Assembly: GCF_000455345.1 (NCBI RefSeq)
Contig: NZ_HG315690.1
Location: 1,315,742-1,379,741 of the forward strand
Reading direction: 5' to 3'
Length of the DNA: 64,000 nucleotides
From: Halopiger goleimassiliensis
GTDB lineage: Archaea; Halobacteriota; Halobacteria; Halobacteriales; Natrialbaceae
Part shown: positions 1 through 64,000 of the stretch, one piece after another
Position numbering within the stretch: position 1 is the stretch's first letter
How the letters are laid out: each line of letters opens with the position of its first letter
Program-made: the position numbers and the translations under genes
The notes under the pieces: generated by a model
Databases searched by the model: none
Seen by the model: the letters and a program-made list of their open reading frames with translations, nothing else
What the model was told of the DNA's origin: nothing

Positions 1-307
1 CGAGCAGTGAGTCGACGATCGGTTCGATCTCGAGTACGTCGTAGCTGATCTCGAGGTCCTGGGCGACGCGCTCGGCGTCGCTCATGTTGTCCTCGGTGCT
101 GACCGTCGCCGGGAGGACGAGCCCGTGGACGTTCTCCGCACCGAGTGCCTCGACGGTCAGGTGTGCCGTCAGCGTGCTGTCGATTCCCCCGGAGAGGCCG
201 AGTACAGCGCCGTCGGCCCCCGCAGCGTCGACTTGCTCGCGGATGAACTCCGTGATGTGTTCGCGTCGCTGCTCCAGTTCCGCCTCCGAGAACCGAACGT
301 CAATCAT
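1..307 (-). CDS. nadE: NAD+ synthetase, N-terminal part (runs off the left edge)
   Basis: Last step of NAD synthesis: ATP-dependent amidation of nicotinic acid adenine dinucleotide in the cytoplasm. The reverse-strand frame opens at the ATG at 307 and reads MIDVRFSEAELEQRREH; about 30 residues in it has the PP-loop LGLSGGIDSTL, the ATP-pyrophosphatase signature of the family. Codons are clean and acidic-rich up to position 1, so only the C-terminal part is missing. No glutaminase domain precedes the PP-loop, which suggests an ammonia-dependent enzyme. NAD kinase (5371-6210) and NMN adenylyltransferase (30377-30895) lie in the same window but not in the same operon. Confidence 0.93.
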   Translation of the reverse strand, partial: MIDVRFSEAELEQRREHITEFIREQVDAAGADGAVLGLSGGIDSTLTAHLTVEALGAENVHGLVLPATVSTEDNMSDAERVAQDLEISYDVLEIEPIVDSLL

Positions 308-574
308 TGCGATGGGATACGGTTCCCCCTCCCTAATAGCCTCCCCTCGAGGCGAAAAAGTGGACACGTGTTAGGTTTCTTACCGGGACCGGCGTCGCTC
401 GAGAGCGCTACGTTGAAGTGCGATCGGTGGGTAAACTCACGGTGCCGAAGCGCGCCGGTGCTGAGACGGACGACGTCCGTCGAAGTACGGCGTGAACGAA
501 GTGAGTGAGCGCCGGTGGTGAGCAAATCCGACGGATTTGCGATCCTCGGCGAGCGAGGAACGCAGTGACGAAGC
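308..574. other. Intergenic region before tRNA-Gly
   Basis: No convincing gene. It is rich in short sequences of the type GAACGAAGTGAGTGAGCG. Positions 446-460 repeat the 15 bases that span the tRNA 5' boundary at 569-583, so a piece of the tRNA 5' end is present twice. Confidence 0.6.
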
Positions 575-645
575 GCGCCGGTGGTCTAGTGGTAGGACAT
601 GAGCTTCCCAAGCTCATAGCCCGGGTTCAATTCCCGGCCGGCGCA
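575..645 (+). tRNA. tRNA-Gly (CCC anticodon)
   Basis: A 71-nt cloverleaf. The acceptor GCGCCGG (575-581) pairs with CCGGCGC (638-644), followed by discriminator A645. The anticodon stem TGAGC/GCTCA encloses the loop TTCCCAA, giving anticodon CCC for the GGG codon. The T arm CCGGG-TTCAATT-CCCGG is intact. CCA is not encoded, as is usual in haloarchaea. No intron is seen. Confidence 0.95.
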
Positions 646-647
646 TG
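624..647 (+). repeat. Direct repeat copy 1: 3' end of tRNA-Gly
   Basis: The 24 bases covering the T-arm 3' half, acceptor and first two bases after the tRNA occur again, identical, at 740-763. A tRNA 3' end is the classic attB site of archaeal integrative elements. Confidence 0.85.
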
Positions 648-739
648 TTGCGACGAACAGCCGTGAGTCGCAACTGCGGCAAAAGGGAATTGAAGTACGG
701 AAGACGCAGCGCGATCGGAGTGAGCGACCGTCTTCAGGT

Positions 740-763
740 GGTTCAATTCCCGGCCGGCGCATG
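740..763 (+). repeat. Direct repeat copy 2: tRNA-Gly 3' fragment
   Basis: Identical 24-base copy of 624-647, but the 5' half of the tRNA is absent, so it is not a functional tRNA. A further shared 15-base block (CCGTGAGTCGCAACT) follows both copies, at about 661-675 and 834-848. The duplication therefore covers tRNA end plus downstream flank, as expected for an excised element or a tandem duplication. Confidence 0.8.
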
Positions 764-912
764 GGAGACGCGAACGCAGTGAGCGTCTCCAAGTTTCGAA
801 CGGCGAGCAATGCGAGCCGTGAGATGGCGAACATCCGTGAGTCGCAACTATGTGGCGTCTTGCCGCTGGTACTCGAGCGTACCCGACGAGTAGCGATCGG
901 TGAGCGCTGCCC

Positions 913-1578
913 TTACTCGTCTTCCCGACTGACGATTTCGTCGATGTTCTCGAGGACGAGGTCGTGACCGCGGCTCTCGCCGGGGAGGATGTCCCCCAGT
1001 GCCGCGCCGAACGCGGCCGCCGACCAGACGACGGTGATCCGCGAGAGGACCTCGAGCGTGCCGGCGGGGTCGTCGGCGGTGTGGCGACCCCAGAGGAACA
1101 GCAGGAACGTCGCGGTGAGAAACGAGACGGCGAGGACGCCGACGAGGCGTCGGGGGATGACCCCGAACAGCGGATCGGTCACCTGGACGTCACGAATGTC
1201 GGACCAGTAGATGAGCCCGATCGTCAGGAATACGACGAACGCGACGTTGGCGACGAAGAAGACGGGAACCCCGGCGACGGTCGTCTGGAGGAACCACCGG
1301 GCGATCTCGAAGACGCCGTCCTCGACGAGCATCGGCAGCGAGAAGGCGATCCCGCCGACAAACGCCTCGGCGACGTCCCGGCCGGTGAACTTCTGGATTC
1401 GCTCCTCGAACCCGCCGACGTGGGCCAGCCGCCGCGCGGCGGACATCGTCCGGCGGACCTCCTCGCGTTCGTCGGGTTCGTCGACCGTCTCCTCAAGCGT
1501 CTCGAGTCGGTGCATGAGGTAGTCGACGTCGGGGTCGTCGGGCGGGACGTACTCCCCGTCGGGCTCGGTATCGGACAT
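913..1578 (-). CDS. DUF2391-family integral membrane protein
   Basis: 221 residues starting MSDTEPDGEYVPP; an upstream in-frame Met at 1614 only adds a short low-complexity head. The acidic N-terminus is followed by a soluble helix (about 25-75) and then four to five hydrophobic segments (about 85-195), ending in a polar tail. The pattern GGIAFSLPMLVEDGVFEI and later membrane segments resemble the haloarchaeal DUF2391 (TIGR02587-type) membrane family; function unknown. It lies 66 bp downstream of the 1645-3033 gene on the same strand, so the two may be co-transcribed. Confidence 0.7.
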   Translation of the reverse strand: MSDTEPDGEYVPPDDPDVDYLMHRLETLEETVDEPDEREEVRRTMSAARRLAHVGGFEERIQKFTGRDVAEAFVGGIAFSLPMLVEDGVFEIARWFLQTTVAGVPVFFVANVAFVVFLTIGLIYWSDIRDVQVTDPLFGVIPRRLVGVLAVSFLTATFLLFLWGRHTADDPAGTLEVLSRITVVWSAAAFGAALGDILPGESRGHDLVLENIDEIVSREDE

Positions 1579-1644
1579 AGCGGAGGGAGGGGGCCGAGAG
1601 CCGATAAAAGCCATCGGTACGCGAAGGGGACGCAGACGACCAGC

Positions 1645-3033
1645 TCAGAGGTAGCCGAGCAGCGTGCCGACGAGCACCAGCGTCCAGAGGACGAGGCCGA
1701 CGACGAGCAGGTCGTTTATTCGCGACTCCCTGGTTGCCCGTCGGGCCGCGCCCGCGGCGATCAATCCGAGCGCGAGGACGACGAGCGCGCGCTGGAGGAT
1801 CACGTCGATCGGGAGGACGTCGACGCCCAACAGCGCGTAATCGAGCCAGATCGCCGCGGCCAGCGAGACCGACGCGGCGACGGCGGCGTCCAGTCGTCGC
1901 TCGAGTCCGCTGGCGACGACGTAGGTCGCGACCGGGAGGCCGACGGCGATGAACGGGTAGAGCACGCCGGCGATGGCGTGGACGCCCAGGGCGTCGACGG
2001 TGCGATCCAGTGCGACGCCGGCGACGCGAACGCCCAGCACGATCGCGACGATCGTCGCCGCGAGGATCAGGTGGCGGGCCTCGAGGCGGTCGGCGGCCGC
2101 CCGGATTCGGGCGCGATCGGTTTCGGTCAGCCGATCCGACACGCGGGACTCGGCACGCTCGCGGAGCCCGCCGACGTCCGCACGGGCGATTCGACGGCGG
2201 CCGGTCGCGAGGCCGACCGCGAGCGGGACCATCGCCATGGCGGTCAGGTCGACCGCGGTGGCCCAGCCGTTGGCGTCGGACGGCCCCCTGTTGTCGAGGA
2301 AGATCCGCCGGACGTCCTCCTGGACGTCGACTCCCGGGATGGCCATCAGGTCGGCCTCGAGTCGTGCCTGGGCGCGTTCGACGCCGTCGACGCGGTGGCG
2401 CAGCGTGAACCAGTCGAAGTGTTCGGAGTGGGTCTGCATCGCGACCCACTCGTCGTCGGGGTGCGGACTCTCGTAGGCACGGATGTGATATCGGTAACCG
2501 TAGTACTCACCGTCCTCGAGTTGCAGCGTCTCGGTCGTCCAGAAGGCGGCGGCGTCGGGTCCGGGGTCGAGATAGGCGTACCGCGTCGCTCCGTCGGCCT
2601 CCGACCACGGGATGTCGGTCGGCGCGACCGGCCGGAGGTCGTCGACGGTCGTGTTCACCGTGCCCGGTTCCGTCTCTGGATCCATCTCGGACTCGTTGCC
2701 GTCGAACGCGAGCAGTTCCTCGGACTCGAAGTGGTCGTGTTCGGGTTCCGTCCAGTTGCCGTCCCCGTGTTCGGCGAGCAGTCGAACTACCTCGTCGGTG
2801 TCGCCCCGAACCACGACGTTCACCGGACTCCGTTTCTCGTGGACCTGCCTGGCGTTGAGGTAGGGCCAGAAGCCGCTGTCGTGGCCCTCGAGGGAGACGA
2901 TTTCGGGTTTGGGTTCGTCCGCCGTCTCGGGGGCGACCTCGTCGACCGACGGCGAGAACAGCAACGAGGGACCCCCCACGACCAGCAGCGTTACCGCGAG
3001 CAACGCAAGGACGACGACGGTCGACCGACGCAT
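1645..3033 (-). CDS. Large membrane protein with extracytoplasmic domain, unknown function
   Basis: 462 residues. A hydrophobic N-terminal segment (about 5-24) looks like a signal anchor. It is followed by an acidic soluble domain (about 30-265) with motifs SPVNVVVRGD and MQTHSEHFDWFTLRH, then five or six transmembrane segments to the C-terminus (GTLLGYL). The soluble part is faintly like LssY C-terminal domains, but I would not assign that family. The same architecture is known as a conserved haloarchaeal hypothetical. It is probably the first gene of a pair with 913-1578. Confidence 0.6.
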   Translation of the reverse strand: MRRSTVVVLALLAVTLLVVGGPSLLFSPSVDEVAPETADEPKPEIVSLEGHDSGFWPYLNARQVHEKRSPVNVVVRGDTDEVVRLLAEHGDGNWTEPEHDHFESEELLAFDGNESEMDPETEPGTVNTTVDDLRPVAPTDIPWSEADGATRYAYLDPGPDAAAFWTTETLQLEDGEYYGYRYHIRAYESPHPDDEWVAMQTHSEHFDWFTLRHRVDGVERAQARLEADLMAIPGVDVQEDVRRIFLDNRGPSDANGWATAVDLTAMAMVPLAVGLATGRRRIARADVGGLRERAESRVSDRLTETDRARIRAAADRLEARHLILAATIVAIVLGVRVAGVALDRTVDALGVHAIAGVLYPFIAVGLPVATYVVASGLERRLDAAVAASVSLAAAIWLDYALLGVDVLPIDVILQRALVVLALGLIAAGAARRATRESRINDLLVVGLVLWTLVLVGTLLGYL

Positions 3034-3164
3034 TCCGATTCGTCTAGCGACGGGAGAGATATCAATCTAGGCTCTCGAGTTACTGCGGTGACAGATTCCG
3101 AAACACCCGAAGCGGGCACGGAGAGTGGGGCGAAAGCGGTGTCCCGTCGGCGGCCGGTCGGCCG

Positions 3165-3593
3165 TCAGGCGTCCGGGCCGACGGTCGTCACCGGGACGGG
3201 GGCCGTTCGCACCACGCGCTGGGAGACGCTGCCGACGACGTTGTTCTCGTACTCGTCGCCGCTGGTTCCCATGACGATCAGATCGACGTCGTGGTCGCTC
3301 GCGTAGTCGACGATGCACTCCGCCGGGTGACCGGTCTCGATGGCGGTCTCGACCTCGAGGCCGCGTTCGGCGGCGCGGGTCGCGGCCGCGTCGGTGGCCT
3401 CGCGGGCGTTCGCCTCGAGGTCGTCGCGGACCTCCGCGACGCGGTCGTCGTCGAGAACGAGAAACGCCCGATCGTCGACGACGGAGAGCACGTGCAGCGT
3501 CGCCGAGCGAACGTCGGCGGCCTCGAACGCGTGTTCCGCGACCCGTTCGGCGTGGTCGCTCCCGTCGGTTGGAAAGAGGATCGTCTCGTACAT
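3165..3593 (-). CDS. Universal stress protein (UspA family)
   Basis: 142 residues, full length for a single-domain Usp. It begins MYETILFPTDGSDHAERV, with the usual beta-1 plus D/G/S loop, and ends in the ATP-binding signature: VMGTSGDEYENNVVGSVSQ followed by RVVRTAPVPVTTV. The glycine spacing between the second and third Gly of this motif is one residue shorter than in many nucleotide-binding Usps, so binding is likely but not certain. Cytoplasmic, probably dimeric. Stands alone between hypothetical genes. Confidence 0.93.
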   Translation of the reverse strand: MYETILFPTDGSDHAERVAEHAFEAADVRSATLHVLSVVDDRAFLVLDDDRVAEVRDDLEANAREATDAAATRAAERGLEVETAIETGHPAECIVDYASDHDVDLIVMGTSGDEYENNVVGSVSQRVVRTAPVPVTTVGPDA

Positions 3594-3659
3594 CTAGTCG
3601 GACCACTGGCGTGGAGGGAGAAAGAACTTGCTTCTCGGTGTTCGGCCCCGATCCGCTGG

Positions 3660-3911
3660 CTACGTGGACTTGGACTTCGATTTCCAGGAGAGTTCGATCT
3701 CGAGTTCCTCGCGGTTGCCCCGTAGCAGCGTCGAGCGTTCGATCACGTCGACCGAGAGATCGACGTTCTCCGGGGGGTTGAGGCCGACGGTCTTGTTGCC
3801 AACCGAGACGCGAACGTCGTCCGGGTCGGCGAAGGCGTCCGAAAGTTGCTGGAAGTACTCCGCGAGTTCCTCGCGCGATACGGTTTCGTCCGCGGTCGTT
3901 CGCTGTGCCAT
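3660..3911 (-). CDS. amphi-Trp domain protein
   Basis: 83 residues beginning MAQRTTADETVSREELAEYF. It has the short family's features: an N-terminal amphipathic helix region, a VSVGNKTVGLNPPE hairpin, and a beta-strand ending ELEIELSWKSKSK. Function is not known; the family is common in haloarchaea. A paralogue is encoded at 37540-37836 under what looks like metal-responsive control, whereas this copy lacks such an operator. Confidence 0.78.
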   Translation of the reverse strand: MAQRTTADETVSREELAEYFQQLSDAFADPDDVRVSVGNKTVGLNPPENVDLSVDVIERSTLLRGNREELEIELSWKSKSKST

Positions 3912-3998
3912 GTCCGGGCCTGACGACTCACCGCTGAAAAGTATGGGCAGCGAACGCGACCAAAGCCGAGGTTACTCGCCGCCGCGAACCGCCCCCAC

Positions 3999-5138
3999 TC
4001 AAAACAGGTTCGCCTGCTGGTAGACGGAGATGCCCTCGTCGGTGATCTCGTAGGGTTTCTTCTCTCGCGAGTGGTTCGCGTCGCGGATCTTCTGGATCTC
4101 GATGGCGAGTCGGGTCTCCCGGAAGTCGTCGGGCCGAACGTACTGCAACACGAAGACCGCGTCGGTGAGATACTCCACGATGCCGTGCCGGGAAGCGTAG
4201 GGGTTTCGATCGGCGGCCTCGCTGGTCAACAGCGCCGTCACCCCGGCCTGTTTGAGACTCTTCGTGAAGTCGTAGACCTCGTTGCGCCGGGTCGCCTGCT
4301 CGTCGTACATCATCTCGAGCAACGAGACGGAGTCCAGGACGAGTCGCGAGGCCCCGAACTCCTCGACGAGCGTCGGGAGTTCCGACCGGATGGAGGTGAG
4401 GCTGTTCGCCATCTCGACGGGATCGATGTCGACGATGGCGAGTCGGTCGTCCTCGACGTACTCGTCGAAGGGGAACCCCTTCTCCGTCGCACTGTTGATG
4501 ATCCGGCGGCGGCTCTCCTCGAGGCCGATGAACACCGCCTGTTCGCCCTGTGCGAGACCGTGGTTCAGAAACTGCATGCCGAAGGTCGTCTTCCCGGTCC
4601 CGGCGCTTCCGATCGCGACCATCAGCGATCGCTCCGGGACGCCACCCTGGATCATCCGGTCCAGCCCGTCGATGCCCAGATCGAGACGCGGCAGATACGA
4701 CTCGACGTCCGCCTCGAAGTCGGTCTCACCGGCACCCTGCAGCCCCAGGTCGACGTCTTCGAAGCCGCTCGGTCCAGCCGCCCCGCCCTCGTCTGCGGGC
4801 GCGGGGACGTCGGCGTCCTCGAGCGCCGAGGCGAAGTCCTCCTCGAAGAGCGAGTCGCCGTCGTCCGCCGACCCGTCGTCGCGGTCAGCGACAGGATCGG
4901 CTGCGTTCCCCTCCGGGCCGTCGCCGACGGCCTCCCAGTCGGCGTCGTCGCCGAACGTCGCGTCCCCGCTCGAGTCGACCGACAGATCCGATCCGGACTC
5001 GCCGTTCTCGGTCGGTTCCGGGGGATCGCCCTCCGTCGCCGATTTCGAGGGGCTTTCGGCGTCGGACTCGGTGGACTCGTCGTCGGTTCCGTCCTCCGCG
5101 AGCGCCCGTTCGAACCAGTCGTCGGACTCCTCAGCCAT
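3999..5138 (-). CDS. RAD55/KaiC-like RecA-family ATPase with acidic N-terminal extension
   Basis: 379 residues from MAEESDDWFERAL; an upstream Met at 5273 adds an unlikely basic head. Residues 1-145 are a low-complexity Asp/Glu/Ser region. Residues 150-379 are a RecA-fold domain with Walker A GSAGTGKTT (177-185), a Walker B-like strand ending SRLVLDSVSLLEMM, and the KaiC/GvpD-type C-terminus (RETRLAIEIQKIRDANHS). Such proteins act as signal-transduction ATPases in archaea; the partner is unknown. Divergent from nadK, with the promoter region at 5139-5370. Confidence 0.88.
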   Translation of the reverse strand: MAEESDDWFERALAEDGTDDESTESDAESPSKSATEGDPPEPTENGESGSDLSVDSSGDATFGDDADWEAVGDGPEGNAADPVADRDDGSADDGDSLFEEDFASALEDADVPAPADEGGAAGPSGFEDVDLGLQGAGETDFEADVESYLPRLDLGIDGLDRMIQGGVPERSLMVAIGSAGTGKTTFGMQFLNHGLAQGEQAVFIGLEESRRRIINSATEKGFPFDEYVEDDRLAIVDIDPVEMANSLTSIRSELPTLVEEFGASRLVLDSVSLLEMMYDEQATRRNEVYDFTKSLKQAGVTALLTSEAADRNPYASRHGIVEYLTDAVFVLQYVRPDDFRETRLAIEIQKIRDANHSREKKPYEITDEGISVYQQANLF

Positions 5139-5370
5139 GCACGTCACCGTCGTTCGTTCGGGTCGGCGATCCGACTCGCCGGTAACCGCCCCCGGCTCGT
5201 TGCGTCGGCCGATCGGTCGCGCTCGAGTAGCGTCGTTCCATACGGAGGCCGCGACGGTTCCGTCGCCGTTCACCTACGTGAAGTGACCCGGCCGGGATTA
5301 ATGTTGTTGACGGCCGCCCGACGGGTCCGGATACGTGGCTTTTTGCGTCCGGGTCGGCAACCACCGGACG

Positions 5371-6210
5371 ATGGAAGACGGCGTCGGTATCGTGGCCCAG
5401 CGCGACAACGAGCGTGCACAGTCGCTGGCCGAAACGATCGCGACGCGTCTCGAGCGCGAACACGGCGTCGTGCCGGTCGTCGACGAGGCGACCGGCGAGG
5501 CGATCGACGTCCAGGGCGTTCCGGTCGCCGCGATGGCGGATCGAGCGCTGGTCGTCAGTATCGGCGGCGACGGCACGTTACTGTTCGTCGCGCGCGAGGT
5601 CGGAGACACGCCGATCCTCGGGGTCAACCTCGGCGAGGTCGGCTTCCTCAACGCCGTCGCACCCGCGGACGCGACCGACGTCGTCGCCGACGTCGTCGGC
5701 CGACTCGAGGAGAGCGAGTCGCTTCCCGGGCGCGAACTCGCGCGGTTGCAGGCCCGCGATCCCGACGGCGCGTGGGCGCTCGACCCGGCGCTGAACGAGG
5801 TGCTCGTCCACGGTCCGCGCCGCGGCCCCGGCGGGGGCGCGACGATCGAGGTCGACGTCGACGGGGAGACCTACACCGCAGCGCACACCGACGGCGTACT
5901 CGTGGCGACGCCGACGGGATCGACCGCCTACAACCTGAGCGAGGGCGGACCGCTGATCCGGCCGGGCACCGACGCGCTCGTGATCACGGGGATGGCCCCC
6001 GCCGAATCGATGCCGCCGCTGATCGTCGATCAGGCCGCCGCGATCACGTTGACCGTGACCGACGCCCCCTCCGGGTACGCGATCAGCGACGGCCGCAATC
6101 GGAAACCGCTCGAGCCGCCGGCGACCGTCGAGATCGGCCTCGCGGACGATCCCGTGCGGCTCGTCGGTCCGCAGACGACGTTCTTCGAGGCGCTCGAGAA
6201 ACTCGAGTAG
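5371..6210 (+). CDS. nadK: NAD kinase
   Basis: Phosphorylates NAD+ to NADP+ with ATP or polyphosphate. 279 residues from ATG 5371, where a T-rich box (about 5338-5344) lies 27-33 bp upstream, giving a leaderless start. The motif GGDG is at 65-68, followed by LGEVGFLN and the second conserved block TPTGSTAYNLSEGGPLI. Complete through the C-terminal beta-sandwich. Convergent with the DsbA-like gene; their stop codons are 26 bp apart. Confidence 0.95.
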   Translation: MEDGVGIVAQRDNERAQSLAETIATRLEREHGVVPVVDEATGEAIDVQGVPVAAMADRALVVSIGGDGTLLFVAREVGDTPILGVNLGEVGFLNAVAPADATDVVADVVGRLEESESLPGRELARLQARDPDGAWALDPALNEVLVHGPRRGPGGGATIEVDVDGETYTAAHTDGVLVATPTGSTAYNLSEGGPLIRPGTDALVITGMAPAESMPPLIVDQAAAITLTVTDAPSGYAISDGRNRKPLEPPATVEIGLADDPVRLVGPQTTFFEALEKLE

Positions 6211-6235
6211 AATCGAGCGACGCGGGGTTCGAACC

Positions 6236-6883
6236 CTAGCGGTTGGTTTGTGGTTCGCCCTCGATCAGTCGCTCGAGGTGTGCCGGCGGAACGGCACCGC
6301 GGGCGACCCGCCCATCGGCGACGAACGTCGGCACGCCGGTGATGCCCTTGCTGTGGGCTTCGGCGAACCGATCCTCCAGCTCGGCCCGGAGGTCGTCGTC
6401 CGCGAGCGCCGAGCGGAGCTCCTCGCTCGAGAGGCCGACGTCGGTCGCGAGGTCGACCAGAACGTCGGCGTCGCCGATGTCGCGGTCGTCCTGCCAGAGC
6501 GCCTCGTAGATGGCGTCGTCGAAGGCGGCCCACGACTCCGGATGCTCGCGACGGACGTACAGCGAGGCCTGCTGGGCCGGCAGGGAGTCGACCTCGACGG
6601 CCAGTTCCTGGGCCATCTCGACGCCGTACTCCTCCTGGAGCCGGCGGACGTTCTGTTTCGCCTGCTCGAAGTACGCGTCGTCCTTCCCGTCGTCGGCGTC
6701 GTGATCGATCGAGCCGTCCGGGTTCCGTTTGTCGCGGCGCAGGTCGAACGGATGCCACTCCACCTCGAGCGGTGCCTCCCGGCGCTCGCGGTACTGCTCG
6801 AGCGATCGGGTGCCGAGATAGCAGAAGGGACAGACGTAGTCGGCGTACAGGATGAGCCGGTCGCGCGCATCGGTGTCGGACAT
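6236..6883 (-). CDS. DsbA-family (FrnE-like) thiol oxidoreductase
   Basis: 215 residues. Thioredoxin fold with an active-site CPFC (Cys18-Cys21) in YADYVCPFCYLGTRSL, a helical insertion (about 60-150), and the cis-Pro loop GITGVPTFVADGR (cis-Pro in GVPTF). No signal peptide, so it acts in the cytoplasm, as FrnE/DSBA-like proteins do; the physiological substrate is unknown. The ATG at 6883 is the natural start; the upstream GGAAAAACC tract gives little evidence for a leader. Confidence 0.92.
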   Translation of the reverse strand: MSDTDARDRLILYADYVCPFCYLGTRSLEQYRERREAPLEVEWHPFDLRRDKRNPDGSIDHDADDGKDDAYFEQAKQNVRRLQEEYGVEMAQELAVEVDSLPAQQASLYVRREHPESWAAFDDAIYEALWQDDRDIGDADVLVDLATDVGLSSEELRSALADDDLRAELEDRFAEAHSKGITGVPTFVADGRVARGAVPPAHLERLIEGEPQTNR

Positions 6884-6961
6884 ACTCCCCTTTGGAACTC
6901 GGGCGGGAAAAACCGCCGGGCAGCGGTGGTTCCGTCCGGAGTCCCGGATCAGCCGTGGCGG

Positions 6962-7756
6962 TTACTCGTCGACGGAATCGTTCGACGTGGTCGAGTCGTC
7001 CGACCCGTCGGGCGAGACGGACAGCTCGTCGCGTTCCGAGGACGCCGGCAGGTTCGGGTCGCGGTAGGGGTTGCGGCCGTAGGCCGGAAGGTCGTCCTCG
7101 AGTTGGGATTTGAGGACGCGCCGGAGCCGATTGAGGCTCGTCGTGTCGAGGCCGTACTCGCTGGCGAGGCGCTCGAAGGTCGGCTCATCGGTGATGTCGT
7201 GGGCGCGGTACTGGGCGAACAGTTCCTCCATCCGGTCGGCGGAGAGTGCCTGGGCGTCGATGTCGTCGAGCCCGAAGTACCGCTGGCGGTCGACGTCGAC
7301 GACGTGGCGGATGACGACGAGCGCGACCTTCTCGATGGCCCGCTGGCTGCCGAACTCGGTGAGGTCGATCTCGTCCATCACGCCGAGCGCGAGGTCGCGC
7401 TGCCACGGCGTCAGCTCGAGGGCGTTACACAGCGCCTGGGTCGTCCGCAGCCGGTCGAGGTGGTGGGCGCGTTCGCTGTAGCCCGGCGTCGCCGCGTGCT
7501 GTTCGTCGTGGAGGCGGCGCACGCTCTCGGAGAGGTCCGCGTCCGGCGACTCCGCGCGCCCGATGACGGTCGCGCTCGGCGTCACCACGCCCCACCGGCG
7601 AACCGTCGAGTCGCGCTGGACGTCCGCTCGAGAGAGCGCACCGGAGCCGGGTCGGGTCTCCAGCCGGCGCTCGGGTTCGCGGTCGGGGGTGACGCCGCCG
7701 TCCGTCACGGGGGTCCGTCCGCGGCGGGAACCGGGGTCGGCACCGTCGTCTCTCAT
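6962..7756 (-). CDS. rpoeps: DNA-directed RNA polymerase subunit epsilon (haloarchaeal)
   Basis: 264 residues from MRDDGADPGSRRGRTPV; a Met at 7867 would add a basic, unconserved 37-residue head. Core sequence VQRDSTVRRWGVVTPSATV, then RRLHDEQHAATPGYSERAHH and SQRAIEKVALVVIRHVVDVD, then DITDEPTFERLASEYGLDTT, matches what I know of the haloarchaeal epsilon subunit. This protein co-purified with RNA polymerase in Halobacterium, and its role is unsettled. The central part (about 95-170) looks like a cyclin/TFB-type helical repeat. The tail is acidic and disordered. No clear promoter directly upstream; see the 34-bp motif 260 bp away. Confidence 0.75.
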   Translation of the reverse strand: MRDDGADPGSRRGRTPVTDGGVTPDREPERRLETRPGSGALSRADVQRDSTVRRWGVVTPSATVIGRAESPDADLSESVRRLHDEQHAATPGYSERAHHLDRLRTTQALCNALELTPWQRDLALGVMDEIDLTEFGSQRAIEKVALVVIRHVVDVDRQRYFGLDDIDAQALSADRMEELFAQYRAHDITDEPTFERLASEYGLDTTSLNRLRRVLKSQLEDDLPAYGRNPYRDPNLPASSERDELSVSPDGSDDSTTSNDSVDE

Positions 7757-7814
7757 CTCGTCTGTCGTTCGGAGAGGGAGACTGAAAAAGGCTCGTGCTC
7801 GTTCTCGCCTGCAG

Positions 7815-7985
7815 TCACGTCGTTCCCGCGGTGATGGCGTCCGTGCCCGCGACGGTGGCATCCGCACGGACCTCGGGTTCGGCGCGCTGGAACCGCTCGC
7901 GGAATCGCCGCTGGACCCGATCGAGGGTAGATTCGTCCGAGAAGGTCCACCACTGCCAGCCGAACGGCAGCGCTGTGGCTCGTCG
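7815..7985 (-). pseudogene. Possible 3' remnant of an unidentified gene
   Basis: An open frame from the stop at 7986-7988 to the TGA at 7815-7817 has strongly G/C-biased third positions and a protein-like sequence (GWQWWTFSDESTLDRVQRRF, then RERFQRAEPEVRADATVAG) but no ATG, GTG or TTG start. It may be the decayed C-terminus of a gene, with the 34-bp motif now joined in front of it. No family recognised. Confidence 0.3.
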
Positions 7986-8013
7986 TCAGTTCCTGGCCCC
8001 GCGAAAATCCCTT

Positions 8014-8047
8014 CGTAGCTTCACCTTGTGACCAGAAGCACTTAAAG
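8014..8047 (-). repeat. 34-bp motif, copy 1
   Basis: Read on the minus strand: CTTTAAG, 10-11 variable bases, then TCAC-N3-GTGA and AGCTACG. It looks like a TATA box 22 bp before a GTG that opens a 12-codon frame (VKLRRDFRGARN). 30 of 34 bases match copy 2. Confidence 0.75.
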
Positions 8048-8054
8048 AGACGTC

Positions 8055-8105
8055 GCTCGAGCGGTTGGCCCTTTCTGCTCGAGCGGTCGGCCTCTCGCTC
8101 GAGCG
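8055..8105 (+). repeat. Three short iterons with core GCTCGAGCG
   Basis: GCTCGAGCG at 8055-8063, 8077-8085 and 8097-8105, each followed by RTYGG; spacing 22 and 20 bp, about two helical turns. They lie between motif copies 1 and 2. Confidence 0.6.
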
Positions 8106-8169
8106 ATTGGGCGAGGAGGCGGCGGCGTCGCTACCGGGCGAGAGAACGTGAGAACGACCGGCTTCCCGT

Positions 8170-8203
8170 CGTATCTTCACCTTGTGACGGGAGGCACTTA
8201 AAG
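8170..8203 (-). repeat. 34-bp motif, copy 2
   Basis: Minus-strand CTTTAAGTGCCTCC, then the palindrome TCACAAGGTGA and AGATACG. 31 of 34 bases match copy 3. It sits 87 bp beyond the RlaP stop codon. The GTG in the palindrome opens a frame starting VKIRREAG. Confidence 0.8.
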
Positions 8204-8290
8204 TGCTGTCGAGCGAGTCGTCGACGGACCCCCTCGAGCCGCCGTCGATACGCGCCCCCTGCGCCGGTCGTTTCGTATCCCGAAACGGCG

Positions 8291-9259
8291 TCACCCGCAG
8301 GCCTCGAGAACGTCGTCAACGAACTCGTTCACGCGGTCCCGGTCGGGGCCGTCGCGGGCGTGGACGTCGGGATCGATTCGTCGCGGCGGGTGTGCGAACT
8401 CGTGTCCGACGAGGTCGCCGACGCGGGCGTCGCCCTCGCCGTCGCGTTTCCGCTCGAGCAGACGACGGGCCAGGTCGATCCGGTCTGCGTCGAAGACGTC
8501 GGGGGCCTGTTCGGCGAGGAACTGCCCGAACGCGAGCGCGGGGAGGTCGTGGCCGCCACCGTTGCCCGTCGCTTTCAGATAGCGGGCGTACATCGCCGCG
8601 CGACAGACCGTGAGATTGCGTTTGACTGTCTGTCGCGTCGCCGTCTCGGTATAGCGCTCGTCGTCGGCGTCGATCCACGTCGTGCCGTCCTCGGTCTCGA
8701 CGCGGTAGCCGTCGCCCTCGCGCTCGCGGATCGGAAAGACGGCGTCGTCGGTTCGCACGAGGTGGTCGGAAAGGTACTTGCGGTAGTTGTTCCGGGCGAC
8801 CGCCCGCCAGTCGTGGTAGAGTTCGATCGGATCGTAGGTGCGCTCGAGGTACGCCGCGAGCGGGTCGGGGTCGTACGTCGTCCGGTAGCGGATCGGGCTC
8901 CGCAGGAGGTCGAGCGCGCTGGCGTTCGACTCGGCCACCAGCCGTGCGAGGGTCGTGACGTCCCAGCCCTGGAACTCGAGGTCGACGGCCGCGTCCGATC
9001 CGTCGGCGTCAGCGCTCGAGTGCTCGCCGGCCACGTCAGGGTCGTCGATGGCCTCGCGTGGCCCGCCGAGGTGCGCGTAGCGGCGGCGGTCGGCCTCGAC
9101 GGAGACGAATCCGACGTCGTAATCGCTGTCGGGACCCGCACCGCCCCAGGCGTGGCTTCCGCGGGCGGTTGCAAACGCCACCTCGACATCGTACGCGCGC
9201 TCGAGACGAGTCAGCGACGCGTCGACGCGTTCGCGGACCCGCTGGGGAACCGATGGCAT
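8291..9259 (-). CDS. RlaP-type nucleotidyltransferase (DNA polymerase beta superfamily)
   Basis: 322 residues from ATG 9259 (a GTG lies directly before it). The nucleotidyltransferase core starts at about residue 35 with GSHAWGGAGPDSDYDVGFV: the GS motif and the D-x-D metal ligands (Asp47, Asp49). Downstream DLLRSPIRYR, YHDWRAVARNNYRKYLSD and a helical C-terminus fit the RlaP family, linked by genome context to RNA repair in other organisms. No ligase (Rnl or RtcB) is adjacent here. The gene is flanked by copies 2 and 3 of the 34-bp motif. Confidence 0.82.
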   Translation of the reverse strand: MPSVPQRVRERVDASLTRLERAYDVEVAFATARGSHAWGGAGPDSDYDVGFVSVEADRRRYAHLGGPREAIDDPDVAGEHSSADADGSDAAVDLEFQGWDVTTLARLVAESNASALDLLRSPIRYRTTYDPDPLAAYLERTYDPIELYHDWRAVARNNYRKYLSDHLVRTDDAVFPIREREGDGYRVETEDGTTWIDADDERYTETATRQTVKRNLTVCRAAMYARYLKATGNGGGHDLPALAFGQFLAEQAPDVFDADRIDLARRLLERKRDGEGDARVGDLVGHEFAHPPRRIDPDVHARDGPDRDRVNEFVDDVLEACG

Positions 9260-9342
9260 CACACACGAGTGCGAGCGCGAGGACGAATAGCGTGGCGACT
9301 GGTCGATCGGGTGCGGGGTGAGAAGGGGAGCGAATCTCCCGT

Positions 9343-9376
9343 CGTAGCTTCACCCTGTGACGTGAGGCACTTAAAG
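9343..9376 (-). repeat. 34-bp motif, copy 3
   Basis: Minus-strand CTTTAAGTGCCTCAC, then TCACAGGGTGA and AGCTACG. The TAA inside its TTTAAG is also the stop codon of the 9371-9529 gene. It lies about 85-115 bp ahead of the RlaP start, where it could act as promoter. The GTG opens a frame VKLRREIRS. Confidence 0.8.
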
Positions 9377-9529
9377 CTCCACCGCGCCGACCCACCGATC
9401 CTCGCCGTGGACGGCACACCACGAATCGTGTGCGTCGAAACATCCCGGGTCCATCACGCGGCCGCACTCACACCACTGCTGGTGGGTCCCCGGAATCGCT
9501 CGTCGGCAGAGTGGGCAGTTCGTTTCCAT
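9371..9529 (-). CDS. Small zinc-binding protein (52 aa)
   Basis: 52 residues beginning METNCPLCRRAIPG with Cys pairs CPLC, CECG and later CFDAHDSWCAVHGED; eight possible Cys/His ligands could hold two zinc ions in a RING- or treble-clef-like fold. Haloarchaea carry many such micro-proteins, and their targets are generally unknown. The start at 9529 is fixed by the lack of any nearer upstream Met with coding character. The stop overlaps motif copy 3. Confidence 0.75.
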   Translation of the reverse strand: METNCPLCRRAIPGTHQQWCECGRVMDPGCFDAHDSWCAVHGEDRWVGAVEL

Positions 9530-9606
9530 GTGAATTGATCCCACGAACGGGTACTTACCGCTTTCACGGATTCGCCCGACACGACCGGCGGCGAAAGGAA
9601 GCCGCG

Positions 9607-9795
9607 TCAGTGAGTCCCCGTCCGGGAGTAGCCGTGACCGACGACGAGGGCGAGGCAGTTGAGCAGGAGCAGGCCGAAAAAGACCGAGAGCATCGTCGTC
9701 GACTCGATGCCGACGACGAACACCGGGAGGTACGCGACCGGCAACAGGGTGCCGATCCAGAACCCGGCCGCGACGACGACGTCCTGCAGGTGCAT
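9607..9795 (-). CDS. Small membrane protein (62 aa)
   Basis: 62 residues with two hydrophobic segments (about 7-27 and 35-54) separated by GIESTT, and a short polar tail ending SRTGTH. No family recognised. It starts 6 bp after the 9802-9996 gene on the same strand, so the two form a small operon; the tight spacing suggests translational coupling. Confidence 0.65.
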   Translation of the reverse strand: MHLQDVVVAAGFWIGTLLPVAYLPVFVVGIESTTMLSVFFGLLLLNCLALVVGHGYSRTGTH

Positions 9796-9801
9796 GGGCG
9801 A

Positions 9802-9996
9802 TCAACGCATCGACTCGAGGGCGACGAACGCGTCGTCCTGGGCCGCGATCCAGGCCGTCGTCAGTTGCCGTTCGGTCGCGTTCCGCGGGAAGATCGCACA
9901 CTCGTCGGGCGCGTCGTCGTTCCTGACGGTGACGTGTTCGAGGCGGATCGACGGTTCGCCTGGCACCGGGAGGGAGGTGTCGCAATCGGAGGTCAT
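9802..9996 (-). CDS. Small conserved haloarchaeal protein (DUF7511-like, 64 aa)
   Basis: 64 residues. After a variable head comes RLEHVTVRNDDAPDECAIFP, then NATERQLTTAWIAAQDDAFV and a short ALESMR end, matching a small haloarchaeal family I recall as DUF7511. No enzymatic motif. First gene of a two-gene unit with the downstream membrane protein; function unknown. Confidence 0.68.
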   Translation of the reverse strand: MTSDCDTSLPVPGEPSIRLEHVTVRNDDAPDECAIFPRNATERQLTTAWIAAQDDAFVALESMR

Positions 9997-10156
9997 AGTC
10001 GTGGGTCGACGTGGCTAAACGAGGGAGCCACACCCCCATTGTTATCCACTCGTTTCCGCACCAGTTCCCGACGAAAACAGCCTCACAGGTTCGGGATCGA
10101 TGGCCCCGTCGAAACGGGAGAAAGTCACGCATACGGGACGAATACTCGCAGTGAAG

Positions 10157-10179
10157 CGTGGTAATCTCTCGTTACCACG
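10157..10179. terminator. Perfect 8-bp hairpin
   Basis: CGTGGTAA (10157-10164), loop TCTCTCG, TTACCACG (10172-10179). It is less GC-rich than the surroundings and lies between the HtrA-like gene end (10276, minus) and the 9996 start. It may end transcripts or be an operator; no T-run follows. Confidence 0.45.
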
Positions 10180-10275
10180 GCGTCGAGGGGCAACGAGCGG
10201 CCGGGACGGCGAGGAGTCCGACCGGAACCCGCCTACAGTGCCCCGACCGCGGGTCGCGTCGCTCGAGACGTCCAG

Positions 10276-11382
10276 TTACGGCTCGGGACGGATTCCGAGA
10301 GTCAGTTCCTCGATCGTCTCCTGACCGTTGCGCCAGAGGCGAACCTCGATCGTGTCGCCCGGACTCGTCTCGAGCGCGAGGAACGTCGAGAGGGCGTGGC
10401 GGTCGGGAATCGGGTGACCGTCCATCTCGAAGATTACGTCACCGCCGATCGGGATCAGTTCGTTCCCGCGTCGGACGGTCGTCTCGGCGGGTTCGAGGAC
10501 GCCGTCGGACGGGCCACCTGGGACGACCTCGCTAATCGCGATGCCGGTTGCCTCCTCGAGATCGTTCCGCTCGGCGATCAGCCGGTCGACGGAGGCGAAC
10601 CTGACGCCCATGTAGGAGTGGTGGTACTCGCCGTCCTCGATGAGCGCCGGGACGACCCGACTGGTGAGCGCTGCCGAGATGGCGAAGCCGATGCTGTCGC
10701 CGCCGCCGGCGTGGACGATACCGACCACCTCGCCGTCCATGTCGACGAGCGGGCCGCCGCTGTTGCCGGGGTTGACGGCGGCGTCGGTCTGGACGACGTT
10801 CGGATACGAGAAGTTCCGATTCGGGGCGGCGATCGTTCGGTCGACGCCGCCGACGATGCCCTGGGACATCGACCCCTCGAGACCGTAGGGGTTGCCGATC
10901 GCGAGCACCTGCTGGCCGACGACCGGTCGCTCCGACGCGAGCGTCAACGGGGTCGCTCCATCGGGGACGTGGTCGACCTCGAGGACGGCGAGGTCGCTGT
11001 ACCGATCGCGGCCCACGAGGCGGGTGTTCGTCCAGTCGCCGGTGATGTACTGGAGGTCGACCTCCTCGCCCCCGGCGACGACGTGTTCGTTCGTGACCAC
11101 GTGGCTCTCGTCGTAGAGGAAGCCCGACCCCTGGCCCTGGCCCTCCTCGAGGAACAGGTCGTCGATCCCGAAGACGCGGACCTGGGTGACCGACTCGATG
11201 ACGGCCTCGTAGACGTCGGTGAACGCCGACCCGTCGGCGACGTCCCCCCGGTCGGTCTCGTAGCTGGAACTGCCTTCCATCTTCCCGCTGCGCTGTGGGG
11301 CCGTACAGCCAGCGAGGACCGAAGAGAGACCGGCACCGGCGAGAGCGAGAACCCGTCGTCGGTCGGAGCGGAATGTCGTCAT
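10276..11382 (-). CDS. HtrA/DegP-like serine protease, Tat lipoprotein
   Basis: 368 residues from MTTFRSDRRRVLALAG. The N-terminus has a twin-arginine motif (DRRRVLALAG) and lipobox LAGC (Cys26), so the mature protein should be lipid-anchored outside the membrane. Trypsin-like triad visible: His100 in VVTNEHVV, Asp130 in YSDLAVLEVD, Ser208 in NPGNSGGPLV. A single PDZ domain fills the C-terminus (about 265-368; GGDVIFEMDGHPIPDRHAL). Expected role: quality control of exported proteins, which in haloarchaea leave folded by Tat. Divergent from the 11561 gene. Confidence 0.93.
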   Translation of the reverse strand: MTTFRSDRRRVLALAGAGLSSVLAGCTAPQRSGKMEGSSSYETDRGDVADGSAFTDVYEAVIESVTQVRVFGIDDLFLEEGQGQGSGFLYDESHVVTNEHVVAGGEEVDLQYITGDWTNTRLVGRDRYSDLAVLEVDHVPDGATPLTLASERPVVGQQVLAIGNPYGLEGSMSQGIVGGVDRTIAAPNRNFSYPNVVQTDAAVNPGNSGGPLVDMDGEVVGIVHAGGGDSIGFAISAALTSRVVPALIEDGEYHHSYMGVRFASVDRLIAERNDLEEATGIAISEVVPGGPSDGVLEPAETTVRRGNELIPIGGDVIFEMDGHPIPDRHALSTFLALETSPGDTIEVRLWRNGQETIEELTLGIRPEP

Positions 11383-11488
11383 AGATGACGGATGGGAGCG
11401 CATCTATTTCAACGCCCGGTGTCCCGTCTCGGCCGGTAGCACTTCCCGGGAACGTCAGCTTTTTGCGCGGTCCCGGCCCACCACGCCT

Positions 11489-11530
11489 ATGGTCGCACAG
11501 ACGATGGATCGCGTTCCGCACCGACGATGA
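11489..11530 (+). CDS. Candidate leader ORF (13 aa)
   Basis: ATG 11489 to TGA 11528 encodes MVAQTMDRVPHRR. A T-rich box (CTTTTTGCG, about 11459-11467) lies about 27 bp upstream, so the ATG may sit at the transcript start. It ends 6 bp before a hairpin that holds the ribosome binding site of the next gene. Too short to be judged by codon use; listed for its position. Confidence 0.35.
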   Translation: MVAQTMDRVPHRR

Positions 11531-11535
11531 CCGTT

Positions 11536-11554
11536 CTCCCGTGACGGGAGGTGA
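11536..11554 (+). promoter_or_regulatory. Hairpin sequestering a strong ribosome binding site
   Basis: CTCCCG (11536-11541), loop TGA, CGGGAG (11545-11550). The 3' arm overlaps the Shine-Dalgarno sequence GGGAGGTGA (11547-11554... within 11 bp of ATG 11561). Strong SDs are uncommon in these mostly leaderless genomes. Confidence 0.55.
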
Positions 11555-11560
11555 ACCGTA

Positions 11561-12340
11561 ATGTTACGCTCCAGTCCCCTCGCCCGTGCCGGGCTCGACG
11601 CGGTCGCGCTCAAACCCGCCGAGTGTGACGTCTCGAGCGCCGACGCGCTGCCGGTCGAGACGGTCGCGATCGATTACGAGGGCCGCGAGCACGTCCCCGA
11701 TCCGGCGACGCTCGCCTCGCTCGCGAGCGAGGCCACCGTTCGGGTGACGACGCCGGTTCGTGCCGACGGCTTCGATCCGCTGGGCGACGACTCGGTGCTC
11801 GCGGCCCTGCCCGAGGCTGTCGATCGCATCCTCGTCGCGGGCCACCCGGCCTACCTCAGTGCCACGGAGCGCGACCGCGCCGTCGCGCCACGGCTGGGCG
11901 CAGCCCTCGAGTCCGCACCGGAGGCCTGGGTCGGCACCGAGAGCGTCGAACGCATCGCCATGGCGACCGGCGCGACCCAGTACGACCTGCTCACGCGCCG
12001 GACCGAGCGCGAACTCCGGGCGCTCCGCCAGGCCGGCTTCGAGGGCGAGGTCGCGGTGTACGCACCGGTCGTGCTCACCGAGGCGGAAGACGACATCCTC
12101 GACGCCGTCGGCCCCTACGTCGCGCGTCGTGGCCCCGTCGCCGAGGCGCTCCCCGACGACGCGCCGGTCGACGCGACGGCGACCGGCCGCGCCCGCGAGG
12201 TGCTACTCGCGGCGGCCGAGGACTACGCGCTCGTCGGTGACGAGACCGCCGTCGCCGAGCGAGCGTCGGCCCTTCGCGAGGCCGGCGCGACGACGGTCGT
12301 CGGCTACCCCGCCCGCGGGCTGGAGCCGTTCCTCGAGTGA
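11561..12340 (+). CDS. Conserved haloarchaeal protein (DUF7388-like)
   Basis: 259 residues starting MLRSSPLARAGLDAVALKPA. Alternating hydrophobic strands and helices (VETVAIDYEG, VRVTTPVRADGFDP, VDRILVAGHPAYLS, AVYAPVVLTEAEDDILDAVG) suggest a TIM-barrel or luciferase-like alpha/beta fold. I recall it as DUF7388, a haloarchaeal family, but no catalytic residues are obvious. It is translated from a strong SD inside a hairpin and starts a three-gene run with a creatininase-family enzyme (60 bp on) and an FAD oxidoreductase, which suggests a shared pathway. Confidence 0.6.
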   Translation: MLRSSPLARAGLDAVALKPAECDVSSADALPVETVAIDYEGREHVPDPATLASLASEATVRVTTPVRADGFDPLGDDSVLAALPEAVDRILVAGHPAYLSATERDRAVAPRLGAALESAPEAWVGTESVERIAMATGATQYDLLTRRTERELRALRQAGFEGEVAVYAPVVLTEAEDDILDAVGPYVARRGPVAEALPDDAPVDATATGRAREVLLAAAEDYALVGDETAVAERASALREAGATTVVGYPARGLEPFLE

Positions 12341-12399
12341 GGCCTTTTCTCGCGGCCAACACCCCGTAACATAAGTCGTTGCACGCGACAGAGTCGGGC

Positions 12400-13164
12400 A
12401 TGCGCACGCTCGCCGAACACACGACGACGACGGCCGCCGAGGCGCTCGAGGCGGCCGAGGTCGCGGTACTCCCCGTCGGGAGTACCGAACAGCACGGTCC
12501 CGCACTGCCACTCGGGATGGACCACCTGGCCGCCGAGGCGTTCGCCCGAACGGCCACGGACCGCGAGGACGCGGTCGTCCTGCCGACGCTGCCGGTCGGC
12601 GTCAGCGTTCACCACCGGCAGTTCGACGGGACGCTGTACGTCAGCGACGAGACGTTCGAACGCTACGTGACCGAGACGATCGAGAGCGTGGCGGAACACG
12701 GGCTCCGCAAGGCGGTCGTGGTCAACGGTCACGGCGGCAACTCCCCGGCGCTGAACCGGGCGGCCCGACGCCTCCGGGACGAGCGGACGGCGTTCGCACC
12801 ACCCTGGAACTGGTGGGACGGCGTCGAGGACCTCGCCGCGGACCTGTTCGACGAGGACGGCGGCCACGCCGACGCGGCCGAGACGAGCCTCCTGTGGCAT
12901 CTCCACGAGGACCTCGTCGATCCCGACGCCCTCGAGACCGCCGAAGACGGAGCGAGCGACAGCTGGGGCGAGTCCGTGGCGGGGGCAGCCGTGGCCTTCG
13001 ACACTATCGACTTCTCGGACAGCGGCGCGGTGGGTCGGCCGACCCAGGCCGACCCCGAGAAGGGGGAACGGCTGTTCGAGGCCGGTCGCGACCGACTCGA
13101 CGCGTTGCTCGATTGGCTCGTCGAACGACCGCTCGCGGACTGCTGGCCAGGTGAGCACAAATGA
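12400..13164 (+). CDS. Creatininase-family amidohydrolase
   Basis: 254 residues from ATG 12400 (TATA-like ACATAAG about 28 bp upstream; the earlier Met at 12379 is before the likely transcript start). Metal-binding motifs are clear: LPVGSTEQHGPALPLGMDH (Glu, His, Asp ligands), then VVNGHGGNSPALNRAARRL and an acidic HADAAETSLL segment. Family members include creatininase, MftE and archaeal ArfB, the formylamide hydrolase of riboflavin/F420 synthesis. Sequence alone does not tell which. Overlaps the next gene by 4 bp (ATGA), so it is co-translated with the FAD oxidoreductase. Confidence 0.9.
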   Translation: MRTLAEHTTTTAAEALEAAEVAVLPVGSTEQHGPALPLGMDHLAAEAFARTATDREDAVVLPTLPVGVSVHHRQFDGTLYVSDETFERYVTETIESVAEHGLRKAVVVNGHGGNSPALNRAARRLRDERTAFAPPWNWWDGVEDLAADLFDEDGGHADAAETSLLWHLHEDLVDPDALETAEDGASDSWGESVAGAAVAFDTIDFSDSGAVGRPTQADPEKGERLFEAGRDRLDALLDWLVERPLADCWPGEHK

Positions 13165-14336
13165 GCGAGGAGCCCGAACTCGCCGTCGGCGCGGACGCGT
13201 TCACCGACCGCGGGGCCGGCCTCGAGGTCGCCGTCGTCGGCGCGGGCGCGGTCGGCGCGACGGCGGCTTACGACCTCGCTCGCGAGGGGGCCGACGTGAC
13301 GTTATACGAGCGGGGGCGGGTCGCGGCCGGCGCGAGCGGCCGCGCTGCGGGCGTCTGTTACGACGCCTACGCCGACCCGCTGGACGCGGAGATCGCCGGC
13401 GAGGCGATCGAGCGATTCTGCGCGCTCTCCGGCGAGGACACCTTCCCGTTCGTCGAGTGTCCGTACCTCTGGCTCGCCCGTGAGGGCGACGATCGACGCG
13501 CCGACGCGATCCGCGAGGGGGTCGCTCGCATGCAGGAAGAAGGCGTCGTCGCGTTCGAACTCGACGCCGACGCGCTCGCCGACCGATTCCCGGCCGTCCG
13601 CACCGACGACGTCGCGGTCGCCGCCGTCGCGGGCGCGGCCGGCTACACCGATCCCGCGACGTACACCGCCTGCCTCGCGGCGGCGGCCACGGGTGCCGGC
13701 GCGACGCTCGAGACCGAGACGCCGGTCTCGGTCCGGACGGATCCCCCGCGGGTCGTCCCCGAAGACGGACCGGCCCACGAGGTCGACGCCGTCCTCGTGG
13801 CCGCCGGCGCTCGCACGAAGCGGCTGCTGGCCGAGGCCGGCCTCGAGATCGCGATGAAGCCGTATCGGGTGCAGGCGCTGGTCGCGGACGGCGACCTCCC
13901 GGAGCCGATGTGTTACGACGCCTCGGCCGGCTTCTACGTCCGGCCCCACCCCGACGGCGTGCTGGCCGGCGACGGCACCGAGGAACGGGAGGCCGATCCC
14001 GACGAGTACGACCGCGACGCGAATCCGGGGTTCCCGGACGACCTCCGCGAGCGGATCGAACACCGGTTCCCCGACCTCGAACTCGACGTCGATCGCGCCT
14101 GGGCCGGCCTCTGTACGGCGACGCCGGACCGAGATCCGCTCGTCGGCCGCCTCGAGGACGGCCTCTACGTCGCGACCGGCTTCCAGGGCCACGGCTTCAT
14201 GCGCGCGCCGGCGATCGGCAACCGACTCGCGGCACAGATCCTCGGCGACGACGGGATCGACGCCTTCGATCCGACGCGGTTCGCGGGCGACGAGTCCTTC
14301 GAGATCAGGGAGGGGATGACGCTCGAGGACGACTGA
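13161..14336 (+). CDS. FAD-dependent oxidoreductase (DAO/glycine-oxidase family)
   Basis: 391 residues. The N-terminal Rossmann dinucleotide site is VAVVGAGAVGATAAYDL (about 24-40), followed by YERGRVAAGASGRAAGV typical of the D-amino-acid/sarcosine/glycine oxidase superfamily. The C-terminal FAD motif is DGLYVATGFQGHGFMRAP. Probable function: oxidation of an N-substituted or D-amino acid. With the adjacent creatininase-family enzyme, a sarcosine-like substrate is possible but unproven. ATGA overlap with the upstream gene. Confidence 0.9.
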   Translation: MSEEPELAVGADAFTDRGAGLEVAVVGAGAVGATAAYDLAREGADVTLYERGRVAAGASGRAAGVCYDAYADPLDAEIAGEAIERFCALSGEDTFPFVECPYLWLAREGDDRRADAIREGVARMQEEGVVAFELDADALADRFPAVRTDDVAVAAVAGAAGYTDPATYTACLAAAATGAGATLETETPVSVRTDPPRVVPEDGPAHEVDAVLVAAGARTKRLLAEAGLEIAMKPYRVQALVADGDLPEPMCYDASAGFYVRPHPDGVLAGDGTEEREADPDEYDRDANPGFPDDLRERIEHRFPDLELDVDRAWAGLCTATPDRDPLVGRLEDGLYVATGFQGHGFMRAPAIGNRLAAQILGDDGIDAFDPTRFAGDESFEIREGMTLEDD

Positions 14337-14415
14337 CGCTCGAGCAGGCACGAACGGACGCAAAAATCGCGACCCTGGCGGCGGTTGCACCGGTACACCG
14401 GTACAGCAACCCGTC

Positions 14416-14904
14416 TCAGTCCTCGACCGTGACTTCTTCCGCGCTCGTCGCTGTCGTCGGTTCCGGCTCGCCGGCCGGCGTCGGCTCCTCGGCCGTCGTG
14501 GATTCGACGGCCTCATCGTCTTCAGCGGCGGCCTCCTTCGGAATCTCGATGCGCAACGTGCCGGTCTCCGAGAGCCGCGCGGTGCCGGCGTCCGGATCGA
14601 CCGTCGCGTCGCCGGGCAGTTCGGCCTCGCCGTCCAGCGTCATCCCCCGGCCGGGAAACCGGAGGGCGAACCCGTCGCGGAACTCCCGAAATCGCTCGAG
14701 GCGGACGTGGACGCTCCCCTCGAGGTATCGAACCTGCACGTCCTCGGGTTCGGTTCCCGGGGCGTCGAAGACGACGAGATAGGAGGCGTCGTTTTCCAGC
14801 ACGTCGACCGGAAGCGAGCGGTTGTACTGCAGATAGCCGTTCGCGCGGCCGACCTGTCGGTACAGTACGCGTTTCACTGACGATCGAAGACCGCTCAGCC
14901 TCAC
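14416..14904 (-). CDS. Hsp20/alpha-crystallin-family small heat-shock protein
   Basis: 162 residues. A basic N-terminal region (SSVKRVLYRQVGRANGY) is followed by the alpha-crystallin domain (about 28-125: LPVDVLENDASYLVVFDAPG, then HVRLERF and a final TLRIEIPKEA where I-x-I/L lies). A long Glu/Thr/Ala tail (about 130-162) follows. ATP-independent holdase, forms oligomers in the cytoplasm. Some family members in gas-vesicle clusters are GvpH, but no gvp genes are near. Confidence 0.87.
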   Translation of the reverse strand: MRLSGLRSSVKRVLYRQVGRANGYLQYNRSLPVDVLENDASYLVVFDAPGTEPEDVQVRYLEGSVHVRLERFREFRDGFALRFPGRGMTLDGEAELPGDATVDPDAGTARLSETGTLRIEIPKEAAAEDDEAVESTTAEEPTPAGEPEPTTATSAEEVTVED

Positions 14905-15059
14905 CGCCGGTCACCTCCGGCGGCGCGGGGAACGCTCGCCGGGACCGGCGCGGGGACCGGGCTACACGCGCGGGACATCGTTCGAGAAGCAGGTACGGGA
15001 GCCACGGCTATAGGAATGTTGCTCCCTCTCGAGCGGCGGGACGAACGTCCAGTTTTCGC

Positions 15060-15218
15060 CTACAACTCGACGGGCTCGAGACAGTCGGTCCCGCCACAGA
15101 CCGGACACGACAGCTCCGAGACGTCGAACTCCTCGGGGACGTCGTACGTGTAGTGGTTCTCGAACAGGTCGAGAAAGCAGTCGTCGTCGGTACAGACGAT
15201 CTCCTCGGTCGGTGGCAT
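15060..15218 (-). CDS. Small zinc-ribbon protein (DUF7559-like, 52 aa)
   Basis: 52 residues from MPPTEEIVCTDDDCFLDLFE to CPVCGGTDCLEPVEL. Two Cys pairs (CTDDDC and CPVC, plus a fifth Cys in GTDC) form a one-zinc ribbon. Small haloarchaeal family I recall as DUF7559; function unknown. The start at 15218 is preferred because upstream sequence in the same frame is non-acidic and carries the structured element 15339-15430. Confidence 0.75.
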   Translation of the reverse strand: MPPTEEIVCTDDDCFLDLFENHYTYDVPEEFDVSELSCPVCGGTDCLEPVEL

Positions 15219-15338
15219 ACGCGAGTCTAGCGTCACGAGACCTATCAACGTCGGGGTTGCGGCACGTGACTTCGCGGGGAGCGTCGCCCCGATAGTTGCT
15301 ATCTGTCGGGGTCGAGAGTCGTGGGTGACGCCCATCCG

Positions 15339-15370
15339 GAAAGCCCCCGACACGTTCGAGTCGGGCTTTC
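15339..15370. repeat. Hairpin GAAAGCCC...GGGCTTTC
   Basis: GAAAGCCCCCGAC (15339-15351) pairs with GTCGGGCTTTC (15360-15370) with a CC bulge. It lies directly before structured element A and shares its GAAAG/CTTTC ends. Confidence 0.65.
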
Positions 15371-15371
15371 G

Positions 15372-15430
15372 GTGGGACTGAAAGGGGCTGCCGTTCGCGC
15401 CGTGAAGCGACGCGAACGGCAGGGGCTTTC
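15372..15430 (+). repeat. Structured element A (GTGGGACTGAAAG family)
   Basis: Starts GTGGGACTGAAAG, then GGGC, a stem TGCCGTTCGCG (15388-15398) paired with CGCGAACGGCA (15411-15421), then GGGG and CTTTC. If GAAAG pairs with CTTTC, two G tracts face each other as a symmetric internal loop. Related copies at 52561-52675 and 52895-53057. Confidence 0.7.
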
Positions 15431-15471
15431 GTGTAGTCACCGTTTTACCCCTCGAGGCGCTACCGGCTCCT

Positions 15472-17244
15472 ATGACTGACCCCGAGACGCTGTCGGTGAC
15501 GCTCGTCGACGGCTACGTCGACGAGCCCGCACACTTCGGGGTGCCGCCGTACATCTCGACGTATCCGCGGTACACGGCAGGGGCGCTCGTCGATGCGGGC
15601 GTCCCCCGCGAGCAAATTACGTATCACACGATCGACGGCCTCCGCGACGAACCGGACCGCTGGCGCGACGTCGACGAGGCCGACCTGATGATCTACCTGG
15701 GCGGGATGACCGTTCCCGGGAAGTACGTGGGCGGCACGCCGGCCGAACCCGACGAGGTGCGGGAACTCGCCTGGACGGCGGGCGGGACGAGCCTCATGGG
15801 CGGCCCCGTCAAGTTCGGCGTCGGCGACGAGAACGCCGGGGCCACGGAAACGGAGCGGCAGGACTTAGACTTCGACTTCGTCGCGAAGGGCGACGTCGAG
15901 GCCGCCGTCTACGACCTCGTCGAGAACGGCCTCGAGGGCTTCAACGACCGGATGCGCGACGTGGAGGAGGTGACCCGGTGGGCACGCGAGGGGGCGTTCG
16001 TCGTCGAGCAACACCCGAACCACCCCGACTACCTCATCGCCGAACTCGAGACCTCCCGGGGCTGTGCGTACCGCTGTTCGTTCTGTACGGAACCGCTGTA
16101 CGGCAACCCCTCGTTCCGGCCGCCGGAGACGGTCGTCGCCGAGGTCGACGCGCTCTCCGATCGCGGCGTGAAACACTTCCGGCTCGGCCGACAGGCCGAC
16201 ATCCTCGCCTACGGCGGCGACGGCGAGGCCCCCAACCCCGACGCCCTGCGCGAACTCTACGGCGGGATCCGCGAGGTCGCCCCCGACCTCGAGACGCTCC
16301 ACCTCGACAACATGAACCCGATCACGATCGTCGAGTGGCCCGAGAAGTCGCGGGAGGGCATCCGGATCATCGCCGAACACAACACGCCGGGCGACACGGC
16401 CGCGTTCGGCCTCGAGTCGGCCGACCCGGTCGTCCAGGAGGAGAACAACCTCAACGTCAGCGCCGAGGAGTGTTTCGAGGCCGTCAAGATCGTCAACGAG
16501 GAGGCCGGCTGGCGACCGGGAGAGGAAAGCGAGGCGCGGAGCGCCCCGGGAAGCCGAGCGGCGAAGCCGCGAGGCCCCTCGACGGGCGACGACGCGCCGC
16601 GTCGCCTCCCCAAACTCCTTCCCGGCATCAACCTCCTGCACGGCCTCAAGGGCGAGCGTGAGGAGACCTACGAACGCAACATGGCGTTCCTCCGGCGGGT
16701 CTACGACGAGGGCTACATGCTCCGCCGCGTGAACATCCGGCAGGTGATGGCCTTCGCCGGCACCGACATGAGCGATACGGGAGCCGAAATCGCCAAGGAA
16801 CACAAGAAGCTGTTCAAGCGCTACAAGCGGCAGGTCCGCGAAGAGATCGACAACCCGATGTTAGAGCGCGTCGCGCCACCAGGGACCGTGTTGCCCGACG
16901 TCCACCTCGAGTACCACCAGGACGGCAAGACCTTCGGCCGCCAGCTCGGCACTTACCCGCTGCTGGTCGGGATTCCGGGCGAGCGCGAACTCGGACGGAC
17001 GATCGACGTGGCGGTCGTCGATCACGGCTACCGCTCCGTCACGGGCGTCCCGTACCCCCTCGACCTCAACGCCGCATCGATGGACGAACTCACGGCCATC
17101 CCCGGCGTCGGCGACTCGACCGCCGGCGACATCGTCGTCAACCGTCCGTACGACTCGCCCGCCGAGGCCGACGTCGACCTCGATGTCGATCTCGAGGGGT
17201 TCGTGACCACGGGCGGGGCTGACGCCCCGACGAACGCCGACTGA
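15472..17244 (+). CDS. B12-binding-type radical SAM protein with helix-hairpin-helix tail
   Basis: 590 residues; a TTTTAC box (15444-15449) puts the ATG at the transcript start. N-terminal alpha/beta domain (about 1-170) resembles the cobalamin-binding/YgiQ-like region, though no His-ligand motif is evident. The radical SAM core has Cys198, Cys202 and Cys205 (CAYRCSFC) for the 4Fe-4S cluster. The C-terminus (about 540-585; LTAIPGVGDSTAGDIV) is a helix-hairpin-helix nucleic-acid-binding motif, so an RNA or DNA substrate is likely. Residues about 349-378 are an odd Ser/Arg/Pro insert that encodes two perfect hairpins. Substrate unknown. Confidence 0.85.
   Translation: MTDPETLSVTLVDGYVDEPAHFGVPPYISTYPRYTAGALVDAGVPREQITYHTIDGLRDEPDRWRDVDEADLMIYLGGMTVPGKYVGGTPAEPDEVRELAWTAGGTSLMGGPVKFGVGDENAGATETERQDLDFDFVAKGDVEAAVYDLVENGLEGFNDRMRDVEEVTRWAREGAFVVEQHPNHPDYLIAELETSRGCAYRCSFCTEPLYGNPSFRPPETVVAEVDALSDRGVKHFRLGRQADILAYGGDGEAPNPDALRELYGGIREVAPDLETLHLDNMNPITIVEWPEKSREGIRIIAEHNTPGDTAAFGLESADPVVQEENNLNVSAEECFEAVKIVNEEAGWRPGEESEARSAPGSRAAKPRGPSTGDDAPRRLPKLLPGINLLHGLKGEREETYERNMAFLRRVYDEGYMLRRVNIRQVMAFAGTDMSDTGAEIAKEHKKLFKRYKRQVREEIDNPMLERVAPPGTVLPDVHLEYHQDGKTFGRQLGTYPLLVGIPGERELGRTIDVAVVDHGYRSVTGVPYPLDLNAASMDELTAIPGVGDSTAGDIVVNRPYDSPAEADVDLDVDLEGFVTTGGADAPTNAD
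16533..16570. repeat. Two triloop hairpins inside the radical SAM gene
   Basis: GGCGC-GGA-GCGCC at 16533-16545 and GCGGC-GAA-GCCGC at 16558-16570. They lie in an in-frame insert (about 16513-16608) whose residue composition differs from the flanking WRPGEE and LPKLLPGINLL blocks. Confidence 0.65.
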
Positions 17245-17374
17245 TCGACGGACGGCACGGGGACCGCGGGCGTCGAAACCGTCCACAATCGCCGCGTTTC
17301 GCGTGAATTCCCGCCTATTTCCGTCGGTACTACTATTATGGATGAGATTCAGAGGTGACAGTGAGGGTCTACCT

Positions 17375-17779
17375 GTGGAAATATCTGAAAAACTCCTGTG
17401 TCTGTTCAGTACGGAAGTGTCGGCAGAGGAGGACCGATACGTCATCGAAGTACCACGTCAGGAGGTCGAGACCGGCGACATCGATCCGGGTGAGGTCTAC
17501 CGCGTCGCCCTCATCTCTCGAGCGGAGGCGGACGAGGAGGGCGAGGCGTCCGCACAACCCCAGAGCGCACCGTCGGAACCACAACCACCCGTCGACGTCG
17601 GCGAGACGCGCTACGTCGAGATCGAGGACATCGGCAAACAGGGCGATGGCATCGCCCGCGTCGAACGCGGGTACGTCATCATCGTCCCCGGTGCCGACGT
17701 CGGCGAACGCGTCAAGATCGAAGTCACGGAGGTCAAGTCGAACTTCGCGGTCGGCGAGATCATCGAGGAAACGTTCTAG
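17375..17779 (+). CDS. TRAM-domain protein
   Basis: 134 residues from GTG 17375 (VEISEKLLCLFS). The ATG at 17342 is less likely because a TATTAT box at 17333-17338 would place the transcript start downstream of it. N-terminal part EVPRQEVETGDIDPGEVYRV, an acidic linker, then the TRAM RNA-binding domain (about 72-130; YVEIEDIGKQGDGIARVERG, VIIVPGADVGERVKIEV). TRAM micro-proteins in archaea bind RNA and act as chaperone-like or translation-linked factors. The strong conservation of this type suggests a housekeeping role. Confidence 0.93.
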   Translation: MEISEKLLCLFSTEVSAEEDRYVIEVPRQEVETGDIDPGEVYRVALISRAEADEEGEASAQPQSAPSEPQPPVDVGETRYVEIEDIGKQGDGIARVERGYVIIVPGADVGERVKIEVTEVKSNFAVGEIIEETF

Positions 17780-17787
17780 AGACCAGC

Positions 17788-17792
17788 TTTTT
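17788..17792 (+). terminator. T5 tract after the TRAM gene
   Basis: TTTTT 8 bp after the stop codon, as in archaeal U-tract termination. The hairpin array starts directly behind it. Confidence 0.5.
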
Positions 17793-17950
17793 GCGGTCGG
17801 TCGGCACAGCCGACCGCGTGGCGGCTTCGCCGCCAGGGAACGAGGTTGCGGGCCGGCGGCCCGCAATCCCCTCGCGCAAACATCCGGAGCAAAACAGTCC
17901 GATCGCGGCCAGCGGCCGCGATCGGTGAAACGGCGCACGAAGCGCGCCGT
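17793..17950. repeat. Array of five perfect hairpins between convergent genes
   Basis: Stems: GCGGTCGG/CCGACCGC (17793-17817); TGGCGGC-TTC-GCCGCCA (17819-17835); TTGCGGGCC-GGC-GGCCCGCAA (17846-17866); a 12-bp stem around AGC (17899-17925); ACGGCGC/GCGCCGT (17930-17950). Three have exactly 3-nt loops. No ORF. Confidence 0.75.
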
Positions 17951-17967
17951 ACACCTCTCTCAGTCCC

Positions 17968-18474
17968 CTACTCGAGCGCGGGTACACGTAACTTCGTCAC
18001 GGGAGTGTCCGGAAACAGCCTCGAGAGGACGGTATGCAGGAGCACGAGGGCACCGAGGACGCTACCGTAGAGGACCGCGACCACCGGGGCGAGGAGGACG
18101 CCGCCAACGGGAGCAGTGAGGACGTAGAGGGTGGCGACGACGAGATACAGGACGTACCCGCCGAGCCAACCGAGCAGCAGCGATGCCCCGATACGAAGCA
18201 GGCCGGTATCGCCCGGACGGACGCGATCGTCGGCCCCGACGACGGCGGCACCGAGACGGACCAGATGAGCGACGGCGTCGATTACCACCGAAAGGGCGAG
18301 AACGCCCGGGAAGACGATCGAGGCGACGATCCACAGGTCCGTCGAAACGGCTAGCCACCTGGTCGATAGCGACAACTCGAGTACCATCACGACGGCGAGG
18401 ACACAGGTCAGCAGCGCGCACGCTCCTTCGAGCGAGCGGCGACCGACCGGCGGTACGAACTGGAGGGCAAGCAT
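17968..18474 (-). CDS. Integral membrane protein, unknown function
   Basis: 168 residues with four or five hydrophobic segments (about 15-35, 43-70, 95-120, 122-148) separated by short loops; the loop GADDRVRPGDTGLLR is the only polar stretch of note. No recognised family. A final VTKLRVPALE tail is cytoplasmic or external, undetermined. Convergent with the TRAM gene across the hairpin array; its start lies 60 bp from the GGGPS stop codon on the same strand, so the two could share a transcript. Confidence 0.62.
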   Translation of the reverse strand: MLALQFVPPVGRRSLEGACALLTCVLAVVMVLELSLSTRWLAVSTDLWIVASIVFPGVLALSVVIDAVAHLVRLGAAVVGADDRVRPGDTGLLRIGASLLLGWLGGYVLYLVVATLYVLTAPVGGVLLAPVVAVLYGSVLGALVLLHTVLSRLFPDTPVTKLRVPALE

Positions 18475-18534
18475 ACTGACAACGTCGAGTGAAAACCCAA
18501 TGAAATTTCCGGCGTCGCCGACCGTCGACGATCG

Positions 18535-19299
18535 CTACGTCGGGATCGTCTCGCGGAACGTCTCGGGATCGTCGTGGAAACAGTCGCCGACGACGATGGC
18601 GTCCGCGCCGGCCTCGAGGATCTCCTCAGCTTTCGCGGCGCTGTCGATGCCGCCGCCGTAGAACAGCGTCGTCTCCTCGAGATAGCGAGCGGCCGCCTCG
18701 ACGTCCTCGGGACCGCCGTAGGTGCCGGAGTACTCCACGTAGAAGACCGGGAAACCGTAGAACGCCTCGGTCGCGAGGGCAGCGCCGGCGACCTGTTCCG
18801 GGGTATACTGATCCTCGACACCGGCCTGGTCGGCCGCCGCCGATGCGAGGTTCTGGACGACGTAGGCCTCCCCGACGAGTTTCGAGGCGAGGTCAGCCAC
18901 GACCTCCTGTCCCTTCGATTTGACGAGACCCCCAACCAGCGGTACGTTCGTCCCGAACAACTCGTCGGGTTTCTGTCCAATCTCGGTGAAGAGATCGAGG
19001 TGTTTGCCGACGAAGTGTTCGCGATCACCGTTGTAGACGGCCGGTACCGCAATCGCGTCGACGCGATCGATCGTCGTCCGCGAGACGTGGTCCGAACCGT
19101 TGGGCTCCTGCAAGACCGGCATCTCCGGGTACTGCTCCTCGAGTGCGTCGATCGTCTCGAGGACGTTCGCCTCGGTCACACCGTCGGAGCCACCGACGAG
19201 GATCATATCGGTCCCCTCGAGGACCGAGAGATCGCCCGGCAGCGACTTCGCCGGATCGACCTTCGTCACGTGGGTAATCGCGTCCCAGTCGATCTGCAT
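18535..19299 (-). CDS. Geranylgeranylglyceryl phosphate synthase
   Basis: First committed step of archaeal ether lipid synthesis: transfers geranylgeranyl from its diphosphate to sn-glycerol-1-phosphate. 254 residues, PcrB/GGGPS TIM barrel. Seen: THVTKVDPAKSLP near the N-terminus, MILVGGSDGVTEANV, VLQEPNGSDHVS, VYVEYSGTYGG-like FPVFYVEYSGTYGGPEDV, and the phosphate-binding end LFYGGGIDSAAKAEEIL then ADAIVVGDCFHDD. The haloarchaeal lineage has this group I form. Downstream of, and probably co-transcribed with, the YkgJ gene. Confidence 0.94.
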   Translation of the reverse strand: MQIDWDAITHVTKVDPAKSLPGDLSVLEGTDMILVGGSDGVTEANVLETIDALEEQYPEMPVLQEPNGSDHVSRTTIDRVDAIAVPAVYNGDREHFVGKHLDLFTEIGQKPDELFGTNVPLVGGLVKSKGQEVVADLASKLVGEAYVVQNLASAAADQAGVEDQYTPEQVAGAALATEAFYGFPVFYVEYSGTYGGPEDVEAAARYLEETTLFYGGGIDSAAKAEEILEAGADAIVVGDCFHDDPETFRETIPT

Positions 19300-19383
19300 G
19301 CCCGCCCCTTCGAAGGGGGAGGTAAATTTCCTGTCGATCCTCTCGTCGGCGTGACCGTCCGCGCGATCCCCCCTGGAACGGCC

Positions 19384-20094
19384 TCACTTCGGGCGCTCGA
19401 GCGGCGATCCGTCGGGCCGCTTCGCCCCTTCGGAGTCGTGGACGACGACCTCGCCCGGGTCGGGATCAGCCGGTTCGTAGGCGTCGCGCACCGCGATGGC
19501 CTCCTCGAGTTCGCGGATCGCGCGCTCTTTGAGCGCGCGGGCGAGGTCCTCGGCGTCCTCTCGGGAGATGTTCCGGCCGAGGCCCTCGCACTCGTGGGCG
19601 CGGACGACCCCCTCCTCGTCGACCGCCTCGCCCATCGGCTGACTGGTCCCCGCCAGCGCCACGCTGAACGGGTACGTCCGACAGATCAGCGGTCGATCTT
19701 CGTGGGCGACGCAGGCACCCGTGCCGTCCTCGTCCTCGGCGTAGAAGGCGCAGTCGCCACAGCCGTCGGTCTGGAGCGCCCACTCGAAGGTCTCGCCCTC
19801 GAGGCCGTCCTCGTGCTCGGTGAGGCCGTAGGGCATCGGCCGGGCGACGTCGCGCCAATCGCGCTCCGAGGCGTCCGGGACGTCGCCCCCATCGCCGTCC
19901 ACGTCGGCGGTCTCCGCCGCCTCGAGGGACCGTACTTCGTCGGGGAAGACCGTCGCGGTGTGTTCTTCCTCGCCGTGGCCGGTACAGCAGGCCCCACAGC
20001 GGGTACACTCGAAGCCGATCGACTCGATCGCGTCAGCGAGGGCGTCGATCGACAGCGCCCGAGCGTCCTCGAGTTCGGCTTCGAGCGGTTGCAC
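19384..20094 (-). CDS. YkgJ-family cysteine-cluster protein
   Basis: 236 residues. An N-terminal helix precedes the signature CTRCGACCTGHGEEEH (about residues 33-48), followed by DGCGDCAFY and a last conserved block HEDRPLICRTYPFSVAL. The Cys set is that of UPF0153/YkgJ proteins, which bind Zn or an Fe-S cluster; biochemical function unknown. The acidic insert ETADVDGDGGDVPDASERD is a typical haloarchaeal expansion. Located between a zinc-ribbon protein and GGGPS on the same strand. Confidence 0.87.
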   Translation of the reverse strand: MQPLEAELEDARALSIDALADAIESIGFECTRCGACCTGHGEEEHTATVFPDEVRSLEAAETADVDGDGGDVPDASERDWRDVARPMPYGLTEHEDGLEGETFEWALQTDGCGDCAFYAEDEDGTGACVAHEDRPLICRTYPFSVALAGTSQPMGEAVDEEGVVRAHECEGLGRNISREDAEDLARALKERAIRELEEAIAVRDAYEPADPDPGEVVVHDSEGAKRPDGSPLERPK

Positions 20095-20151
20095 ACTCGG
20101 GAGTAGGCGTCGACGGAGAAAAGTCGGTCGGTGACGGGATCGTCGTCGGCG

Positions 20152-20478
20152 TTACGCGGAGTCGGGGCTGACCCCATCGGCGTCTGCGGCGTCGTCTGCT
20201 GCCGATTCGCCTTCGTCGGCCGTCGCGTCGGAATCGTCACCCGTCGCGTCGGTCACGTCGGTAGCGTCACGCGCGTCGTCCCCATCGGACTCGTTACCCT
20301 CCTCGGAGGGGAACTGGTAGGTCGCGATCTCGGTCGCCTCACAGACGGGACACTGGTCGATCGCCTCGTCGAACTTCGACCCGCAGTGGCGACACTCGTG
20401 TAACACGGCCGCCTCGGGATCGACCGCCGAATCGGACTCCCGCTGGAGGAACCCGGGGAGGAGTCTGTCGACGGGCAT
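20152..20478 (-). CDS. Zinc-ribbon protein with acidic tail
   Basis: 108 residues. N-terminal MPVDRLLPGFLQRE, then a single zinc ribbon: CRHC at about 30-33 and CPVC at about 44-47 (HECRHCGSKFDEAIDQCPVC). The last 45 residues are nearly all Asp, Ala, Thr and Glu, so disordered. It starts 2 bp after the stop codon of the Lrp/TrkA-C regulator, strongly suggesting translational coupling; it may be a partner of that regulator, but this is inference. Confidence 0.75.
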   Translation of the reverse strand: MPVDRLLPGFLQRESDSAVDPEAAVLHECRHCGSKFDEAIDQCPVCEATEIATYQFPSEEGNESDGDDARDATDVTDATGDDSDATADEGESAADDAADADGVSPDSA

Positions 20479-20480
20479 AC

Positions 20481-21272
20481 TCACTGGAGCGACGAGGACG
20501 CCGGTCGGCCGTCCGGCCCCTCGAATCCGTTCAGCGTCAGTTCGTCGCTGCCGTCCGGCGAGAACACCGTCACGACGTCCTGGGGACGGATCTCGGTGTC
20601 CCCGTGGGGCGTCAGGACGGCGTCGTCGCGCTCGATCGCCACGACGAGGGTCCTGTCGTCGAGAATCCCCTCCTCGGCGGCGCGCTCGAGCGTACAGCCG
20701 GCGATCGGGGCGTCCTCGTGGACGGTCACCTCGACGACCTCGGCACCGCCGGTGAGGCTGATGTAATCGGCCAGCGGTTCGAGGCGACGCCGATCTGCTG
20801 GCCCGTAGGGCGCGTACGGGAAGGTGTGTTCGTTCTGGAGCAGGAACTCGTCCTCGATCTCGACGCCGACGTTCTCGAGTTCGCGGCCGATGCGTCGCAA
20901 ATCGCTGGTATCGCTGCCGACCGCCAGCACGTGGAGGTTCATCCGGCCGCCCATCAGTTCGCGGACGTTGATCACGCCCGGGATGGTCCCGATCTTGCGC
21001 GCCGCGCCCTCGACGTCGCCGAAGGGCGCATGACAGCAAAAGAGGTTCATCAGGGAACCGTCGGCCCGTTCGAAGTCGACGGTGGCGTGGTAGCCCTCGA
21101 TGATCCCGTGTTCCTCGAGTTGGGCGATCCGATTGCGGACCGTCGCGCCCGAGACGCTGACTTCCTCCGCGATCGCCGGGGCCGACGTGTTTCGCGCGTC
21201 GGCCATCAATGCGTGGACGATCCGTCGATCGATTTCGTCGAGTCGATAGCTACCGCCGGTCCCGTCTCCCAT
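20481..21272 (-). CDS. Lrp/AsnC-type transcription regulator fused to a TrkA-C (RCK_C) domain
   Basis: 263 residues from ATG 21272. Lrp-type winged helix (about 10-65; IDRRIVHALMADARNTSAPA, ATVRNRIAQLEEHGIIEGYH), then a RAM/AsnC-like effector domain (about 70-150) and a C-terminal TrkA-C domain (about 175-245; GAEVVEVTVHEDAPIAGCTL, IRPQDVVTVFSP). TrkA-C domains bind nucleotides or ions in K+ transport systems, so this may regulate ion transport; no transporter gene is adjacent. A TATATAG-type box about 25 bp upstream gives a leaderless transcript. Confidence 0.9.
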   Translation of the reverse strand: MGDGTGGSYRLDEIDRRIVHALMADARNTSAPAIAEEVSVSGATVRNRIAQLEEHGIIEGYHATVDFERADGSLMNLFCCHAPFGDVEGAARKIGTIPGVINVRELMGGRMNLHVLAVGSDTSDLRRIGRELENVGVEIEDEFLLQNEHTFPYAPYGPADRRRLEPLADYISLTGGAEVVEVTVHEDAPIAGCTLERAAEEGILDDRTLVVAIERDDAVLTPHGDTEIRPQDVVTVFSPDGSDELTLNGFEGPDGRPASSSLQ

Positions 21273-21289
21273 AGGGACGACTGTGACAT

Positions 21290-21303
21290 CGTTCACTATA
21301 TAC
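21290..21303 (-). promoter_or_regulatory. TATA box of the Lrp/TrkA-C gene
   Basis: Minus-strand AAGTATATAGTG, 20-31 bp ahead of ATG 21272. The surrounding AT-rich patch stands out against GC-rich flanks, consistent with a haloarchaeal box A and leaderless start. Confidence 0.6.
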
Positions 21304-21379
21304 TTATGGGACTTTCTGTTTCGGAAGCGTATCCGCCGGGTGTTTTCGATCGAAAAGCGCACCGACTGGGCCACCCGTC

Positions 21380-22162
21380 TCAGACACACCGTGCCCGCGA
21401 TCCGTCCCACTCCACTCGGCCGTCGACCGCGAGTTTCTCGAGGTGGGCCTCGACCGTCGCCGTCGCGAGGTCGCGGACGCCCGCGAGGTCCTTCTCGTAG
21501 GCGGCGTCGACGATTTCCTCGAGCGTGGACGCGCCAGCCTCGACGGACTCGAGAACGCGTCGTTCGCGCCGATAGCGGTGGGTGAGGAGGCGTCGGAGCG
21601 TCGATCGAGGGTCGTCGATCGTCGGTCCGTGGCCGGGCAACAGTGCGGGCGGGTCGATCGCGTGGAGTCGTCGCAGCGTCGTCAGGTACGCCCGCACGTC
21701 GCCCTCGTTGGCCCCGACGACGACGCTGCCCTCGGCGACGGCGCAGTCGCCACAGCAGATCGGCCCGCCGCTGCCGGCCTCGAGCGCGACGTGATCGGGC
21801 GCGTGGCCCGGTGCGTCGAGGATTCGGACCCGTTCGTCGCCGAGGGGAATCGTCGTCCCCGGGACGTAGGTGCGGTCGGGTTCGCACCCGGTCGCCTCGC
21901 GGAACCGCTGCGTACGGCCGTCGCGCGCCCAGACGGTCGCTCCGGTCACGGACGCATAGGCGTCCACAGCGCCGACGTGATCGGGGTGGGCGTGGGTCAC
22001 GAGGACGTGTTCGACGTTCCGATCGGCGACCGCGCGGTCGAGGTCGTCCGTCCGTGCGGCGGGGTCGACGAGTACCGCCTGCTCTCGACCGAGCACGTAC
22101 GCGTTCGTCTCGCCCGTAGGCGCGCGCGTTGCGACCGGAACGGAAACCCGAGCCCAATCCAT
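21380..22162 (-). CDS. Metallo-beta-lactamase-fold hydrolase
   Basis: 260 residues. Begins VPVATRAPTGETNAYVLG; zinc-binding motif THAHPDHVGAVDAY (about 55-68; H-x-H-x-D-H), later ILDAPGHAPDHVAL (His), GDCAVAEGSVVV (Asp) and LLPGHGPTI (His). A C-terminal winged-helix-like part (about 190-260; RRERRVLESVEAGASTLEEI, VEAHLEKLAVDGRVEW) matches LACTB2/hydroxyacylglutathione hydrolase-like proteins. It may be a thioesterase or nuclease; the substrate is unknown. Confidence 0.92.
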   Translation of the reverse strand: MDWARVSVPVATRAPTGETNAYVLGREQAVLVDPAARTDDLDRAVADRNVEHVLVTHAHPDHVGAVDAYASVTGATVWARDGRTQRFREATGCEPDRTYVPGTTIPLGDERVRILDAPGHAPDHVALEAGSGGPICCGDCAVAEGSVVVGANEGDVRAYLTTLRRLHAIDPPALLPGHGPTIDDPRSTLRRLLTHRYRRERRVLESVEAGASTLEEIVDAAYEKDLAGVRDLATATVEAHLEKLAVDGRVEWDGSRARCV

Positions 22163-22291
22163 ACAGGGAGGTCACGTCCTCGAAAAAAGTAGGTGTCGGA
22201 CGACGACCCGCCGACCGCCCGCGGCGACCGGTTGGTCACCCAGACCGCACCGGTCGAAACTGCCCCTGCGTCTCGAGGCGGCGAGTGCCGA

Positions 22292-22567
22292 TCAGTGCTT
22301 GAGGTAGTAGACCTGTTTGCGCGCGTCGCGGAAGCTGTACCGGGAGCCGACCAGATCGACTTCCTCGAGGCGATTGAGCGCGTAGCGCACGGTACGATCG
22401 GGCAGCAGCGACTCCTCAGCGAGTTGCCCCTGTGAGAGGGGCGACTCGGTCTCGAGGACTTTCGCGACGAGTTTGGCACTCGGCGGGAGGTCACGCAGGC
22501 GCTCGCGGTATTCGTCTTCCGAGAGGGTTTCCTCGGCGGCGGTGGCACCGTCCTCAGCTGTACTCAT
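22292..22567 (-). CDS. Winged-helix (MarR-like) transcription regulator
   Basis: 91 residues from MSTAEDGATAAEETLSE. Residues 25-85 form a wHTH: PPSAKLVAKVLETESPLSQG, then QLAEESLLPDRTVRYALNRL with the recognition helix, and a basic wing DARKQVYYLKH at the end. Common haloarchaeal single-domain regulator; its targets are unknown. A perfect 10-bp palindrome (22575-22584) immediately upstream may be its own operator. In-frame starts at 22573 and 22579 are also possible. Confidence 0.85.
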   Translation of the reverse strand: MSTAEDGATAAEETLSEDEYRERLRDLPPSAKLVAKVLETESPLSQGQLAEESLLPDRTVRYALNRLEEVDLVGSRYSFRDARKQVYYLKH

Positions 22568-22574
22568 GCTCATA

Positions 22575-22584
22575 CCCACGTGGG
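22575..22584. promoter_or_regulatory. 10-bp palindrome CCCACGTGGG
   Basis: Perfect palindrome 8 bp ahead of ATG 22567 and near the expected transcript start set by the CATATAGG box at about 22606-22613 (minus strand). Candidate autoregulatory site. Confidence 0.4.
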
Positions 22585-22872
22585 CGGAATCGTCGATGGT
22601 AAAGCTTCCCTATATGCAGATACGAACAATCCAGTTTGTATAAGGGATACCAATGGAGTATTAACACAGCAAGAAATCGTCCGCCCGAACCCCCAATGAG
22701 GCAGTTTTCACGAGTCAGCGCGCATCACGACCACCGTCCGGGACGCTGGGACGGTCGCTGTCACGTCGATAGCAGTGCGAGTGTCGGCCGAAAGTAATTG
22801 AACTATTGATATGTCGGCGGCGACTGTAGTCCAGTATCGTTTTATCCTACCGGAATAGTAGTTGCGCCCAGT

Positions 22873-23580
22873 GTGAAAGGACAGGAGTGGTACCAGGCCG
22901 ACGAGGTCGCCGAGGAGTACGACGACAAGCGCTTCTCCAAGGGCGGCCAGCTCATCGACCGCCGGGAGAAGGAGGCGGTCCTCGAGGCGATCATGCCCGT
23001 CGAGGATCGCAACGTCCTCGAGATCGCCTGCGGGACCGGGCGGTTTACCGTCATGCTCGCCGAGCAGGGGGCTGACGTCGTCGGACTGGACATTTCGGCT
23101 GCAATGTTACAGCAGGGGCGGACGAAGGCACAGAACGCGGAACTGAACGGGACGCTCGAGTTCCTGCGGGGGGACGCGGGACGACTGCCGTTCCCGGACG
23201 ATCACTTCGATACCGTGATCGCGATGCGATTCTTCCACCTCGCGGACGATCCGGAGGCGTTCCTGCGGGAGATGCGACGGGTGTCGACCGACCAGATCGT
23301 CTTCGACACCTTCAACCGATTTAGCGCCCGCAGCGTCTACAACTGGGCGTTGCCGATGGGGTCGCGACTCTACTCGAAGAGCGAAGTCGCCGAGTTGCTC
23401 GCGAAGACGGACCTGACGCTGGTCGACGTCGAGGACGACTTCCTCGCGCCCTACGGGCTCTACCGGTCGATTCCCAACGGACTCGCCTCGCCGATCCGGA
23501 AACTCGACACGGCCGTCGGCGGCCACCCGATCACGGATCACTTCGCGTCCGTCTCCTACTGGAATACGAAACTGCGGTGA
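22873..23580 (+). CDS. Class I SAM-dependent methyltransferase
   Basis: 235 residues with a GTG start (VKGQEWYQADEVAEEYDD). SAM motif I is VLEIACGTGRFTVMLAEQG (about 50-68), motif II VVGLDISAAMLQ, and motif IV LPFPDDHFDTVIAMRFFHL (a UbiE/COQ5-like pattern). Substrate not predictable. A TTTTATCC box (22839-22846) lies about 27-34 bp ahead, so the mRNA is leaderless. Followed by a glycosyltransferase 76 bp on with its own promoter. Confidence 0.9.
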   Translation: MKGQEWYQADEVAEEYDDKRFSKGGQLIDRREKEAVLEAIMPVEDRNVLEIACGTGRFTVMLAEQGADVVGLDISAAMLQQGRTKAQNAELNGTLEFLRGDAGRLPFPDDHFDTVIAMRFFHLADDPEAFLREMRRVSTDQIVFDTFNRFSARSVYNWALPMGSRLYSKSEVAELLAKTDLTLVDVEDDFLAPYGLYRSIPNGLASPIRKLDTAVGGHPITDHFASVSYWNTKLR

Positions 23581-23656
23581 CGACTACCGCCGGTGGGTGC
23601 GTTCCCGCCGACGCGACCCCGCTCTTTTTTACTATCGGGGCGTTCTACCCAGTAGT

Positions 23657-24559
23657 ATGAAGCTCTCGGTAGTCGTCTCGACGCTGAACGACCGAGAGCA
23701 GTTACTCTCCTCGCTCGACGCCCTCGCCGAGCGAACGCCGTCCTCGACGGAGGTAATCGTCGTCAACGGGCCGTCCTCGGACGGGACCTCCGGCGTCGTC
23801 CGCGAGCGGGACGACGTCGACGTCCTCGTCGAAATCTCCGAACGGAATCCCAACGTCTCGCGCAACGCCGGTCTCGAGGTCGCGAGCGGCGACGCCATCG
23901 CCTTCCTCGCCGGCGAGTACACCGTCTCCCACAGCTGGTACCCCGCCATCGAACGGACGATCACCGGCGAGGGGTCGGTCGCCACCGGGCCGGTGACCGG
24001 TGACCGACGGGTCGACGTCGGCCCCGACGACACCCACCGGGTCGCCGGCCGGAACGTGACGCTGTTCGCCGGCGACAACGTCGCCTTCGACCGCACCGCC
24101 CTCGAGGCGCTGGACGGCTTCGACGAGTACCTCGAGGTCGACGGCGCGCGCGACTGCGCCCACCGGGTCGCCGGCCTGGGGTTCGACGTCGGCTGGGACC
24201 CCGAGATGGCCGTTCGCAGCGAGGTCGGGACCGACGGCGGGCAGACCGACACCGACTGGGGGTCGGTCTACCGCGGCCTCGCGTACCGACTGGCGAAGAA
24301 CTACGGTCCCCGACCGACGGTCGTCGCCCGCACGCTCGGCAGCGCGATCCGCGACGGTGCGGGCGGCCTCCGGCGGATCCTCTCCGGCGACGCCACTCCG
24401 ACGGGGTGGGCCTCGGACGGCTTCGACGTCCTCACGAACCTCACGGGCGGCTTCCGGGACGGCCTCCGCGCCCGGTACAGCGACCGGTCCGCGCGACGGA
24501 ACCCGAACGGTCTCTCGGTCAGACACGACCGCGCCGTACGCAAGTACGATCGGCGCTGA
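23657..24559 (+). CDS. Family 2 glycosyltransferase (GT-A fold)
   Basis: 300 residues from ATG 23657; the upstream 20 codons of the open frame lie before the TTTTTTAC box (23624-23631) and are excluded. N-terminal GT2 pattern MKLSVVVSTLNDREQLLSSL, VNGPSSDGTSGVV, then NPNVSRNAGLEVASGDAIAF and a later DGFDEYLEVDGARDCAHRV acceptor-side block. Typical haloarchaeal GT2, likely acting on lipid- or protein-linked sugars at the cytoplasmic face; donor unknown. C-terminal basic region (SVRHDRAVRKYDRR). Confidence 0.85.
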   Translation: MKLSVVVSTLNDREQLLSSLDALAERTPSSTEVIVVNGPSSDGTSGVVRERDDVDVLVEISERNPNVSRNAGLEVASGDAIAFLAGEYTVSHSWYPAIERTITGEGSVATGPVTGDRRVDVGPDDTHRVAGRNVTLFAGDNVAFDRTALEALDGFDEYLEVDGARDCAHRVAGLGFDVGWDPEMAVRSEVGTDGGQTDTDWGSVYRGLAYRLAKNYGPRPTVVARTLGSAIRDGAGGLRRILSGDATPTGWASDGFDVLTNLTGGFRDGLRARYSDRSARRNPNGLSVRHDRAVRKYDRR

Positions 24560-24594
24560 CAGTCAGCCGCTCGAATGACCACCACTTTAAATAA

Positions 24595-24635
24595 ATATCG
24601 GAAACCGTACTATTGAGAAGGATAAGTAGTTATAG
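24595..24635 (+). promoter_or_regulatory. AT-rich promoter region
   Basis: CTTTAAATAAATA (24595-24607) and TTATAG (24630-24635); the second is 22-27 bp ahead of ATG 24657. The whole 24585-24656 stretch is far richer in A/T than its surroundings. Confidence 0.55.
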
Positions 24636-24656
24636 TTGGAATAAGAGTAAAGCAGC

Positions 24657-24839
24657 ATGGAATCAACGAGAATCCTCGTTGGAATTCTTGGATTGCAGGT
24701 CACCATCGCGGCCGGGATGATTGAACTCATTGAACAGTTCACTTCTGCAGCGGAGGGCTTTTGGATCATTCTCATGCTCGTAGGGATCCTCATAACCGCC
24801 TCCGCGTTCGGCATCGGTCGTGCGTCGACGAGTCAGTAA
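24657..24839 (+). CDS. Small membrane protein (60 aa), atypically AT-rich
   Basis: 60 residues with two transmembrane segments (about 5-24 and 34-54) linked by EQFTSAAEG, and a short SerThr tail. No family recognised with confidence; it resembles small haloarchaeal inner-membrane proteins. Codons such as ATT, GAA and ATA are commoner than in neighbours, and the flanks are AT-rich, which may mean recent acquisition. Convergent with the DUF368 gene. Confidence 0.6.
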   Translation: MESTRILVGILGLQVTIAAGMIELIEQFTSAAEGFWIILMLVGILITASAFGIGRASTSQ

Positions 24840-24875
24840 CTTCCGACGTCACGTCCGATCGATTCCGGATAGCCC

Positions 24876-25838
24876 TTACTCGGGATCGAAGCCGCCGGCG
24901 AGTCGGTCGAGCGCGAACAGCGCGACCGCGCCGACGAGCGCCCACGCGCCGGTCATCGCGAGCACCTCGCCCGTCAGGGCGTGGGCTTCGGCGACGTTGT
25001 GCATCGGTGCGGGGACAGAGCCGGCGATGAGGCCGACGAGAAAGAGCAGCGTCGTCGTGCGGGCGCGCTCGAGCGCGCGTCTGACGAGCTGGGCAATACT
25101 GAAGAGACCGACGAGCCCGCCCGCGGCGAAGAGGACGACGGTCGTCCCGGGGCCGGCCATCGCGGCGGTCGATCCGGCACCCGTCACGAGGTCGCCGACC
25201 GAGCCCAGAAAGGCGCTCAACTGGTCGGAGAGGTAGACGTACTGGCCCAGCAGGATCAGGATGAGCGATCCCGAAATACCGGGGAGGATCATCGCGCTCA
25301 CCGCGAGCGCACCCGAGAGGAAGACCAGCGTCGCGCCGCTGCCGGGCAACTCGAGTACGTTGGCGCTGACCAGCAGGGCGAGCGCGACGCCGGCACCGGC
25401 CGCGACCGCGTGCTCGAGGGCGTCCATCGGCAAACTCCGGAAGAGCACGATCGCCGAGGCCGCGATCAGCCCCGTGAAGAAGCCAAACAGGGCGAGCGGG
25501 TAACTGTCCGCCAGCGTCGAGACCGCGCCGGCGATCAGTGCGACCGCAGTGACCATCCCGACGCCCAGCGGTAACAGGAACTGGAGATCCATCTCGAGCA
25601 AGGCGGCGCGGGCGCGGTCGCGTCGCTGCGGGTCGTACCCCCGGAGGACGGTCGCGATGCGGCGCGGCGTGATGGCGGTAATGGCGGCGATCAGTCGGCT
25701 GTAGACGCCAAGCAGGAGGGCGACGGTCCCGCCGGAGACGCCGGGGAGGGCGTCGGCGGTGCCCATACAGAGCCCGTAGGCGTAGATCCGTAGCGTCTCT
25801 CGTCGCTTTCGTACCTGTCGTCGGAGTGTGTGTCGCAT
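24876..25838 (-). CDS. DUF368 membrane protein
   Basis: 320 residues from MRHTLRRQVRKRRETLRIYA; the upstream Met at 25937 is rejected because that part is not family-like. Signature GLCMGTADALPGVSGGTVALLLG near the N-terminus and a second internal copy LSGALAVSAMILPGISGSLILILLG give the inverted-repeat architecture of DUF368, related to undecaprenyl/polyprenyl-phosphate transport families. About eight hydrophobic segments. In archaea the likely cargo would be a dolichol-phosphate-type lipid carrier, but this is inference. Confidence 0.9.
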   Translation of the reverse strand: MRHTLRRQVRKRRETLRIYAYGLCMGTADALPGVSGGTVALLLGVYSRLIAAITAITPRRIATVLRGYDPQRRDRARAALLEMDLQFLLPLGVGMVTAVALIAGAVSTLADSYPLALFGFFTGLIAASAIVLFRSLPMDALEHAVAAGAGVALALLVSANVLELPGSGATLVFLSGALAVSAMILPGISGSLILILLGQYVYLSDQLSAFLGSVGDLVTGAGSTAAMAGPGTTVVLFAAGGLVGLFSIAQLVRRALERARTTTLLFLVGLIAGSVPAPMHNVAEAHALTGEVLAMTGAWALVGAVALFALDRLAGGFDPE

Positions 25839-26035
25839 GCTCACTGGAGCCCTCGTGCTCGACGTGGCCGGACGACCGCCGTCCGCGTCGTCGACGTACC
25901 TATCGGATGTGCCAGCAGGAGCATAAAAGAACCTCACTCTTGCAGCGCGTACGAGAGGGGCATCTCCCCCACTGCGGTCGAAACACGACGGCGGCGCAAC
26001 AATTTTAGCCGTCGATCACCCAGCCTCGAATACGG

Positions 26036-26323
26036 ATGGACCCGGTAGTCGTGGCCTACTGGCTCCTGCCGATCGTTGCCTTCGTGCTGTTTCTGGGGGC
26101 CTACACGTATTTCGTCTACCGACGGCTCGATCAGCGAGCGACGGAACTGTCGAAGCGCCGCGAGGCGGCCATCGACCGCGAGTCGGGGTCGGTCGTCTGT
26201 CCGGACTGCGGTGCGGAGAACGACCTCGGATACACCTACTGTCGGCGCTGCGTCGGCGAACTCCCCGGCGGAGCGAACCACCGCCGGACGGGTGGCTCTC
26301 CGGCGCGACGCGGCATCGTCTGA
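26036..26323 (+). CDS. Membrane-anchored zinc-ribbon protein
   Basis: 95 residues. One transmembrane segment (about 5-28; YWLLPIVAFVLFLGAYTYFV), a basic linker helix, then a zinc ribbon CPDCGAENDLGYTYCRRC (about 61-78) and a basic tail (NHRRTGGSPARRGIV). Similar proteins are widespread in haloarchaea (a DUF7577-type ribbon is possible). Function unknown. An ATTTTAG box at about 26001-26007 lies 29-35 bp ahead of the ATG. Confidence 0.75.
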   Translation: MDPVVVAYWLLPIVAFVLFLGAYTYFVYRRLDQRATELSKRREAAIDRESGSVVCPDCGAENDLGYTYCRRCVGELPGGANHRRTGGSPARRGIV

Positions 26324-26375
26324 TCGGACCGGACGCGTTCTTCCGACCCCCAGCAGCGATCCCCTCGAGTCCGGG

Positions 26376-27230
26376 TCACCTGACGTTGACGTCCGGCGCG
26401 AGCGCGTCGACGATCCGGCAGGCGTTTTTCGAGAAGACGCGTCGTAGCAGGTCCTCGCTCACGTCGAGCGTGAGGATCTCCATGACGGCCACGTCCGGGT
26501 GGCAAGCCGGCGCGCCGCTGCCGAAGAGGACGCGATCCGGGTGTTCGAGGACCGCCCGCTCGAGGATGTCGCGGTACCGGACGAAACTCGTCTCGACGTA
26601 ACAGTCGTCGTACTCGTCCAGCAGGTCGATCATCTCGTGCATCAGCGACCGGTCGAGCGGGTGGCCGCCGAACTGGGCGACGATCACGGGGAACGAGCGA
26701 TCGAGGAGGGTATCCGCGAGCACGGACGGCGGGGCGTCGTCGCCACCACGGACGATCACTGGGAGGCCGACGTCCTCGAGCGCGTCGAGGACGTCCTCGT
26801 CGGGGTAGTCGTCGACCGTCGGATCGAGGACGAAGCCGTGAAACCGGTCGTCGTAGGCGTACTTCTCGACGTCCTCCGGGGAGGTGTGGTGGTCCTTGCG
26901 ACTGCTGACGGCGTTGTGTAGTCGTCCCGCGGCGTGGCACTCCGGCCGACGGGTGCCGTTGATCCGGGCGAACGCGACGAACGACCGATCGACGCTGTAT
27001 CGCGCGACGCCGTTGTTCCCGGCGAGGTAGCTCCGCGCGGATTGTGAGTGTGCCGGTCGTTCCGTCCGCGACGGCGGGAAGACGATCGACCGCGTGATCC
27101 CGGCGTGGCGCATCTCCCGCTCGAGGCGGTCCGGCGTGCTCGTCGAGCGGGCCCCCATCCCGCGGTCCCCGTCCGGCGCGAGTCGGGCGTAAACGTCGAC
27201 GACCCGAAACCCGTGTTCCAGCTCCAGCAT
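26376..27230 (-). CDS. Amidohydrolase-like TIM-barrel metal hydrolase
   Basis: 284 residues. Starts [20 protein letters not shown] where most homologues have a D-x-H metal motif; here the Asp is present (VDVYARL) but the His is replaced, so metal binding may differ. Later blocks [46 protein letters not shown] and [19 protein letters not shown] fit the amidohydrolase_2/TatD-like haloarchaeal group. Substrate unknown. Divergent from the thermosome gene. Confidence 0.75.
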
Positions 27231-27334
27231 CCACTCAGACCCATACAGGTCGACCCATATTTTGCTACCGGCTTCCGCGTCGGTCGCGGCCGACGGCGGG
27301 AATCGCCTGACGGAGGGACGCCCGGAGGGAAACG

Positions 27335-27343
27335 TTTATATAG
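27335..27343 (+). promoter_or_regulatory. TATA box of the thermosome gene
   Basis: TTTATATAG preceded by GGGAAACG. With a start site 25-28 bp on, the leader is about 12 nt and carries GAGGA (27366-27370) 8 bp ahead of ATG 27378, which decides against the ATG at 27357. Confidence 0.7.
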
Positions 27344-27377
27344 AAGTGCTGACGACATGCTTAGTGAGGATCCAACT

Positions 27378-28955
27378 ATGGCACAACAGCGACGCATGGG
27401 CGGACAGCCTATGTTTATTCTGAGCGAGGACAGCCAGCGAACGCAGGGTCGCGACGCCCAGTCGTCGAACATCATGGCCGGCAAGGCCGTCGCCGAGTCG
27501 GTACGCACGACGCTTGGCCCCCGCGGGATGGACAAGATGCTCGTCGACTCGGGCGGCGACGTCGTCATCACGAACGACGGCGCGACCATTCTCAACGAGA
27601 TGGACATCGAGCACCCCGCGGCCCAGATGATCGTCGAAGTCGCCGAGTCTCAGGAGGAAGAAGTCGGCGACGGCACGACGACGGCCGCGGTGATCGCTGG
27701 CAACCTGCTCGGTGAGGCCGAAGACCTCATCGAGCAGGACGTCCATGCGACGACGATCGTCGAGGGCTACCACGAGGCGGCACAGATCGCTCAGGAAGCC
27801 ATCGACGAGGAGATCCAGGAGGCCGAAGTCGACGACGACGTCCTGAAACAGGTCGCCGAGTCGAGCATGACCGGCAAGGGCACCGGCGGCCTCACCGCCG
27901 AGACGCTGGCCGAGACGGTCGTCGAGGCCGTCCGCCACGTCGAGAGCGACGACGGCGTCGCCCGCGAGAACGTCGCCGTCCACACCCAGATCGGCGCTTC
28001 CTCGAACGCGACCGAACTCGTCCCCGGCATCGTCATCGACGAGGAACCCGCCCACGACGCGATGCCCGACGTGGTCGAGGACGCCTCGGTCGCCATTCTC
28101 GACGTCGAACTCGACCTCCGCACCGGCGAGGTCGACGCCGAGTACGCCATCGACTCCATCGACCAGCTCAACGCCGCCATCGACGCCGAGGAGAGCGAAC
28201 TCCAGGGCTACGCCGACACCATCGTCGACACCGGCGTCGACGTCGTCTTCACGACCGACGACGTCGCCGACCGCGTGGCCAACGCCCTCGCGGGCGAGGA
28301 CGTCCTCGTCTTCGACGACCTGAGCGACTCCGACGCCAAGGAGGTCGCCACTGCGACCGGTGCCAGCCGCGTCGGCGCACTCGAGGACCTCGAGGAAAGC
28401 GACTTCGGCCAGGCCGACCGCATCAGCACCGAGAACTTCGGCGACGACGACCTCGCGTTCGTCGAGGGTGGCGCGGCCGCCGAAGCGGTGACGGTCTTCG
28501 TCCGCGGCGGCACCGAACACGTCGTCGACGAACTCGAGCGCGCGATCGGTGACGCGCTCGACGTCGTCGCGACCGCGCTCGATTCGGGCGAGGTCGTCCC
28601 CGGTGCCGGCGCGACCGAGATCGCCATCGCGGACAAGATCCGCGAGGAAGCCGCCGGCATCGAGGGCCGCAAGCAACTGGCTGTCAACGCCTTCGCCGAC
28701 GCGCTTGACGTCGTTCCGCGCACGCTCGCCGCCAACACCGGCCAGGACCCCATCGACGCGCTCGTGGACCTCCGTGCCGCCCACGACTCCGAGGGTCGCG
28801 CCGGCCTGATCACCAACGGCGAAGCGGTCACTATCGACGATCCCTTCGAGTACGGCGTCCTCGACCCCGCCGACGTCAAGCGCGAGGCTATCGAGAGCGC
28901 CACCGAGGCCGCGACGATGATCGTTCGCATCGACGACGTCATCGCCGCCGAGTAA
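27378..28955 (+). CDS. thsA: Thermosome (group II chaperonin) subunit
   Basis: 525 residues from [18 protein letters not shown]. ATPase motifs [36 protein letters not shown] and [17 protein letters not shown] are complete. The apical domain (about 195-370) and return to the equatorial domain [15 protein letters not shown] are intact. The C-terminus ends [11 protein letters not shown] with no Gly-Gly-Met tail, unlike some haloarchaeal paralogues. Folds cytosolic proteins as a double ring, probably with paralogues elsewhere. Promoter shape (strong TATA, GAAAC upstream) suits a heat-inducible gene, but induction is inferred. Confidence 0.95.
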
Positions 28956-28972
28956 CGTCGCTGTCCGCTCCG

Positions 28973-28977
28973 TTTTT
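28973..28977 (+). terminator. T5 tract after the thermosome gene
   Basis: TTTTT 17 bp beyond the stop codon; plausible archaeal U-tract terminator. Confidence 0.45.
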
Positions 28978-29020
28978 CCCTAACCGCCCGACGTCGTCGG
29001 GATCCGTGTATCAATCGGCC

Positions 29021-29041
29021 AACACTGTTAAGTGTTAACAC
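29021..29041. promoter_or_regulatory. Overlapping inverted repeats ahead of the HalOD1 gene
   Basis: AACACT-GTTA-AGTGTT (29021-29036) overlaps the perfect palindrome GTGTTAACAC (29032-29041), ending 19 bp before ATG 29061. Its position over the expected promoter/start-site region suggests an operator. Confidence 0.55.
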
Positions 29042-29060
29042 AGAATATCCTCGAACTGTG

Positions 29061-29417
29061 ATGTCCGGAACCGCGCCAACGGATCGCCTGACGCCGGTCG
29101 ACGACGACGGCGGGCGGACGATCTACTACCACGACCGAGCGGGGACCTACCACGTCTGGTGCGACGAGGCCGACTACGAGCCCGTCAGCCTCGCGCTCCT
29201 GGTCGCCGTCTCGTCGATCCGCGGCGTCGAACCGGAGGAACTCGAGCCGCTATCGGAGCGGATCGATCCGGACGCGTTGAACGCGTTGATCGACCACTGG
29301 CGGGCCGACCGGCCGCATTCGGTCGAGGGCTCGATCTCGTTTTCGTTCGCCGACTGTACGGTCACGATCAGCGCCGACGGCGAGATCGTCATCGATCCCG
29401 AACCGTCGGCCGGCTGA
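29061..29417 (+). CDS. HalOD1 output-domain protein
   Basis: 118 residues. Residues about 35-112 match the haloarchaeal output domain HalOD1: PVSLALLVAVSSIRGVEPEE, LEPLSERIDPDALNALIDHW, GSISFSFADCTVTISADGEI. HalOD1 is found alone or as the output module of haloarchaeal response regulators; its molecular action is not known. It stands alone here behind a palindromic operator-like site and convergent with the SAM hydrolase, whose stop is adjacent. Confidence 0.87.
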   Translation: MSGTAPTDRLTPVDDDGGRTIYYHDRAGTYHVWCDEADYEPVSLALLVAVSSIRGVEPEELEPLSERIDPDALNALIDHWRADRPHSVEGSISFSFADCTVTISADGEIVIDPEPSAG

Positions 29418-30290
29418 TCAGGCCGCCTCGAGCACCACGCGATCCCCGGCCTCGAGGCCGAAGGCTTCGTCGCCGCGGCCCCGGTTGACGTCGAGTTCGA
29501 CGTTGCCGTGGCTGCCGACGGTCGCGAGGCGCTCGCCCGGGTCGACCGCGGCGAAGGTCTCGCCGACCGGCACGATTTCGCCGTCGGCCACAATTTCGTT
29601 GCGACCCTCGAGGAACCGACCCGGCACGTTCGTGATGACGTTGCCGAAGCCGTCGACGACCATGACCTCCCCGACCGCGCAGTCCGGGTCCGACGGTGCG
29701 GGCTCGAGCGTCGGAGCCGGCAGTTCGAGGTCGACGTACTCGTCGACCGGCGAGAGCGTCGACAGGTCCTCGAGTGCGTCCCGATCGGCGTCGTGAACGG
29801 CCGCCGCGGCGGGCGCGAAGACGTCCCGGCCGTGGAACGTATTGCTCGCGGGTCTCCGTCCAGTTTCGGATCGCCCGCTACTATCGCCGTGCTCCCGTCC
29901 GAGACCCGATCGGGGCGTCGTCCCCCTACCCGTCGGTTCGACGGGCTCGAGGCTGGTTTCGTCGATCACGTAGGTCTCACGATCGTCGGCGGGTGCGAAC
30001 CGCCGCGCCGCCGGAAGCAAGACGCCGTTGTCCGGCCCGACGAGGACGTGCTCGCCGGCACGGACGACGATCGCATCTCGATCGGTCCCGACGCCGGGGT
30101 CGACGACCACGAGGTGCGTGGCGGGCGGAAAGTACGGAAGGACCTCCCGCAGCCAGAACGCCGCCGCGCGAACGTCCTGACGCGGGAAATCGTGGGCGAC
30201 GTCGACCAGTCGGGCGTCGGTCCGCTGGCAGAGGACACCCTTCATCGCCGCCGGGTACGGACTGCCGAAATCGCTCGCGATCGTGATCAT
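29418..30290 (-). CDS. SAM hydrolase (S-adenosyl-L-methionine hydroxide adenosyltransferase, DUF62)
   Basis: 290 residues. Begins MITIASDFGSPYPAAMKGVL, then HDFPRQDVRAAAFWLREVLP, HLVVVDPGVGTDRDAIVV and VGPDNGVLLPAARRF, the fluorinase/chlorinase-like N-domain; the C-terminal beta-barrel (about 195-290; VDGFGNVITNVPG) is complete. Archaeal members hydrolyse SAM to adenosine and methionine rather than halogenating. An unusual low-conservation insert of about 35 residues (about 118-152) precedes the conserved FHGRDVFAPAAAA block. Its role may be SAM homeostasis. Confidence 0.88.
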   Translation of the reverse strand: MITIASDFGSPYPAAMKGVLCQRTDARLVDVAHDFPRQDVRAAAFWLREVLPYFPPATHLVVVDPGVGTDRDAIVVRAGEHVLVGPDNGVLLPAARRFAPADDRETYVIDETSLEPVEPTGRGTTPRSGLGREHGDSSGRSETGRRPASNTFHGRDVFAPAAAAVHDADRDALEDLSTLSPVDEYVDLELPAPTLEPAPSDPDCAVGEVMVVDGFGNVITNVPGRFLEGRNEIVADGEIVPVGETFAAVDPGERLATVGSHGNVELDVNRGRGDEAFGLEAGDRVVLEAA

Positions 30291-30376
30291 ACGGGCGCGT
30301 ACGTGCCGGTCGGCAAAAGTCGCCGTGGCTCGCGGTCGCCGGCACTCGAGCGGGCGGCCACAACCAATATCGGCTG

Positions 30377-30895
30377 TTACTCCCCGTTCGAGTCCGAATT
30401 GCTGATCATCTGGATGCGTTCGATGCCGCCGATCTCGTCGACGACCTCGACGACGGCGTCGGGAACCAGCGACTCCCAGTCCTCGCCCTCGATCATCCGC
30501 TGGCGCACCTCCGACCCCTCGAGTACCTCGCGGTTGAACATGGGGGACTGGCGGACCTCGATGCTGGCCTCCCGGAAGAGCTGGATCACGAGGGGGTTGT
30601 TCGAGTAGGCGACGTCGAAGTCGGGACTCATGCTCTGGACGTGGCTCACCCAGACTGAGTTGCGATCGAGGTCCTCGATGGGGACGGCGTAGGTGACGAG
30701 ATCGGTGTCGACGAGCGACTTGGTGATCATCATGATTCGCTCGCCCGCAGTGAAGGGGTTGCGAACGGAGTGGGAGTCGTCGGCGCTCCCGATCCCGAGG
30801 ACGAGTTCGTCGACGTCCTCGGCGATCCGAGCCACCATGTTCCGGTGGCCGTTGTGAAACGGCTGGAACCGACCGATGTAGAACCCCCGGGTCAT
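30377..30895 (-). CDS. nadM: Nicotinamide-nucleotide adenylyltransferase (archaeal NadM)
   Basis: Makes NAD+ from NMN and ATP. 172 residues: MTRGFYIGRFQPFHNGHRNM carries the nucleotidyltransferase H-x-G-H (HNGH), and the C-terminal SxxxxR-type ATP motif is GSEVRQRMI. Length fits archaeal NadM. A minus-strand GTTTAAGCG box (about 30920-30928) lies 25-33 bp ahead of ATG 30895. Complements the partial nadE and nadK in this window. Confidence 0.96.
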   Translation of the reverse strand: MTRGFYIGRFQPFHNGHRNMVARIAEDVDELVLGIGSADDSHSVRNPFTAGERIMMITKSLVDTDLVTYAVPIEDLDRNSVWVSHVQSMSPDFDVAYSNNPLVIQLFREASIEVRQSPMFNREVLEGSEVRQRMIEGEDWESLVPDAVVEVVDEIGGIERIQMISNSDSNGE

Positions 30896-31043
30896 ACCGG
30901 ACGTTGCTCGGCCGCTACGCTTAAACGTGGCGAGTCTTCCCGATCAGCCGCAGCGATCAGCGCGTGTCCGACGAGCCGATCGGCCCCGTTGACGGCCCTG
31001 GGAGCCGGATTCGAGCACTGACACGATCCACCGCATGGAGAAA

Positions 31044-31050
31044 GTATATC
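31044..31050 (+). promoter_or_regulatory. TATA-like box of the lonB operon
   Basis: GTATATC, 40-46 bp ahead of ATG 31090, giving an mRNA leader of roughly 20 nt without a clear SD. Confidence 0.5.
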
Positions 31051-31089
31051 AGTAGCAGTCCCTTCGAATCAGATACCGAACAGAGTTCT

Positions 31090-33291
31090 ATGAGCAACGA
31101 TACGAACGTTGACGACCCTCCCGAAGACGCTTCGGACGCCGCTCGCGACGGGGACCAGCCCCGCTCGCAGGAGCAATCCGACCAGCGTCAGGGAGCGCGG
31201 TCGCCCCACGGCGAGGAGGCCGACCACGACGAGGCGGTCGACTCCGACGGGGAGTCCGGCCGCGACGACGTCGACGAGATCGAGGACCCGATCGACGCCT
31301 ACGAGCCCGAGGACGACGGCGACGACATCGAGACCGTCGAAGACCTCGGGAGCGAGGTCGACGTCGATCCCGGCGTCAAGATCGACGAGGAAAACGCCGA
31401 GGACGATCTCCTCGGCGGCCTCCAGATCGACACCACCGAGGACATCGAGGTCCCCGACCGGCTCGTCGACCAGGTGATCGGGCAGGACGAGGCGCGTGAC
31501 ATCATCATCAAGGCGGCAAAACAACGTCGCCACGTGATGATGATCGGCTCGCCCGGGACGGGCAAGTCGATGCTGGCGAAGGCGATGAGCCAGTTGCTGC
31601 CCCAGGAGGACCTCCAGGACGTCCTCGTCTACCACAACCCCGACGACGGGAACGAGCCGAAGGTCCGGACCGTTCCCGCCGGCAAAGGCGAACAGATCAT
31701 CGATGCCCACAAGGAAGAGGCCCGCAAGCGCAACCAGATGCGGACCATCCTGATGTGGATCATCATCGCGATCATCATCGGGTACACGATCATCGCTCCA
31801 GTCAATATCCTGCTCGGCATCATCGCCGCAGGTGTCATCTGGCTGATCTTCCGCTACACTAGTCGCGGTACGGACGCGATGGTGCCCAACATGATCGTCG
31901 ACAACGGCGACCAGCGCCAGGCCCCCTTCGAGGATGCCACCGGAGCCCACGCCGGTGCGCTGCTGGGCGACGTCCGCCACGACCCGTTCCAGTCGGGCGG
32001 CATGGAGACGCCCAGCCACGACCGCGTCGAACCTGGCGCGATCCACAAGGCCAACAAGGGCGTGCTGTTCGTCGACGAGATCAACACGCTCGACGTCCGC
32101 ACCCAGCAGAAGCTGATGACGGCGATCCAGGAGGGCGAGTTCTCCATCACGGGCCAGTCCGAGCGCTCCTCGGGCGCGATGGTCCAGACCGAGCCCGTCC
32201 CCTGTGACTTCATCATGATCGCCGCGGGGAACCTCGACGCGATGGAGAACATGCACCCCGCGCTGCGGAACCGCATCAAGGGGTACGGGTACGAGGTCTA
32301 CATGGAGGACACGATCGAGGACACCCCCGAGATGCGGCGCAAGTACGCCCGCTTCGTCGCCCAGGAGGTCGAACGCGACGGCCGCCTGCCACACTTCACC
32401 GACGACGCCGTCGAGGAACTCATCCTCGAGGCCAAGCGTCGCTCGGGCCGGAAGAACCACCTCACGCTGCACTTCCGCAGCCTCGGTGGCCTGGTGCGGG
32501 TGGCCGGCGACATCGCCCGCGCCGAGGACAAGGACTTCACCACCCGCGAGGACGTCCTCCAGGCCAAGAAGCGCTCGCGCTCGATCGAGCAGCAACTCGC
32601 CGACGACTACATCGAGCGCCGCAAGGACTACGAACTGCAGGTCACCGAGGACGGCGTCGAGGGACGGGTCAACGGCCTCGCGGTCATGGGCGAGGACAGC
32701 GGCATCATGCTGCCCGTCATGGCCGAGATCGCCCCCGCCCAGGGTGGCGGGCAGGTGATCGCCACCGGCAAACTCCAGGAGATGGCCGAGGAGTCGGTCC
32801 AGAACGTCTCCGCGATCATCAAGAAGTTCTCGGACGTCGACCTCTCCGAGAAGGACATTCACATCCAGTTCGTCCAGGCCGGCCAGCAGGGCGTCGACGG
32901 CGACTCCGCCTCCATCACGGTGGCGACGGCCGTCATCTCCGCCCTCGAGGACATCCCCGTCGACCAGTCGGTCGCGATGACCGGCTCGCTGTCGGTCCGC
33001 GGTGACGTCCTCCCGGTCGGCGGCGTCACGCACAAGATCGAGGCCGCCGCGAAGGCCGGCTGTGACAAGGTCATCATCCCGAAGGCGAACGAGCAGGACG
33101 TGATGATCGAAGAGGAGTACGAGGAGATGATCGAGATCATCCCCTGTTCGAACATCAGCGAGGTGTTAGACGTCGCGCTGATGGGCGAACCGAAGAAGGA
33201 CTCGCTGGTCGACCGCCTCAAGTCGATCACCGGCTCCGCGCTCGATAGCAGCGCGGTCGGTGCCAGCGGTTCGAACCCGAGCCCCCAATAG
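31090..33291 (+). CDS. lonB: ATP-dependent membrane protease LonB
   Basis: 733 residues from MSNDTNVDDPPEDASDA. Residues 1-110 are acidic and disordered. AAA+ domain: Walker A GSPGTGKS (153-160), then an intramembrane insert with two transmembrane helices (about 218-258; MWIIIAIIIGYTIIAP), then GVLFVDEINTL. The C-terminal protease domain has the archaeal catalytic dyad Ser606 (GDSAS) and Lys649 (HKIEAAAK), 43 residues apart. LonB is the main membrane-bound energy-dependent protease of haloarchaea and is essential in Haloferax; it also controls carotenoid/lipid enzymes there. The CPBP protease gene starts at the very next base. Confidence 0.97.
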   Translation: MSNDTNVDDPPEDASDAARDGDQPRSQEQSDQRQGARSPHGEEADHDEAVDSDGESGRDDVDEIEDPIDAYEPEDDGDDIETVEDLGSEVDVDPGVKIDEENAEDDLLGGLQIDTTEDIEVPDRLVDQVIGQDEARDIIIKAAKQRRHVMMIGSPGTGKSMLAKAMSQLLPQEDLQDVLVYHNPDDGNEPKVRTVPAGKGEQIIDAHKEEARKRNQMRTILMWIIIAIIIGYTIIAPVNILLGIIAAGVIWLIFRYTSRGTDAMVPNMIVDNGDQRQAPFEDATGAHAGALLGDVRHDPFQSGGMETPSHDRVEPGAIHKANKGVLFVDEINTLDVRTQQKLMTAIQEGEFSITGQSERSSGAMVQTEPVPCDFIMIAAGNLDAMENMHPALRNRIKGYGYEVYMEDTIEDTPEMRRKYARFVAQEVERDGRLPHFTDDAVEELILEAKRRSGRKNHLTLHFRSLGGLVRVAGDIARAEDKDFTTREDVLQAKKRSRSIEQQLADDYIERRKDYELQVTEDGVEGRVNGLAVMGEDSGIMLPVMAEIAPAQGGGQVIATGKLQEMAEESVQNVSAIIKKFSDVDLSEKDIHIQFVQAGQQGVDGDSASITVATAVISALEDIPVDQSVAMTGSLSVRGDVLPVGGVTHKIEAAAKAGCDKVIIPKANEQDVMIEEEYEEMIEIIPCSNISEVLDVALMGEPKKDSLVDRLKSITGSALDSSAVGASGSNPSPQ

Positions 33292-34302
33292 ATGCCACAG
33301 TGGACGGCGTTCGCCGCGATCACGGGCGTCGTCCTCGTGTTGTTACTCGCTCTTTCGCACCTGACCCAGTCAGCGTTCCCTACCGACGGCGACGACTCGA
33401 GTGACGACGCGTCGGCAAACGACGCCATCGACACCGCTGACGAGACGAGTGGGAGCGACGGTACCGAGCCACCCTCGCCGTTCGACGACACGCCGTTCGA
33501 ATCCGCGACCGGCGTGGATTCGTCGGACCGGAACTCGACCATCGCGAGTAGCGACGACGGGGCCGGTACCGACGCCGAAACCACGCCCACCGACGAAGCC
33601 GACTGCAACGACCACGACGACGACGTCCCCCTCGAGACGGATCGACGCGAACTCCGTCCCGGCGACCAGTCGAGCGAGGAACTCGCCCCCGACGCCATGT
33701 CCACGGGGATGCTGCTCGCCAACGTCGCGCTCTCGCAGGGGCTGTTCGCGCTGGTGTTGCTCGGCGGCATCGTCTACACGGGGATCCCCGCCGACGCGCT
33801 GGGGGTCGCGTTCTCGTGGGCCTACCTCGAGACCGGACTGCTCGTCGGGACCGGTGCCGGATTCGTCCTCTACGTGGCGAACGAACTCGGCGCGGCGCTG
33901 GCGACGCGGTTCGGCTTCGACCACGACGAGGGGCTTCGGGAACTGCTCGCACCCGACACGCCCCGCGGCTGGGGGGTCCTGCTGGTCGGCGTGTTACCCA
34001 TCATCGCCGCCTTCGAGGAACTGCTGTTCCGGGCGGCCCTGGTCGGTGCGTTCTCGGCCGGGTTCGAAATCTCCCCGTGGCTGCTGGCGGTCGTCTCCTC
34101 GGTCGCGTTCGCCCTCGGGCACGGCATGCAGGGCTCGGTCGGCGTCGTCGTCACGGGCCTGCTCGGGTTCGTGCTGGCCGGCCTGTTCGTCGTCACGGGC
34201 AGTTTCCTCGTCGTCGTGGTCGCCCACTACTGGATCAACGCCCTCGAGTTCCTCGTCCACGAGGGACTCGACCTCGAGTGGGCCGAAACCGTCGCCAATT
34301 AA
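33292..34302 (+). CDS. CPBP-family (Rce1-like) intramembrane protease
   Basis: 336 residues; ATG directly follows the lonB TAG, so it is translationally linked. One N-terminal membrane segment, a long acidic insert (about 25-135), then five or six transmembrane helices. CPBP motifs: EELLFRAALVG (E-E-x3-R; about 242-252), ALGHGMQG (His) and HYWINALEF (H-x3-N). Such enzymes cleave prenylated or exported substrates or act in immunity. The insert is much longer than usual for the family. Operon with LonB suggests joint membrane quality control. Confidence 0.9.
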   Translation: MPQWTAFAAITGVVLVLLLALSHLTQSAFPTDGDDSSDDASANDAIDTADETSGSDGTEPPSPFDDTPFESATGVDSSDRNSTIASSDDGAGTDAETTPTDEADCNDHDDDVPLETDRRELRPGDQSSEELAPDAMSTGMLLANVALSQGLFALVLLGGIVYTGIPADALGVAFSWAYLETGLLVGTGAGFVLYVANELGAALATRFGFDHDEGLRELLAPDTPRGWGVLLVGVLPIIAAFEELLFRAALVGAFSAGFEISPWLLAVVSSVAFALGHGMQGSVGVVVTGLLGFVLAGLFVVTGSFLVVVVAHYWINALEFLVHEGLDLEWAETVAN

Positions 34303-34327
34303 GGCGTCGGCCCCGCTCGGATGGCAC

Positions 34328-34738
34328 ATGAGCGCTCGAGCGATGTCACAGCGCGTGTACCGCCTGCTGTTCGTCGGCGTCGCCGTCTACTTCGGCCTCT
34401 TCGTGCTGGCACAGGTGACCCGAAACTCCCTGGTCTACCTCGCCGGCGAGGCCGTCTTCGGGCTGATCGCCCTCGGTCTCGGCACGGTGTTGTTCCGCCA
34501 GGCCGACCGGCGGACGTCCGTGATGCTCGCGGCCGCGGTCGCACTGCTGCTCGGCGGCGCGAGCCAGTTCGCTTACCTCACGTTGTCTGCAGCGAGCGCG
34601 AGCGGGGCCGCGGACCTCTTCGAGTTGGCGGCGCTGTGCTCGCAACTCGCCTCGGTCGGCGTCTTCGTCGGCGTGGGGCTGTACATCTACGTCGTCTGGG
34701 TGGCGAACGACGGCTCCGGCGGCGTGGCCGGACGGTAG
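34328..34738 (+). CDS. Four-helix membrane protein, unknown function
   Basis: 136 residues from MSARAMSQRVYRL (ATG 34343 is an alternative). Four hydrophobic segments: about 10-30, 33-52, 58-78 and 100-128. No conserved charged motif and no family recognised. Located 25 bp after the CPBP gene on the same strand, so likely the third gene of the lonB unit. Codon use is normal for the genome. Confidence 0.65.
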   Translation: MSARAMSQRVYRLLFVGVAVYFGLFVLAQVTRNSLVYLAGEAVFGLIALGLGTVLFRQADRRTSVMLAAAVALLLGGASQFAYLTLSAASASGAADLFELAALCSQLASVGVFVGVGLYIYVVWVANDGSGGVAGR

Positions 34739-34823
34739 CGTCGGTCGACACCACCCGAGCGGGCCTCGAGGGTGGCCGACCGCGACCGACAGCCTCTTTC
34801 GCGTGCCCCCACCCAGTTCTCCT

Positions 34824-36590
34824 ATGACCGACTATTTCGAAGTACACGCCCGCGACGGGGCCGCGCGCGTGGGCGAACTTCGCCTCGAGGAGCCCCGGAC
34901 GACGCCGGCGCTCGTCGACGACCTCGTCGAGGACGCGGGGTCGCTCTGGGCGAGCGACCGCGAGGTCCCCGAGGGCGACGAGTCGCAGTTGACCGTCCTC
35001 CCGCACCGGGCGTTCCCGGGCGGCACCGCCGAAGAGGTCCAGGAGTCGTTCGCCGTCGACTACCCCGACGTCGACTACCCCAGCGTCGCCGTCGTCTCGA
35101 GCGAGAGCGCAACCGACCAAGGGACGGACGCCTACGCGCTCTCCGACGTCCAGTCGGTGACGGGTCACGGCGCGGCCCTCGTCGAGGCCGTCGTCTCCGT
35201 CCGCGAGGCGATCCCGGCCGACACCGCCCTCTACGTCTCGGGCGTCGCGACGCCGCGCAACGTGGCCCTGCTCGCTTACGCGGGGATCGACCTCTTCGAC
35301 GCCACGGCCGCCGTCGTGAAGGGGACCGAGGGCCGGTATCTGACGACCGACGAGGCCTATTTCCTCGAGGACCTCGACGAGTTGCCCTGTTCCTGTCCCG
35401 CATGTCGAAAACCCCGCTCGGCGTTCACCCGCGAGGACTGCGCGGAACACAACCGCAACGCGCTCGAGGCCGAACTCGCGATCGTCCGCCGTCGGATCCG
35501 CGACGGTCGCCTCCGGGATTACGTCGAGGGACAGGCCCGTCACGACCAGTGGCTCACCGCGGCGATGCGCGAACTCGACGCCCAGTGGGGCTACCTCGAG
35601 GAGCGTACGCCGATCCTCCGGGACGCCCAGATCGCGGCGGCGACCGAGGACACCCTCCACCGCGTCGAGATCCAGCGCTTCGCCGACCGCGTCACGACCC
35701 GCTATCGGAATCGGTTCAAGAACCCGCTGGTGCTGGTCCCCTGTTCGGCGACGAAACCCTACAGCGAGTCCCAGAGCCACCGGCAGTTCCACGACGCGAT
35801 CCAGTGGCGCGCCCACCTCGTCTCGATGACCTCGCCGATCGGCGTCGTCCCGCAGGAACTCGAGACGACCTACCCGGCCCAGCACTACGACACCGTCGTC
35901 ACGGGCCGGTGGTCCGAGGACGAGAAGGGATTCGTGAGCGAAGTGCTGCGCCGGTACCTCGAGCGCAACCGCGACACCTACCCGTACGTCATCGCCCACG
36001 TTCCCGACGAAGGGTACCGCGACATCGTCGAACGCGTCGAGAGCGATTTCGACGACCTCGCGTTCACCTACACCGTCCCCGAGGGCGGCCACCCGACCGA
36101 CGACGAGTCGCTCACGAACCTGCAGGAGGCGCTGTCGGGCGAACTCAAATACTCCAAGCGCGAGCGGGAACACAACACCGTCCGCGCCATCGCCGACTAC
36201 CTGCTCGGGGACGGTGCCGGTGACGACCTCTTCGCGGACATCACGACGACCAGCCGGTACCCGAAGATCCAGGTCCGCGACCGCGAGGAGACCCAACTCG
36301 CCACCATGGTCCCCCAGTACGGCACCCTCTCCTTTACGCTCGAGGGCGCGAAGCGGTGGGTCGACAGCGACGCGCCGGTCAAGCGCGTCGAGATCGACGG
36401 CTTCGTTCCCCACGGGAGCGTCCTCGCGCCGGGCGTCGTCGACGCCGACGAAGACATCCGGGTCGGCGACGAGGTCGTCGTCGAAGGGCCGAAGGCGTTC
36501 GCCGTCGGCCGCGCCGAGATGTTCGGCCGGGAGATGGCCGAGAGCACCCGCGGCGTCGCTGCCGAGATCCGCCACGTCGAGGAGCGGTGA
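34824..36590 (+). CDS. arcS: Archaeosine synthase (ArcS)
   Basis: 588 residues. Converts preQ0 at tRNA position 15 toward archaeosine (G+), in some lineages with a radical SAM partner (RaSEA). N-terminal TGT-like catalytic-fold remnant (about 1-250; includes CSCPACRKPRSAF zinc-site), then the ArcS-specific motif PC-x3-KPY-x2-S-x2-H seen exactly at Pro306-Cys307, Lys311-Pro312-Tyr313, Ser316 and His319. C-terminal PUA domain (about 510-585; KRVEIDGFVPHGSVLAPGV). It does not contain the TGT nucleophile set, so it is not TgtA. The TGT partner is not in this window. Confidence 0.95.
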   Translation: MTDYFEVHARDGAARVGELRLEEPRTTPALVDDLVEDAGSLWASDREVPEGDESQLTVLPHRAFPGGTAEEVQESFAVDYPDVDYPSVAVVSSESATDQGTDAYALSDVQSVTGHGAALVEAVVSVREAIPADTALYVSGVATPRNVALLAYAGIDLFDATAAVVKGTEGRYLTTDEAYFLEDLDELPCSCPACRKPRSAFTREDCAEHNRNALEAELAIVRRRIRDGRLRDYVEGQARHDQWLTAAMRELDAQWGYLEERTPILRDAQIAAATEDTLHRVEIQRFADRVTTRYRNRFKNPLVLVPCSATKPYSESQSHRQFHDAIQWRAHLVSMTSPIGVVPQELETTYPAQHYDTVVTGRWSEDEKGFVSEVLRRYLERNRDTYPYVIAHVPDEGYRDIVERVESDFDDLAFTYTVPEGGHPTDDESLTNLQEALSGELKYSKREREHNTVRAIADYLLGDGAGDDLFADITTTSRYPKIQVRDREETQLATMVPQYGTLSFTLEGAKRWVDSDAPVKRVEIDGFVPHGSVLAPGVVDADEDIRVGDEVVVEGPKAFAVGRAEMFGREMAESTRGVAAEIRHVEER

Positions 36591-36683
36591 CGCTGGGAAC
36601 GGTACCACGAGGACCGGTCACGCGACGAGAGCGAACGACTCGCGTCCGAAACGGGGTCACGGGTCGCTTACCGCGACCGCGGT

Positions 36684-36697
36684 TTAGGCAGACCTAA
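36684..36697. promoter_or_regulatory. DtxR-type operator 1
   Basis: TTAGG-CAGA-CCTAA: perfect 5-bp arms around 4 bases, part of TTTAGGCAGACCTAAT. Same architecture as the operator at 37351-37366. It lies upstream of the DtxR-family gene and just upstream of a CTTTAATG box (36710-36717). Confidence 0.7.
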
Positions 36698-36718
36698 TTT
36701 CCGAAAACGCTTTAATGT

Positions 36719-36734
36719 TTTAGGCGAGCCAAAA
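36719..36734. promoter_or_regulatory. DtxR-type operator 2 (imperfect)
   Basis: TTTAGG-CGAG-CCAAAA: one arm base differs from CCTAAA. Sits just downstream of the CTTTAATG box, across the expected transcript start, and ahead of the 36887 gene. Confidence 0.55.
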
Positions 36735-36886
36735 CCTATGGACGGCGCTGTGGAGCGACTCGCCCGTCGCTGTCGCTCACGGCCGATGTGCATCGCCCGA
36801 GACGGCCGTCGGATCCCGTCGTGCCGTCGAAACCGGACGCCGGCGACGCGGGGCCGACCGATCGCTCGCGAGCGGACTCGAGCGGG

Positions 36887-37288
36887 ATGACCGACGCCTC
36901 GCAGTACTTGCTCGTCTGCTATCTCGAGGCGCGAGCGGACGGCGAACCGGTCGCCCCCGGCGACGTCGCGGAGCGACTCGACCGGTCGCCGGCGGCGACG
37001 ACGGAGATGCTCCAGCGACTCGAACAGCGGGGCTACCTCGCGTACGAACCCTACGAAGGTGCGACGCTGACGGCCGCGGGGCGTCGGGAGGCCGAATCGC
37101 TCTACGACTCCTACGTCGTCCTCGCGGAGTTCTTCCGGACGGTGCTCGAACTCGAGGACCCGGATCGGGAAGCGATCGAACTCGCGGGCCACGTCAGTTC
37201 ACTCGTCACCGATCGCGTCGCCGAAACCCTGCTCGAGTCCGACACCGAACCCGACGATCACGGCGGACCGTCGCTCGAGCGCTCGTGA
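36887..37288 (+). CDS. DtxR/SirR-family metal-dependent regulator
   Basis: 133 residues from MTDASQYLLVCYLEARADG. The wHTH (about 5-65) has PGDVAERLDRSPAATTEMLQ as recognition helix and LTAAGRREAESLYDSYVV as the linker; the dimerisation part has AIELAGHVSSLVTDRV with Glu/His ligands of the family. It is short and lacks the SH3-like third domain. Two to three TTTAGG-N4-CCTAAA operators flank it, matching autoregulation. ATG 36887 overlaps by 4 bp the end of an Arg-rich open frame (36738-36890) that starts 4 bp beyond operator 2; whether that frame is translated is unclear. Confidence 0.85.
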   Translation: MTDASQYLLVCYLEARADGEPVAPGDVAERLDRSPAATTEMLQRLEQRGYLAYEPYEGATLTAAGRREAESLYDSYVVLAEFFRTVLELEDPDREAIELAGHVSSLVTDRVAETLLESDTEPDDHGGPSLERS

Positions 37289-37350
37289 CCTATCACCTGA
37301 ACGGGGTCTGTCCGACCCCGCAACCGACCGACGAACCGAACGTGTTTTGT

Positions 37351-37366
37351 TTTAGGTCGGCCTAAA
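37351..37366. promoter_or_regulatory. DtxR-type operator 3 (perfect)
   Basis: TTTAGG-TCGG-CCTAAA, perfect 6-bp arms, 8 bp ahead of ATG 37375. Strongest of the three sites and placed to block the small-protein/amphi-Trp operon. Confidence 0.8.
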
Positions 37367-37374
37367 CACTCGTG

Positions 37375-37536
37375 ATGTCGACTGCTCGCCGACCGCAGGA
37401 CCACGCAGACGACGAAGCCCGATCCGTGCCGGCGATCGCGGTCTGTGAAACCCGGCCCGGTCGAGCGGTCTTCCTCGAGTCGAACAACGACGACGGCTGG
37501 ATCGCCAGCGATACCATCGTGGACGTCCAACGATAA
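37375..37536 (+). CDS. Small conserved protein (53 aa), metal-regulated operon
   Basis: 53 residues: acidic head, then AIAVCETRPGRAVFLESNND and DGWIASDTIVDVQR. The C-terminal pattern with an xWxxSDxxVD end resembles small haloarchaeal proteins I recall as DUF7331; no function known. It starts 8 bp after the perfect DtxR-type operator and is followed after 3 bp by the amphi-Trp gene, so the two form an operon under probable iron or manganese control. Confidence 0.68.
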   Translation: MSTARRPQDHADDEARSVPAIAVCETRPGRAVFLESNNDDGWIASDTIVDVQR

Positions 37537-37539
37537 CCG

Positions 37540-37836
37540 ATGACAGCAAAAGACACGAACGGCTCCGACGAACGGACCGTCATCCGACCCGGGCGGGACT
37601 TCGAGCGGGAGTACCGCCTCGACGCGAGCGAGGCGGGCGCGTTCCTCGTCGCCCTGGGCGAACAGCTACAGGAAGGAGAGCAACTGACAATCGTCGACGA
37701 CGAGTGGGAACTCCCGTTCGCGTTCGGCGACCCGGTCGAGGTCGAACTCGACTTCGAGGGCGTCGGCGACCCCGAACTCGAGATCGAACTCACACTGCCG
37801 GGTCACTCCGACGACAGCGCGCCGAGCGTCGAGTAG
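37540..37836 (+). CDS. amphi-Trp domain protein (paralogue of 3660-3911)
   Basis: 98 residues. FEREYRLDASEAGAFLVALG and a following EQLQEGEQLTIVDDEWELPF match the amphi-Trp domain; a beta hairpin VEVELDFEGVGDPELEIEL ends it. The role is unknown, but placement in a DtxR-operator operon next to dpsA suggests metal homeostasis. The other copy in the window (3660-3911) has no such operator. Confidence 0.8.
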   Translation: MTAKDTNGSDERTVIRPGRDFEREYRLDASEAGAFLVALGEQLQEGEQLTIVDDEWELPFAFGDPVEVELDFEGVGDPELEIELTLPGHSDDSAPSVE

Positions 37837-37851
37837 TCGGTGTCTCGGCCG

Positions 37852-38397
37852 TCAGTGCGTCGCCGACTCGAGGACGAGGGTGTCGTCCTCGAGGTAGTGT
37901 TCGACGTGGTGGGCGTGTTCTTCGATCGTCACCAGTTGCTCGCGCAGCATCTCGGCGGTGGCGTGGTCGCCCAGCCCCTCGGCGAGTTCGATGTGTTCGC
38001 GGTAGCTCTCGATGATGTCGCCCATCATCTCGAGGTCGTTCTCGAGCGACGTGCGGACGTCGTAGACGTCCTCGTCTTCGGATTCGACGGTCGCCTTCTC
38101 GGCCAGCGTCGTCATGTTCGCGTGCGGGACGCCGCCCAGCGCCTGCAGTCGCTCCGCGAGGTCGTCGGCGGCCTCCTCGACGTCCTCGTAGACCTCCTGC
38201 AGGAAGACGTGGAGGTCGAGGAACTCCGCTCCCTCGACGTTCCAGTGGTGCTTGTGTAGCTGGTGGTAGAGGACGTACGCGTCCGCCAGGTCGCGGTTCA
38301 GCGCGTCGACGATCTGCTCGGCCTTCTCGGGCTCGAGTCGCAGCGCGTTCTCCTCGACGGTACCGGCTTCCTGTTGGACGGTCTTCTGGGTACTCAT
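37852..38397 (-). CDS. dpsA: DNA-protecting ferritin-like protein DpsA
   Basis: 181 residues from MSTQKTVQQEAGTVEENAL; Met at 38439 rejected since the TATA (AAGTTATAAG, about 38427-38436 on the minus strand) lies between. Four-helix Dps fold: NRDLADAYVLYHQLHKHHWN with the intersubunit ferroxidase ligands (His in HHWN, Asp/Glu in EFLDLHVFLQEVYEDVEEAA). Dodecamer that oxidises and stores iron and protects DNA from peroxide. Well known in Halobacterium as DpsA. Next to the DtxR operators but itself without a clear TTTAGG site. Confidence 0.95.
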   Translation of the reverse strand: MSTQKTVQQEAGTVEENALRLEPEKAEQIVDALNRDLADAYVLYHQLHKHHWNVEGAEFLDLHVFLQEVYEDVEEAADDLAERLQALGGVPHANMTTLAEKATVESEDEDVYDVRTSLENDLEMMGDIIESYREHIELAEGLGDHATAEMLREQLVTIEEHAHHVEHYLEDDTLVLESATH

Positions 38398-38615
38398 CTC
38401 GTTACCGAATTGGAACTGCTCCGCCTTATAACTTTTCAATTATCTTATCTTTTTTCGTACTGCCTAGATTCGGGGCGGCGAACGGGGTCGTCTCTTCGGA
38501 GGAGGCCCACAACGCGAGTCGTCGTGGTTCCACGGTCGTGTGAGAACAGAGGTTAATCAATCAGAATATAAACACGTTCAGTGGCTGGTCGTCGAGACGG
38601 GAGCAGAGTGCCGGC

Positions 38616-38729
38616 TCAGTCGCCCGGACACTCCTTGAGGAGGTGTTCCCGATAGATCGCGACGGGAACGCGAGCGCCACAGTAGTCACACGTCCGCAGT
38701 TCGCGCGCGTCGTCGGATTCGTCCGTCAT
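38616..38729 (-). CDS. Very small zinc-finger protein (37 aa)
   Basis: MTDESDDARELRTCDYCGAR then VPVAIYREHLLKECPGD. C-x2-C-x12-H-x4-C is a C2HC zinc finger. Too short for routine ORF calls, but frame, start and acidic head are typical of haloarchaeal micro-zinc-proteins. Divergent from dpsA side; upstream of the NUDIX gene stop. Confidence 0.65.
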   Translation of the reverse strand: MTDESDDARELRTCDYCGARVPVAIYREHLLKECPGD

Positions 38730-38776
38730 GGTCAGTAAATCGGTCGGGCGGCGTCGCTTCGTGCGGGTCGATAGTC

Positions 38777-39364
38777 TCAAAGGCCCTCGTCGTCAGCCGA
38801 TTCGGGCGGTTCGAAGTCTGTCGTCAGCTCGAGCAACTGCACCAGGATCCGGCCCGTCGCTCCCCAGACGGTGTAGCCGTCGACGTGGAAGTAGTGAACG
38901 ACGATGTCGCCGTAGTAGGGGTGATCCCGGCGCTCGTACTCGAAGTTCGTCGGATCGAGCAGCCCCGACAGCGGCAGGGCGACGATCTCGGCGACCTCGC
39001 TGTCGTCGCGCTCGTACTCCCTGTCGGGCACGTGGCCGACGAACGGCGTGACGGCGTACTCCGTCACCGTCCGAATGTCGTCGAGTTGGCCCACGATCTC
39101 CGCCTCGTCGGGCCGGAGACCGATCTCCTCGTTGGCCTCCCGCAGCGCGGTCTCGAGGATCGTCTCGTCCTCCGGTTCGGCACCGCCGCCCGGGAAGCTC
39201 ATCTGGCCAGGGTGTTCGCCGAGGTGGTCGGCCCGGCGCGTAAAGAGGAGGTGGTCCTCCCCGTCACGGTCGACGATCGGCGCGAGGACGGCCGCGTCGT
39301 AGGGCTGATCGTCGATCTCGGCCGGCTCGTAAGCCGCGACGGGGTCGAGATTCATCCGGGCCAT
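38777..39364 (-). CDS. NUDIX hydrolase (CoA-pyrophosphatase-like)
   Basis: 195 residues from MARMNLDPVAAYEP. The NUDIX box is complete: G-x5-E-x7-REANEEIGL, preceded by the CoAse-type block LLFTRRADHLGEHPGQMSFP, which is the NuCoA signature. It should cleave CoA or a related nucleoside diphosphate. The start is 1 bp beyond the upstream gene's TGA (39366), so it is coupled to the DUF7109-like gene; ATG 39355 (MNLDP) is an alternative. Confidence 0.9.
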   Translation of the reverse strand: MARMNLDPVAAYEPAEIDDQPYDAAVLAPIVDRDGEDHLLFTRRADHLGEHPGQMSFPGGGAEPEDETILETALREANEEIGLRPDEAEIVGQLDDIRTVTEYAVTPFVGHVPDREYERDDSEVAEIVALPLSGLLDPTNFEYERRDHPYYGDIVVHYFHVDGYTVWGATGRILVQLLELTTDFEPPESADDEGL

Positions 39365-39365
39365 C

Positions 39366-39866
39366 TCACTCGAGTCGCTCCTCCAGACGGTCGCGTTCGG
39401 CCGCGACGTCGACCGGTGCCCACGCCTCGAGGTCGTAACTGACTTCGAGCAGGTGCCGACAGCGCCCCTCGTCGCCGTTTTCGACGGCCCGCTCGACGTC
39501 GTCGCTGAAACGCTTCCGGGCGGACTCGCCGAGCGACTCGCGGTCGAACCGCCGCCGATCGACGTCGAGGATGTGAGGGACGTCCTCTGCCCCCTCCGGA
39601 AGCGTCGGGAACGCCGCCGGACCGGCGACGAACAGCGGCTCCGAGTCGACCGACAGTTCGTCGTCCGAGGCGACCTCCGCCGCCTCGCAGGCCACGAGGG
39701 CGTAGGACTCGAGCGCGTCGTCGATCGCCTCCTCGAGCGCCGATTCGCCGACGGTCCCGCCGTCGACCCGGAACGCGGCCTCATCGAGCGCGCGCTCGAG
39801 TTCCGACCGCGTGAGCCCGCCGAAGAGATCGACCACGCCTGCCAGTTCGTCGGCGGTCACGTTCAT
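39366..39866 (-). CDS. DUF7109-like haloarchaeal protein
   Basis: 166 residues. A wHTH-like N-terminus LAGVVDLFGGLTRSELERAL then a helical body with VVDRRRFDRESLGESARKRF and DEGRCRHLLEVSYDLEAWAP. Matches a haloarchaeal family I recall as DUF7109, of unknown function. First gene of a unit with the NUDIX hydrolase. The first half resembles a DNA-binding helix triad but lacks an obvious recognition helix. Confidence 0.65.
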   Translation of the reverse strand: MNVTADELAGVVDLFGGLTRSELERALDEAAFRVDGGTVGESALEEAIDDALESYALVACEAAEVASDDELSVDSEPLFVAGPAAFPTLPEGAEDVPHILDVDRRRFDRESLGESARKRFSDDVERAVENGDEGRCRHLLEVSYDLEAWAPVDVAAERDRLEERLE

Positions 39867-40071
39867 GGGCCGGTAGACGCCCGCCGGGGAGATTAATCAA
39901 CCGGATGCCGTCGGCCGAACGGCTACGGGTGACCGTCAACCCGGACCGAAGCCGTCGCTGGGAGGTCGGACCTGGCGACGGGGACGCCGGCCCGCACGTA
40001 TAATTTCAGTTACAGCACAGCGCTCGATAACACCCTGGTCTTTTTCTCCCCCACCTTCCAATAGGGCGAAC

Positions 40072-40242
40072 ATGAAATCCGTCCGGAAGGCACTCCGCGA
40101 AGGAGAACTCGACAAGGACACCTACGATCGACTCGTCTGTGCCGAGTGTGAGAAACCGCTGAAGACCGAGAACGACCCGGACGAGATCAAGACCGTTCGC
40201 ATCTGTCCGGAGTGTAACGGCGAGTGGAAGGAGATCAGATAA
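40072..40242 (+). CDS. HVO_0758-type zinc-finger protein (56 aa)
   Basis: 56 residues: MKSVRKALREGELDKDTYDR, then CAEC and CPEC zinc ligands with a C-terminal GEWKEIR. Same layout as the small haloarchaeal HVO_0758 family. A T-rich CTTTTTCTC tract (about 40039-40047) lies about 27-33 bp ahead. Function unknown; highly conserved among haloarchaea. Confidence 0.8.
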   Translation: MKSVRKALREGELDKDTYDRLVCAECEKPLKTENDPDEIKTVRICPECNGEWKEIR

Positions 40243-40304
40243 GCGATCGAACCCGCGTAACTCCGGGCCGGTCCAGCGAGCGATCGGCCCGGAATCGCCC
40301 GGCG

Positions 40305-41489
40305 TCAGCGCTCGCCGGCCATCGCCGAAAAGAGCCGTTCTTCGAACTCCTCGTCGTCGATGCCGTCCGACGGACCGATGCCGCGCATGTGATCGACGGA
40401 TAGCTGACCGCCACCCATCCGAGCGTGGCCCCCGGCGTTCGCCATCGGGATGTCGCTGACCGCGTGCCGGAGCGTCTCGCCCATGTGGACGCGGTCGTCC
40501 CGCGAGCGCCCGGAGAGGTGGATCGTCCCGTCTTTCTTCCCGTAGACGACCACCGCCGTGACGCCCTCCAGGTGCATCAGTTCGTCCGCGGCCTGTGGAA
40601 TCGCGTCGGTGTTTCCTACCTCACCGACGTCACAGACGGCGAACGAGCCGTCGACGCGTTTCTCGGTAATCGCCGTGGCCTTGACCTGTAACACGTCGTC
40701 GCTGACCTGCGGGTTGGCGATCCGTTCGAGCAGGTCCTCGTCGATGGCGTCGTACAGCACCGCCGCGGCCTCGAACTCGGCTCTGGAACAGCCGTTCGTC
40801 AGGTGGTCCGTATCGGACTGGATGCCGTAGATCAGTCCCGTCGCCAGTTCCGGCGAGAGGACGGGGTCGCCCTCGTCGTCCGGTGTCGACGCGCCGACCT
40901 CCTCGAGGTACTCGACGAATATCGTCGACGCCGCGCCGTACTCCGTTCGAACGTCGGTAAAGCGCGTCCCGGTCCCGTTTCCGGGGTGGTGATCGACGAC
41001 CGCGACCGGCTCGACCGTCTGAGCGCCGGTGAACCCTCGCGGCGTGTTGTGATCGACCAGCACCACCGCGTCGCAGGCCAGGTCTGAACTCGACTCGACG
41101 CGCTCGAGGTCCAGATCGAGCACCGTCCGGAACGCACGGTTCTCCTGGTGGCGGATCTCCCCGGCGAACTGCAGCGTCGCGTCGGTGTCGACGGCATCGG
41201 CGATGGTCGCGACCCCCATCGCACACGCCATCGCGTCCGGATCCGGGTTCGGATGCATCAACACGGCCACCTCGTCGTAATCGGCGAGGATCCGTTGCAG
41301 GCGAACGCCAGGCGGGCGACGGAACCAGCGAACGAGCCACCAGCCGCCGACGAGGGCGGCCGCGACGGCCACCACCAGCAACGAGAGGACGAGGGGATCG
41401 AGCGACTGGAGCGTTTCGACGACGGCGTCGGCCGTCGACGCGCCCGTCTCGACGAACGTGAGGGTCGCCGAGACGTCCGGTTCGTTCAT
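40305..41489 (-). CDS. DHH-family phosphoesterase with N-terminal membrane anchor
   Basis: 394 residues. One transmembrane segment (about 32-55; LSLLVVAVAAALVGGWWLVR), then a DHH domain with HPNPDPDAMACAMG (metal Asp pair) and AVVDHHPGN (the DHH triad), and a DHHA1 domain ending GGHARMGGGQLS (GGGH-like). Relatives are oligoribonuclease/cyclic-dinucleotide phosphodiesterases such as GdpP, which are also membrane-anchored. Cytosolic catalytic side is expected. Substrate (pAp, nanoRNA or c-di-AMP) not told by sequence. Confidence 0.9.
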   Translation of the reverse strand: MNEPDVSATLTFVETGASTADAVVETLQSLDPLVLSLLVVAVAAALVGGWWLVRWFRRPPGVRLQRILADYDEVAVLMHPNPDPDAMACAMGVATIADAVDTDATLQFAGEIRHQENRAFRTVLDLDLERVESSSDLACDAVVLVDHNTPRGFTGAQTVEPVAVVDHHPGNGTGTRFTDVRTEYGAASTIFVEYLEEVGASTPDDEGDPVLSPELATGLIYGIQSDTDHLTNGCSRAEFEAAAVLYDAIDEDLLERIANPQVSDDVLQVKATAITEKRVDGSFAVCDVGEVGNTDAIPQAADELMHLEGVTAVVVYGKKDGTIHLSGRSRDDRVHMGETLRHAVSDIPMANAGGHARMGGGQLSVDHMRGIGPSDGIDDEEFEERLFSAMAGER

Positions 41490-41546
41490 ACCGGACAGTC
41501 TTATCGGACCAACATGAAATTTCCGCCGCGTTTTCCGAGAACGATA

Positions 41547-42434
41547 CTACCTCGAGTAGCCCTCGATAGCCGCGTGATAGCCCTCCCGGAAGGTCGGATA
41601 CGCGAACTCGTAGCCCAACTCGCGGAGCGTCTCGTTCGAACAGCGCTTGCTCGTCAGGATCCGCCGGCGGGCGGCCGCCGAGAGGTCGTCCGCCTCGAGC
41701 CGCTGGGCTTTCGTCCGTTTCGGCGGCGAGTCACGACCGCACTGCTCGGCCAGCCAGTCGGCGAACGCCCACTTCTCGACGGGTTCGTCGTCGACCACCT
41801 GGACGACCTCGTCGCGGGCGAGGCCCTCCTCGAGGAGGTAGCGGACCGCGCCGGCGGCGTCGTCGCGGTGGACCATGTTCAGGTACCCCTCCGTGACCGG
41901 CCCCTCGAGGTAGCGCTCGAGCCGATAGCGGTCGGGGCCGTAGAGGCCGGCGTAGCGGGCGACGGTGCCCTCGAACCCGTACTCGGCGGGGCGCTCGAGC
42001 GCGACGCGTTCGGCCGCGGCGAGGGCCTCGGTCTTCTCGGTCGTCGGCTCGATCGGCGTCTCCTCGTCGACCCAGTCGCCGTCGTGATCGCCGTAGACGC
42101 CCGTCGAGGACGTGTAGACGAGCCGGTCGGGCACCTCGTCGCGTTCGCCGAAGGCGTCGACGGCCGTCCGGAGGCCCTCGACGTACACCTCGCGGGCGGC
42201 ATCGGCACCCCGACCGCCGCTGCTCGCGGCGAAGACGACGGCGTCGACGTCGGGGACGGCCGACAGGGACTCGCGATCGGTCACGTCGGCCTCGACCGCC
42301 TCGAGACCCGCTTCCGAAACGCGCTCGAGGCCCTCGTCGGAGCGGCGGACACCGATCACGTCGTGGCCCCGGGAGTGGAGCTGTCGGCCCAGTTCGAGGC
42401 CGACGTAGCCACAGCCCAGAATTGCAACCTGCAT
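41547..42434 (-). CDS. NAD(P)-dependent epimerase/dehydratase-like SDR
   Basis: 295 residues. MQVAILGCGYVGLELGRQL is the GxGxxG dinucleotide site; VVFAASSGGRGADAAREVYV, LVYTSSTGVYGDHDGDWVDE (S plus Y in STGVYG-x-HDG), and LNMVHRDDAAGAVRYLL follow. Atypical-SDR type close to YeeZ. No sugar-nucleotide genes nearby, so the substrate is unclear. C-terminal region is longer than minimal SDRs. Confidence 0.85.
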   Translation of the reverse strand: MQVAILGCGYVGLELGRQLHSRGHDVIGVRRSDEGLERVSEAGLEAVEADVTDRESLSAVPDVDAVVFAASSGGRGADAAREVYVEGLRTAVDAFGERDEVPDRLVYTSSTGVYGDHDGDWVDEETPIEPTTEKTEALAAAERVALERPAEYGFEGTVARYAGLYGPDRYRLERYLEGPVTEGYLNMVHRDDAAGAVRYLLEEGLARDEVVQVVDDEPVEKWAFADWLAEQCGRDSPPKRTKAQRLEADDLSAAARRRILTSKRCSNETLRELGYEFAYPTFREGYHAAIEGYSR

Positions 42435-42516
42435 ATCGGGGTTCGTGGGGGAACAGGCATAACGGCACCGCTCGAGGAGAGATTCCGGAGCGGACCGAGA
42501 ACGGCGGACCGTCGCG

Positions 42517-42945
42517 TCAGGGCATCTCGTCGGCGATCACGTACTGGACGTGGACGAACTCCTCGAAGCTCATCGGGGCGCGCCGTTCGATCTTCTGCTG
42601 GATCTCCTTGGCGTCCATCTCGATCGCGAGGTCGCTCTCGAGGGCGTCGACGTCGAGGACGGCCGACGACATCCCGAGCAGGAGGTGTTCGGTGGCCATC
42701 GTGACGATCGTCTCCGGATCGTCCGGCGCGCCGTCGGCCAGCGACTGGATCTGTGCGGCCTCCTCGAGGGTCAACGCGGGCGAGTCGCCCGCGCCGAGGG
42801 CCTCGAGGCGCTCACGATCGACGTCGGTCGCGTCGGCGACGGCCTCGAGACCGTGCGATTCGACGACCGCGGCCAGTTCCTCGTCGTACTCCCGACGCAG
42901 CTCCCCGGGCGACTCCGGCGCACGTCTTCGCTGTTCATGGAACAT
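42517..42945 (-). CDS. DUF5791-family protein
   Basis: 142 residues from MFHEQRRRAPESPGELRREY. Helical throughout: VADATDVDRERLEALGAGDS, LTLEEAAQIQSLADGAPDDP, TEHLLLGMSSAVLDVDALES, and APMSFEEFVHVQYVIADEM at the end. Same layout as haloarchaeal DUF5791 of unknown function. Divergent from cetZ, sharing a 100-bp promoter region. Confidence 0.78.
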   Translation of the reverse strand: MFHEQRRRAPESPGELRREYDEELAAVVESHGLEAVADATDVDRERLEALGAGDSPALTLEEAAQIQSLADGAPDDPETIVTMATEHLLLGMSSAVLDVDALESDLAIEMDAKEIQQKIERRAPMSFEEFVHVQYVIADEMP

Positions 42946-43047
42946 ATCCGGACCCACAGCGGTCGCCCACAAGTGGATTACCCTTCGGCGACCGGAAGGA
43001 TCGAACCCACCGCAACCTTCAACTTCGGCCACGCGCATGGGATCTCT

Positions 43048-44130
43048 ATGAAAGTCGCCCTGATAGGCGTAGGGCAAGCCGGTGGGAACGTCACCGAGCG
43101 CCTCGCTCGGTTCGACGCGGACATGGGCTTCGGAGCCGTCCAAGGTGCCCTCGCCGTCAACTCCGCGGAAGCCGACCTCCAGTCCCTCGAGTTCGTCGAC
43201 ACGCAGTTGATCGGTGCCGACCGCGTCAACGGCCACGGCGTGGGAGCCGACAACGAACTCGGCACCGAGATCATGGACGCGGACATCAACCAGGTGCTTT
43301 CCAACCTCGACGGTCGCGTCACCTCCAAAGCCGACGCGATCTTCGTCGTCGCCGGCCTCGGCGGCGGGACGGGCAGCGGCGGCGCACCCGTACTCGTCCA
43401 TCACCTCCAGCGAGTGTACGACGTCCCGATCTACGCGCTCGGCGTCTTGCCGGGACGTAACGAGGGCGCGATCTACCAGGCCAACGCGGGTCGATCGCTG
43501 AAGACGCTGGCCCGCGAGGCCGACTCGACGCTGTTGATCGACAACGACGCCTGGCACGAGCAAGGCGAGAGCGTCGAGGACGCCTTCGAGCGCATCAACG
43601 GCAAGATCGCTCAGCGAGTCGGTCTCCTCTTTGCCTCCGGCGAGGCCGTCGACGGCGTCGGCGAGAGCGTCGTCGACTCGAGCGAGGTGATCAACACCTT
43701 GAACGCCGGCGGCCTCTCGGTGCTGGGCTACGCGAGCGAGACCGCCGCCGAGGACAGCAGCGACAACCTCCGGACCGTGATGACCGTCTCCCGGCAAGCC
43801 CTGCTGACGGGGGCCAGCATGCCCGACGTGACGAGCGCCGACGCCGCCCTCCTGGTCGTCGCGGGTCGACCCGAAGCGATCCCCCGCAAGGGCGTCGAGA
43901 AAGCCCGGCGCTGGCTCGAAGACGAGACCGACACCATGCAGGTCCGGGGCGGGGATTTCCCGCTGGATACCGATCGCCTCGGCGCGCTCGTGTTGTTGGG
44001 CGGGGCCGAACGCTCCTCTCGCATCGACGAGTTCATGGAACGCGCACGCGAGGCGAAGCGCGCCCAAGAAGACGAACGCGACGATCCGGCCGACCAGCTC
44101 ACCGACGAGCGCATCGAGAACCTCTTCTGA
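43048..44130 (+). CDS. cetZ: CetZ-family tubulin/FtsZ-like GTPase
   Basis: 360 residues. GTP-binding: MKVALIGVGQAGGNV (phosphate loop start) and the tubulin signature GGGTGSG at 105-111 (VAGLGGGTGSGGAPV). Other CetZ blocks: NGHGVGADNELGTEIM, LGVLPGRNEGAIYQ, and LLIDNDAWHEQGESVEDAF. C-terminus (REAKRAQEDERDDPADQL, then TDERIENLF) is an acidic tail. CetZ proteins shape haloarchaeal cells and control motility. The sequence looks closer to a CetZ2-like paralogue than to CetZ1, though I cannot prove which. No CetZ partner gene is adjacent. Confidence 0.92.
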   Translation: MKVALIGVGQAGGNVTERLARFDADMGFGAVQGALAVNSAEADLQSLEFVDTQLIGADRVNGHGVGADNELGTEIMDADINQVLSNLDGRVTSKADAIFVVAGLGGGTGSGGAPVLVHHLQRVYDVPIYALGVLPGRNEGAIYQANAGRSLKTLAREADSTLLIDNDAWHEQGESVEDAFERINGKIAQRVGLLFASGEAVDGVGESVVDSSEVINTLNAGGLSVLGYASETAAEDSSDNLRTVMTVSRQALLTGASMPDVTSADAALLVVAGRPEAIPRKGVEKARRWLEDETDTMQVRGGDFPLDTDRLGALVLLGGAERSSRIDEFMERAREAKRAQEDERDDPADQLTDERIENLF

Positions 44131-44533
44131 GGTCGCGGGGTCTGCTCCCGCGTCCGCGTACCCCCCTGGACGACCCGCAGGTCGCCGACGGGAGCGGCTC
44201 CGCCACGGGATGGCGGAGCCAGTTTATATGTCCCTCGAGCGTCCGTGTGAGTTGTCGACACGCGGGACGGAGCGCCTGCGAACTGTTTTCAGGGGTCTGT
44301 CGATCGGTACATTTAAATTACAGGCGACAGTAGTAGCCGGTACCAGACGCCACCGGGGCGCGTATCGCTCGACGATCGATGACAGGAAATCTTATTCACC
44401 GAGGTTTCGCAGATCGTGAGCGGTCGCTGTCTTCGACGGATCGCACGGGTCGAGGGCCCGCTCCCGGGCTCGTCGGCCGCCGACGTCGGTCCGTCGATGT
44501 TCCGGTGCGGTATGGCACAGAGGTTTGACTAAC
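44131..44533. other. 403-bp intergenic region with hairpin and two TATA-like boxes
   Basis: No gene. It has a terminator-like hairpin (44196-44220), then TTTATAT (44222-44228) and ATTTAAATTA (44309-44318). The leader from the second box to the 44534 gene would be about 190 nt, or it may drive a small RNA. Confidence 0.55.
44196..44220. terminator. 10-bp stem hairpin after cetZ
   Basis: GGCTCCGCCA (44196-44205), loop CGGGA, TGGCGGAGCC (44211-44220). Very stable, 65 bp after the cetZ stop codon; it sits directly before a TATA-like box. Confidence 0.55.
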
Positions 44534-45415
44534 ATGGTAGACGAATCGAAAAACATCGAACTGACAGAGGACGACCTAGAAAACAAATCGAAAGGGCAGC
44601 TCATCAAGAAGGCCGGTCAGCTCCGCGATCGGCGCAACGAGCTGAACCAGATGGCCTCCGAGCGGGCCTCCAAACGCGACGAACTCAACGCCAAGACGCG
44701 CGAGAAAGTCGACGAGGCCCAGGAGCACCGCGAGAAGCGCGACGAGTTAAACGAGCAGGTCCAAGAGCACAAGGAAAAGCGAAACGAGCTCAACGCGAAG
44801 GCCAACGAGCTGTTCGACAAGGTCGAGCAGCTCAAGTCGGACATGGAGCTCGACGAGGGGAAAGACCTAGAAGAGCTCGAGGAGGAGATCGAGGAACTCG
44901 AGTTCAAACAGCAGACCGAGGTCCTCTCGAGCGAGGAGGAGCAGGAGCTCATCGAGAAGATCGAGGCCAAGCGCGAGGAGTACGAGGAGCGCAAACAGAA
45001 GCTCGATCAGAACGAGGACTTAGAAGAGCTCGTCGAGGAAGCCGAAGAAGTCCGTTCCGAGGCCTCCAAACACCACCAGAAGGTGACGGAGCTCGCGGAC
45101 AAGGCCCAGGAACACCACAACCAGATGATCGAGGCCTACCGCGAGGCCGACGACATCCGTGACGAGGCCGACGAGATGCACGAGAAGTTCGTCGAGGCCC
45201 AGGAGGCCGCCGACCGTCATCACGAGGACTTCGTGCGCGTCCAGAAGCGCCTGCGCGAACTGGACAAGAAAGAAGAGGAAGAGCGCAAGTCCGAGCGCGA
45301 CAAGAAGAAAGAGGAGGCCAAGGAAGAGGCCGAGGAGATCTATCAGAAGTTCAAGGAAGGCGAGACCTTAGACACCGAGGACCTGATGAAGCTCCAGAAG
45401 ACGGGGCTGCTCTAG
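44534..45415 (+). CDS. Long coiled-coil protein
   Basis: 293 residues from MVDESKNIELTEDDLENKSK. Almost wholly charged heptads (KAGQLRDRRNELNQMASERA to RLRELDKKEEEERKSERDK), predicted as one continuous coiled coil from about 25 to 275. C-terminal YQKFKEGETLDTEDLMKLQK is the only non-coiled part and is conserved in haloarchaeal relatives (a DUF7121-like coiled-coil family). Function unknown; a chromosome- or envelope-related scaffold is possible. A GAGGT element lies 10-14 bp ahead of the ATG, unusual in leaderless genomes. Confidence 0.8.
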   Translation: MVDESKNIELTEDDLENKSKGQLIKKAGQLRDRRNELNQMASERASKRDELNAKTREKVDEAQEHREKRDELNEQVQEHKEKRNELNAKANELFDKVEQLKSDMELDEGKDLEELEEEIEELEFKQQTEVLSSEEEQELIEKIEAKREEYEERKQKLDQNEDLEELVEEAEEVRSEASKHHQKVTELADKAQEHHNQMIEAYREADDIRDEADEMHEKFVEAQEAADRHHEDFVRVQKRLRELDKKEEEERKSERDKKKEEAKEEAEEIYQKFKEGETLDTEDLMKLQKTGLL

Positions 45416-45445
45416 CGGTCGTCCACTCGATTCGTCTCCACGCGG

Positions 45446-45450
45446 TTTTT
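45446..45450 (+). terminator. T5 tract after the coiled-coil gene
   Basis: TTTTT 30 bp after the stop codon in CGCGGTTTTTGCGG; plausible U-tract terminator. Confidence 0.4.
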
Positions 45451-45641
45451 GCGGGAGGCGGGCGACAGGTGATCGCGACTCGAGAGTGACACGTTTGCGC
45501 TCGAGCGCGTAGTCGACGCTACCTCGATCGATCAGCGATCGCTCCGCGACGACACGCCGCGGGCTCTCGAGGACGACACCGCCAGCCTGGCGAGCGACGA
45601 TATTAACAGGGCGGCACACACAGCGTTCGACATGTCTCGAG

Positions 45642-46646
45642 GTGAGGCCCGTGGTTGAGGCCCGCGGGATCGGACGACTCGTGATCGTACTGGTCGCGAC
45701 GGCGGCCTTCGCTGCCGTCGGCTACGCGCTGTTCGTCTACTATCCGGAGAGCGTAACCGACCTGCTGGGCGTTCTCGTGGCGCTCGCGGTCGTCGGCATC
45801 GGCGCGCGAATCGGCAGCAACGTCGCCGGCTCGCTGTTCCCGGGCTACGACGTCGCCGAAGTCGCCGTCGAGGGGCCGATCACGCGCGACGGCGGCGGCG
45901 GACCGGTGCCCTCGAGTCCGCGGTCGACGCCGGCCGACGACGTCGTCGAACAGATCGATCGGGCCGACGCGGACGGCAACGTCGACGCGTTACTGTTGAA
46001 GCTGAACACGCCCGGCGGCGAAGTGGTGCCGAGCGACGACATCCGGCTGGCGGCCGAGCGGTTCGACGGGCCGACGATCGCCTACGCGACTGACACCTGC
46101 GCCAGCGGCGGCTACTGGATCGCCAGCGGCTGCGACGAACTGTGGGCCCGCGAGGGGTCGATCGTCGGCTCGATCGGCGTCATCGGCTCGCGGGTCAACG
46201 CCAGCGACCTCGCCGAGAAGGTCGGGCTCTCCTACGAGCGCTTCGCCGCCGGCGAGTACAAGGACGCCGGCACCCCGCTGAAGGAACTCGAGGAGGACGA
46301 ACGGGAGTACCTCCAGGGGATCATCGACGACTACTACGAGACGTTCGTCGAGCGGGTCAGCGACGGACGCGACCTAGACGCGGAGTTCGTCCGCGACACC
46401 GAGGCCCGGATCTACCTCGGCGAGCAGGCCCACGAGCTGGGACTGGTCGACGAACTCGGCACCCGACGGGACATCGAGGACGAACTGGCGGACCGGCTCG
46501 AGCGCGAGAAGGTGGCCATCGAGGAGTTCGAGCCCGAACGGCCGCTGATGGCTCGCGTCGGTGCCGGCGCGCAGAAGGTCGCGTACGCCTTCGGTGCCGG
46601 GATCGCCGGCCTCGCCGCGGAGCGGGAGTTCCGGCTTCGAACGTGA
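45642..46646 (+). CDS. sppA: Signal peptide peptidase SppA (S49 family)
   Basis: 334 residues with a GTG start (45651 is also possible). Two hydrophobic segments (about 10-32 and 38-62) anchor it; the domain then runs outside the membrane. S49 motifs: LLLKLNTPGGEVVPSDDI, ATDTCASGGYWIASGCDE with the catalytic Ser in ASGG, GSIGVIGSRVNASDL and FAAGEYKDAGTPLKELEED with the general-base Lys. Degrades signal peptides released by secretion. A short ATG frame at 45632 overlaps the start. Confidence 0.93.
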   Translation: MRPVVEARGIGRLVIVLVATAAFAAVGYALFVYYPESVTDLLGVLVALAVVGIGARIGSNVAGSLFPGYDVAEVAVEGPITRDGGGGPVPSSPRSTPADDVVEQIDRADADGNVDALLLKLNTPGGEVVPSDDIRLAAERFDGPTIAYATDTCASGGYWIASGCDELWAREGSIVGSIGVIGSRVNASDLAEKVGLSYERFAAGEYKDAGTPLKELEEDEREYLQGIIDDYYETFVERVSDGRDLDAEFVRDTEARIYLGEQAHELGLVDELGTRRDIEDELADRLEREKVAIEEFEPERPLMARVGAGAQKVAYAFGAGIAGLAAEREFRLRT

Positions 46647-46679
46647 GCCGTCGCTCCGACGGCCACGAGCGACTTCGGC

Positions 46680-49600
46680 TTACGGCGGACTGGCGTCCGG
46701 TTCTTCGACGGCCAGCGCCCACCCCTCGAGCCACTCGCGCAAGCCGGTGTCTGGAACGTCTAGGTCGTGATAGTTGACCTCGAGGTCGGGGAAGCCGCCG
46801 ACCTCGTCCTGGTGTCCGACCCAGTACTCGTAGGGGTCGTCGAGTCGATCGTTGCCGGCGCGGGTTTGGATCTCTGCGACGATTCGCTGGTCGTGGTAGG
46901 TTCGGTCCGCGGGGCGAGCCCCCGCGTACTGGAGGTTGTGTTCTTCGACCTGTTCCGCGGCGAAGACCTCGAGCCCGTCGGGCCACAGCGGCGGTTCGGA
47001 CTCGCTGTCGGAACTCGCGAAGTCGGTGTCGTCGAGCGGCGGGTCGGCGGTGTAGTTGTCCTCGACGTAGACCGTGCCGCCGCCCTCGAGGATTTCGTCC
47101 TGATCGTCGGTCAGCCCGGTGTAGCCGTTGCCGACGAAGGTGGTGACGGCCGAGCTATCGATACTGGCCGACTCGTCGAAGAAGTACGTGAAGTTGTTGA
47201 CGACGACCGTCTCGGTGTCGTCTTTGAGCCGCGGGATGCGGCCGCGGGCTTTCGCCCAGACGTTCCCCGCGAGGAACGCCTCCTCGTTGCCGTCGCCGAT
47301 CAGCGTCGCGTAGTTGTGATCGGTGGATTCGCCGTAGGGATCCCACAGCCCCTCGTAGACGAGACAGTTGATCATGGAGTTGCGCTCGCCGTAGTAGCCA
47401 AGCGACATGCACTCGTCGGTCCCCCAGGAGGCGGTGACGTGGTCGAAGACGGTGTTCGTGGCGTCGTTGTCCGTGTTGACCGCGTCGTTGCTCTGGACGT
47501 CGCCCGCCTCGGAACCGGGGCCGTGCCGGGAGCGGATGTGCTGGATCACGCAGTCGTCGGCGTCGACCTGGAACTGGCCTTTGACGAACGTGATCCCCGG
47601 CGACGGGGCCGTCTGTCCGGCCATCCAGCACTTGTCCTCCGAAATCTCGAGCGTCTCGTCCTCGATTTCGATCGTGCCGCTGCACTCGAAGACGATCACC
47701 CGGGGACCCGCCGTCTGGACGGCGTCTTTGACCTGCCCGTAGTCGGGTTCGGTGATCGTGATGACCTGGACGTCTTCGCTCTCGAGCCACGGCGCGGGCG
47801 TCGAGAAGCCGTCAGTGTAGTCGAAGTGCGAGCCGCCGGAACCGACGGTGTCGCCTGCCTCGGTCTCGAAGGTCCGCGTCTGGCCGGTCGCGACGTCGCC
47901 GTCGTCGGCCTCGGCGACCGCGCGGTACTCGTACTCGGTCTCGCCCGAGAGCCCGAAGAGCGTCCCGTCGAACGCGCCGGGCTCCTCGAGCGTCGCGGGG
48001 CTCGAAGCGTTCCACTCGTCGTCATCGTCGGCCACGCGGTACTCGAAGAAGACGTCCGCCGTCTCGGCCTGGCCGCCGATGGCCTCGAGCGTGCCCGACA
48101 CCGTCGCGGAGGTGGCGTCGATCTCCGTCGGGTCGCCGGTCGCGACGGCCGGCTCCGTGTCGGATTCGGCGGTGGTAACGGTCGCGATCGAGCCGGTGTC
48201 GACGTCGCCGTCGCTGGCGGTGACGGTCGCGCGGAACTCGTACTCGGTCTCGCTCGAGAGGTCGGTGACGGACTCGGTGAACGGACCGGGTTCGGTCACC
48301 GTCTGACCGCTCGTCGCCGCCCACGAATCGGCACCGGCTTCGCGGTACTCGAAGGCGACCTCGGCCGACGGGGCCTGCCCGAGCGACTCGAGCGTGCCCG
48401 ACACCGTCGCGCTCTCGGCGTGGACGTCCTCGGCCGAACCGGTCGCGACCAGCGGCTCCGTGTCGGTGTCGCCGCCGTCGTTCCCGGAGACGCTGCCGGC
48501 GACCTCGACGTTCCCGATGTCCTGGTTGTGCGTCGGGGAAACGCCGCCCAGTTCGGAGAACGCCGCGGCACAGAGCGTCCCCGGGTTGTGACTGGTGACC
48601 GCCAGTCCGAGGTAGCCGCTCTCGTCGGGATCGATCACGTCGGTCGAGAGTTCGGCCATGAGCGTCCAGTCCTCGCCGTCGTCAGAGCCGTACGCGAGGA
48701 ACGCGTCGTCGGTGCGGACGAGCCGCTGGTAGTCGGCGACCATCGTTCCGCCCGCGATCTCGCGCTCGCTCTCGCCGGCGTCCGACGTCAGACTCGTCGA
48801 CTCGCTTCCCGTCTCGGGACGCCACTGGACGGAGGTGTCGTGGCCCGGGGTCTTGCGGACCATCACGTTCGTCGCGTCGGCCTCGAGCGACTCGCGGAAC
48901 AGCAGGCCCGCCTTGGCGTACTCGTCGGTGTCCTCGAGGGCATCGACCCGAACGGTTGCGTCGAAGTCGCCGCTGACGTCGGCGAAGTAGTAGTGGCCCT
49001 CGTCCGCCTCGTTCCAGATGTCGGCACCGGCACCCTCGACGACGATGCCGTCAGTCTCCGCGGCCGCGGTCTCGAAGGTGTTCGTCGATCCGACGTCGCT
49101 GTCGCCGTCGCTGGCCTCGAGGACGGCCCGGAACTCGTAGCTCGTGCCGGGCGCGAGCTCCGAGACCTGATAGCTGACCGTGCCGGTCGAGGAGAGCGTC
49201 TGCTCGGGCGTCGACTGCCAGCCGAGCGCGCCGCTGGCGCGGTACTCGAAGGAGACGGCGACCTCGTCGGCACCACCGAGGTCGTCGACGGCCCCGCCGA
49301 GACTGGCCGACGCTTCGGTGACGTTCGATGCCGAGCCGGTCGAGACGACGGGATCGGTGTCGCCACCGCCACCCCCACCGCCGGTTCCGTCCTCGGTGGA
49401 GACGCTCCCGGAGACGTCGACGTCGCCGATATCCGTGTTGTTCGACGGCGACAGCCCCGAGAGGCTCGAGAACTGCGCCGTACAGAGCGTCCCCTCGTCG
49501 TGGCTCGTAACCGCGAGGCCGACGTACGCGCTGTCGGCGAAGTCGATGGTTCCCGCCGAGGGCGATATTTCGGCGATGAGCGTCCAGTTCTCGCCGTCGG

Positions 49601-50066
49601 TGGAGCCGTAGGCACGAATCGTGTCGTCCTCGCGGACGAGTCGCTGCCAGTCGGCCGCCATCGTGCCGCCTGGAACCTCGCGCTGATCCTCGCCCTCGTC
49701 CGACGTCGTACTTTCGGCCTGGTCCCCGTCGTCCGAGCGCCACTGGAACGAGGTCCCGTGGCCCGGCATCTTGCGAATCATCGCGTGCTCCTCGTTCGCC
49801 GCCAGCGACTGGCGGACCATCAGTCCCGCCTTGGCGTACTCGTCGGTGTCCTCGAGGGCGTCGACGCGAACGGTGACGTCGAAGTCGCCGTCGACCTCCT
49901 CGTAGTAGTAGTGGAACTCGTCGTGGTCGTTCCAGATGTCGTACCCGCCGCCCTCGACGGCGACCGTCGTCTCCGCTGCCGCGGTCCCGACGGCCCCCGT
50001 CGCGAGCGCGCCGAGACCACCGGCACCGATCGTCTGCAAGAACGTGCGCCTGTCTTGGCCTGTCAT
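46680..50066 (-). CDS. Tat-secreted multidomain protein with C-terminal pectate-lyase-like domain
   Basis: 1128 residues. Tat signal DRRTFLQTIGAGGLGALATG (about 5-24). Domain order: DUF1349/concanavalin-like repeat 1 (about 35-210; DIWNDHDEFHYYYEEVDGDF, EDTDEYAKAGLMVRQSL), Gly-rich linker, fibronectin-III-like domain (about 235-330), DUF1349-like repeat 2 (about 340-525), two more fibronectin-III-like domains (about 535-725), and a pectate-lyase right-handed beta-helix (about 745-1128; WMAGQTAPSPGITFVKGQ, NDATNTVFDHVTASWGTDEC). Expected to cleave acidic polysaccharide outside the cell. The two DUF1349 repeats are close relatives, so internal duplication is likely. Two other polysaccharide genes (glycosyltransferase, methyltransferase) are far off, so context is weak. 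Confidence 0.85.
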   Translation of the reverse strand: MTGQDRRTFLQTIGAGGLGALATGAVGTAAAETTVAVEGGGYDIWNDHDEFHYYYEEVDGDFDVTVRVDALEDTDEYAKAGLMVRQSLAANEEHAMIRKMPGHGTSFQWRSDDGDQAESTTSDEGEDQREVPGGTMAADWQRLVREDDTIRAYGSTDGENWTLIAEISPSAGTIDFADSAYVGLAVTSHDEGTLCTAQFSSLSGLSPSNNTDIGDVDVSGSVSTEDGTGGGGGGGDTDPVVSTGSASNVTEASASLGGAVDDLGGADEVAVSFEYRASGALGWQSTPEQTLSSTGTVSYQVSELAPGTSYEFRAVLEASDGDSDVGSTNTFETAAAETDGIVVEGAGADIWNEADEGHYYFADVSGDFDATVRVDALEDTDEYAKAGLLFRESLEADATNVMVRKTPGHDTSVQWRPETGSESTSLTSDAGESEREIAGGTMVADYQRLVRTDDAFLAYGSDDGEDWTLMAELSTDVIDPDESGYLGLAVTSHNPGTLCAAAFSELGGVSPTHNQDIGNVEVAGSVSGNDGGDTDTEPLVATGSAEDVHAESATVSGTLESLGQAPSAEVAFEYREAGADSWAATSGQTVTEPGPFTESVTDLSSETEYEFRATVTASDGDVDTGSIATVTTAESDTEPAVATGDPTEIDATSATVSGTLEAIGGQAETADVFFEYRVADDDDEWNASSPATLEEPGAFDGTLFGLSGETEYEYRAVAEADDGDVATGQTRTFETEAGDTVGSGGSHFDYTDGFSTPAPWLESEDVQVITITEPDYGQVKDAVQTAGPRVIVFECSGTIEIEDETLEISEDKCWMAGQTAPSPGITFVKGQFQVDADDCVIQHIRSRHGPGSEAGDVQSNDAVNTDNDATNTVFDHVTASWGTDECMSLGYYGERNSMINCLVYEGLWDPYGESTDHNYATLIGDGNEEAFLAGNVWAKARGRIPRLKDDTETVVVNNFTYFFDESASIDSSAVTTFVGNGYTGLTDDQDEILEGGGTVYVEDNYTADPPLDDTDFASSDSESEPPLWPDGLEVFAAEQVEEHNLQYAGARPADRTYHDQRIVAEIQTRAGNDRLDDPYEYWVGHQDEVGGFPDLEVNYHDLDVPDTGLREWLEGWALAVEEPDASPP

Positions 50067-50234
50067 TTTAACTCCAGCTATAGTTAATTACTACATGAGG
50101 ATAAAATTATTGCAATCCACTATACTAAATTACTGGTGTGATCGGCGCATGGAACGATTCGTCGGTCGCGATCTCGACGGTCGTCGGGCAAACGAGTAAG
50201 TGGTTTTATCGTCACACAGCGAGGAACGGAAACC

Positions 50235-51683
50235 GTGACCACGCTGGTCGTCTGTCTCGACCGGACCGACGACGTCGGGCGCAAGACCGGACTCCGGTCG
50301 CCCATCGTCGGCTGGGAGGCAGTCCGAGCGCTCGTGACGGACATCGGCCTGGCGGATCCGGAAGACTCCGGGGTCAACACCCTCCTCGAGGGGCTTCGCG
50401 TGGCCCAGGACCTGCGCGACGACGACGAAGAAGCCGTCGTCGCCGTCGTCTCCGGGGACCGCGAGTCGATGGTCTCGGCGGACAGAGCCGTCGCCCGCCA
50501 GCTCGACGAACTCATCGCGGAACACGAGCCGGACTCGGCGATCGTCGTCATCGACAGCGCCGAGGACGAGCGGCTCGTGCCGGTCGTCGAGAGCCGCGTC
50601 CGCGTCGACTCGGTCGACCGGGTCGTCGTCCGCCAGGCCCGGGACATCGAGTCGACCTACTACCTGCTGAAGCAGTTTCTCGCCGACGAGGAACTCCGAC
50701 AGACCGTACTCGTCCCGATCGGGTTGACGCTTCTGGTCTTCCCGATGCTGGCGACGGTCGTCGGGCCGGCCGAGGGAGCGGCCGCGATCACGACCGTCAT
50801 CGGCCTGTTCCTGCTGTACAAGGGCTTCAGCGTCGACGAGATCATGACCGGCGTCGCCCACCAGGCCCGCGAGGCACTGTACTCCGGACAGGTGTCGGTC
50901 GTCACCTACGTCGTCGCCGCCGGGCTGACGTTCGTCGGCCTGTTCGCCGGCGCGCTCGGGATCTCCAGCCTCGAGAGCCAACCCGGCGTCGTCGTGCCGG
51001 CGACCCAGTTCGCGTTCGAGGCGGCCCCCTGGTTGGCCGGCGCTGCAGTGACCACAAGCGCCGGGCGACTCCTCGACGAGGTCATCGGCGATGACGCGAT
51101 CCGGAGTTCGTACCTCAACCTCCCCTTTCTCCTGCTCGCCGTCGGCCTCGTCGTTCGGGGGTTCTCCGGCTACTTCCTCGCACAGCAAGGCGTCCTCGAT
51201 CCGATCGACATTCCGCCGATCGAACACGGCGTCATCTCCATCGAATCGTTCCAGATCACGGCTGGCGAGCGACTGGCGCTGTACGTCGCCAGCGCGCTCG
51301 TCGTCAGCCTCGTCGGTGCCCGCGTCGCGTCGTACTTCAGCGCGAGCGGGGACGACGCACCCGAAACTGATGGCTCGAGCCCGGACGACGACGGCCCCGG
51401 CGTCGCGAGCGAGGTGACCGACGGCGGCGCGGCGGCCGAGAGTGACGGACCCGACGCCGAAGTCGAGACGTACGCCGATCCGACTGCCGAGGCCGAGCCC
51501 GACGCCGAAGTCGAGACGTACGCCGATCCGACTGCCGAGGCCGAGCCCGACGCCGATCCGACTGCCGAGGCCGAGCCCGACGCCGAGCCCGAACGACCAC
51601 AGCCCTCGGCCGCTGCCGAGGACGGCACCGTCAGCACGCACGGCGAGGACCGCGAGCAGGACTCCGACGTCCCGCCCCGGTAG
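50235..51683 (+). CDS. DUF373-family membrane protein with acidic repeat tail
   Basis: 482 residues, GTG start (TTTTATCG box at 50203-50210, 25-32 bp ahead). N-terminal soluble domain (about 1-140; TLVVCLDRTDDVGRKTGLRS, VVAVVSGDRESMVSADRAVA) followed by about six transmembrane helices (about 155-360; DUF373 signature DIESTYYLLKQFLADEELRQ). The last 110 residues are Asp/Glu/Ala repeats. Widespread archaeal family of unknown function; a cytosolic NAD or second messenger sensor has been suggested only by fold. Divergent from the Tat lyase. Confidence 0.88.
   Translation: MTTLVVCLDRTDDVGRKTGLRSPIVGWEAVRALVTDIGLADPEDSGVNTLLEGLRVAQDLRDDDEEAVVAVVSGDRESMVSADRAVARQLDELIAEHEPDSAIVVIDSAEDERLVPVVESRVRVDSVDRVVVRQARDIESTYYLLKQFLADEELRQTVLVPIGLTLLVFPMLATVVGPAEGAAAITTVIGLFLLYKGFSVDEIMTGVAHQAREALYSGQVSVVTYVVAAGLTFVGLFAGALGISSLESQPGVVVPATQFAFEAAPWLAGAAVTTSAGRLLDEVIGDDAIRSSYLNLPFLLLAVGLVVRGFSGYFLAQQGVLDPIDIPPIEHGVISIESFQITAGERLALYVASALVVSLVGARVASYFSASGDDAPETDGSSPDDDGPGVASEVTDGGAAAESDGPDAEVETYADPTAEAEPDAEVETYADPTAEAEPDADPTAEAEPDAEPERPQPSAAAEDGTVSTHGEDREQDSDVPPR
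51461..51589 (+). repeat. Coding tandem repeat, 16-residue unit PDAEVETYADPTAEAE
   Basis: The unit occurs twice in full (48 bp each, DNA nearly identical), then a shortened 10-residue copy and a PDAEPE end. Near-identical DNA suggests recent slippage expansion in the DUF373 tail. Confidence 0.75.
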
Positions 51684-51732
51684 GACGGCGACGACTCGTC
51701 ACGCCTTTAGTTCCGACCCGCCATGACAGCCC

Positions 51733-52458
51733 ATGAGCGACGCTGACGGCGCGTGGGTGAGCCTCTTTTCCGGCGGCAAGGACTCCTCGTGGGCGCTGTA
51801 CCGGGCCCTCGAGACGGGAAAGGACGTCCGACGGCTCGTCACCGTCCACCCGGGCGAGGACTCGTACATGTATCACGTCCCCGCGACTGACCTCGCGGGG
51901 CTTGCCGCCGAGAGCATCGGCATCGACCTGCTCGAGGTCGATCCGGGGGACTTGGCGGCCGACGACGCCACCGACTCTGGGGAACAGGGCGACGACGAAC
52001 TCGAGCCGCTCGAGGCCGCACTCGCGGAGTTAGGTCGTGACCTCCAGGGCGGCATCGCCGGCGTGACGGCCGGTGCCGTCGAGAGCGAGTACCAGACCAG
52101 TCGCATCCAGGGGATGTGCGACCGCCTCGACTGCGAACTGTTCGCCCCGCTGTGGCAGGAAGATCCCCGGGAGTTGGCCGACGCGATGCTCGAGGCCGGC
52201 TTCGAGATCGAGATCATCCAGGTCGCGGCTCGCGGCCTCGACGAGTCCTGGCTCGGCCGGACGCTCGACCGCGAGGCCATCCGTGACCTCGAGTCGCTCA
52301 ACGAGGAGTACGGCGTCCACCTTCTGGGAGAGGGTGGCGAGTTCGAGACCCTGGTCGTGGACGGTCCGCACATGGACCGCCGGATCGACCTCGAGTACGA
52401 GCACGAGTGGGACGCGACGCGCGGGCAGTTGCGGATCACGGACGCCCGACTCGAGTAG
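51733..52458 (+). CDS. dph6: Diphthine-ammonia ligase (Dph6)
   Basis: Last step of diphthamide synthesis on elongation factor aEF-2: ATP-dependent amidation of diphthine. 241 residues, an ATP-pyrophosphatase fold with PP-loop VSLFSGGKDSSWALYRAL near residue 9, followed by GIAGVTAGAVESEYQTSRIQ and the C-terminal GVHLLGEGGEFETLVVDGPH typical of Dph6. An acidic insert (about 75-95) is a haloarchaeal expansion. Followed by the inverted-repeat element 52483-53143. Confidence 0.93.
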   Translation: MSDADGAWVSLFSGGKDSSWALYRALETGKDVRRLVTVHPGEDSYMYHVPATDLAGLAAESIGIDLLEVDPGDLAADDATDSGEQGDDELEPLEAALAELGRDLQGGIAGVTAGAVESEYQTSRIQGMCDRLDCELFAPLWQEDPRELADAMLEAGFEIEIIQVAARGLDESWLGRTLDREAIRDLESLNEEYGVHLLGEGGEFETLVVDGPHMDRRIDLEYEHEWDATRGQLRITDARLE

Positions 52459-52560
52459 GCGTACGGGGAAGGGGTCAGATAAGTACCGGGTGTGGAGTTA
52501 TCGCAGAGCGATTGTGGATAGCGACTGACCGAGTATCGGAAACTGAGTCGAGAACACGGT

Positions 52561-52675
52561 GAAAGCCCCCGGCCGTCTCGAGTCGGGGGCCTCGCTGCGC
52601 GCTTCGCTCACTTCGTTCGCTCCAGTGCTTACGTCGTCCACCTTCCTCGAGACGGCCGGCCCCTTTCAGTCCCAC
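52561..52675 (-). repeat. Structured element B (GTGGGACTGAAAG family, minus orientation)
   Basis: On the minus strand: GTGGGACTGAAAG, GGGC, stem CGGCCGTCTCGAG, a roughly 60-nt loop, stem CTCGAGACGGCCG, GGGG, CTTTC. Same design as element A at 15372-15430 but with different stem sequence and longer loop. Confidence 0.7.
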
Positions 52676-52894
52676 CCACGTCCTCACCCTCCCCAGCCGG
52701 CTCTCTCACTCCGTTCGCTCGCCCCTCGCGACGCAGCGAGCCGTCCTCGCATCTGCTCACGGCTCACTTCCTTCGCCGTTCGCGTTCCGAGGTGCTCCCG
52801 TTGGTCGCACCTCGCTTTGCTCGGACGGCTCACCAGCGCGCCAGGGCCGGGAGCGCGGAGCCGGGCGACCCGGGGAAGGGGAGGCGTCTCTCCT

Positions 52895-53057
52895 GGTGGA
52901 CTGAAAGGGCGAGTCGTGCGTGGCGGCGCAGCCGCCACGTTTTCGGTTGTCGGCGAAGCCGACAACCCATGTCGCGTTCATATAGTCGCCTCAGCGACCC
53001 CTATCCGCGCTTGCGCGGATATGTCGCTGAGCGACCGTGACAGCGACGAGGGCTTTC
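52895..53057 (+). repeat. Structured element C (GTGGACTGAAAG family) with four internal hairpins
   Basis: Begins GGTGGACTGAAAGGGC and ends GGGCTTTC. Inside: TGGCGGC-GCA-GCCGCCA (about 52921-52937), GGTTGTCGGC-GAA-GCCGACAACC (about 52945-52967), TATCCGCGC/GCGCGGATA (about 53002-53021) and GTCGCTGAGCGAC (about 53023-53035). No gene. Confidence 0.7.
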
Positions 53058-53435
53058 GAGGTGTTCGATTCCCCCCGTGAGCCACTGCAGTCGGACGAAG
53101 AAATCCCCACCTCGAGTATGGCGCGATAACTCCACACAGGTACGTAACGACACCTCGAGCGAGCGATCGTCTCCTCGAGTCGAAGTCACAACGGATAAGT
53201 CCGTTCACGATCGTTTGCCACATATGATCCGCGTCGCTCGGTCGACGGTCGTCCGTGGCGTGAGCGACGCGTGCGCTCGTTTTCCGAAACGTAAACGAGT
53301 CTGAGTGCGCTCGTGGCGGGAGTGGCACCCCCGTCCCGGGCGCGGTTCGGCTCGCCGCGTTCGATCGACGATTACACTACGATCGCTGCCGGTCGACCGG
53401 ACGATCGACACTGCGACCACGCACCCACACCACCC

Positions 53436-54380
53436 ATGACCGAACTCGACCTCGAGGGCGTGTTCCCCGCGATGTGCACGCCCTTCGACGACGACGAACG
53501 CATCGACTTCGAAACGCTGCAGGAGGACGCCCGACGGCTCGAGGCCGCGGGGGTCGACGGCCTCGTCCCCGTCGGTTCGACGGGCGAGTCGGCGACGCTG
53601 ACCCACGACGAGCACGTCCAGGTCGTCGAGGCCGTCATCGACGCCGTCGACGACGTCCCCGTCATCGCGGGCACCGGCTCGAACAACACCCGCGAGGCGC
53701 TCGAGCTCTCCGAGCGCGCGGCCGACGCCGGTGCCGACGGCTTGTTGCTGATCTCGCCGTACTACAACAAGCCCGAACAGCGCGGCCTGATCGAACACTA
53801 CCGGACGGTCGCCGACGCCGTCGACCTCCCCCAGATCGTCTACAACGTCCCCTCGCGGACGGGTCGCAACATCGAACCGGACACGGCCGTCGAACTGGCC
53901 AGCCACGAGAACGTCGCCGGCTACAAGGCCGCGAGCGGGGACCTGGGCCAGATCGGCGAGATCGCCGAACGCACGCGCGACGAGGAGTTTGCAGTGCTGT
54001 CCGGCGACGACGCGATGACGCTACCGATCATCTCCGTCGGCGGCACGGGGACGATCAGCGTCGCCGCGAATATCGAACCCGAGCGGACCTGTGCGATGGT
54101 CGGTGCGGCGCTGGACGGCCACTACGAGCAGGCCCGCGAACTCCACCACGAACTCGGGCCGCTGTTCCGGACGCTGTTCCTCGAGACCAATCCGATCCCG
54201 GTCAAGGAGGCCATGCGGATCCGGGGCTACGGCCCCGCGACGCTGCGACCGCCGCTGTCCCGGCTCTCGGAGGAGTACCGCGACGAACTCGAGGCCGTCC
54301 TCGCCGACCTCGAGGACGACCCCGCCGTCGCCGGGGACGCGCTCCCGGACGACGCGCCGACGACGGAGGGCGATCGATGA
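53436..54380 (+). CDS. dapA: 4-hydroxy-tetrahydrodipicolinate synthase
   Basis: First committed step of lysine/DAP synthesis: pyruvate plus aspartate semialdehyde. 314 residues from MTELDLEGVFPAMCTPFDDD. Catalytic set: VPVGSTGESATL (Thr/Ser/Gly loop at 47-54), Tyr136 in YNVPSRTGRN, and Schiff-base Lys164 in GYKAASGDLGQI. C-terminus extends with an acidic tail (EDDPAVAGDALPDD). First gene of the split lysine operon. Overlaps dapB by 4 bp (ATGA). Confidence 0.96.
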   Translation: MTELDLEGVFPAMCTPFDDDERIDFETLQEDARRLEAAGVDGLVPVGSTGESATLTHDEHVQVVEAVIDAVDDVPVIAGTGSNNTREALELSERAADAGADGLLLISPYYNKPEQRGLIEHYRTVADAVDLPQIVYNVPSRTGRNIEPDTAVELASHENVAGYKAASGDLGQIGEIAERTRDEEFAVLSGDDAMTLPIISVGGTGTISVAANIEPERTCAMVGAALDGHYEQARELHHELGPLFRTLFLETNPIPVKEAMRIRGYGPATLRPPLSRLSEEYRDELEAVLADLEDDPAVAGDALPDDAPTTEGDR

Positions 54381-55141
54381 CGCGGGTCGGGGTCACCGGC
54401 GCGACGGGACGGATGGGCCGGGCGGTCCTGCGGACGGTCGCCGACCGCGGGGACTGCGAGGTCGCGTTCGCGGTCAACCGCGATCCCGACGCCGACGTCG
54501 TCGCCGGGGTCGAGGTCCGGCCGGCCGCCGAGTTCGCCGACCTGGTCGTCGACGCCCGGCCCGACGCCGTGGTCGACTTCACCGGCCCGGAGTCGGCGCT
54601 CGAGTACGCCGCGGCCTGCGCCGAGGCCGGCGTCGCCTTCGTCACCGGGACGACCGGCTTCGAGGAGGGCGAACGCGAACGCCTCGAGAGCTACGGCGAC
54701 GAGATTCCGGTGCTCCACGCGCCGAACTTCGCCCGCGGCGTCCAGGCGCTGGTCAACGTCGTCGGCGACGCCGTTCGCAATCTCGAGGGGTACGACGTGG
54801 AACTCGTCGAGACCCACCACAACGCGAAACGCGACGCCCCCAGCGGGACGGCGAACCGGCTGCTCGAGGAGATCGAAGCCGCCGGCGACTTTCGCGAGCG
54901 CAAGCACGGCCGCGAGGGGTTCGACCCGCACGAAGAGGGTGAGATCGGCGTCCACGCGCTGCGCGCGGGTGATATCACGGGCGAACACGAGATCGTCATC
55001 GCGGGCAACCACGAGGAAGTTCGCCTGACCCACCGCGCCGAGGACCGGGGCGTCTTCGCCGCCGGCGCGGTCGACGCGGCGGTGTGGATCGCTGGACAGA
55101 AGGCGGGTCGTTACGAGTTTGCGGACGTGATCGAGGCATGA
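54377..55141 (+). CDS. dapB: 4-hydroxy-tetrahydrodipicolinate reductase
   Basis: 254 residues. NAD(P) site MTRVGVTGATGRMGRAV (G-x2-G-x2-G), then AFVTGTTGF, APNFARGVQALVNVV and the DapB signature ETHHNAKRDAPSGTA (catalytic His and Lys). Reduces the dapA product. Coupled by ATGA overlaps to dapA and, at 55138, to dapD. Confidence 0.96.
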   Translation: MTRVGVTGATGRMGRAVLRTVADRGDCEVAFAVNRDPDADVVAGVEVRPAAEFADLVVDARPDAVVDFTGPESALEYAAACAEAGVAFVTGTTGFEEGERERLESYGDEIPVLHAPNFARGVQALVNVVGDAVRNLEGYDVELVETHHNAKRDAPSGTANRLLEEIEAAGDFRERKHGREGFDPHEEGEIGVHALRAGDITGEHEIVIAGNHEEVRLTHRAEDRGVFAAGAVDAAVWIAGQKAGRYEFADVIEA

Positions 55142-55974
55142 GCGCGCTACAGAGCGAGATCGAGGAGCTGTGGGGACGGTACCGAAACGACGAGATCGAC
55201 GCCGAGACGGCCGGGGCCGACTCCCTGGACACGCTCGAGGCGTTCCTCGAGGCGCTCGAGGAGGGCGAGATCCGCGCCGCCGAGAAGTCCGGCGGCGAGT
55301 GGGAGGCCAACGAGTGGGTCAAGCGGGGCATCCTGCTGAACTTCGGCCTGCGCGAGAACGAGGCCTACGAGTACGGCGGCGTCGACCACTACGACGTCCT
55401 GCCCCTGCGCGAGACCGGGGACCTGGGCGCTCGCGGGACCCGGAACACGCCCGACGGGACGACGATCCGCCGCGGGGCCTACCTCGGATCGGACTGCATC
55501 ATGATGAGTCCCTCCTTCGTCAACATCGGGGCCTACGTCGGCGACGGCACGCTCGTCGACTCCTGCGACACGGTCGGCTCGTGCGCCCAGATCGGCGAAA
55601 ACGTCAAACTCGGCGCGAACACCCTCATCGGCGGCGTCCTCGAGCCGGTCGAGAACGCGCCGGTCATCGTCGAGGACGGCGTCTCGCTGGGCGCGGGCTG
55701 TCGCGTCACGTCGGGCTTCGTCGTCCGCGAGAACAGCGTCGTCGGCGAGAACACCCTCCTGACGCCGCGCATCCCGGTCTACGACCTCGTCGAGGAGGAA
55801 GTGATCTACGGCGAACTGCCCGCCGAGCGCCGCGCCTTCACGCGGTTCGTCGAGTCCTCCGTCAGCGACCACGATCTCTTCGAGGGCGGGGCCTACAAGC
55901 CCGCCGTCGTCGCGACCGACCTCGAGACCGAGACGCTCGAGGCGACCGAGCGCGAGGACGCGCTCCGGGAGTAA
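55138..55974 (+). CDS. dapD: Tetrahydrodipicolinate N-acyltransferase (DapD)
   Basis: 278 residues. N-terminal helical part (about 1-90) then a left-handed beta-helix acyltransferase (about 95-235; GAYLGSDCIMMSPSFVNIGA, GDGTLVDSCDTVGSCAQIGE, GGVLEPVENAPVIVEDG). Acylates tetrahydrodipicolinate with succinyl- or acetyl-CoA in the DAP branch. The last 17 codons (ETETLEATEREDALRE) are duplicated 1061 bp downstream, marking an insertion. ATG overlaps the dapB stop. Confidence 0.95.
   Translation: MSALQSEIEELWGRYRNDEIDAETAGADSLDTLEAFLEALEEGEIRAAEKSGGEWEANEWVKRGILLNFGLRENEAYEYGGVDHYDVLPLRETGDLGARGTRNTPDGTTIRRGAYLGSDCIMMSPSFVNIGAYVGDGTLVDSCDTVGSCAQIGENVKLGANTLIGGVLEPVENAPVIVEDGVSLGAGCRVTSGFVVRENSVVGENTLLTPRIPVYDLVEEEVIYGELPAERRAFTRFVESSVSDHDLFEGGAYKPAVVATDLETETLEATEREDALRE
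55921..55974 (+). repeat. dapD 3'-end repeat, copy 1
   Basis: 54 bp ending at the dapD TAA, identical except one base (C29 to G) to 56982-57035. The offset is 1061 bp. Confidence 0.95.
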
Positions 55975-56111
55975 CACGGGGAGCACCCCCAGAATGTGGC
56001 GACGTTCTGATACGTATCGGTGTAGCGTGTTCCGGTATCACCCGACGCTCGAACGAGACAGCGATCACCGGTACAGTATCGGGCGTTACCGGGTCTTGTC
56101 CGGCGGTATAA

Positions 56112-56453
56112 TCAGCGGTGTTCGAGACCGATATACGAACCGAGCCGTCCGACGACCTCGTCGACCAGCCGTTCGTCGAGGACGCCGAGTTCGCGATCGA
56201 CTCGAGTCGCTTCGACCGATGCGACGGCCCACGGAAGGATCGAACTCTCTTTCGGGAGGCCGCCGTCGATGAGATCGTCGTCGTCGATCGGCACGCGCTC
56301 GTCGTACCACGTTTTCGTCGAGAGCGTAAGTGCGATGTATTGGTCGCCGTGAAACGGCGTCTCTTCGGTGCCGACGATAAGCCAGGGGCGACTTGCTTCG
56401 TCGCCCTTGAACGGATCGTCCGCGAAGACGATCGTTCCCCGGTCGTACGTCAT
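56112..56453 (-). CDS. PemK/MazF-like toxin
   Basis: 113 residues. MTYDRGTIVFADDPFKGDEA, RPWLIVGTEETPFHGDQYIA, LTLSTKTWYDER and GLPKESSILPWAVASVEATR fit the haloarchaeal PemK/MazF-like family, an endoribonuclease fold whose catalytic residues would be the Arg in SRPW and Ser/Thr in LTLST. Its start overlaps the stop of the upstream winged-helix gene (ATGA, 56450-56453), the typical antitoxin-toxin order. It lies inside the dapD-tail duplication. Toxin activity is inferred. Confidence 0.7.
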   Translation of the reverse strand: MTYDRGTIVFADDPFKGDEASRPWLIVGTEETPFHGDQYIALTLSTKTWYDERVPIDDDDLIDGGLPKESSILPWAVASVEATRVDRELGVLDERLVDEVVGRLGSYIGLEHR

Positions 56454-56800
56454 TCCGTCGCTCGCTCACTCGCCTCGATCCACTCGTCGCGATCCTCTTC
56501 GCCGTAGAGTTGGTTGAATCGCTGGACCGTCCGATGGAACTGGTGCGCACGTCGAAGCCGTTCCGTGTCGTCCGTGATAGCCCAGTACGAACCCTTGTGT
56601 CGAACGAGGTCCCGTTCTTTCAGCCGGTTGAGGACTGCCGAGATCGAGTTCTCGTTGACGTCCGCTCGCTCGGCGATCGTCGCTGCCTTCCACGCCTTAT
56701 CCCTGTTCTCGTAGAGGAACCGAAGGACTCGTTCCGCGTTACTCGGCTCCTCGAGTTCTTCGGGAGTGCGTTCCTCGAAGTCCTCGATATCGATCGACAT
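56450..56800 (-). CDS. Winged-helix (MarR-like) partner of the PemK-like toxin
   Basis: 116 residues from MSIDIEDFEERTPEELEEPS. wHTH at about 25-85: RVLRFLYENRDKAWKAATIA, ERADVNENSISAVLNRLKER, DLVRHKGSYWAITDD. The acidic head and C-terminal FNQLYGEEDRDEWIEASERA could be the toxin-binding part. A different type from canonical PemI/MazE antitoxins (those are AbrB- or Phd-like), so this pairing is notable. Upstream (about 56830-56835, minus) ATAAAAGCG looks like its box A. Confidence 0.75.
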   Translation of the reverse strand: MSIDIEDFEERTPEELEEPSNAERVLRFLYENRDKAWKAATIAERADVNENSISAVLNRLKERDLVRHKGSYWAITDDTERLRRAHQFHRTVQRFNQLYGEEDRDEWIEASERATE

Positions 56801-56981
56801 ATGCGGAGCCACGAGCCGTATCGATAAAAGCGTATCCGTAATACCAGTAGTACGTGATGTATCTTGTATGGACTATACGCTACGTATCCAAACGGACCGC
56901 TGTCGAAACGGTTTCGACGCAGATTCGGGTCATCTGTACAATAAGCGAGTACTGACCACCGACGCGGAGACGGGGGCTGTT

Positions 56982-57035
56982 CTCGAGACGGAGACGCTCG
57001 AGGCGACCGAGCGCGAGGACGCGCTCCGGGAGTAA
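56982..57035 (+). repeat. dapD 3'-end repeat, copy 2
   Basis: 53 of 54 bases match 55921-55974, including the TAA. The sequence before it is not dapD, so this is a detached tail and not a second gene. It marks the right boundary of a 1061-bp interval. Confidence 0.95.
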
Positions 57036-57073
57036 TCGACCACGACTGCGGATTCATCGGCGATACGTTTTAC

Positions 57074-57093
57074 CTGTGTATGTACGTACACAG
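57074..57093. promoter_or_regulatory. Near-perfect 20-bp palindrome at the vapBC promoter
   Basis: CTGTGTAT-GTAC-GTACACAG: arms of 8 bp with one mismatched pair, centred on GTAC. It directly follows a TTTTACC box (57068-57074) and ends 5 bp before ATG 57098; probable VapB autoregulatory operator. Confidence 0.7.
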
Positions 57094-57097
57094 ACCC

Positions 57098-57346
57098 ATG
57101 GGGACGAAAACGATCTCGCTGGCGGACGACGCCTACGAGAAACTCAAAGCGCACAAGCGAGAGGGCGAGAGCTTCAGCGACGTCGTCCGGCGGTTAACGG
57201 GTGGAGTCACGCTCGCGGAGTATCACGGTGCTATCGAGGAGGAGACCGCCGACGAGTTAGCGACGATCGTGGACCGTCGGCGCGAGGAACGCGCCGACAC
57301 GCATCGGGAACGCGTCTCGGAGTTCGCCGACGAACTGGACGAATGA
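57098..57346 (+). CDS. vapB: VapB-type antitoxin
   Basis: 82 residues from MGTKTISLADDAYEKLKAHK; the Met at 57080 lies before the expected start site. N-terminal ribbon-helix-helix-type DNA-binding part (TKTISLADDAYEKLKAHKRE, then FSDVVRRL) and an acidic C-terminal helix for toxin binding. Overlaps vapC by 4 bp. The palindrome immediately upstream suits autoregulation. Confidence 0.88.
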   Translation: MGTKTISLADDAYEKLKAHKREGESFSDVVRRLTGGVTLAEYHGAIEEETADELATIVDRRREERADTHRERVSEFADELDE

Positions 57347-57732
57347 TCCTCGATTCGACGTTTCTCATCGACGTATTGCGCGGCTCGAGCGACGTGGCGG
57401 AACTGATCGAAGACGTCGACGCGACGGGGACGCCGTTCGTGAGCGCCGTCACCGTGATGGAACTCTTCGAGGGAATTCACCTCGCCGACGCGACGGAAGA
57501 CGAACGAGCGACCGTCCGCCAGTTGCTCACTGACGTCAACGAACTTCCGTTCGATCGCGAGTGTGCTATGCGCGCGGGACAGATCAACGCGGACCTCGTT
57601 TCGTCCGGAGAGCCGATCGACGAGACCGACGTCGTGATCGCGGCGACGGCGCTCGTTCACGAGTATCCCGTCGTAACGAGAAACGTCGATCACTTCGAGC
57701 GGATCGACAGTCTCACGGTACGCTCGTACTGA
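57343..57732 (+). CDS. vapC: VapC PIN-domain toxin
   Basis: 129 residues. PIN ribonuclease fold with acidic residues Asp4 (MILDSTFLIDVL), Glu in TVMELFEGIHL, Asp/Glu in PIDETDVVIAAT and Asp in RNVDHFERI. Expected to cut tRNA or mRNA when free of VapB. Sits in the accessory block that splits the lysine operon. Confidence 0.93.
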   Translation: MILDSTFLIDVLRGSSDVAELIEDVDATGTPFVSAVTVMELFEGIHLADATEDERATVRQLLTDVNELPFDRECAMRAGQINADLVSSGEPIDETDVVIAATALVHEYPVVTRNVDHFERIDSLTVRSY

Positions 57733-57792
57733 CCGCTACCGCGTATAGCACGAAATCCTCCCGGAGAATCGGAACCGGCCGGGAAATCGGCG

Positions 57793-58554
57793 TTACCGAC
57801 GACGACTCCCACCGACGTAGGTTACTTCGATCCGCCGAGAGAGATACCCCAGGAGAGCGACGCCCGAAAGCGGTGCGAGATACGTCAGTCCGACGTGCAA
57901 CCGCCAGGACGGGTCGACGGTCTCGGCGAGGAACACCCGGTAGTACGTGTCGTCCTCGAGTCGGATCGGCCGTTCGGGGACCTCGACCGGGTGCGAAGCG
58001 GTGGCAGACCCGGTCCGCGCTGCTTCGGCGGCCGTCGCCGGGACCGCCCTCGAGGCGACGTCGTGGCTCGCGTCCGCAAGCGCCGCGTCGGCCGACGAGG
58101 GCTCGAGCGTGAGGTCGATGCGGTGAGAGCCGTCGTCCCGCGGCGAATCGTTCGCAACGTAGGCCGTCTCGTAGACGGTGCCGTCGATCGAGACGTAGCC
58201 GTAGCGCTCGGGAAACGGCGGATCGACAGGTCCGGAACTGCCGGTAGCGAACTCGGTCGGGACGGTTCCGTTCTCGAGTACCGTGCGTTCGAACGTACAG
58301 GGGCGGATTTCCCACCCGCCCGGACTCCCGTTCGAACAGGCGAGTTCGCCACCGAGGGGTCGGTCGTCCGGCGCGCGGCTCTCGTCGGCGTATTCGACCG
58401 CCGCGCCGTCGGTCGTCACTTCCACACGCTCGTAGCGGTAGGTCGTCTCGTCGACGCCCACGACCGAGGTGACGAGCGGCGCGGCGAGGAGTGTGATCGC
58501 GAGGAGGGCGACGCCGAGATCCAGTCGGGGAGTCGTCACGCGGGTGGCGGCCAT
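57793..58554 (-). CDS. Membrane protein with extracytoplasmic domain, unknown function
   Basis: 253 residues. Hydrophobic segments near the N-terminus (about 12-34) and the C-terminus (about 223-240) bracket a soluble region (about 35-215) with two Cys (LACSNGSPGG, RPCTFERTV) that could form a disulfide outside. No family recognised; similar two-TM proteins are common in haloarchaea. Located in the block inserted into the lysine operon. Confidence 0.55.
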   Translation of the reverse strand: MAATRVTTPRLDLGVALLAITLLAAPLVTSVVGVDETTYRYERVEVTTDGAAVEYADESRAPDDRPLGGELACSNGSPGGWEIRPCTFERTVLENGTVPTEFATGSSGPVDPPFPERYGYVSIDGTVYETAYVANDSPRDDGSHRIDLTLEPSSADAALADASHDVASRAVPATAAEAARTGSATASHPVEVPERPIRLEDDTYYRVFLAETVDPSWRLHVGLTYLAPLSGVALLGYLSRRIEVTYVGGSRRR

Positions 58555-58771
58555 CGTTCGGGTTCTGTGATCGATTACGTATTATCTTTTTGACGTTCGA
58601 CGACGCGGTTCGCCCGTCCGGACGCCACACCTGCTGTGAACACACTGGAAACGGGATCGGACCGTCCCCCACGGTCGAATCTACGTTCCGCTACGGAGCC
58701 CTCGTCGGGCGAACGTATTCCCCAATGGACCTCCTAGGAAGGTTTTCGTCGGTGGGTCGTCCCCTCCCCGT

Positions 58772-59197
58772 ATGGGCGAAGAGATTCGATCCGATTCGGC
58801 CGACGACGGCCACCGGACGCCTCGAGAGAAGTCGCCGACCGCGTCGGGCACGGCCCCGACCACCGCGGAACGGGTCGACGGTGCGTTCTCCCTGCTTACC
58901 GACGCCCGAAGACGGCGCGTCCTCTACGCGCTGGTCGCGCTCGAGGACCCGGTGACGGATCGATCGACGGTCGCCGTCCTGGCCAACGTCCTCGGCGTGG
59001 CACCGCCCGACGAGCCGACCCCGACGATCAGCGAACCCGACCTCCACCACGATCACCTGCCCACACTCGAGGAGGCGGGCGTCGTCGAGTACGATCCCCG
59101 GCAGGGGACCGTCCGGTACGTCGGGGTACCGTTCGACGAGGAGTTGATCGAACACGCGTACTACACGGAGACCGGCCAACTGCTGTCGGGACCGTAG
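58772..59197 (+). CDS. DUF7344 winged-helix protein
   Basis: 141 residues. After an acidic head, LLTDARRRRVLYALVALEDP and a later HDHLPTLEEAGVVEYDPRQG fit the haloarchaeal DUF7344 wHTH domain (about 40-130). Predicted DNA-binding regulator; target unknown. It faces the second DUF7344 gene (59220-59612) with stops 22 bp apart. Confidence 0.85.
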   Translation: MGEEIRSDSADDGHRTPREKSPTASGTAPTTAERVDGAFSLLTDARRRRVLYALVALEDPVTDRSTVAVLANVLGVAPPDEPTPTISEPDLHHDHLPTLEEAGVVEYDPRQGTVRYVGVPFDEELIEHAYYTETGQLLSGP

Positions 59198-59219
59198 GCG
59201 GTGTCCGGATCCGCCCCAG

Positions 59220-59612
59220 TCAATCCAGTTCGTACGCCCGAACCGACTCGTACAGCGACTCGAGGCGTTCGTGCTCGTGATAGCGGATCGTCTGGCTCCG
59301 GACGTCGTACTCGACGACGCCGGCGTCGGCCAGTTTCGGGAGGTGGTGTTGCTGGAGGTCGACCTGAATGTCGTCGTGGTTGGGCTGGGAGCCCCGTTTC
59401 TGCCCCACCTTCGTGATCGTGTACTTCGTCGCGGCCTCGAACGAACCGACGTTTCCGGGCTGGTCCCACAGGTACTCGAGGAGGTACCGCCGTCGCTCGT
59501 TGGCCAGGATGTCCAGCAGTGCGTCGAGCGACAGCGGGATGTCCTCGAGCGATCGGTCTCCACCCGGCGTCTCCGACGGACCGTTCGGCGGATCGTCGCC
59601 GTCAGGCGTCAT
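59220..59612 (-). CDS. DUF7344 winged-helix protein (paralogue)
   Basis: 130 residues from MTPDGDDPPNGPSETPGGDR. Core ILANERRRYLLEYLWDQPGN, then LQQHHLPKLADAGVVEYDVR matches the same DUF7344 domain as the 58772 gene, so the pair are paralogues in head-to-head end arrangement. Both may regulate nearby genes; no palindromic operators were found in this pair's flanks. Confidence 0.85.
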   Translation of the reverse strand: MTPDGDDPPNGPSETPGGDRSLEDIPLSLDALLDILANERRRYLLEYLWDQPGNVGSFEAATKYTITKVGQKRGSQPNHDDIQVDLQQHHLPKLADAGVVEYDVRSQTIRYHEHERLESLYESVRAYELD

Positions 59613-59777
59613 CGGCTTCAGAACCGGACGTATCCACACCACGGAGCCGGTTAGGCCTAGGGCCAGCAGTCTCGTGTAACGCACGGAAGGCGGCGACAGT
59701 AGGGGTGCTTCGGAGGTTCGCTCCGAGACTGGCGCGAACCCAAACCCTTGACTGCTCGCGGTCGCTTGAAGGGAGTA

Positions 59778-61016
59778 ATGACCGACCTCGCGGACTCGCC
59801 GGCAGTTCGCCGGCTGGACGACTGGGACCTCGAGCGACTCGAGGCCCTCGCCGACGAGTACGAGACGCCGCTGTACGTGATGGACCTCGATCGGGTGAAG
59901 GAAAACTACGCGCGCTTCGCGGCGGCGTTTCCCGACGCCCACGTCATGTACGCCGCGAAGGCCCACACCGGGCGGGCGGTGCTCGAGGCCGTCCTCGAGG
60001 CCGGCGGGACGATCGAGTGTGCGGCCTGGGGGGAACTCCAGCGCTCGATCGACGCCGGCGCGGATCCCGACGAACTCCAGTACACCGCGGTCAACCCGCC
60101 GGATCGGGACCTCGACTACGCCGCCGACCTCGCGGCCGACCATCCGGGCCTGACGATCACCATCGGCGCGACCGACACGCTCGAGCGCCTCGCCGAGCGG
60201 GGCTACGACGGCCGGATCGCTATCCGGATCAACCCCGGCATCGGGACGGGGCACCACGAGAAGGTCGCGACGGGCGCGGACGCGAAGTTCGGCATCCCCT
60301 ACGAGCGCGTCCCCGAGGTCGCCGACCGCGTCCGCGAGGAGTTCGAACTGGTCGGCCTCCACGCCCACGCCGGCAGCGGCGTCCTGACGGACGACCTCGC
60401 GGATCACTGCCGTGCGATCGAACGCGTCGGCGAGATGGCCCGTCGCGTCGGCGACGACGAGTTGGAGTTCGTCGACGTCGGCGGCGGCTACGGCGTCCCC
60501 TACCGCGAAGACGAACCGCCGCTGGACCTCGCGAAGACGTCCGAGATGGTCCGCAACGCGGTGGGTGATCTGGAGGCCCAGCTCAAACTCGAGCCCGGAC
60601 GCTACGTCGTCGCCGACGCCGGCCTGATCCTCACCGAGGTCAACACGATCAAGGAAGCCCCCGACACCACCGTCGTCGGCGTCGACGCCAGCCTCTCAAC
60701 GCTGATCCGGCCGGCGATGTTCGGCTCCTACCACCCCATGCTGAACGTCACCGCGCCCGAGCGCGACCCGATCGAGGCGACCGTCGGCGGCCCGGTCTGT
60801 ACCAGCGCGGACGTCTTCGCCCACGACCGACCGATCGCCGAACCCGAACGCGGCGACGTCCTCGCCATCGGCAATGCGGGGTCGTACGGCTACGAACTGG
60901 CCAACCAGTTCCACTCCCAGCCCAAACCCGCGGAAGTCGCGCTCGAGGACGGCGAGGCCCGCGTCGCCCGCCGGCGCGAGACGCTCGCGGACGTGACGCG
61001 ACTGGAGCAGGAATGA
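59778..61016 (+). CDS. lysA: Diaminopimelate decarboxylase
   Basis: Last step: meso-DAP to lysine with PLP. 412 residues from MTDLADSPAVRRLDDWDLER; ATG 59748 is less likely. Schiff-base Lys61 in YAAKAHTG; then VGLHAHAGSGVLTDD, VDVGGGYGVPYREDEP and CTSADVFAHDRPIAEPERGD with the intersubunit Cys; the C-terminal GNAGSYGYELANQF closes the active site. Belongs with dapA-B-D but is separated from them by about 3.8 kb. Overlaps dapE by 4 bp. Confidence 0.96.
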   Translation: MTDLADSPAVRRLDDWDLERLEALADEYETPLYVMDLDRVKENYARFAAAFPDAHVMYAAKAHTGRAVLEAVLEAGGTIECAAWGELQRSIDAGADPDELQYTAVNPPDRDLDYAADLAADHPGLTITIGATDTLERLAERGYDGRIAIRINPGIGTGHHEKVATGADAKFGIPYERVPEVADRVREEFELVGLHAHAGSGVLTDDLADHCRAIERVGEMARRVGDDELEFVDVGGGYGVPYREDEPPLDLAKTSEMVRNAVGDLEAQLKLEPGRYVVADAGLILTEVNTIKEAPDTTVVGVDASLSTLIRPAMFGSYHPMLNVTAPERDPIEATVGGPVCTSADVFAHDRPIAEPERGDVLAIGNAGSYGYELANQFHSQPKPAEVALEDGEARVARRRETLADVTRLEQE

Positions 61017-62098
61017 CGTTCGACCTCGCCCGATTCCACGCCGACGCGGTGTCGACCCCGTCTCACGAGGACGTCGGAGCGATGCGCCAGTTGCTACTCG
61101 AGACGCTCCAGAGCGCGGGGATCGACGCCGAGGTGGACGACCTCGGAAACGTCCTCGCACGCCGCGACGGGGAGGCCGACGGCCCCCACGTCGTCCTGAA
61201 CACGCATATCGACACCGTCGCGCCGCACGTCCCCTACGAGCGCGACGGCGACGTCGTCTTCGGGCGCGGTGCCTGTGACGCCAAGGGGCCGCTCGCGGCC
61301 CTGCTGGCGGCCTTCCTGCGGGTCGAGCCCGACGCCGGCACGCTGACGCTCGCGATCACCCCCGACGAGGAGACGCTGATGACCGGTGCGGCGGGACTGC
61401 GAGAGCGCCTCGAGGCCGACGCCTACGTCGTCGGCGAGCCGACCGATCTCGACGTCTGTATCGCCGCTCGGGGACAGTGCGAGGGGACGATCACGATCAC
61501 CGGCGAGAGCGGCCACGCCGCGAGCGTCCCCGCCGACCGGAACCCGGTCTTTGGTCTCGAGCGCGTCCTCGCGGCCCTCCGTCGCTACGACGACGAGGCC
61601 GGTCCGGGCGAGGACGACGTGCTGGGGGCACCGAAACTGACGCCGACGATGCTCGAGGGCGGCGAGGCACCGAACCGCGTCCCCGGTGCGTGCCGGGTGA
61701 CGTTCGACCGCCGCTCCGTGCCGCCGGAGACCACCGACTCCTTCCGGGCGGATCTGCAGGCGTTCCTCGAGCGCGAGGTCGCCGACGGCTCCCCGTTCGA
61801 GGTGTCGGTCGACCTGATCCGCCCCGACACGCCGTTCCCGCCGGCGTTCGTGACCGACGCGGACGCCGAGGTAGTGCGGACGCTCCGGGACGAAAGCGGC
61901 GGCGAGGTCCGCCCGTTCGGCGCGGCGACCGAGGCCGGGTTCTTCGCGGCCGACGCGCCGACCGTCGTCTTCGGTCCCGGCGTCCTCTCGGACGGCGAGG
62001 GCGGCGTCGCCCACGCCGAACGCGAGTACGTCCGCCTCGCCGACGTGCGGGCGGCCGCGGACGCCCTCGAGGAGACGCTGCGGGCGCTCACCGGGTGA
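61013..62098 (+). CDS. dapE: Succinyl-diaminopimelate desuccinylase-type M20 peptidase (DapE)
   Basis: 361 residues. M20 metal ligands: NTHIDTVAPH (His, Asp), GRGACDAKGPLAALLAAFL (Asp), TPDEETLMTGAAG (Glu/Glu), GEPTDLDVCIAARGQ (Glu/Asp), and a final EREYVRL region. Between Asp ligands lies the lid/dimerisation domain (about 175-290). Removes the acyl group added by DapD. Overlaps lysA by 4 bp. dapF, which stands between lysA and dapE in some haloarchaea, is not here. Confidence 0.9.
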   Translation: MTFDLARFHADAVSTPSHEDVGAMRQLLLETLQSAGIDAEVDDLGNVLARRDGEADGPHVVLNTHIDTVAPHVPYERDGDVVFGRGACDAKGPLAALLAAFLRVEPDAGTLTLAITPDEETLMTGAAGLRERLEADAYVVGEPTDLDVCIAARGQCEGTITITGESGHAASVPADRNPVFGLERVLAALRRYDDEAGPGEDDVLGAPKLTPTMLEGGEAPNRVPGACRVTFDRRSVPPETTDSFRADLQAFLEREVADGSPFEVSVDLIRPDTPFPPAFVTDADAEVVRTLRDESGGEVRPFGAATEAGFFAADAPTVVFGPGVLSDGEGGVAHAEREYVRLADVRAAADALEETLRALTG

Positions 62099-62200
62099 GC
62101 AACGGTGACCCGTCGAACGTGTGGCCGACGGAACACTAGCCGAAGCACACTATAGGACGCGTTCGAAACTCTTCCGGACGATCTATCGACCCTCCGTTCC

Positions 62201-64000
62201 ATGACAAGCACCTGCTCCGTTCTCCTCGTCGACGCCGCTCCGGGAGCCGATTCGATCGCGGCCCGACTCGAGTCCGACGCCGAGCGACTCGCGGTCGAAC
62301 GCGTCGCAAACGCCGCGGCGACTCTCGCCCGACTCGAAGCGGGTGATGTCGACTGTCTCGTCGTCGGAGACGCGCTCCCCGACCGGGACCCTCTCGTCGT
62401 TCTCGAGACCGTCCGGGACCGGTATCCGTCGCTGCCGATCGTCTGCTATCCGGCGGACGGATCCGAGCAGTTCGCGGAGGAGACGATCGCACGAGGCGTG
62501 ACGGCCTACGTCGGCCGACGGCCGGACGACGACCGGATCGCCACGCTCCGGGCGCGGATCGACGACGCCGTCGACGACTCGCGGGCCGATCGCGGGGCGC
62601 GACTGCTGACCGAACTGGCCGAGAACACGGACCGGGTGCTGTACGTCTTCTCGGCCGACTGGGAGGAGGTTCACTTCGTCAACGCCGCCTACGAGGACCT
62701 CTGGGGACGATCGACGGAGGTACTTCGAGACGATCCCGTCGATTTCCTCGAGGGGATCCACCCGGACGACCGCGACCACGTCGAGGAGGCGATGGCGGCG
62801 CTGTCGAGCGGGGAGTCCCTCGAGATCGATTTTCGGGTCGACGCGCGAACGGACTTCGAGCGGTGGGTGCGCGTCCACGGCGAACCGATCGTCGACGACG
62901 GCACCGTCGTCCGGATCGGTGGCGTCGCGAGCGAGATCACCGCGGAGAAACGACGGGAGCGGGAGCTCCGAGAGACGAAACGGCAACTCGAGTCGGCGAT
63001 CCAGGCTGGTGCCGTCGGGACCTGGGAGTGGCACGTGCCGGAGGATCGGCTCGCGGCCGGTCCGGAGTTCGCCCGGACGTTCGGCGTCGATCCCGCCGCC
63101 GCACGCGAGGGGGTCCCGCTCGATCGGTTCGTCTCGTCGATTCACGAGGACGATCGCGACCGCGTCGAGGCGGAGATCGAGGCGGCGATCGCGGACGGGG
63201 ACGAGTACGAGGCCGAGTACCGGGTCTGGGACGCGGACGACGACCGTCGCTGGGTGCTCGCCCGCGGCCACGTCGAGTACGACGACGGCGATCCGATCCG
63301 GTTCGCCGGAACGCTGACCGACATCACGGAGCGAAAACGGGAGGAACGAAAGCGCCAGTCGACGATCGAGTTCCTCCAGCAGCTGTACGACGTGACGACC
63401 GATCCCGAACTCGCGCTCGAGGCGAAGGTCGCTCGCATGCTGGAACTGGGCTGTGATCGACTCGACCTTCCCTACGGCTTCCTCGCCCGGATCGACCTCG
63501 AGACGGACGAGGACGGCGCGGCCCAGGCTGGTAGTGAATCCATCGACGGCACCCAGACGATCATCGAGGCCCACGGGTCCCACGACCTGTTGCAGGCAGG
63601 CAACTCCTGTCCGCTCTCGGAGACCTACTGTCGGCAGACGCTCGAGACGGAGGGGCTAACGGCGATCCCGGACGTTTCCCAGTCGGTTCTCGCAGGAAGC
63701 TCCGCGCAGGAGCGGTTCGAACTGGGTCGGTACGTCGGCTCCCGCGTGACTGTCGACGGTGAACTCTACGGGACGCTCTGTTTCGCCGGCGGCGATCCGT
63801 CCGCCGAGCCGTTTACGGACGCCGACCGGACCATCGTCCGGCTGATGACCCAGTGGGTGAGTTACGAACTCGAGCGCCACCGGGCGCGCATCGCGCTCGA
63901 GCGAACCAACGAGCGCCTCGAGGCGTTCGCGAGCGTCGTCTCCCACGACCTCCGCAACCCGCTGAACGTCGCGTCGGGCCACCTCGAGGCGGCCCGGGCC
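62201..64000 (+). CDS. PAS/GAF sensor histidine kinase (cut by the right edge)
   Basis: The first 600 codons are open to position 64000. Order: N-terminal receiver-like domain (about 1-120; VLLVDAAPGADSIAARLESD, VDCLVVGDALPDRDPLVVLE) that lacks the usual second acidic residue and the conserved Lys, so probably not phosphorylated; PAS (about 145-255; NAAYEDLWGRSTEVLRDDPV), a second PAS with PAC (about 270-385), GAF (about 400-560), and the start of HisKA with phospho-acceptor His in VVSHDLRNPL. Cytosolic, no membrane segment. A haloarchaeal multi-sensor kinase; signal unknown. Response regulator is not in view. Confidence 0.9.
   Translation, partial: MTSTCSVLLVDAAPGADSIAARLESDAERLAVERVANAAATLARLEAGDVDCLVVGDALPDRDPLVVLETVRDRYPSLPIVCYPADGSEQFAEETIARGVTAYVGRRPDDDRIATLRARIDDAVDDSRADRGARLLTELAENTDRVLYVFSADWEEVHFVNAAYEDLWGRSTEVLRDDPVDFLEGIHPDDRDHVEEAMAALSSGESLEIDFRVDARTDFERWVRVHGEPIVDDGTVVRIGGVASEITAEKRRERELRETKRQLESAIQAGAVGTWEWHVPEDRLAAGPEFARTFGVDPAAAREGVPLDRFVSSIHEDDRDRVEAEIEAAIADGDEYEAEYRVWDADDDRRWVLARGHVEYDDGDPIRFAGTLTDITERKREERKRQSTIEFLQQLYDVTTDPELALEAKVARMLELGCDRLDLPYGFLARIDLETDEDGAAQAGSESIDGTQTIIEAHGSHDLLQAGNSCPLSETYCRQTLETEGLTAIPDVSQSVLAGSSAQERFELGRYVGSRVTVDGELYGTLCFAGGDPSAEPFTDADRTIVRLMTQWVSYELERHRARIALERTNERLEAFASVVSHDLRNPLNVASGHLEAARA

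Follow-up and report, generated by a model that had tools for sequence, protein, structure and literature searches.

The stretch between positions 52483 and 53143 of a 64,000-nucleotide window from Halopiger goleimassiliensis is one copy of a seven-copy repeat carrying two inverted members of an interspersed haloarchaeal hairpin family. "The window" here means the whole stretch of DNA that was analysed. An earlier note on this DNA had drawn attention to the terminal inverted repeat of the element, but the main finding is the hairpin modules that it encloses, and that note overlooked the conserved unit, two hairpin modules paired in inverted orientation, which most of the haloarchaea sampled have in common. 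A covariance model of one of the two module types, type I, matches 125 of 145 sampled haloarchaeal genomes at E values up to 1e-3, and this folded element, which undergoes compensatory evolution in place, is apparently undescribed. If the modules act as RNA they would represent a new class-wide archaeal RNA, and if they act as single-stranded DNA they would be an archaeal counterpart of the bacterial REPINs, far more elaborate in fold. In both cases it becomes testable why palindromic repeats persist at fixed places despite the turnover of their sequence.

The element in the window (52483-53143, assigned to neither strand) is delimited by its inverted repeat and by its further copies in the genome, and consists of a terminal repeat, a type I module, a linker, a type II module and a second terminal repeat. 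The left terminal repeat is located at 52490-52504 on the plus strand and the right one at 53123-53137 on the minus strand; the arms match over 15 perfect base pairs with 618 nt between them and can be extended outward by GTACC (52483-52487) on the left and GGTAC (53139-53143) on the right. No longer perfect inverted repeat with an arm spacing of 100 nt or more exists in the 977-bp spacer, for which 300 dinucleotide shuffles gave a maximum of 12. The two genes flanking the spacer (51733-52458, and then from 53313 on) carry Pfam domains of diphthamide synthase (PF01902) and DHDPS (PF00701, dapA-type), and a purpose-made codon-composition caller, which was also used around the modules elsewhere, places no gene between them. 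The earlier claim that the element has no ORF holds in the sense that no likely gene is present, although mechanical ORFs of up to 173 aa are found inside it. The whole 673 nt folds better than shuffled sequence on both strands, with z-scores of -11.2 (minus) and -10.1 (plus) from 20 shuffles each. The inverted repeat with its possible extension and the stable folds described in the earlier note are confirmed, and two hairpin modules, type I and type II, lie inside in inverted orientation. Haloarchaeal spacers are GC-rich and prone to hairpins, and the type I module of the window taken alone is only moderately stable as RNA (z -1.97, with 8 of 200 shuffles at least as good). That the element is merely such a GC-rich spacer with chance hairpins is nevertheless scarcely credible, as it is contradicted by the family copies, by the covariation described below, by the matches in 125 of 145 genomes and by an inverted repeat longer than in any shuffle.

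Six further copies in the same genome align with the window copy over the terminal repeat and the modules and along much of the linker. The copies measure about 550-690 bp between their outer ends and lie at unrelated places in the genome. Compared with its own genome, the whole stretch of the window element gives 52 matches with 40 scored candidates, most of them partial, and 25 with 13. The earlier note had suggested a search for copies with the same termini, and here the answer depends on the form of the terminus. The exact window terminus is single-copy in its own genome, occurring at the window locus only, because the ends of the window copy have diverged from the other copies while still matching each other. 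With one mismatch it gave a lone match in 7 of 40 relatives and the backwards control gave two; as a means of finding copies the exact terminus was accordingly dropped in favour of the family form. The consensus terminus, with up to two mismatches, occurs at 14 places in the genome, of which 12 are ends of the seven copies and two are unpaired, and its backwards control occurs at none in the same genome. By this search both termini are found in five of the copies and one terminus in the remaining two. At the outer ends of some copies the palindrome continues further outward. In one copy (L031, G000 C1:2904205-2904803) the type I hairpin has been cleanly lost, with the frame ends joined as in the scars of other species.

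The claim that the element is transposable is supported in part by seven copies with related termini at unrelated places, and is weakened by the outer ends, at which no direct repeat indicative of target duplication was visible by eye in the seven copies. Such a duplication is often, although not always, found in MITEs. The terminal inverted repeats of a MITE are shared with a transposon, and terminal repeats are present at the seven copies of the compound. A purely selfish, non-autonomous MITE- or REPIN-like element, whose folded ends would be read by a transposase and whose old copies would be under no selection, is rather unlikely as an account of the modules. The dispersal of the copies, the seven-copy compound with its terminal repeats, the inverted pair architecture, the occurrence of modules in haloarchaeal plasmid records and the syntenic spacers that have no recognisable module all favour it, whereas the compensatory evolution in place at syntenic spacers and the unseen target duplication speak against it. 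The terminal inverted repeat would be part of a younger two-module compound that multiplied in the Halopiger goleimassiliensis genome. The alternative that the earlier note had named, a conserved promoter or terminator zone, was not found: 125 genomes have the DHDPS gene, and in all 29 relatives whose loci were compared for the upstream gene, diphthamide synthase was not found within 1.5 kb upstream of DHDPS. Since gene order is not conserved at the window locus, a comparison with empty sites is impossible there and was made at a second spacer.

BLAST matches in other haloarchaea cluster on positions 52561-52677 of the window, which is the type I module (minus strand as the inferred folding strand; 131.6 bits with the covariance model, with covariation and mismatch bias as further evidence). 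The modules have fixed ends, GAAAGCCC...CCCCTTTCA(G/T)TCCCACCC, and occur either singly or as an inverted pair in one fixed orientation with a stretch of about 45 nt or longer in between. A motif search collected 158 modules, of which 49 lie within about 90 nt of a partner and 16 have a more distant one, whereas for 93 no partner lies within 1 kb. The type I fold is one long hairpin of about 110 nt, formed by the strand opposite to the type I frame. It comprises a GAAAG/CTTTC base, a conserved GGG/GGG internal loop and a main stem of 13-14 bp, followed by a short internal loop, further short helices and an apical loop, and its distal loop is conserved. In the window the 14-nt left arm of the main stem (52569-52582) pairs with the right arm (52646-52659), as seen both from the inverted repeat and from the RNA fold; no strand is assigned to the arms. 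The letters of this stem vary freely while the pairing is retained, and the non-complementary loops and tags, including the conserved linear tag GGGYGGGACTGAAAG at the module end, are invariant or nearly so across many genera. The window pair consists of two different kinds, type I on the left and type II on the right, which have a related frame but a different distal part. The type II module (52894-53057), recognised by the alignment of copies, has the plus strand as its inferred folding strand, and the linker between the two (52678-52893, no strand assigned) contains short hairpins and aligns with most other copies in the genome. Close pairs, of which 20 distinct ones were compared, all have complementary bases at the first two positions beyond the two frames, with all four Watson-Crick types at each position, and the pairing becomes weaker beyond about eight positions. 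This would allow a close pair to fold into a four-way structure, or else its ends are matched in the manner of transposon ends.

Two short-loop hairpins (GCA and GAA, 52917-52973, plus strand) are inserted in the window type II module, as seen from the alignment of copies; they are missing from L030-L034, L038 and L039, and longer inserts are found at the same place in L035 and L036. Two neighbouring hairpins with three-base loops of the GNA type (GTGGCGGC.. and GGTCGGC..) form a repeat of their own that is found several times, often as an insertion within modules, as at 52917-52973 of the window, at about 1500-1560 of L074 and inside modules of L081, L082 and L093. At another locus (L013:1351-1510) several tandem units of about 38 nt starting with CCTGAAAGCCCCCG directly precede a type I module and look like an amplification of its first end.

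At least 20 matches to the type I covariance model were found in 33 of the 145 genomes and at least 23, the cap per genome, in 24 of them. The Halopiger goleimassiliensis genome, scored with a higher cap, has 27, some of which are short remnants or cross-matches to type II modules, and the window copy scores best. In a phylum-wide sample 28 of 196 genomes match at E values up to 1e-5, all belonging to the order of the window, and 148 have no match. Haloarcula, Halorussus, Natrinema, Halosimplex, Natronococcus, Haladaptatus and Haloparvum are named as hosts among the matches listed. Modules were further matched in 35 of 72,556 plasmid records, all haloarchaeal by name, and in one viral contig, and in none of 50,697 phage records.

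The pairing of the stem is supported by covariation. An alignment of type I modules, for which 85 rows were chosen for stem pairing and 64 of these were aligned, has 91.9% of its cells paired, a figure inflated by that choice of rows, and 23 of its 33 pairs change on both sides. Its covariation score of 0.474 compares with 0.145 for shuffles, none of 500 being as high, and with at most 0.113 for slid partners. When all 158 modules were scored before any choice by pairing, each at whichever of a few offsets suited it best, 134 reached 10 or more Watson-Crick pairs out of 14. The mismatches in the stem are biased towards one strand: in the 197 modules out of 215 that form 10 or more of the 13 pairs, which comprise 182 distinct stems, the inferred folding strand has 68 G.U against 16 A.C mismatches, alongside 95 others and 2005 Watson-Crick cells (p 8.5e-9). 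In a previous count, made on a partly shared set, the figures were 60 and 8. Because of this excess of G.U it is probably one strand that acts folded, while the bias does not separate RNA from single-stranded DNA. Covarying pairs in a conserved fold are a mark of structured non-coding RNA and are present here; folded single-stranded DNA would produce the same covariation. Folding energies calculated for DNA give the inferred strand no advantage, the other strand having the better z-score in two of three modules.

A structured non-coding RNA, transcribed from the inferred strand and acting either in trans or within transcripts that cross the module, is a possibility of some weight, although we think it probably does not apply. 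It would account for G.U standing far above A.C on one strand, for one inner pair that is U-G in 19 of the 64 aligned rows, for conserved internal loops that are purine-rich in the same alignment and for RNA folds of six modules (z -1.6 to -4.3), most of which beat shuffles. The genomic context is less favourable to it. No AT-rich or TATA-like box was found just upstream of the modules, and it is the other side that is AT-richer. The 5'-side gene points away in 62 of 115 single modules, so that read-through from that gene cannot make the RNA, and in 77 of the 115 the 3'-side gene is co-directional with the folding strand, the median gap being 106 nt. Of these single modules 16 lie in convergent spacers, as do 2 of 42 pairs, and three more modules lie inside called genes; all these counts rest on the codon-composition caller and include orthologous copies. 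The absence of an upstream box together with this context disfavours an independent RNA gene and suggests that the modules sit upstream of the promoters of neighbouring genes. Rfam gave no match on the window modules nor in 10 loci at E values up to 1, which like the repeated loss of modules described below speaks against a structured RNA. The notion of a folded RNA locus put forward for this stretch has gained strong covariation and lacks an AT-rich or TATA-like box before the modules. Thirty neighbouring proteins read by eye have no common theme; many look like housekeeping enzymes, some are unknown and one of the 30 looks TnpB-like.

Evolution in place was followed in 13 genomes of one chosen genus and, at one spacer, in 22 further genomes. 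Most of the matches fetched from the 13 genomes fall into about ten syntenic groups with flanks that are mostly 77-93% identical. Across 52 comparisons of 12 stem positions each, 410 cells are the same, 173 are compensated, 6 are half-changed via G.U and 35 are broken; these comparisons are not independent, use modules pre-filtered for pairing and may compare different modules of one group. Clean single-step compensations are seen in L290/L296 and in L294/L295. At one conserved single-module spacer, for which the set from 11 species was collected by motif and not by stem pairing, 10 of 22 pairs have two-sided changes and the covariation score is 0.262; shuffles gave 0.077, with none of 500 reaching the observed value, and slid partners did not exceed 0.066. 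An intact copy, L334, was missed by the search pattern that fed alignment A3. Among the 22 further genomes, the 18 for which both flanks were retrieved were classed at this spacer from sequences read by eye, which leaves aside G087, G096, G100 and G103. Five have intact modules (G098, G099, G101, G102, G107), five have short scars in which the hairpin is gone and the frame ends are left (G086, G088, G089, G104, G106), three have decayed ends (G008, G082, G092) and five have no clear trace (G081, G083, G084, G085, G095). The hairpin at this spacer is lost repeatedly, after which the ends decay, and the fold is kept where the hairpin stays; having been lost in several species, the hairpin is not essential there.

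Precise losses of this kind (L339, L340, L343, L344 and L350 at the conserved spacer, and L031 in the compound of the window's own genome), together with stems that remain matched while their letters change, could also result from neutral palindrome dynamics, in which, without any function being involved, an arm is rewritten from its partner by template switching in replication and the hairpin is removed by slippage. This is improbable, as the copying of arms alone explains neither the non-complementary loops and tags that stay invariant or nearly so over many genera nor the strand-specific mismatch bias. At the spacer of L290, two species (L289 and L343) have MITE-like palindromic inserts of about 80-90 bp with related but different sequences.

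It is proposed, with somewhat more confidence than doubt, that the modules are a structure-maintained interspersed repeat resembling REPINs, with one folded strand, recognition of fold and tag by a protein, rare mobility and long retention. One strand would act in its folded form, which may be RNA or else single-stranded DNA that becomes exposed during replication or transcription, and a putative protein would recognise the fold plus the linear tag, which would leave the letters of the stem free and constrain the loops and the tag. Modules would spread by rare mobility, like bacterial REPINs, and then persist for long periods in spacers near gene starts. Their fold might be retained because it benefits the host, with action in cis near promoters as the likeliest case, or through hairpin-templated repair. 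The latter could match the arms without selection and hence weighs against the proposed structure-maintained repeat, although the conserved non-complementary loops and the wobble bias argue that templated repair alone is not enough.

A further reading of the module, which we regard as unlikely, is that of a quadruplex-duplex switch in which four G-runs would stack, with the covarying hairpin as the third loop, and which would act in cis near promoters across the class. The folding strand has four G-runs in the arrangement GGG-Y-GGG-ACTGAAA-GGGG-(long hairpin)-GGGG, and the haloarchaeal cytoplasm contains molar potassium, which would stabilise a G-quadruplex. The lengths of the runs tend to shift together, most modules having 3,3,4,4 or longer and 23 of 30 type II modules having 2,2,3,3; the short set is combined with type I loops in 2 of 164 modules and the longer set with type II loops in 7 of 30. 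At the single-module spacer the first, second and fourth runs do not vary among the 11 species, and the third contains three or more G in each of them. Against this, descent in two lineages could account for the two sets of run lengths, minimum lengths were a requirement of the search pattern, and mixed run lengths occur in at least 14 of 221 modules (among the 30 commonest combinations).

The closest architectural relatives are bacterial. The REP, REPIN and BIME sequences associated with RAYT transposases are described as dispersed, mostly intergenic hairpins with an end tag that occur singly or as inverted pairs (PMC3733652; see also PMC3116915), and the transposase is reported to read folded single-stranded DNA (PMC3733652). 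The modules likewise are dispersed hairpins with an end tag found as singles and inverted pairs. They differ in that REPs have a GTAG or CGTC tag and a palindrome of 20-40 bp where the modules have their own tag and a hairpin of about 110 nt, and in that the modules are archaeal, with a more elaborate fold and strong compensation in place. Closer in host are the transposase-free SMR elements of Haloquadratum walsbyi, which are reported to be about 80-110 bp long with inverted ends unrelated to known transposons, lie mostly inside other mobile elements and commonly have copies more than 95% alike within one type; the numerous SMR-A is about 110 bp and has inverted ends and no target duplication (PMC3119063). 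Single modules fit the SMR in length and inverted ends, compared by description only. PATE elements, also from Haloquadratum, are described as having near-terminal IS605-like palindromes and no terminal inverted repeats, which the window compound does have (PMC3119063).

Haloarchaeal omega-RNAs (sotRNAs) of IS200/IS605 elements are reported to be structured, multi-copy and located at the 3' end of tnpB (PMC12558985). The modules differ in having a TnpB-like neighbour in only one of the 30 cases read by eye and in their lack of Rfam matches, an exclusion that presumes RF02656 and RF02657 among the families searched. The repetitive quadruplex sequences of Methanomicrobiaceae are dispersed intergenic archaeal repeats with G-runs and a hairpin; they belong to another clade and have short loops between the G-runs, a covarying stem is not reported in the part of the paper at hand, and quadruplex motifs are stated there to be under-represented in many Halobacteria genomes (PMC8044849). 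A literature search that included core sequence strings, with subscription papers and preprints mostly outside its scope, returned no description of the module family. An earlier description may exist, the nearest kinds being the REPINs in architecture and the SMR in size, host and inverted ends, again by description.

Elsewhere in the window, the ORF at 50235-51683 has in its C-terminal part (about 51448-51600) a short acidic tandem repeat with a unit like TAEAEPDAEVETYADP.

Follow-up and report, generated by a model that had tools for sequence, protein, structure and literature searches.

Two alternative dapD-lysA intervals apparently joined around a toxin-antitoxin pair in a haloarchaeal genome

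Results and discussion

In this study, the DNA between dapD (tetrahydrodipicolinate N-succinyltransferase) and lysA was analyzed in a 64,000-nucleotide stretch of Halopiger goleimassiliensis contig NZ_HG315690.1 (hereafter the window) and in the corresponding loci of related genomes. The window appears to join two alternative dapD-lysA intervals, one placed in front of the other, each with its own toxin-antitoxin (TA) pair. The explanation that we favour, with somewhat better than even confidence, is additive homology-facilitated illegitimate recombination between such intervals.

Organization of the dapD-lysA interval

The window contains an intact dapD (55138-55974, plus strand; above the cut-off of NCBIfam NF008808), the last 54 bp of which (copy 1, 55921-55974, plus strand) recur on the same strand at 56982-57035 (copy 2). 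The copies are offset by 1061 bp and identical at 53 of 54 positions, the sole difference being ACC/ACG in a Thr codon, and each ends exactly at the dapD stop. The identity block thus runs to the gene end, so the inserted locus keeps a restored dapD. A close direct-repeat scan covering the window plus another 400 kb of its genome (464 kb in total) identified this pair as the clearest direct repeat ending at an ORF stop, and a search of the 3.9-Mb genome with a 33-bp core of the tail (up to 3 mismatches) found no third copy.

Two other direct repeats were recorded in this genome. One, in the window, is an imperfect 226-bp repeat (48820-49045 and 49738-49963, 918 bp apart) that probably lies inside coding sequence. 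The other is a 61-bp repeat on contig 1 (positions 1183522 and 1184405, 883 bp apart; locus L226 of genome G000, the window's own), toward the 3' end of a gene resembling aspartate oxidase; a single ORF between its copies was compared with Pfam and gave no match.

Two overlapping genes are located between the dapD tails: a PemK/MazF-like toxin gene (56112-56453, minus strand; Pfam PF02452, E 3.8e-8, above the cut-off) and, overlapping its start, a gene encoding a winged-helix protein (56450-56800, minus strand) with only sub-threshold, MarR-like Pfam hits. Since PemK adjoins a winged-helix gene in 19 of 20 loci, this conserved pairing suggests that the winged-helix protein is probably the antitoxin partner of PemK. 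An earlier note on the window had described the repeat with its single base change, the toxin with its winged-helix partner and the lack of an integrase between the copies; these observations, including both repeat coordinates, were confirmed, and no integrase was found nearby either.

A second TA pair, missing from that note, lies immediately 3' of copy 2 (57098-57732) and is referred to below as the resident layer. It is composed of a VapB-type antitoxin gene (57098-57346, plus strand; PF02697, E 2.5e-17) and a VapC (PIN) toxin gene (57343-57732, plus strand; PF01850, E 5.3e-15). Next come the gene of a 253-aa protein lacking a Pfam match ("DUFx"; 57793-58554, minus strand), which several genus g9 members also have behind dapD, and the gene of a DUF7344 protein (58772-59197, plus strand), seen behind dapD in G023 and G066 as well. 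The right border of the variable interval is lysA (59778-61016, plus strand), whose start lies 3.8 kb beyond the end of dapD.

Single-layer alleles in related genomes

The DNA behind dapD was compared in 107 genomes, 101 from the window's family (named members include Natrialba, Natrinema, Halostagnicola and Natronorubrum) and 6 from another family of the order. Orthologues of dapD, 72-91% identical, are present in nearly all relatives, most of which have one dapD tail, with lysA next to it or separated from it by variable genes. A single tail or a single layer is present at about 100 further dapD loci, and, stacked loci excepted, the tail pattern occurs once per genome. The dapD-lysA gap is a variable interval. 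An uninterrupted dapD with one tail, which the earlier note proposed to look for, is present in relatives (e.g. G034 and G123), and this supports its claim of an insertion at the 3' end of dapD that restored the gene.

Both layers of the window have single counterparts. The winged-helix/PemK pair is found directly behind dapD in three members of one related genus (G034, G069 and G070, the last being Halostagnicola sp. A56); the nearest of these dapD-linked pairs shows a DNA identity of only about 84% to that of the window, and a recent donor is therefore not known. VapBC is located directly behind dapD in Natrialba swarupiae (G086) and Halobiforma nitratireducens (G123), with which the window is collinear from copy 2 onwards: its VapC is 90-91% identical to theirs, and the spacing from copy 2 to VapB, and partly the sequence, matches that from their dapD stop to VapB. 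Copy 2 is therefore likely to be the original dapD end, and the winged-helix/PemK pair would have entered in front of it.

Direct repeats would also arise without a recombinase if the dapD tail and its surroundings had been duplicated in tandem within the genome and had then decayed. The two layers hold different genes, each of them single in other genera, and for this reason simple tandem duplication was rejected and the explanation as a whole is regarded as very improbable.

Other stacked dapD loci

Five loci combine single layers: the window, G107, G141, G086 and G119. In G107 an AbrB/PIN pair lies between two dapD tails, and the locus joins two intervals found singly in its own genus, dapD-(AbrB-PIN)-lysA (G103, G106 and G117) and dapD-DUFx-lysA (G104, G105, G110 and G111). 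In G141 the tails enclose the gene of a 304-aa protein, and in G086 VapBC is placed between dapD and a decayed second tail (83%). Different cargo between dapD tails, as the earlier note had anticipated for other genomes, was thus found in G107, G141 and G086.

Remnants of lysA were recognized in two of these loci. The cargo of G141 ends with approx. 150 bp of a decayed lysA promoter and the first approx. 30 lysA codons (score 68 vs a shuffled maximum of 26). In G119, AbrB-PIN is followed by a decayed lysA start and then by the DUFx interval; here the layers meet beyond the dapD stop, without a duplicated dapD tail between them. A blind scan for lysA starts in 67 dapD-lysA intervals ranked G141 and G119 at the top (z 21.7 and 14.8; next 8.2). 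These decayed starts indicate that the inserted unit is another lineage's dapD-lysA interval and not a free element. Its break apparently fell inside lysA or close to it, and its junction lies at the tail of the resident dapD or a little further on. Copy 2 of the window is immediately preceded by a possible decayed lysA start (56942-56981, plus strand): alignment to the genome's own lysA start gave a 41-bp match ending exactly at copy 2. It is only suggestive, as 93 of 20000 random genomic 60-mers equal its score, and the blind scan did not pick it. The stretches from cargo to copy 2 in G107 (52 bp) and G086 (15 bp) are too short for judging a lysA remnant.

In family f4, the dapD tail is repeated around short non-coding units in G342 and G348. 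The first 420 bp behind dapD in these genomes (L205 and L206, respectively) contain two or three tails with non-coding units of 130-200 bp between them, which have a motif resembling CTTTTTCACCCATGTTTTTG and the end GAAAAAGGTGG. An end resembling GAAAAAGGTGG also precedes a duplicated 45-bp tail of a glyoxalase gene elsewhere in G348, and the units are possibly a small non-coding repeat family located between duplicated gene ends.

TA modules behind other genes

Duplicated gene ends around TA modules, 29-159 bp in length, were not limited to dapD. The 3' end of trxB (thioredoxin reductase) is duplicated around winged-helix/PemK in G112 (L274) and G120 (L275), with repeats of 54-55 bp, and a 64-bp trxB tail is duplicated around a VapBC-like pair in G095 (L320). 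The aroQ (chorismate mutase) 3' end, 29-36 bp, flanks VapBC in G079 (L296) and PemK in G165 (L373) and G186 (L384), in different families of the set. Judged from these repeats, trxB and aroQ would be the second and third hotspot genes, respectively. A duplicated gene start flanks a winged-helix/PemK relative in G078. Since the ends of trxB, aroQ and further genes show the same behaviour, a dependence on the dapD sequence was rejected.

At one threshold, a spanning repeat was detected at 17 of 99 TA loci and in 31 of 1347 control windows (2.3%), with module sizes differing somewhat between the sets. Merging likely shared events, which rests on judgement, reduced the 17 loci to 10 non-redundant ones, and the enrichment calculated on this merged count has a p value of 3e-4. 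Remnants of the next gene were sought at the loci outside dapD, and none was found save one borderline match in G348, which ends at the junction (score 26, null maximum 25).

A further repeat was noted on contig 1 of G348 (378610 and 379659; L235), where the last 95 bp of a sugar-epimerase-like gene are repeated 1049 bp downstream. Its cargo, a nucleotidyltransferase-like gene and a 72-aa partner, resembles a TA pair.

These loci bear directly on the mechanism proposed in the earlier note, namely that the last approx. 54 bp of dapD serve as an attachment site at which small TA cassettes are moved by an integrase encoded elsewhere. Consistent with this, the identity block ends at the stop and its left border hardly varies among four genera (at CTCGAG, 49-54 bp ahead of the stop, in the window, G107, G141 and G086), varied cargo occupies one site, and six tyrosine recombinases are encoded elsewhere in the window's genome. 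However, the cargo of G141 and G119 ends in lysA remnants, and a like architecture recurs at genes of unrelated sequence, trxB and aroQ among them, with repeats of varying length. A comparison with the genome's own six recognized no integrase at any of 147 dapD loci, and no dapD tail was found on viral contigs. The trans-acting integrase is thus unsupported, and we consider site-specific integration quite unlikely. Of the gene-end insertion pattern, the restored gene held up; its site-specific character did not, given that G119 lacks a duplicated tail and unrelated genes show the same arrangement.

Divergence between the repeat copies

Differences between gene ends and their partial copies were pooled over 15 loci, and 62 of 98 fell at third codon positions (p 1e-9 for an expected share of one third and 0.006 for one half). 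At the dapD loci alone this was the case for 9 of 10 differences, of which the window pair offers one, ACC/ACG. The stop codon was changed, yet remained a stop, in G107, G141, G120 and G079. The third-position excess was absent at L363, L364 and the G348 locus at 160035. This pattern suggests that the copies mostly diverged as functional gene ends before they were joined, and hence that they come from different lineages.

Divergence of the synonymous type argues, for the pool and not for every locus, against duplication within the genome and against a fill-in duplication of the target. In the latter, staggered breaks or template switching would copy 30-160 bp, and only insertions at gene ends would survive, as proposed for restriction-modification systems. 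The variable repeat length, the many target genes and the precedent in PMC3874152 are in agreement with such an origin, as are the identical copies of the aroQ end in G165 and G186 and of the glyoxalase gene end in G348. Against it stand, besides the mostly synonymous differences and the stops that change to stops, the lysA remnants and the G119 junction, which has no tail duplication. We regard true target duplication as unlikely.

Proposed mechanism

Additive homology-facilitated illegitimate recombination may account for these features as follows. Incoming haloarchaeal DNA would carry dapD, the winged-helix/PemK pair and possibly the start of lysA. Its dapD side would undergo homologous recombination, and its opposite end would be fused to the final 54 bp of the resident dapD in an illegitimate event relying on little homology or none. 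The incoming interval would thereby be added before the resident one (VapBC to lysA) instead of replacing it, with dapD rebuilt upstream. Survivors of this kind may be favoured, as cells that lose the resident antitoxin would die: VapB would disappear if the PemK interval took the place of the VapBC interval, and it is kept by stacking. Donor-type alleles, with cargo between the same conserved genes dapD and lysA, do exist in relatives; the order of events, the joining pathway and the selection for survivors are what we infer from comparing present-day loci.

The weakest point of the additive reading is the near-constant left border, as random joining would be expected to scatter it more widely than is seen in the four dapD cases. 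Microhomology at CTCGAG, recombinational loss of longer repeats, or shared history could account for this; short matches were read by eye at the decayed junctions of G141 (CTCGA) and G119 (CGCTCGT). The only suggestive lysA remnant of the window, the lack of next-gene remnants outside dapD, except weakly at the one G348 locus, the loci without a third-position excess and the modest DNA identity of the nearest dapD-linked winged-helix/PemK pair also count against this reading.

Chromosomal restriction-modification systems are described as resisting allelic replacement via homologous recombination (PMC3874152; see also PMC1643837), and addiction against replacement may, by analogy, extend to the TA modules studied here. 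Addiction cannot be the only reason for stacking, since G107, G141 and G119 stack before genes not known as TA modules. More broadly, we tentatively suggest that the build-up of chromosomal TA modules in haloarchaea proceeds to a large part, as one of its main routes, through failed allelic replacement: with antitoxin loss being lethal, additive recombinants alone would survive, and doubled gene ends would be left as scars at housekeeping genes such as dapD, trxB and aroQ. This is a possibility to which we give less than even weight.

TA modules are thought to be mobile between genomes, yet many have no recombinase. The scars suggest that such modules may become established and accumulate after housekeeping genes even in the absence of this enzyme, being added when they are not exchangeable. 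In this way, addiction against allelic replacement becomes testable for archaeal TA modules, by sequence alone and by simple crosses.

Comparison with known systems

In bacteria, homology-facilitated illegitimate recombination combines one homologous anchor with one illegitimate junction, and foreign DNA is added. The same three elements are proposed here; the difference is that these would be natural archaeal scars, repeated at one gap and containing TA modules. In the literature collection searched, no paper linked TA modules with this type of recombination.

Proviruses, conjugative elements and casposons also insert at gene 3' ends with direct repeats on both sides, but their repeats are att sites or target site duplications, and here no integrase or casposase was found. 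The modules themselves resemble type II TA systems (PemK/MazF and VapBC) in their toxin domains and overlapping two-gene operons, and differ from type II PemK in that the probable partner is a winged-helix protein.

By analogy, the nearest precedent would be the insertion of restriction-modification systems, some of which are reported to duplicate a long and variable piece of their target on insertion (Nobusato et al. 2000, cited in PMC1643837 and PMC3874152). The likeness is that an addiction module which has no recombinase itself lies between long variable target repeats (~100 bp), with the site empty in relatives. The loci described here differ in that they hold haloarchaeal TA modules, mostly at gene 3' ends, and in that the divergence of the copies and the lysA remnants point to two joined alleles and not to one duplicated target.
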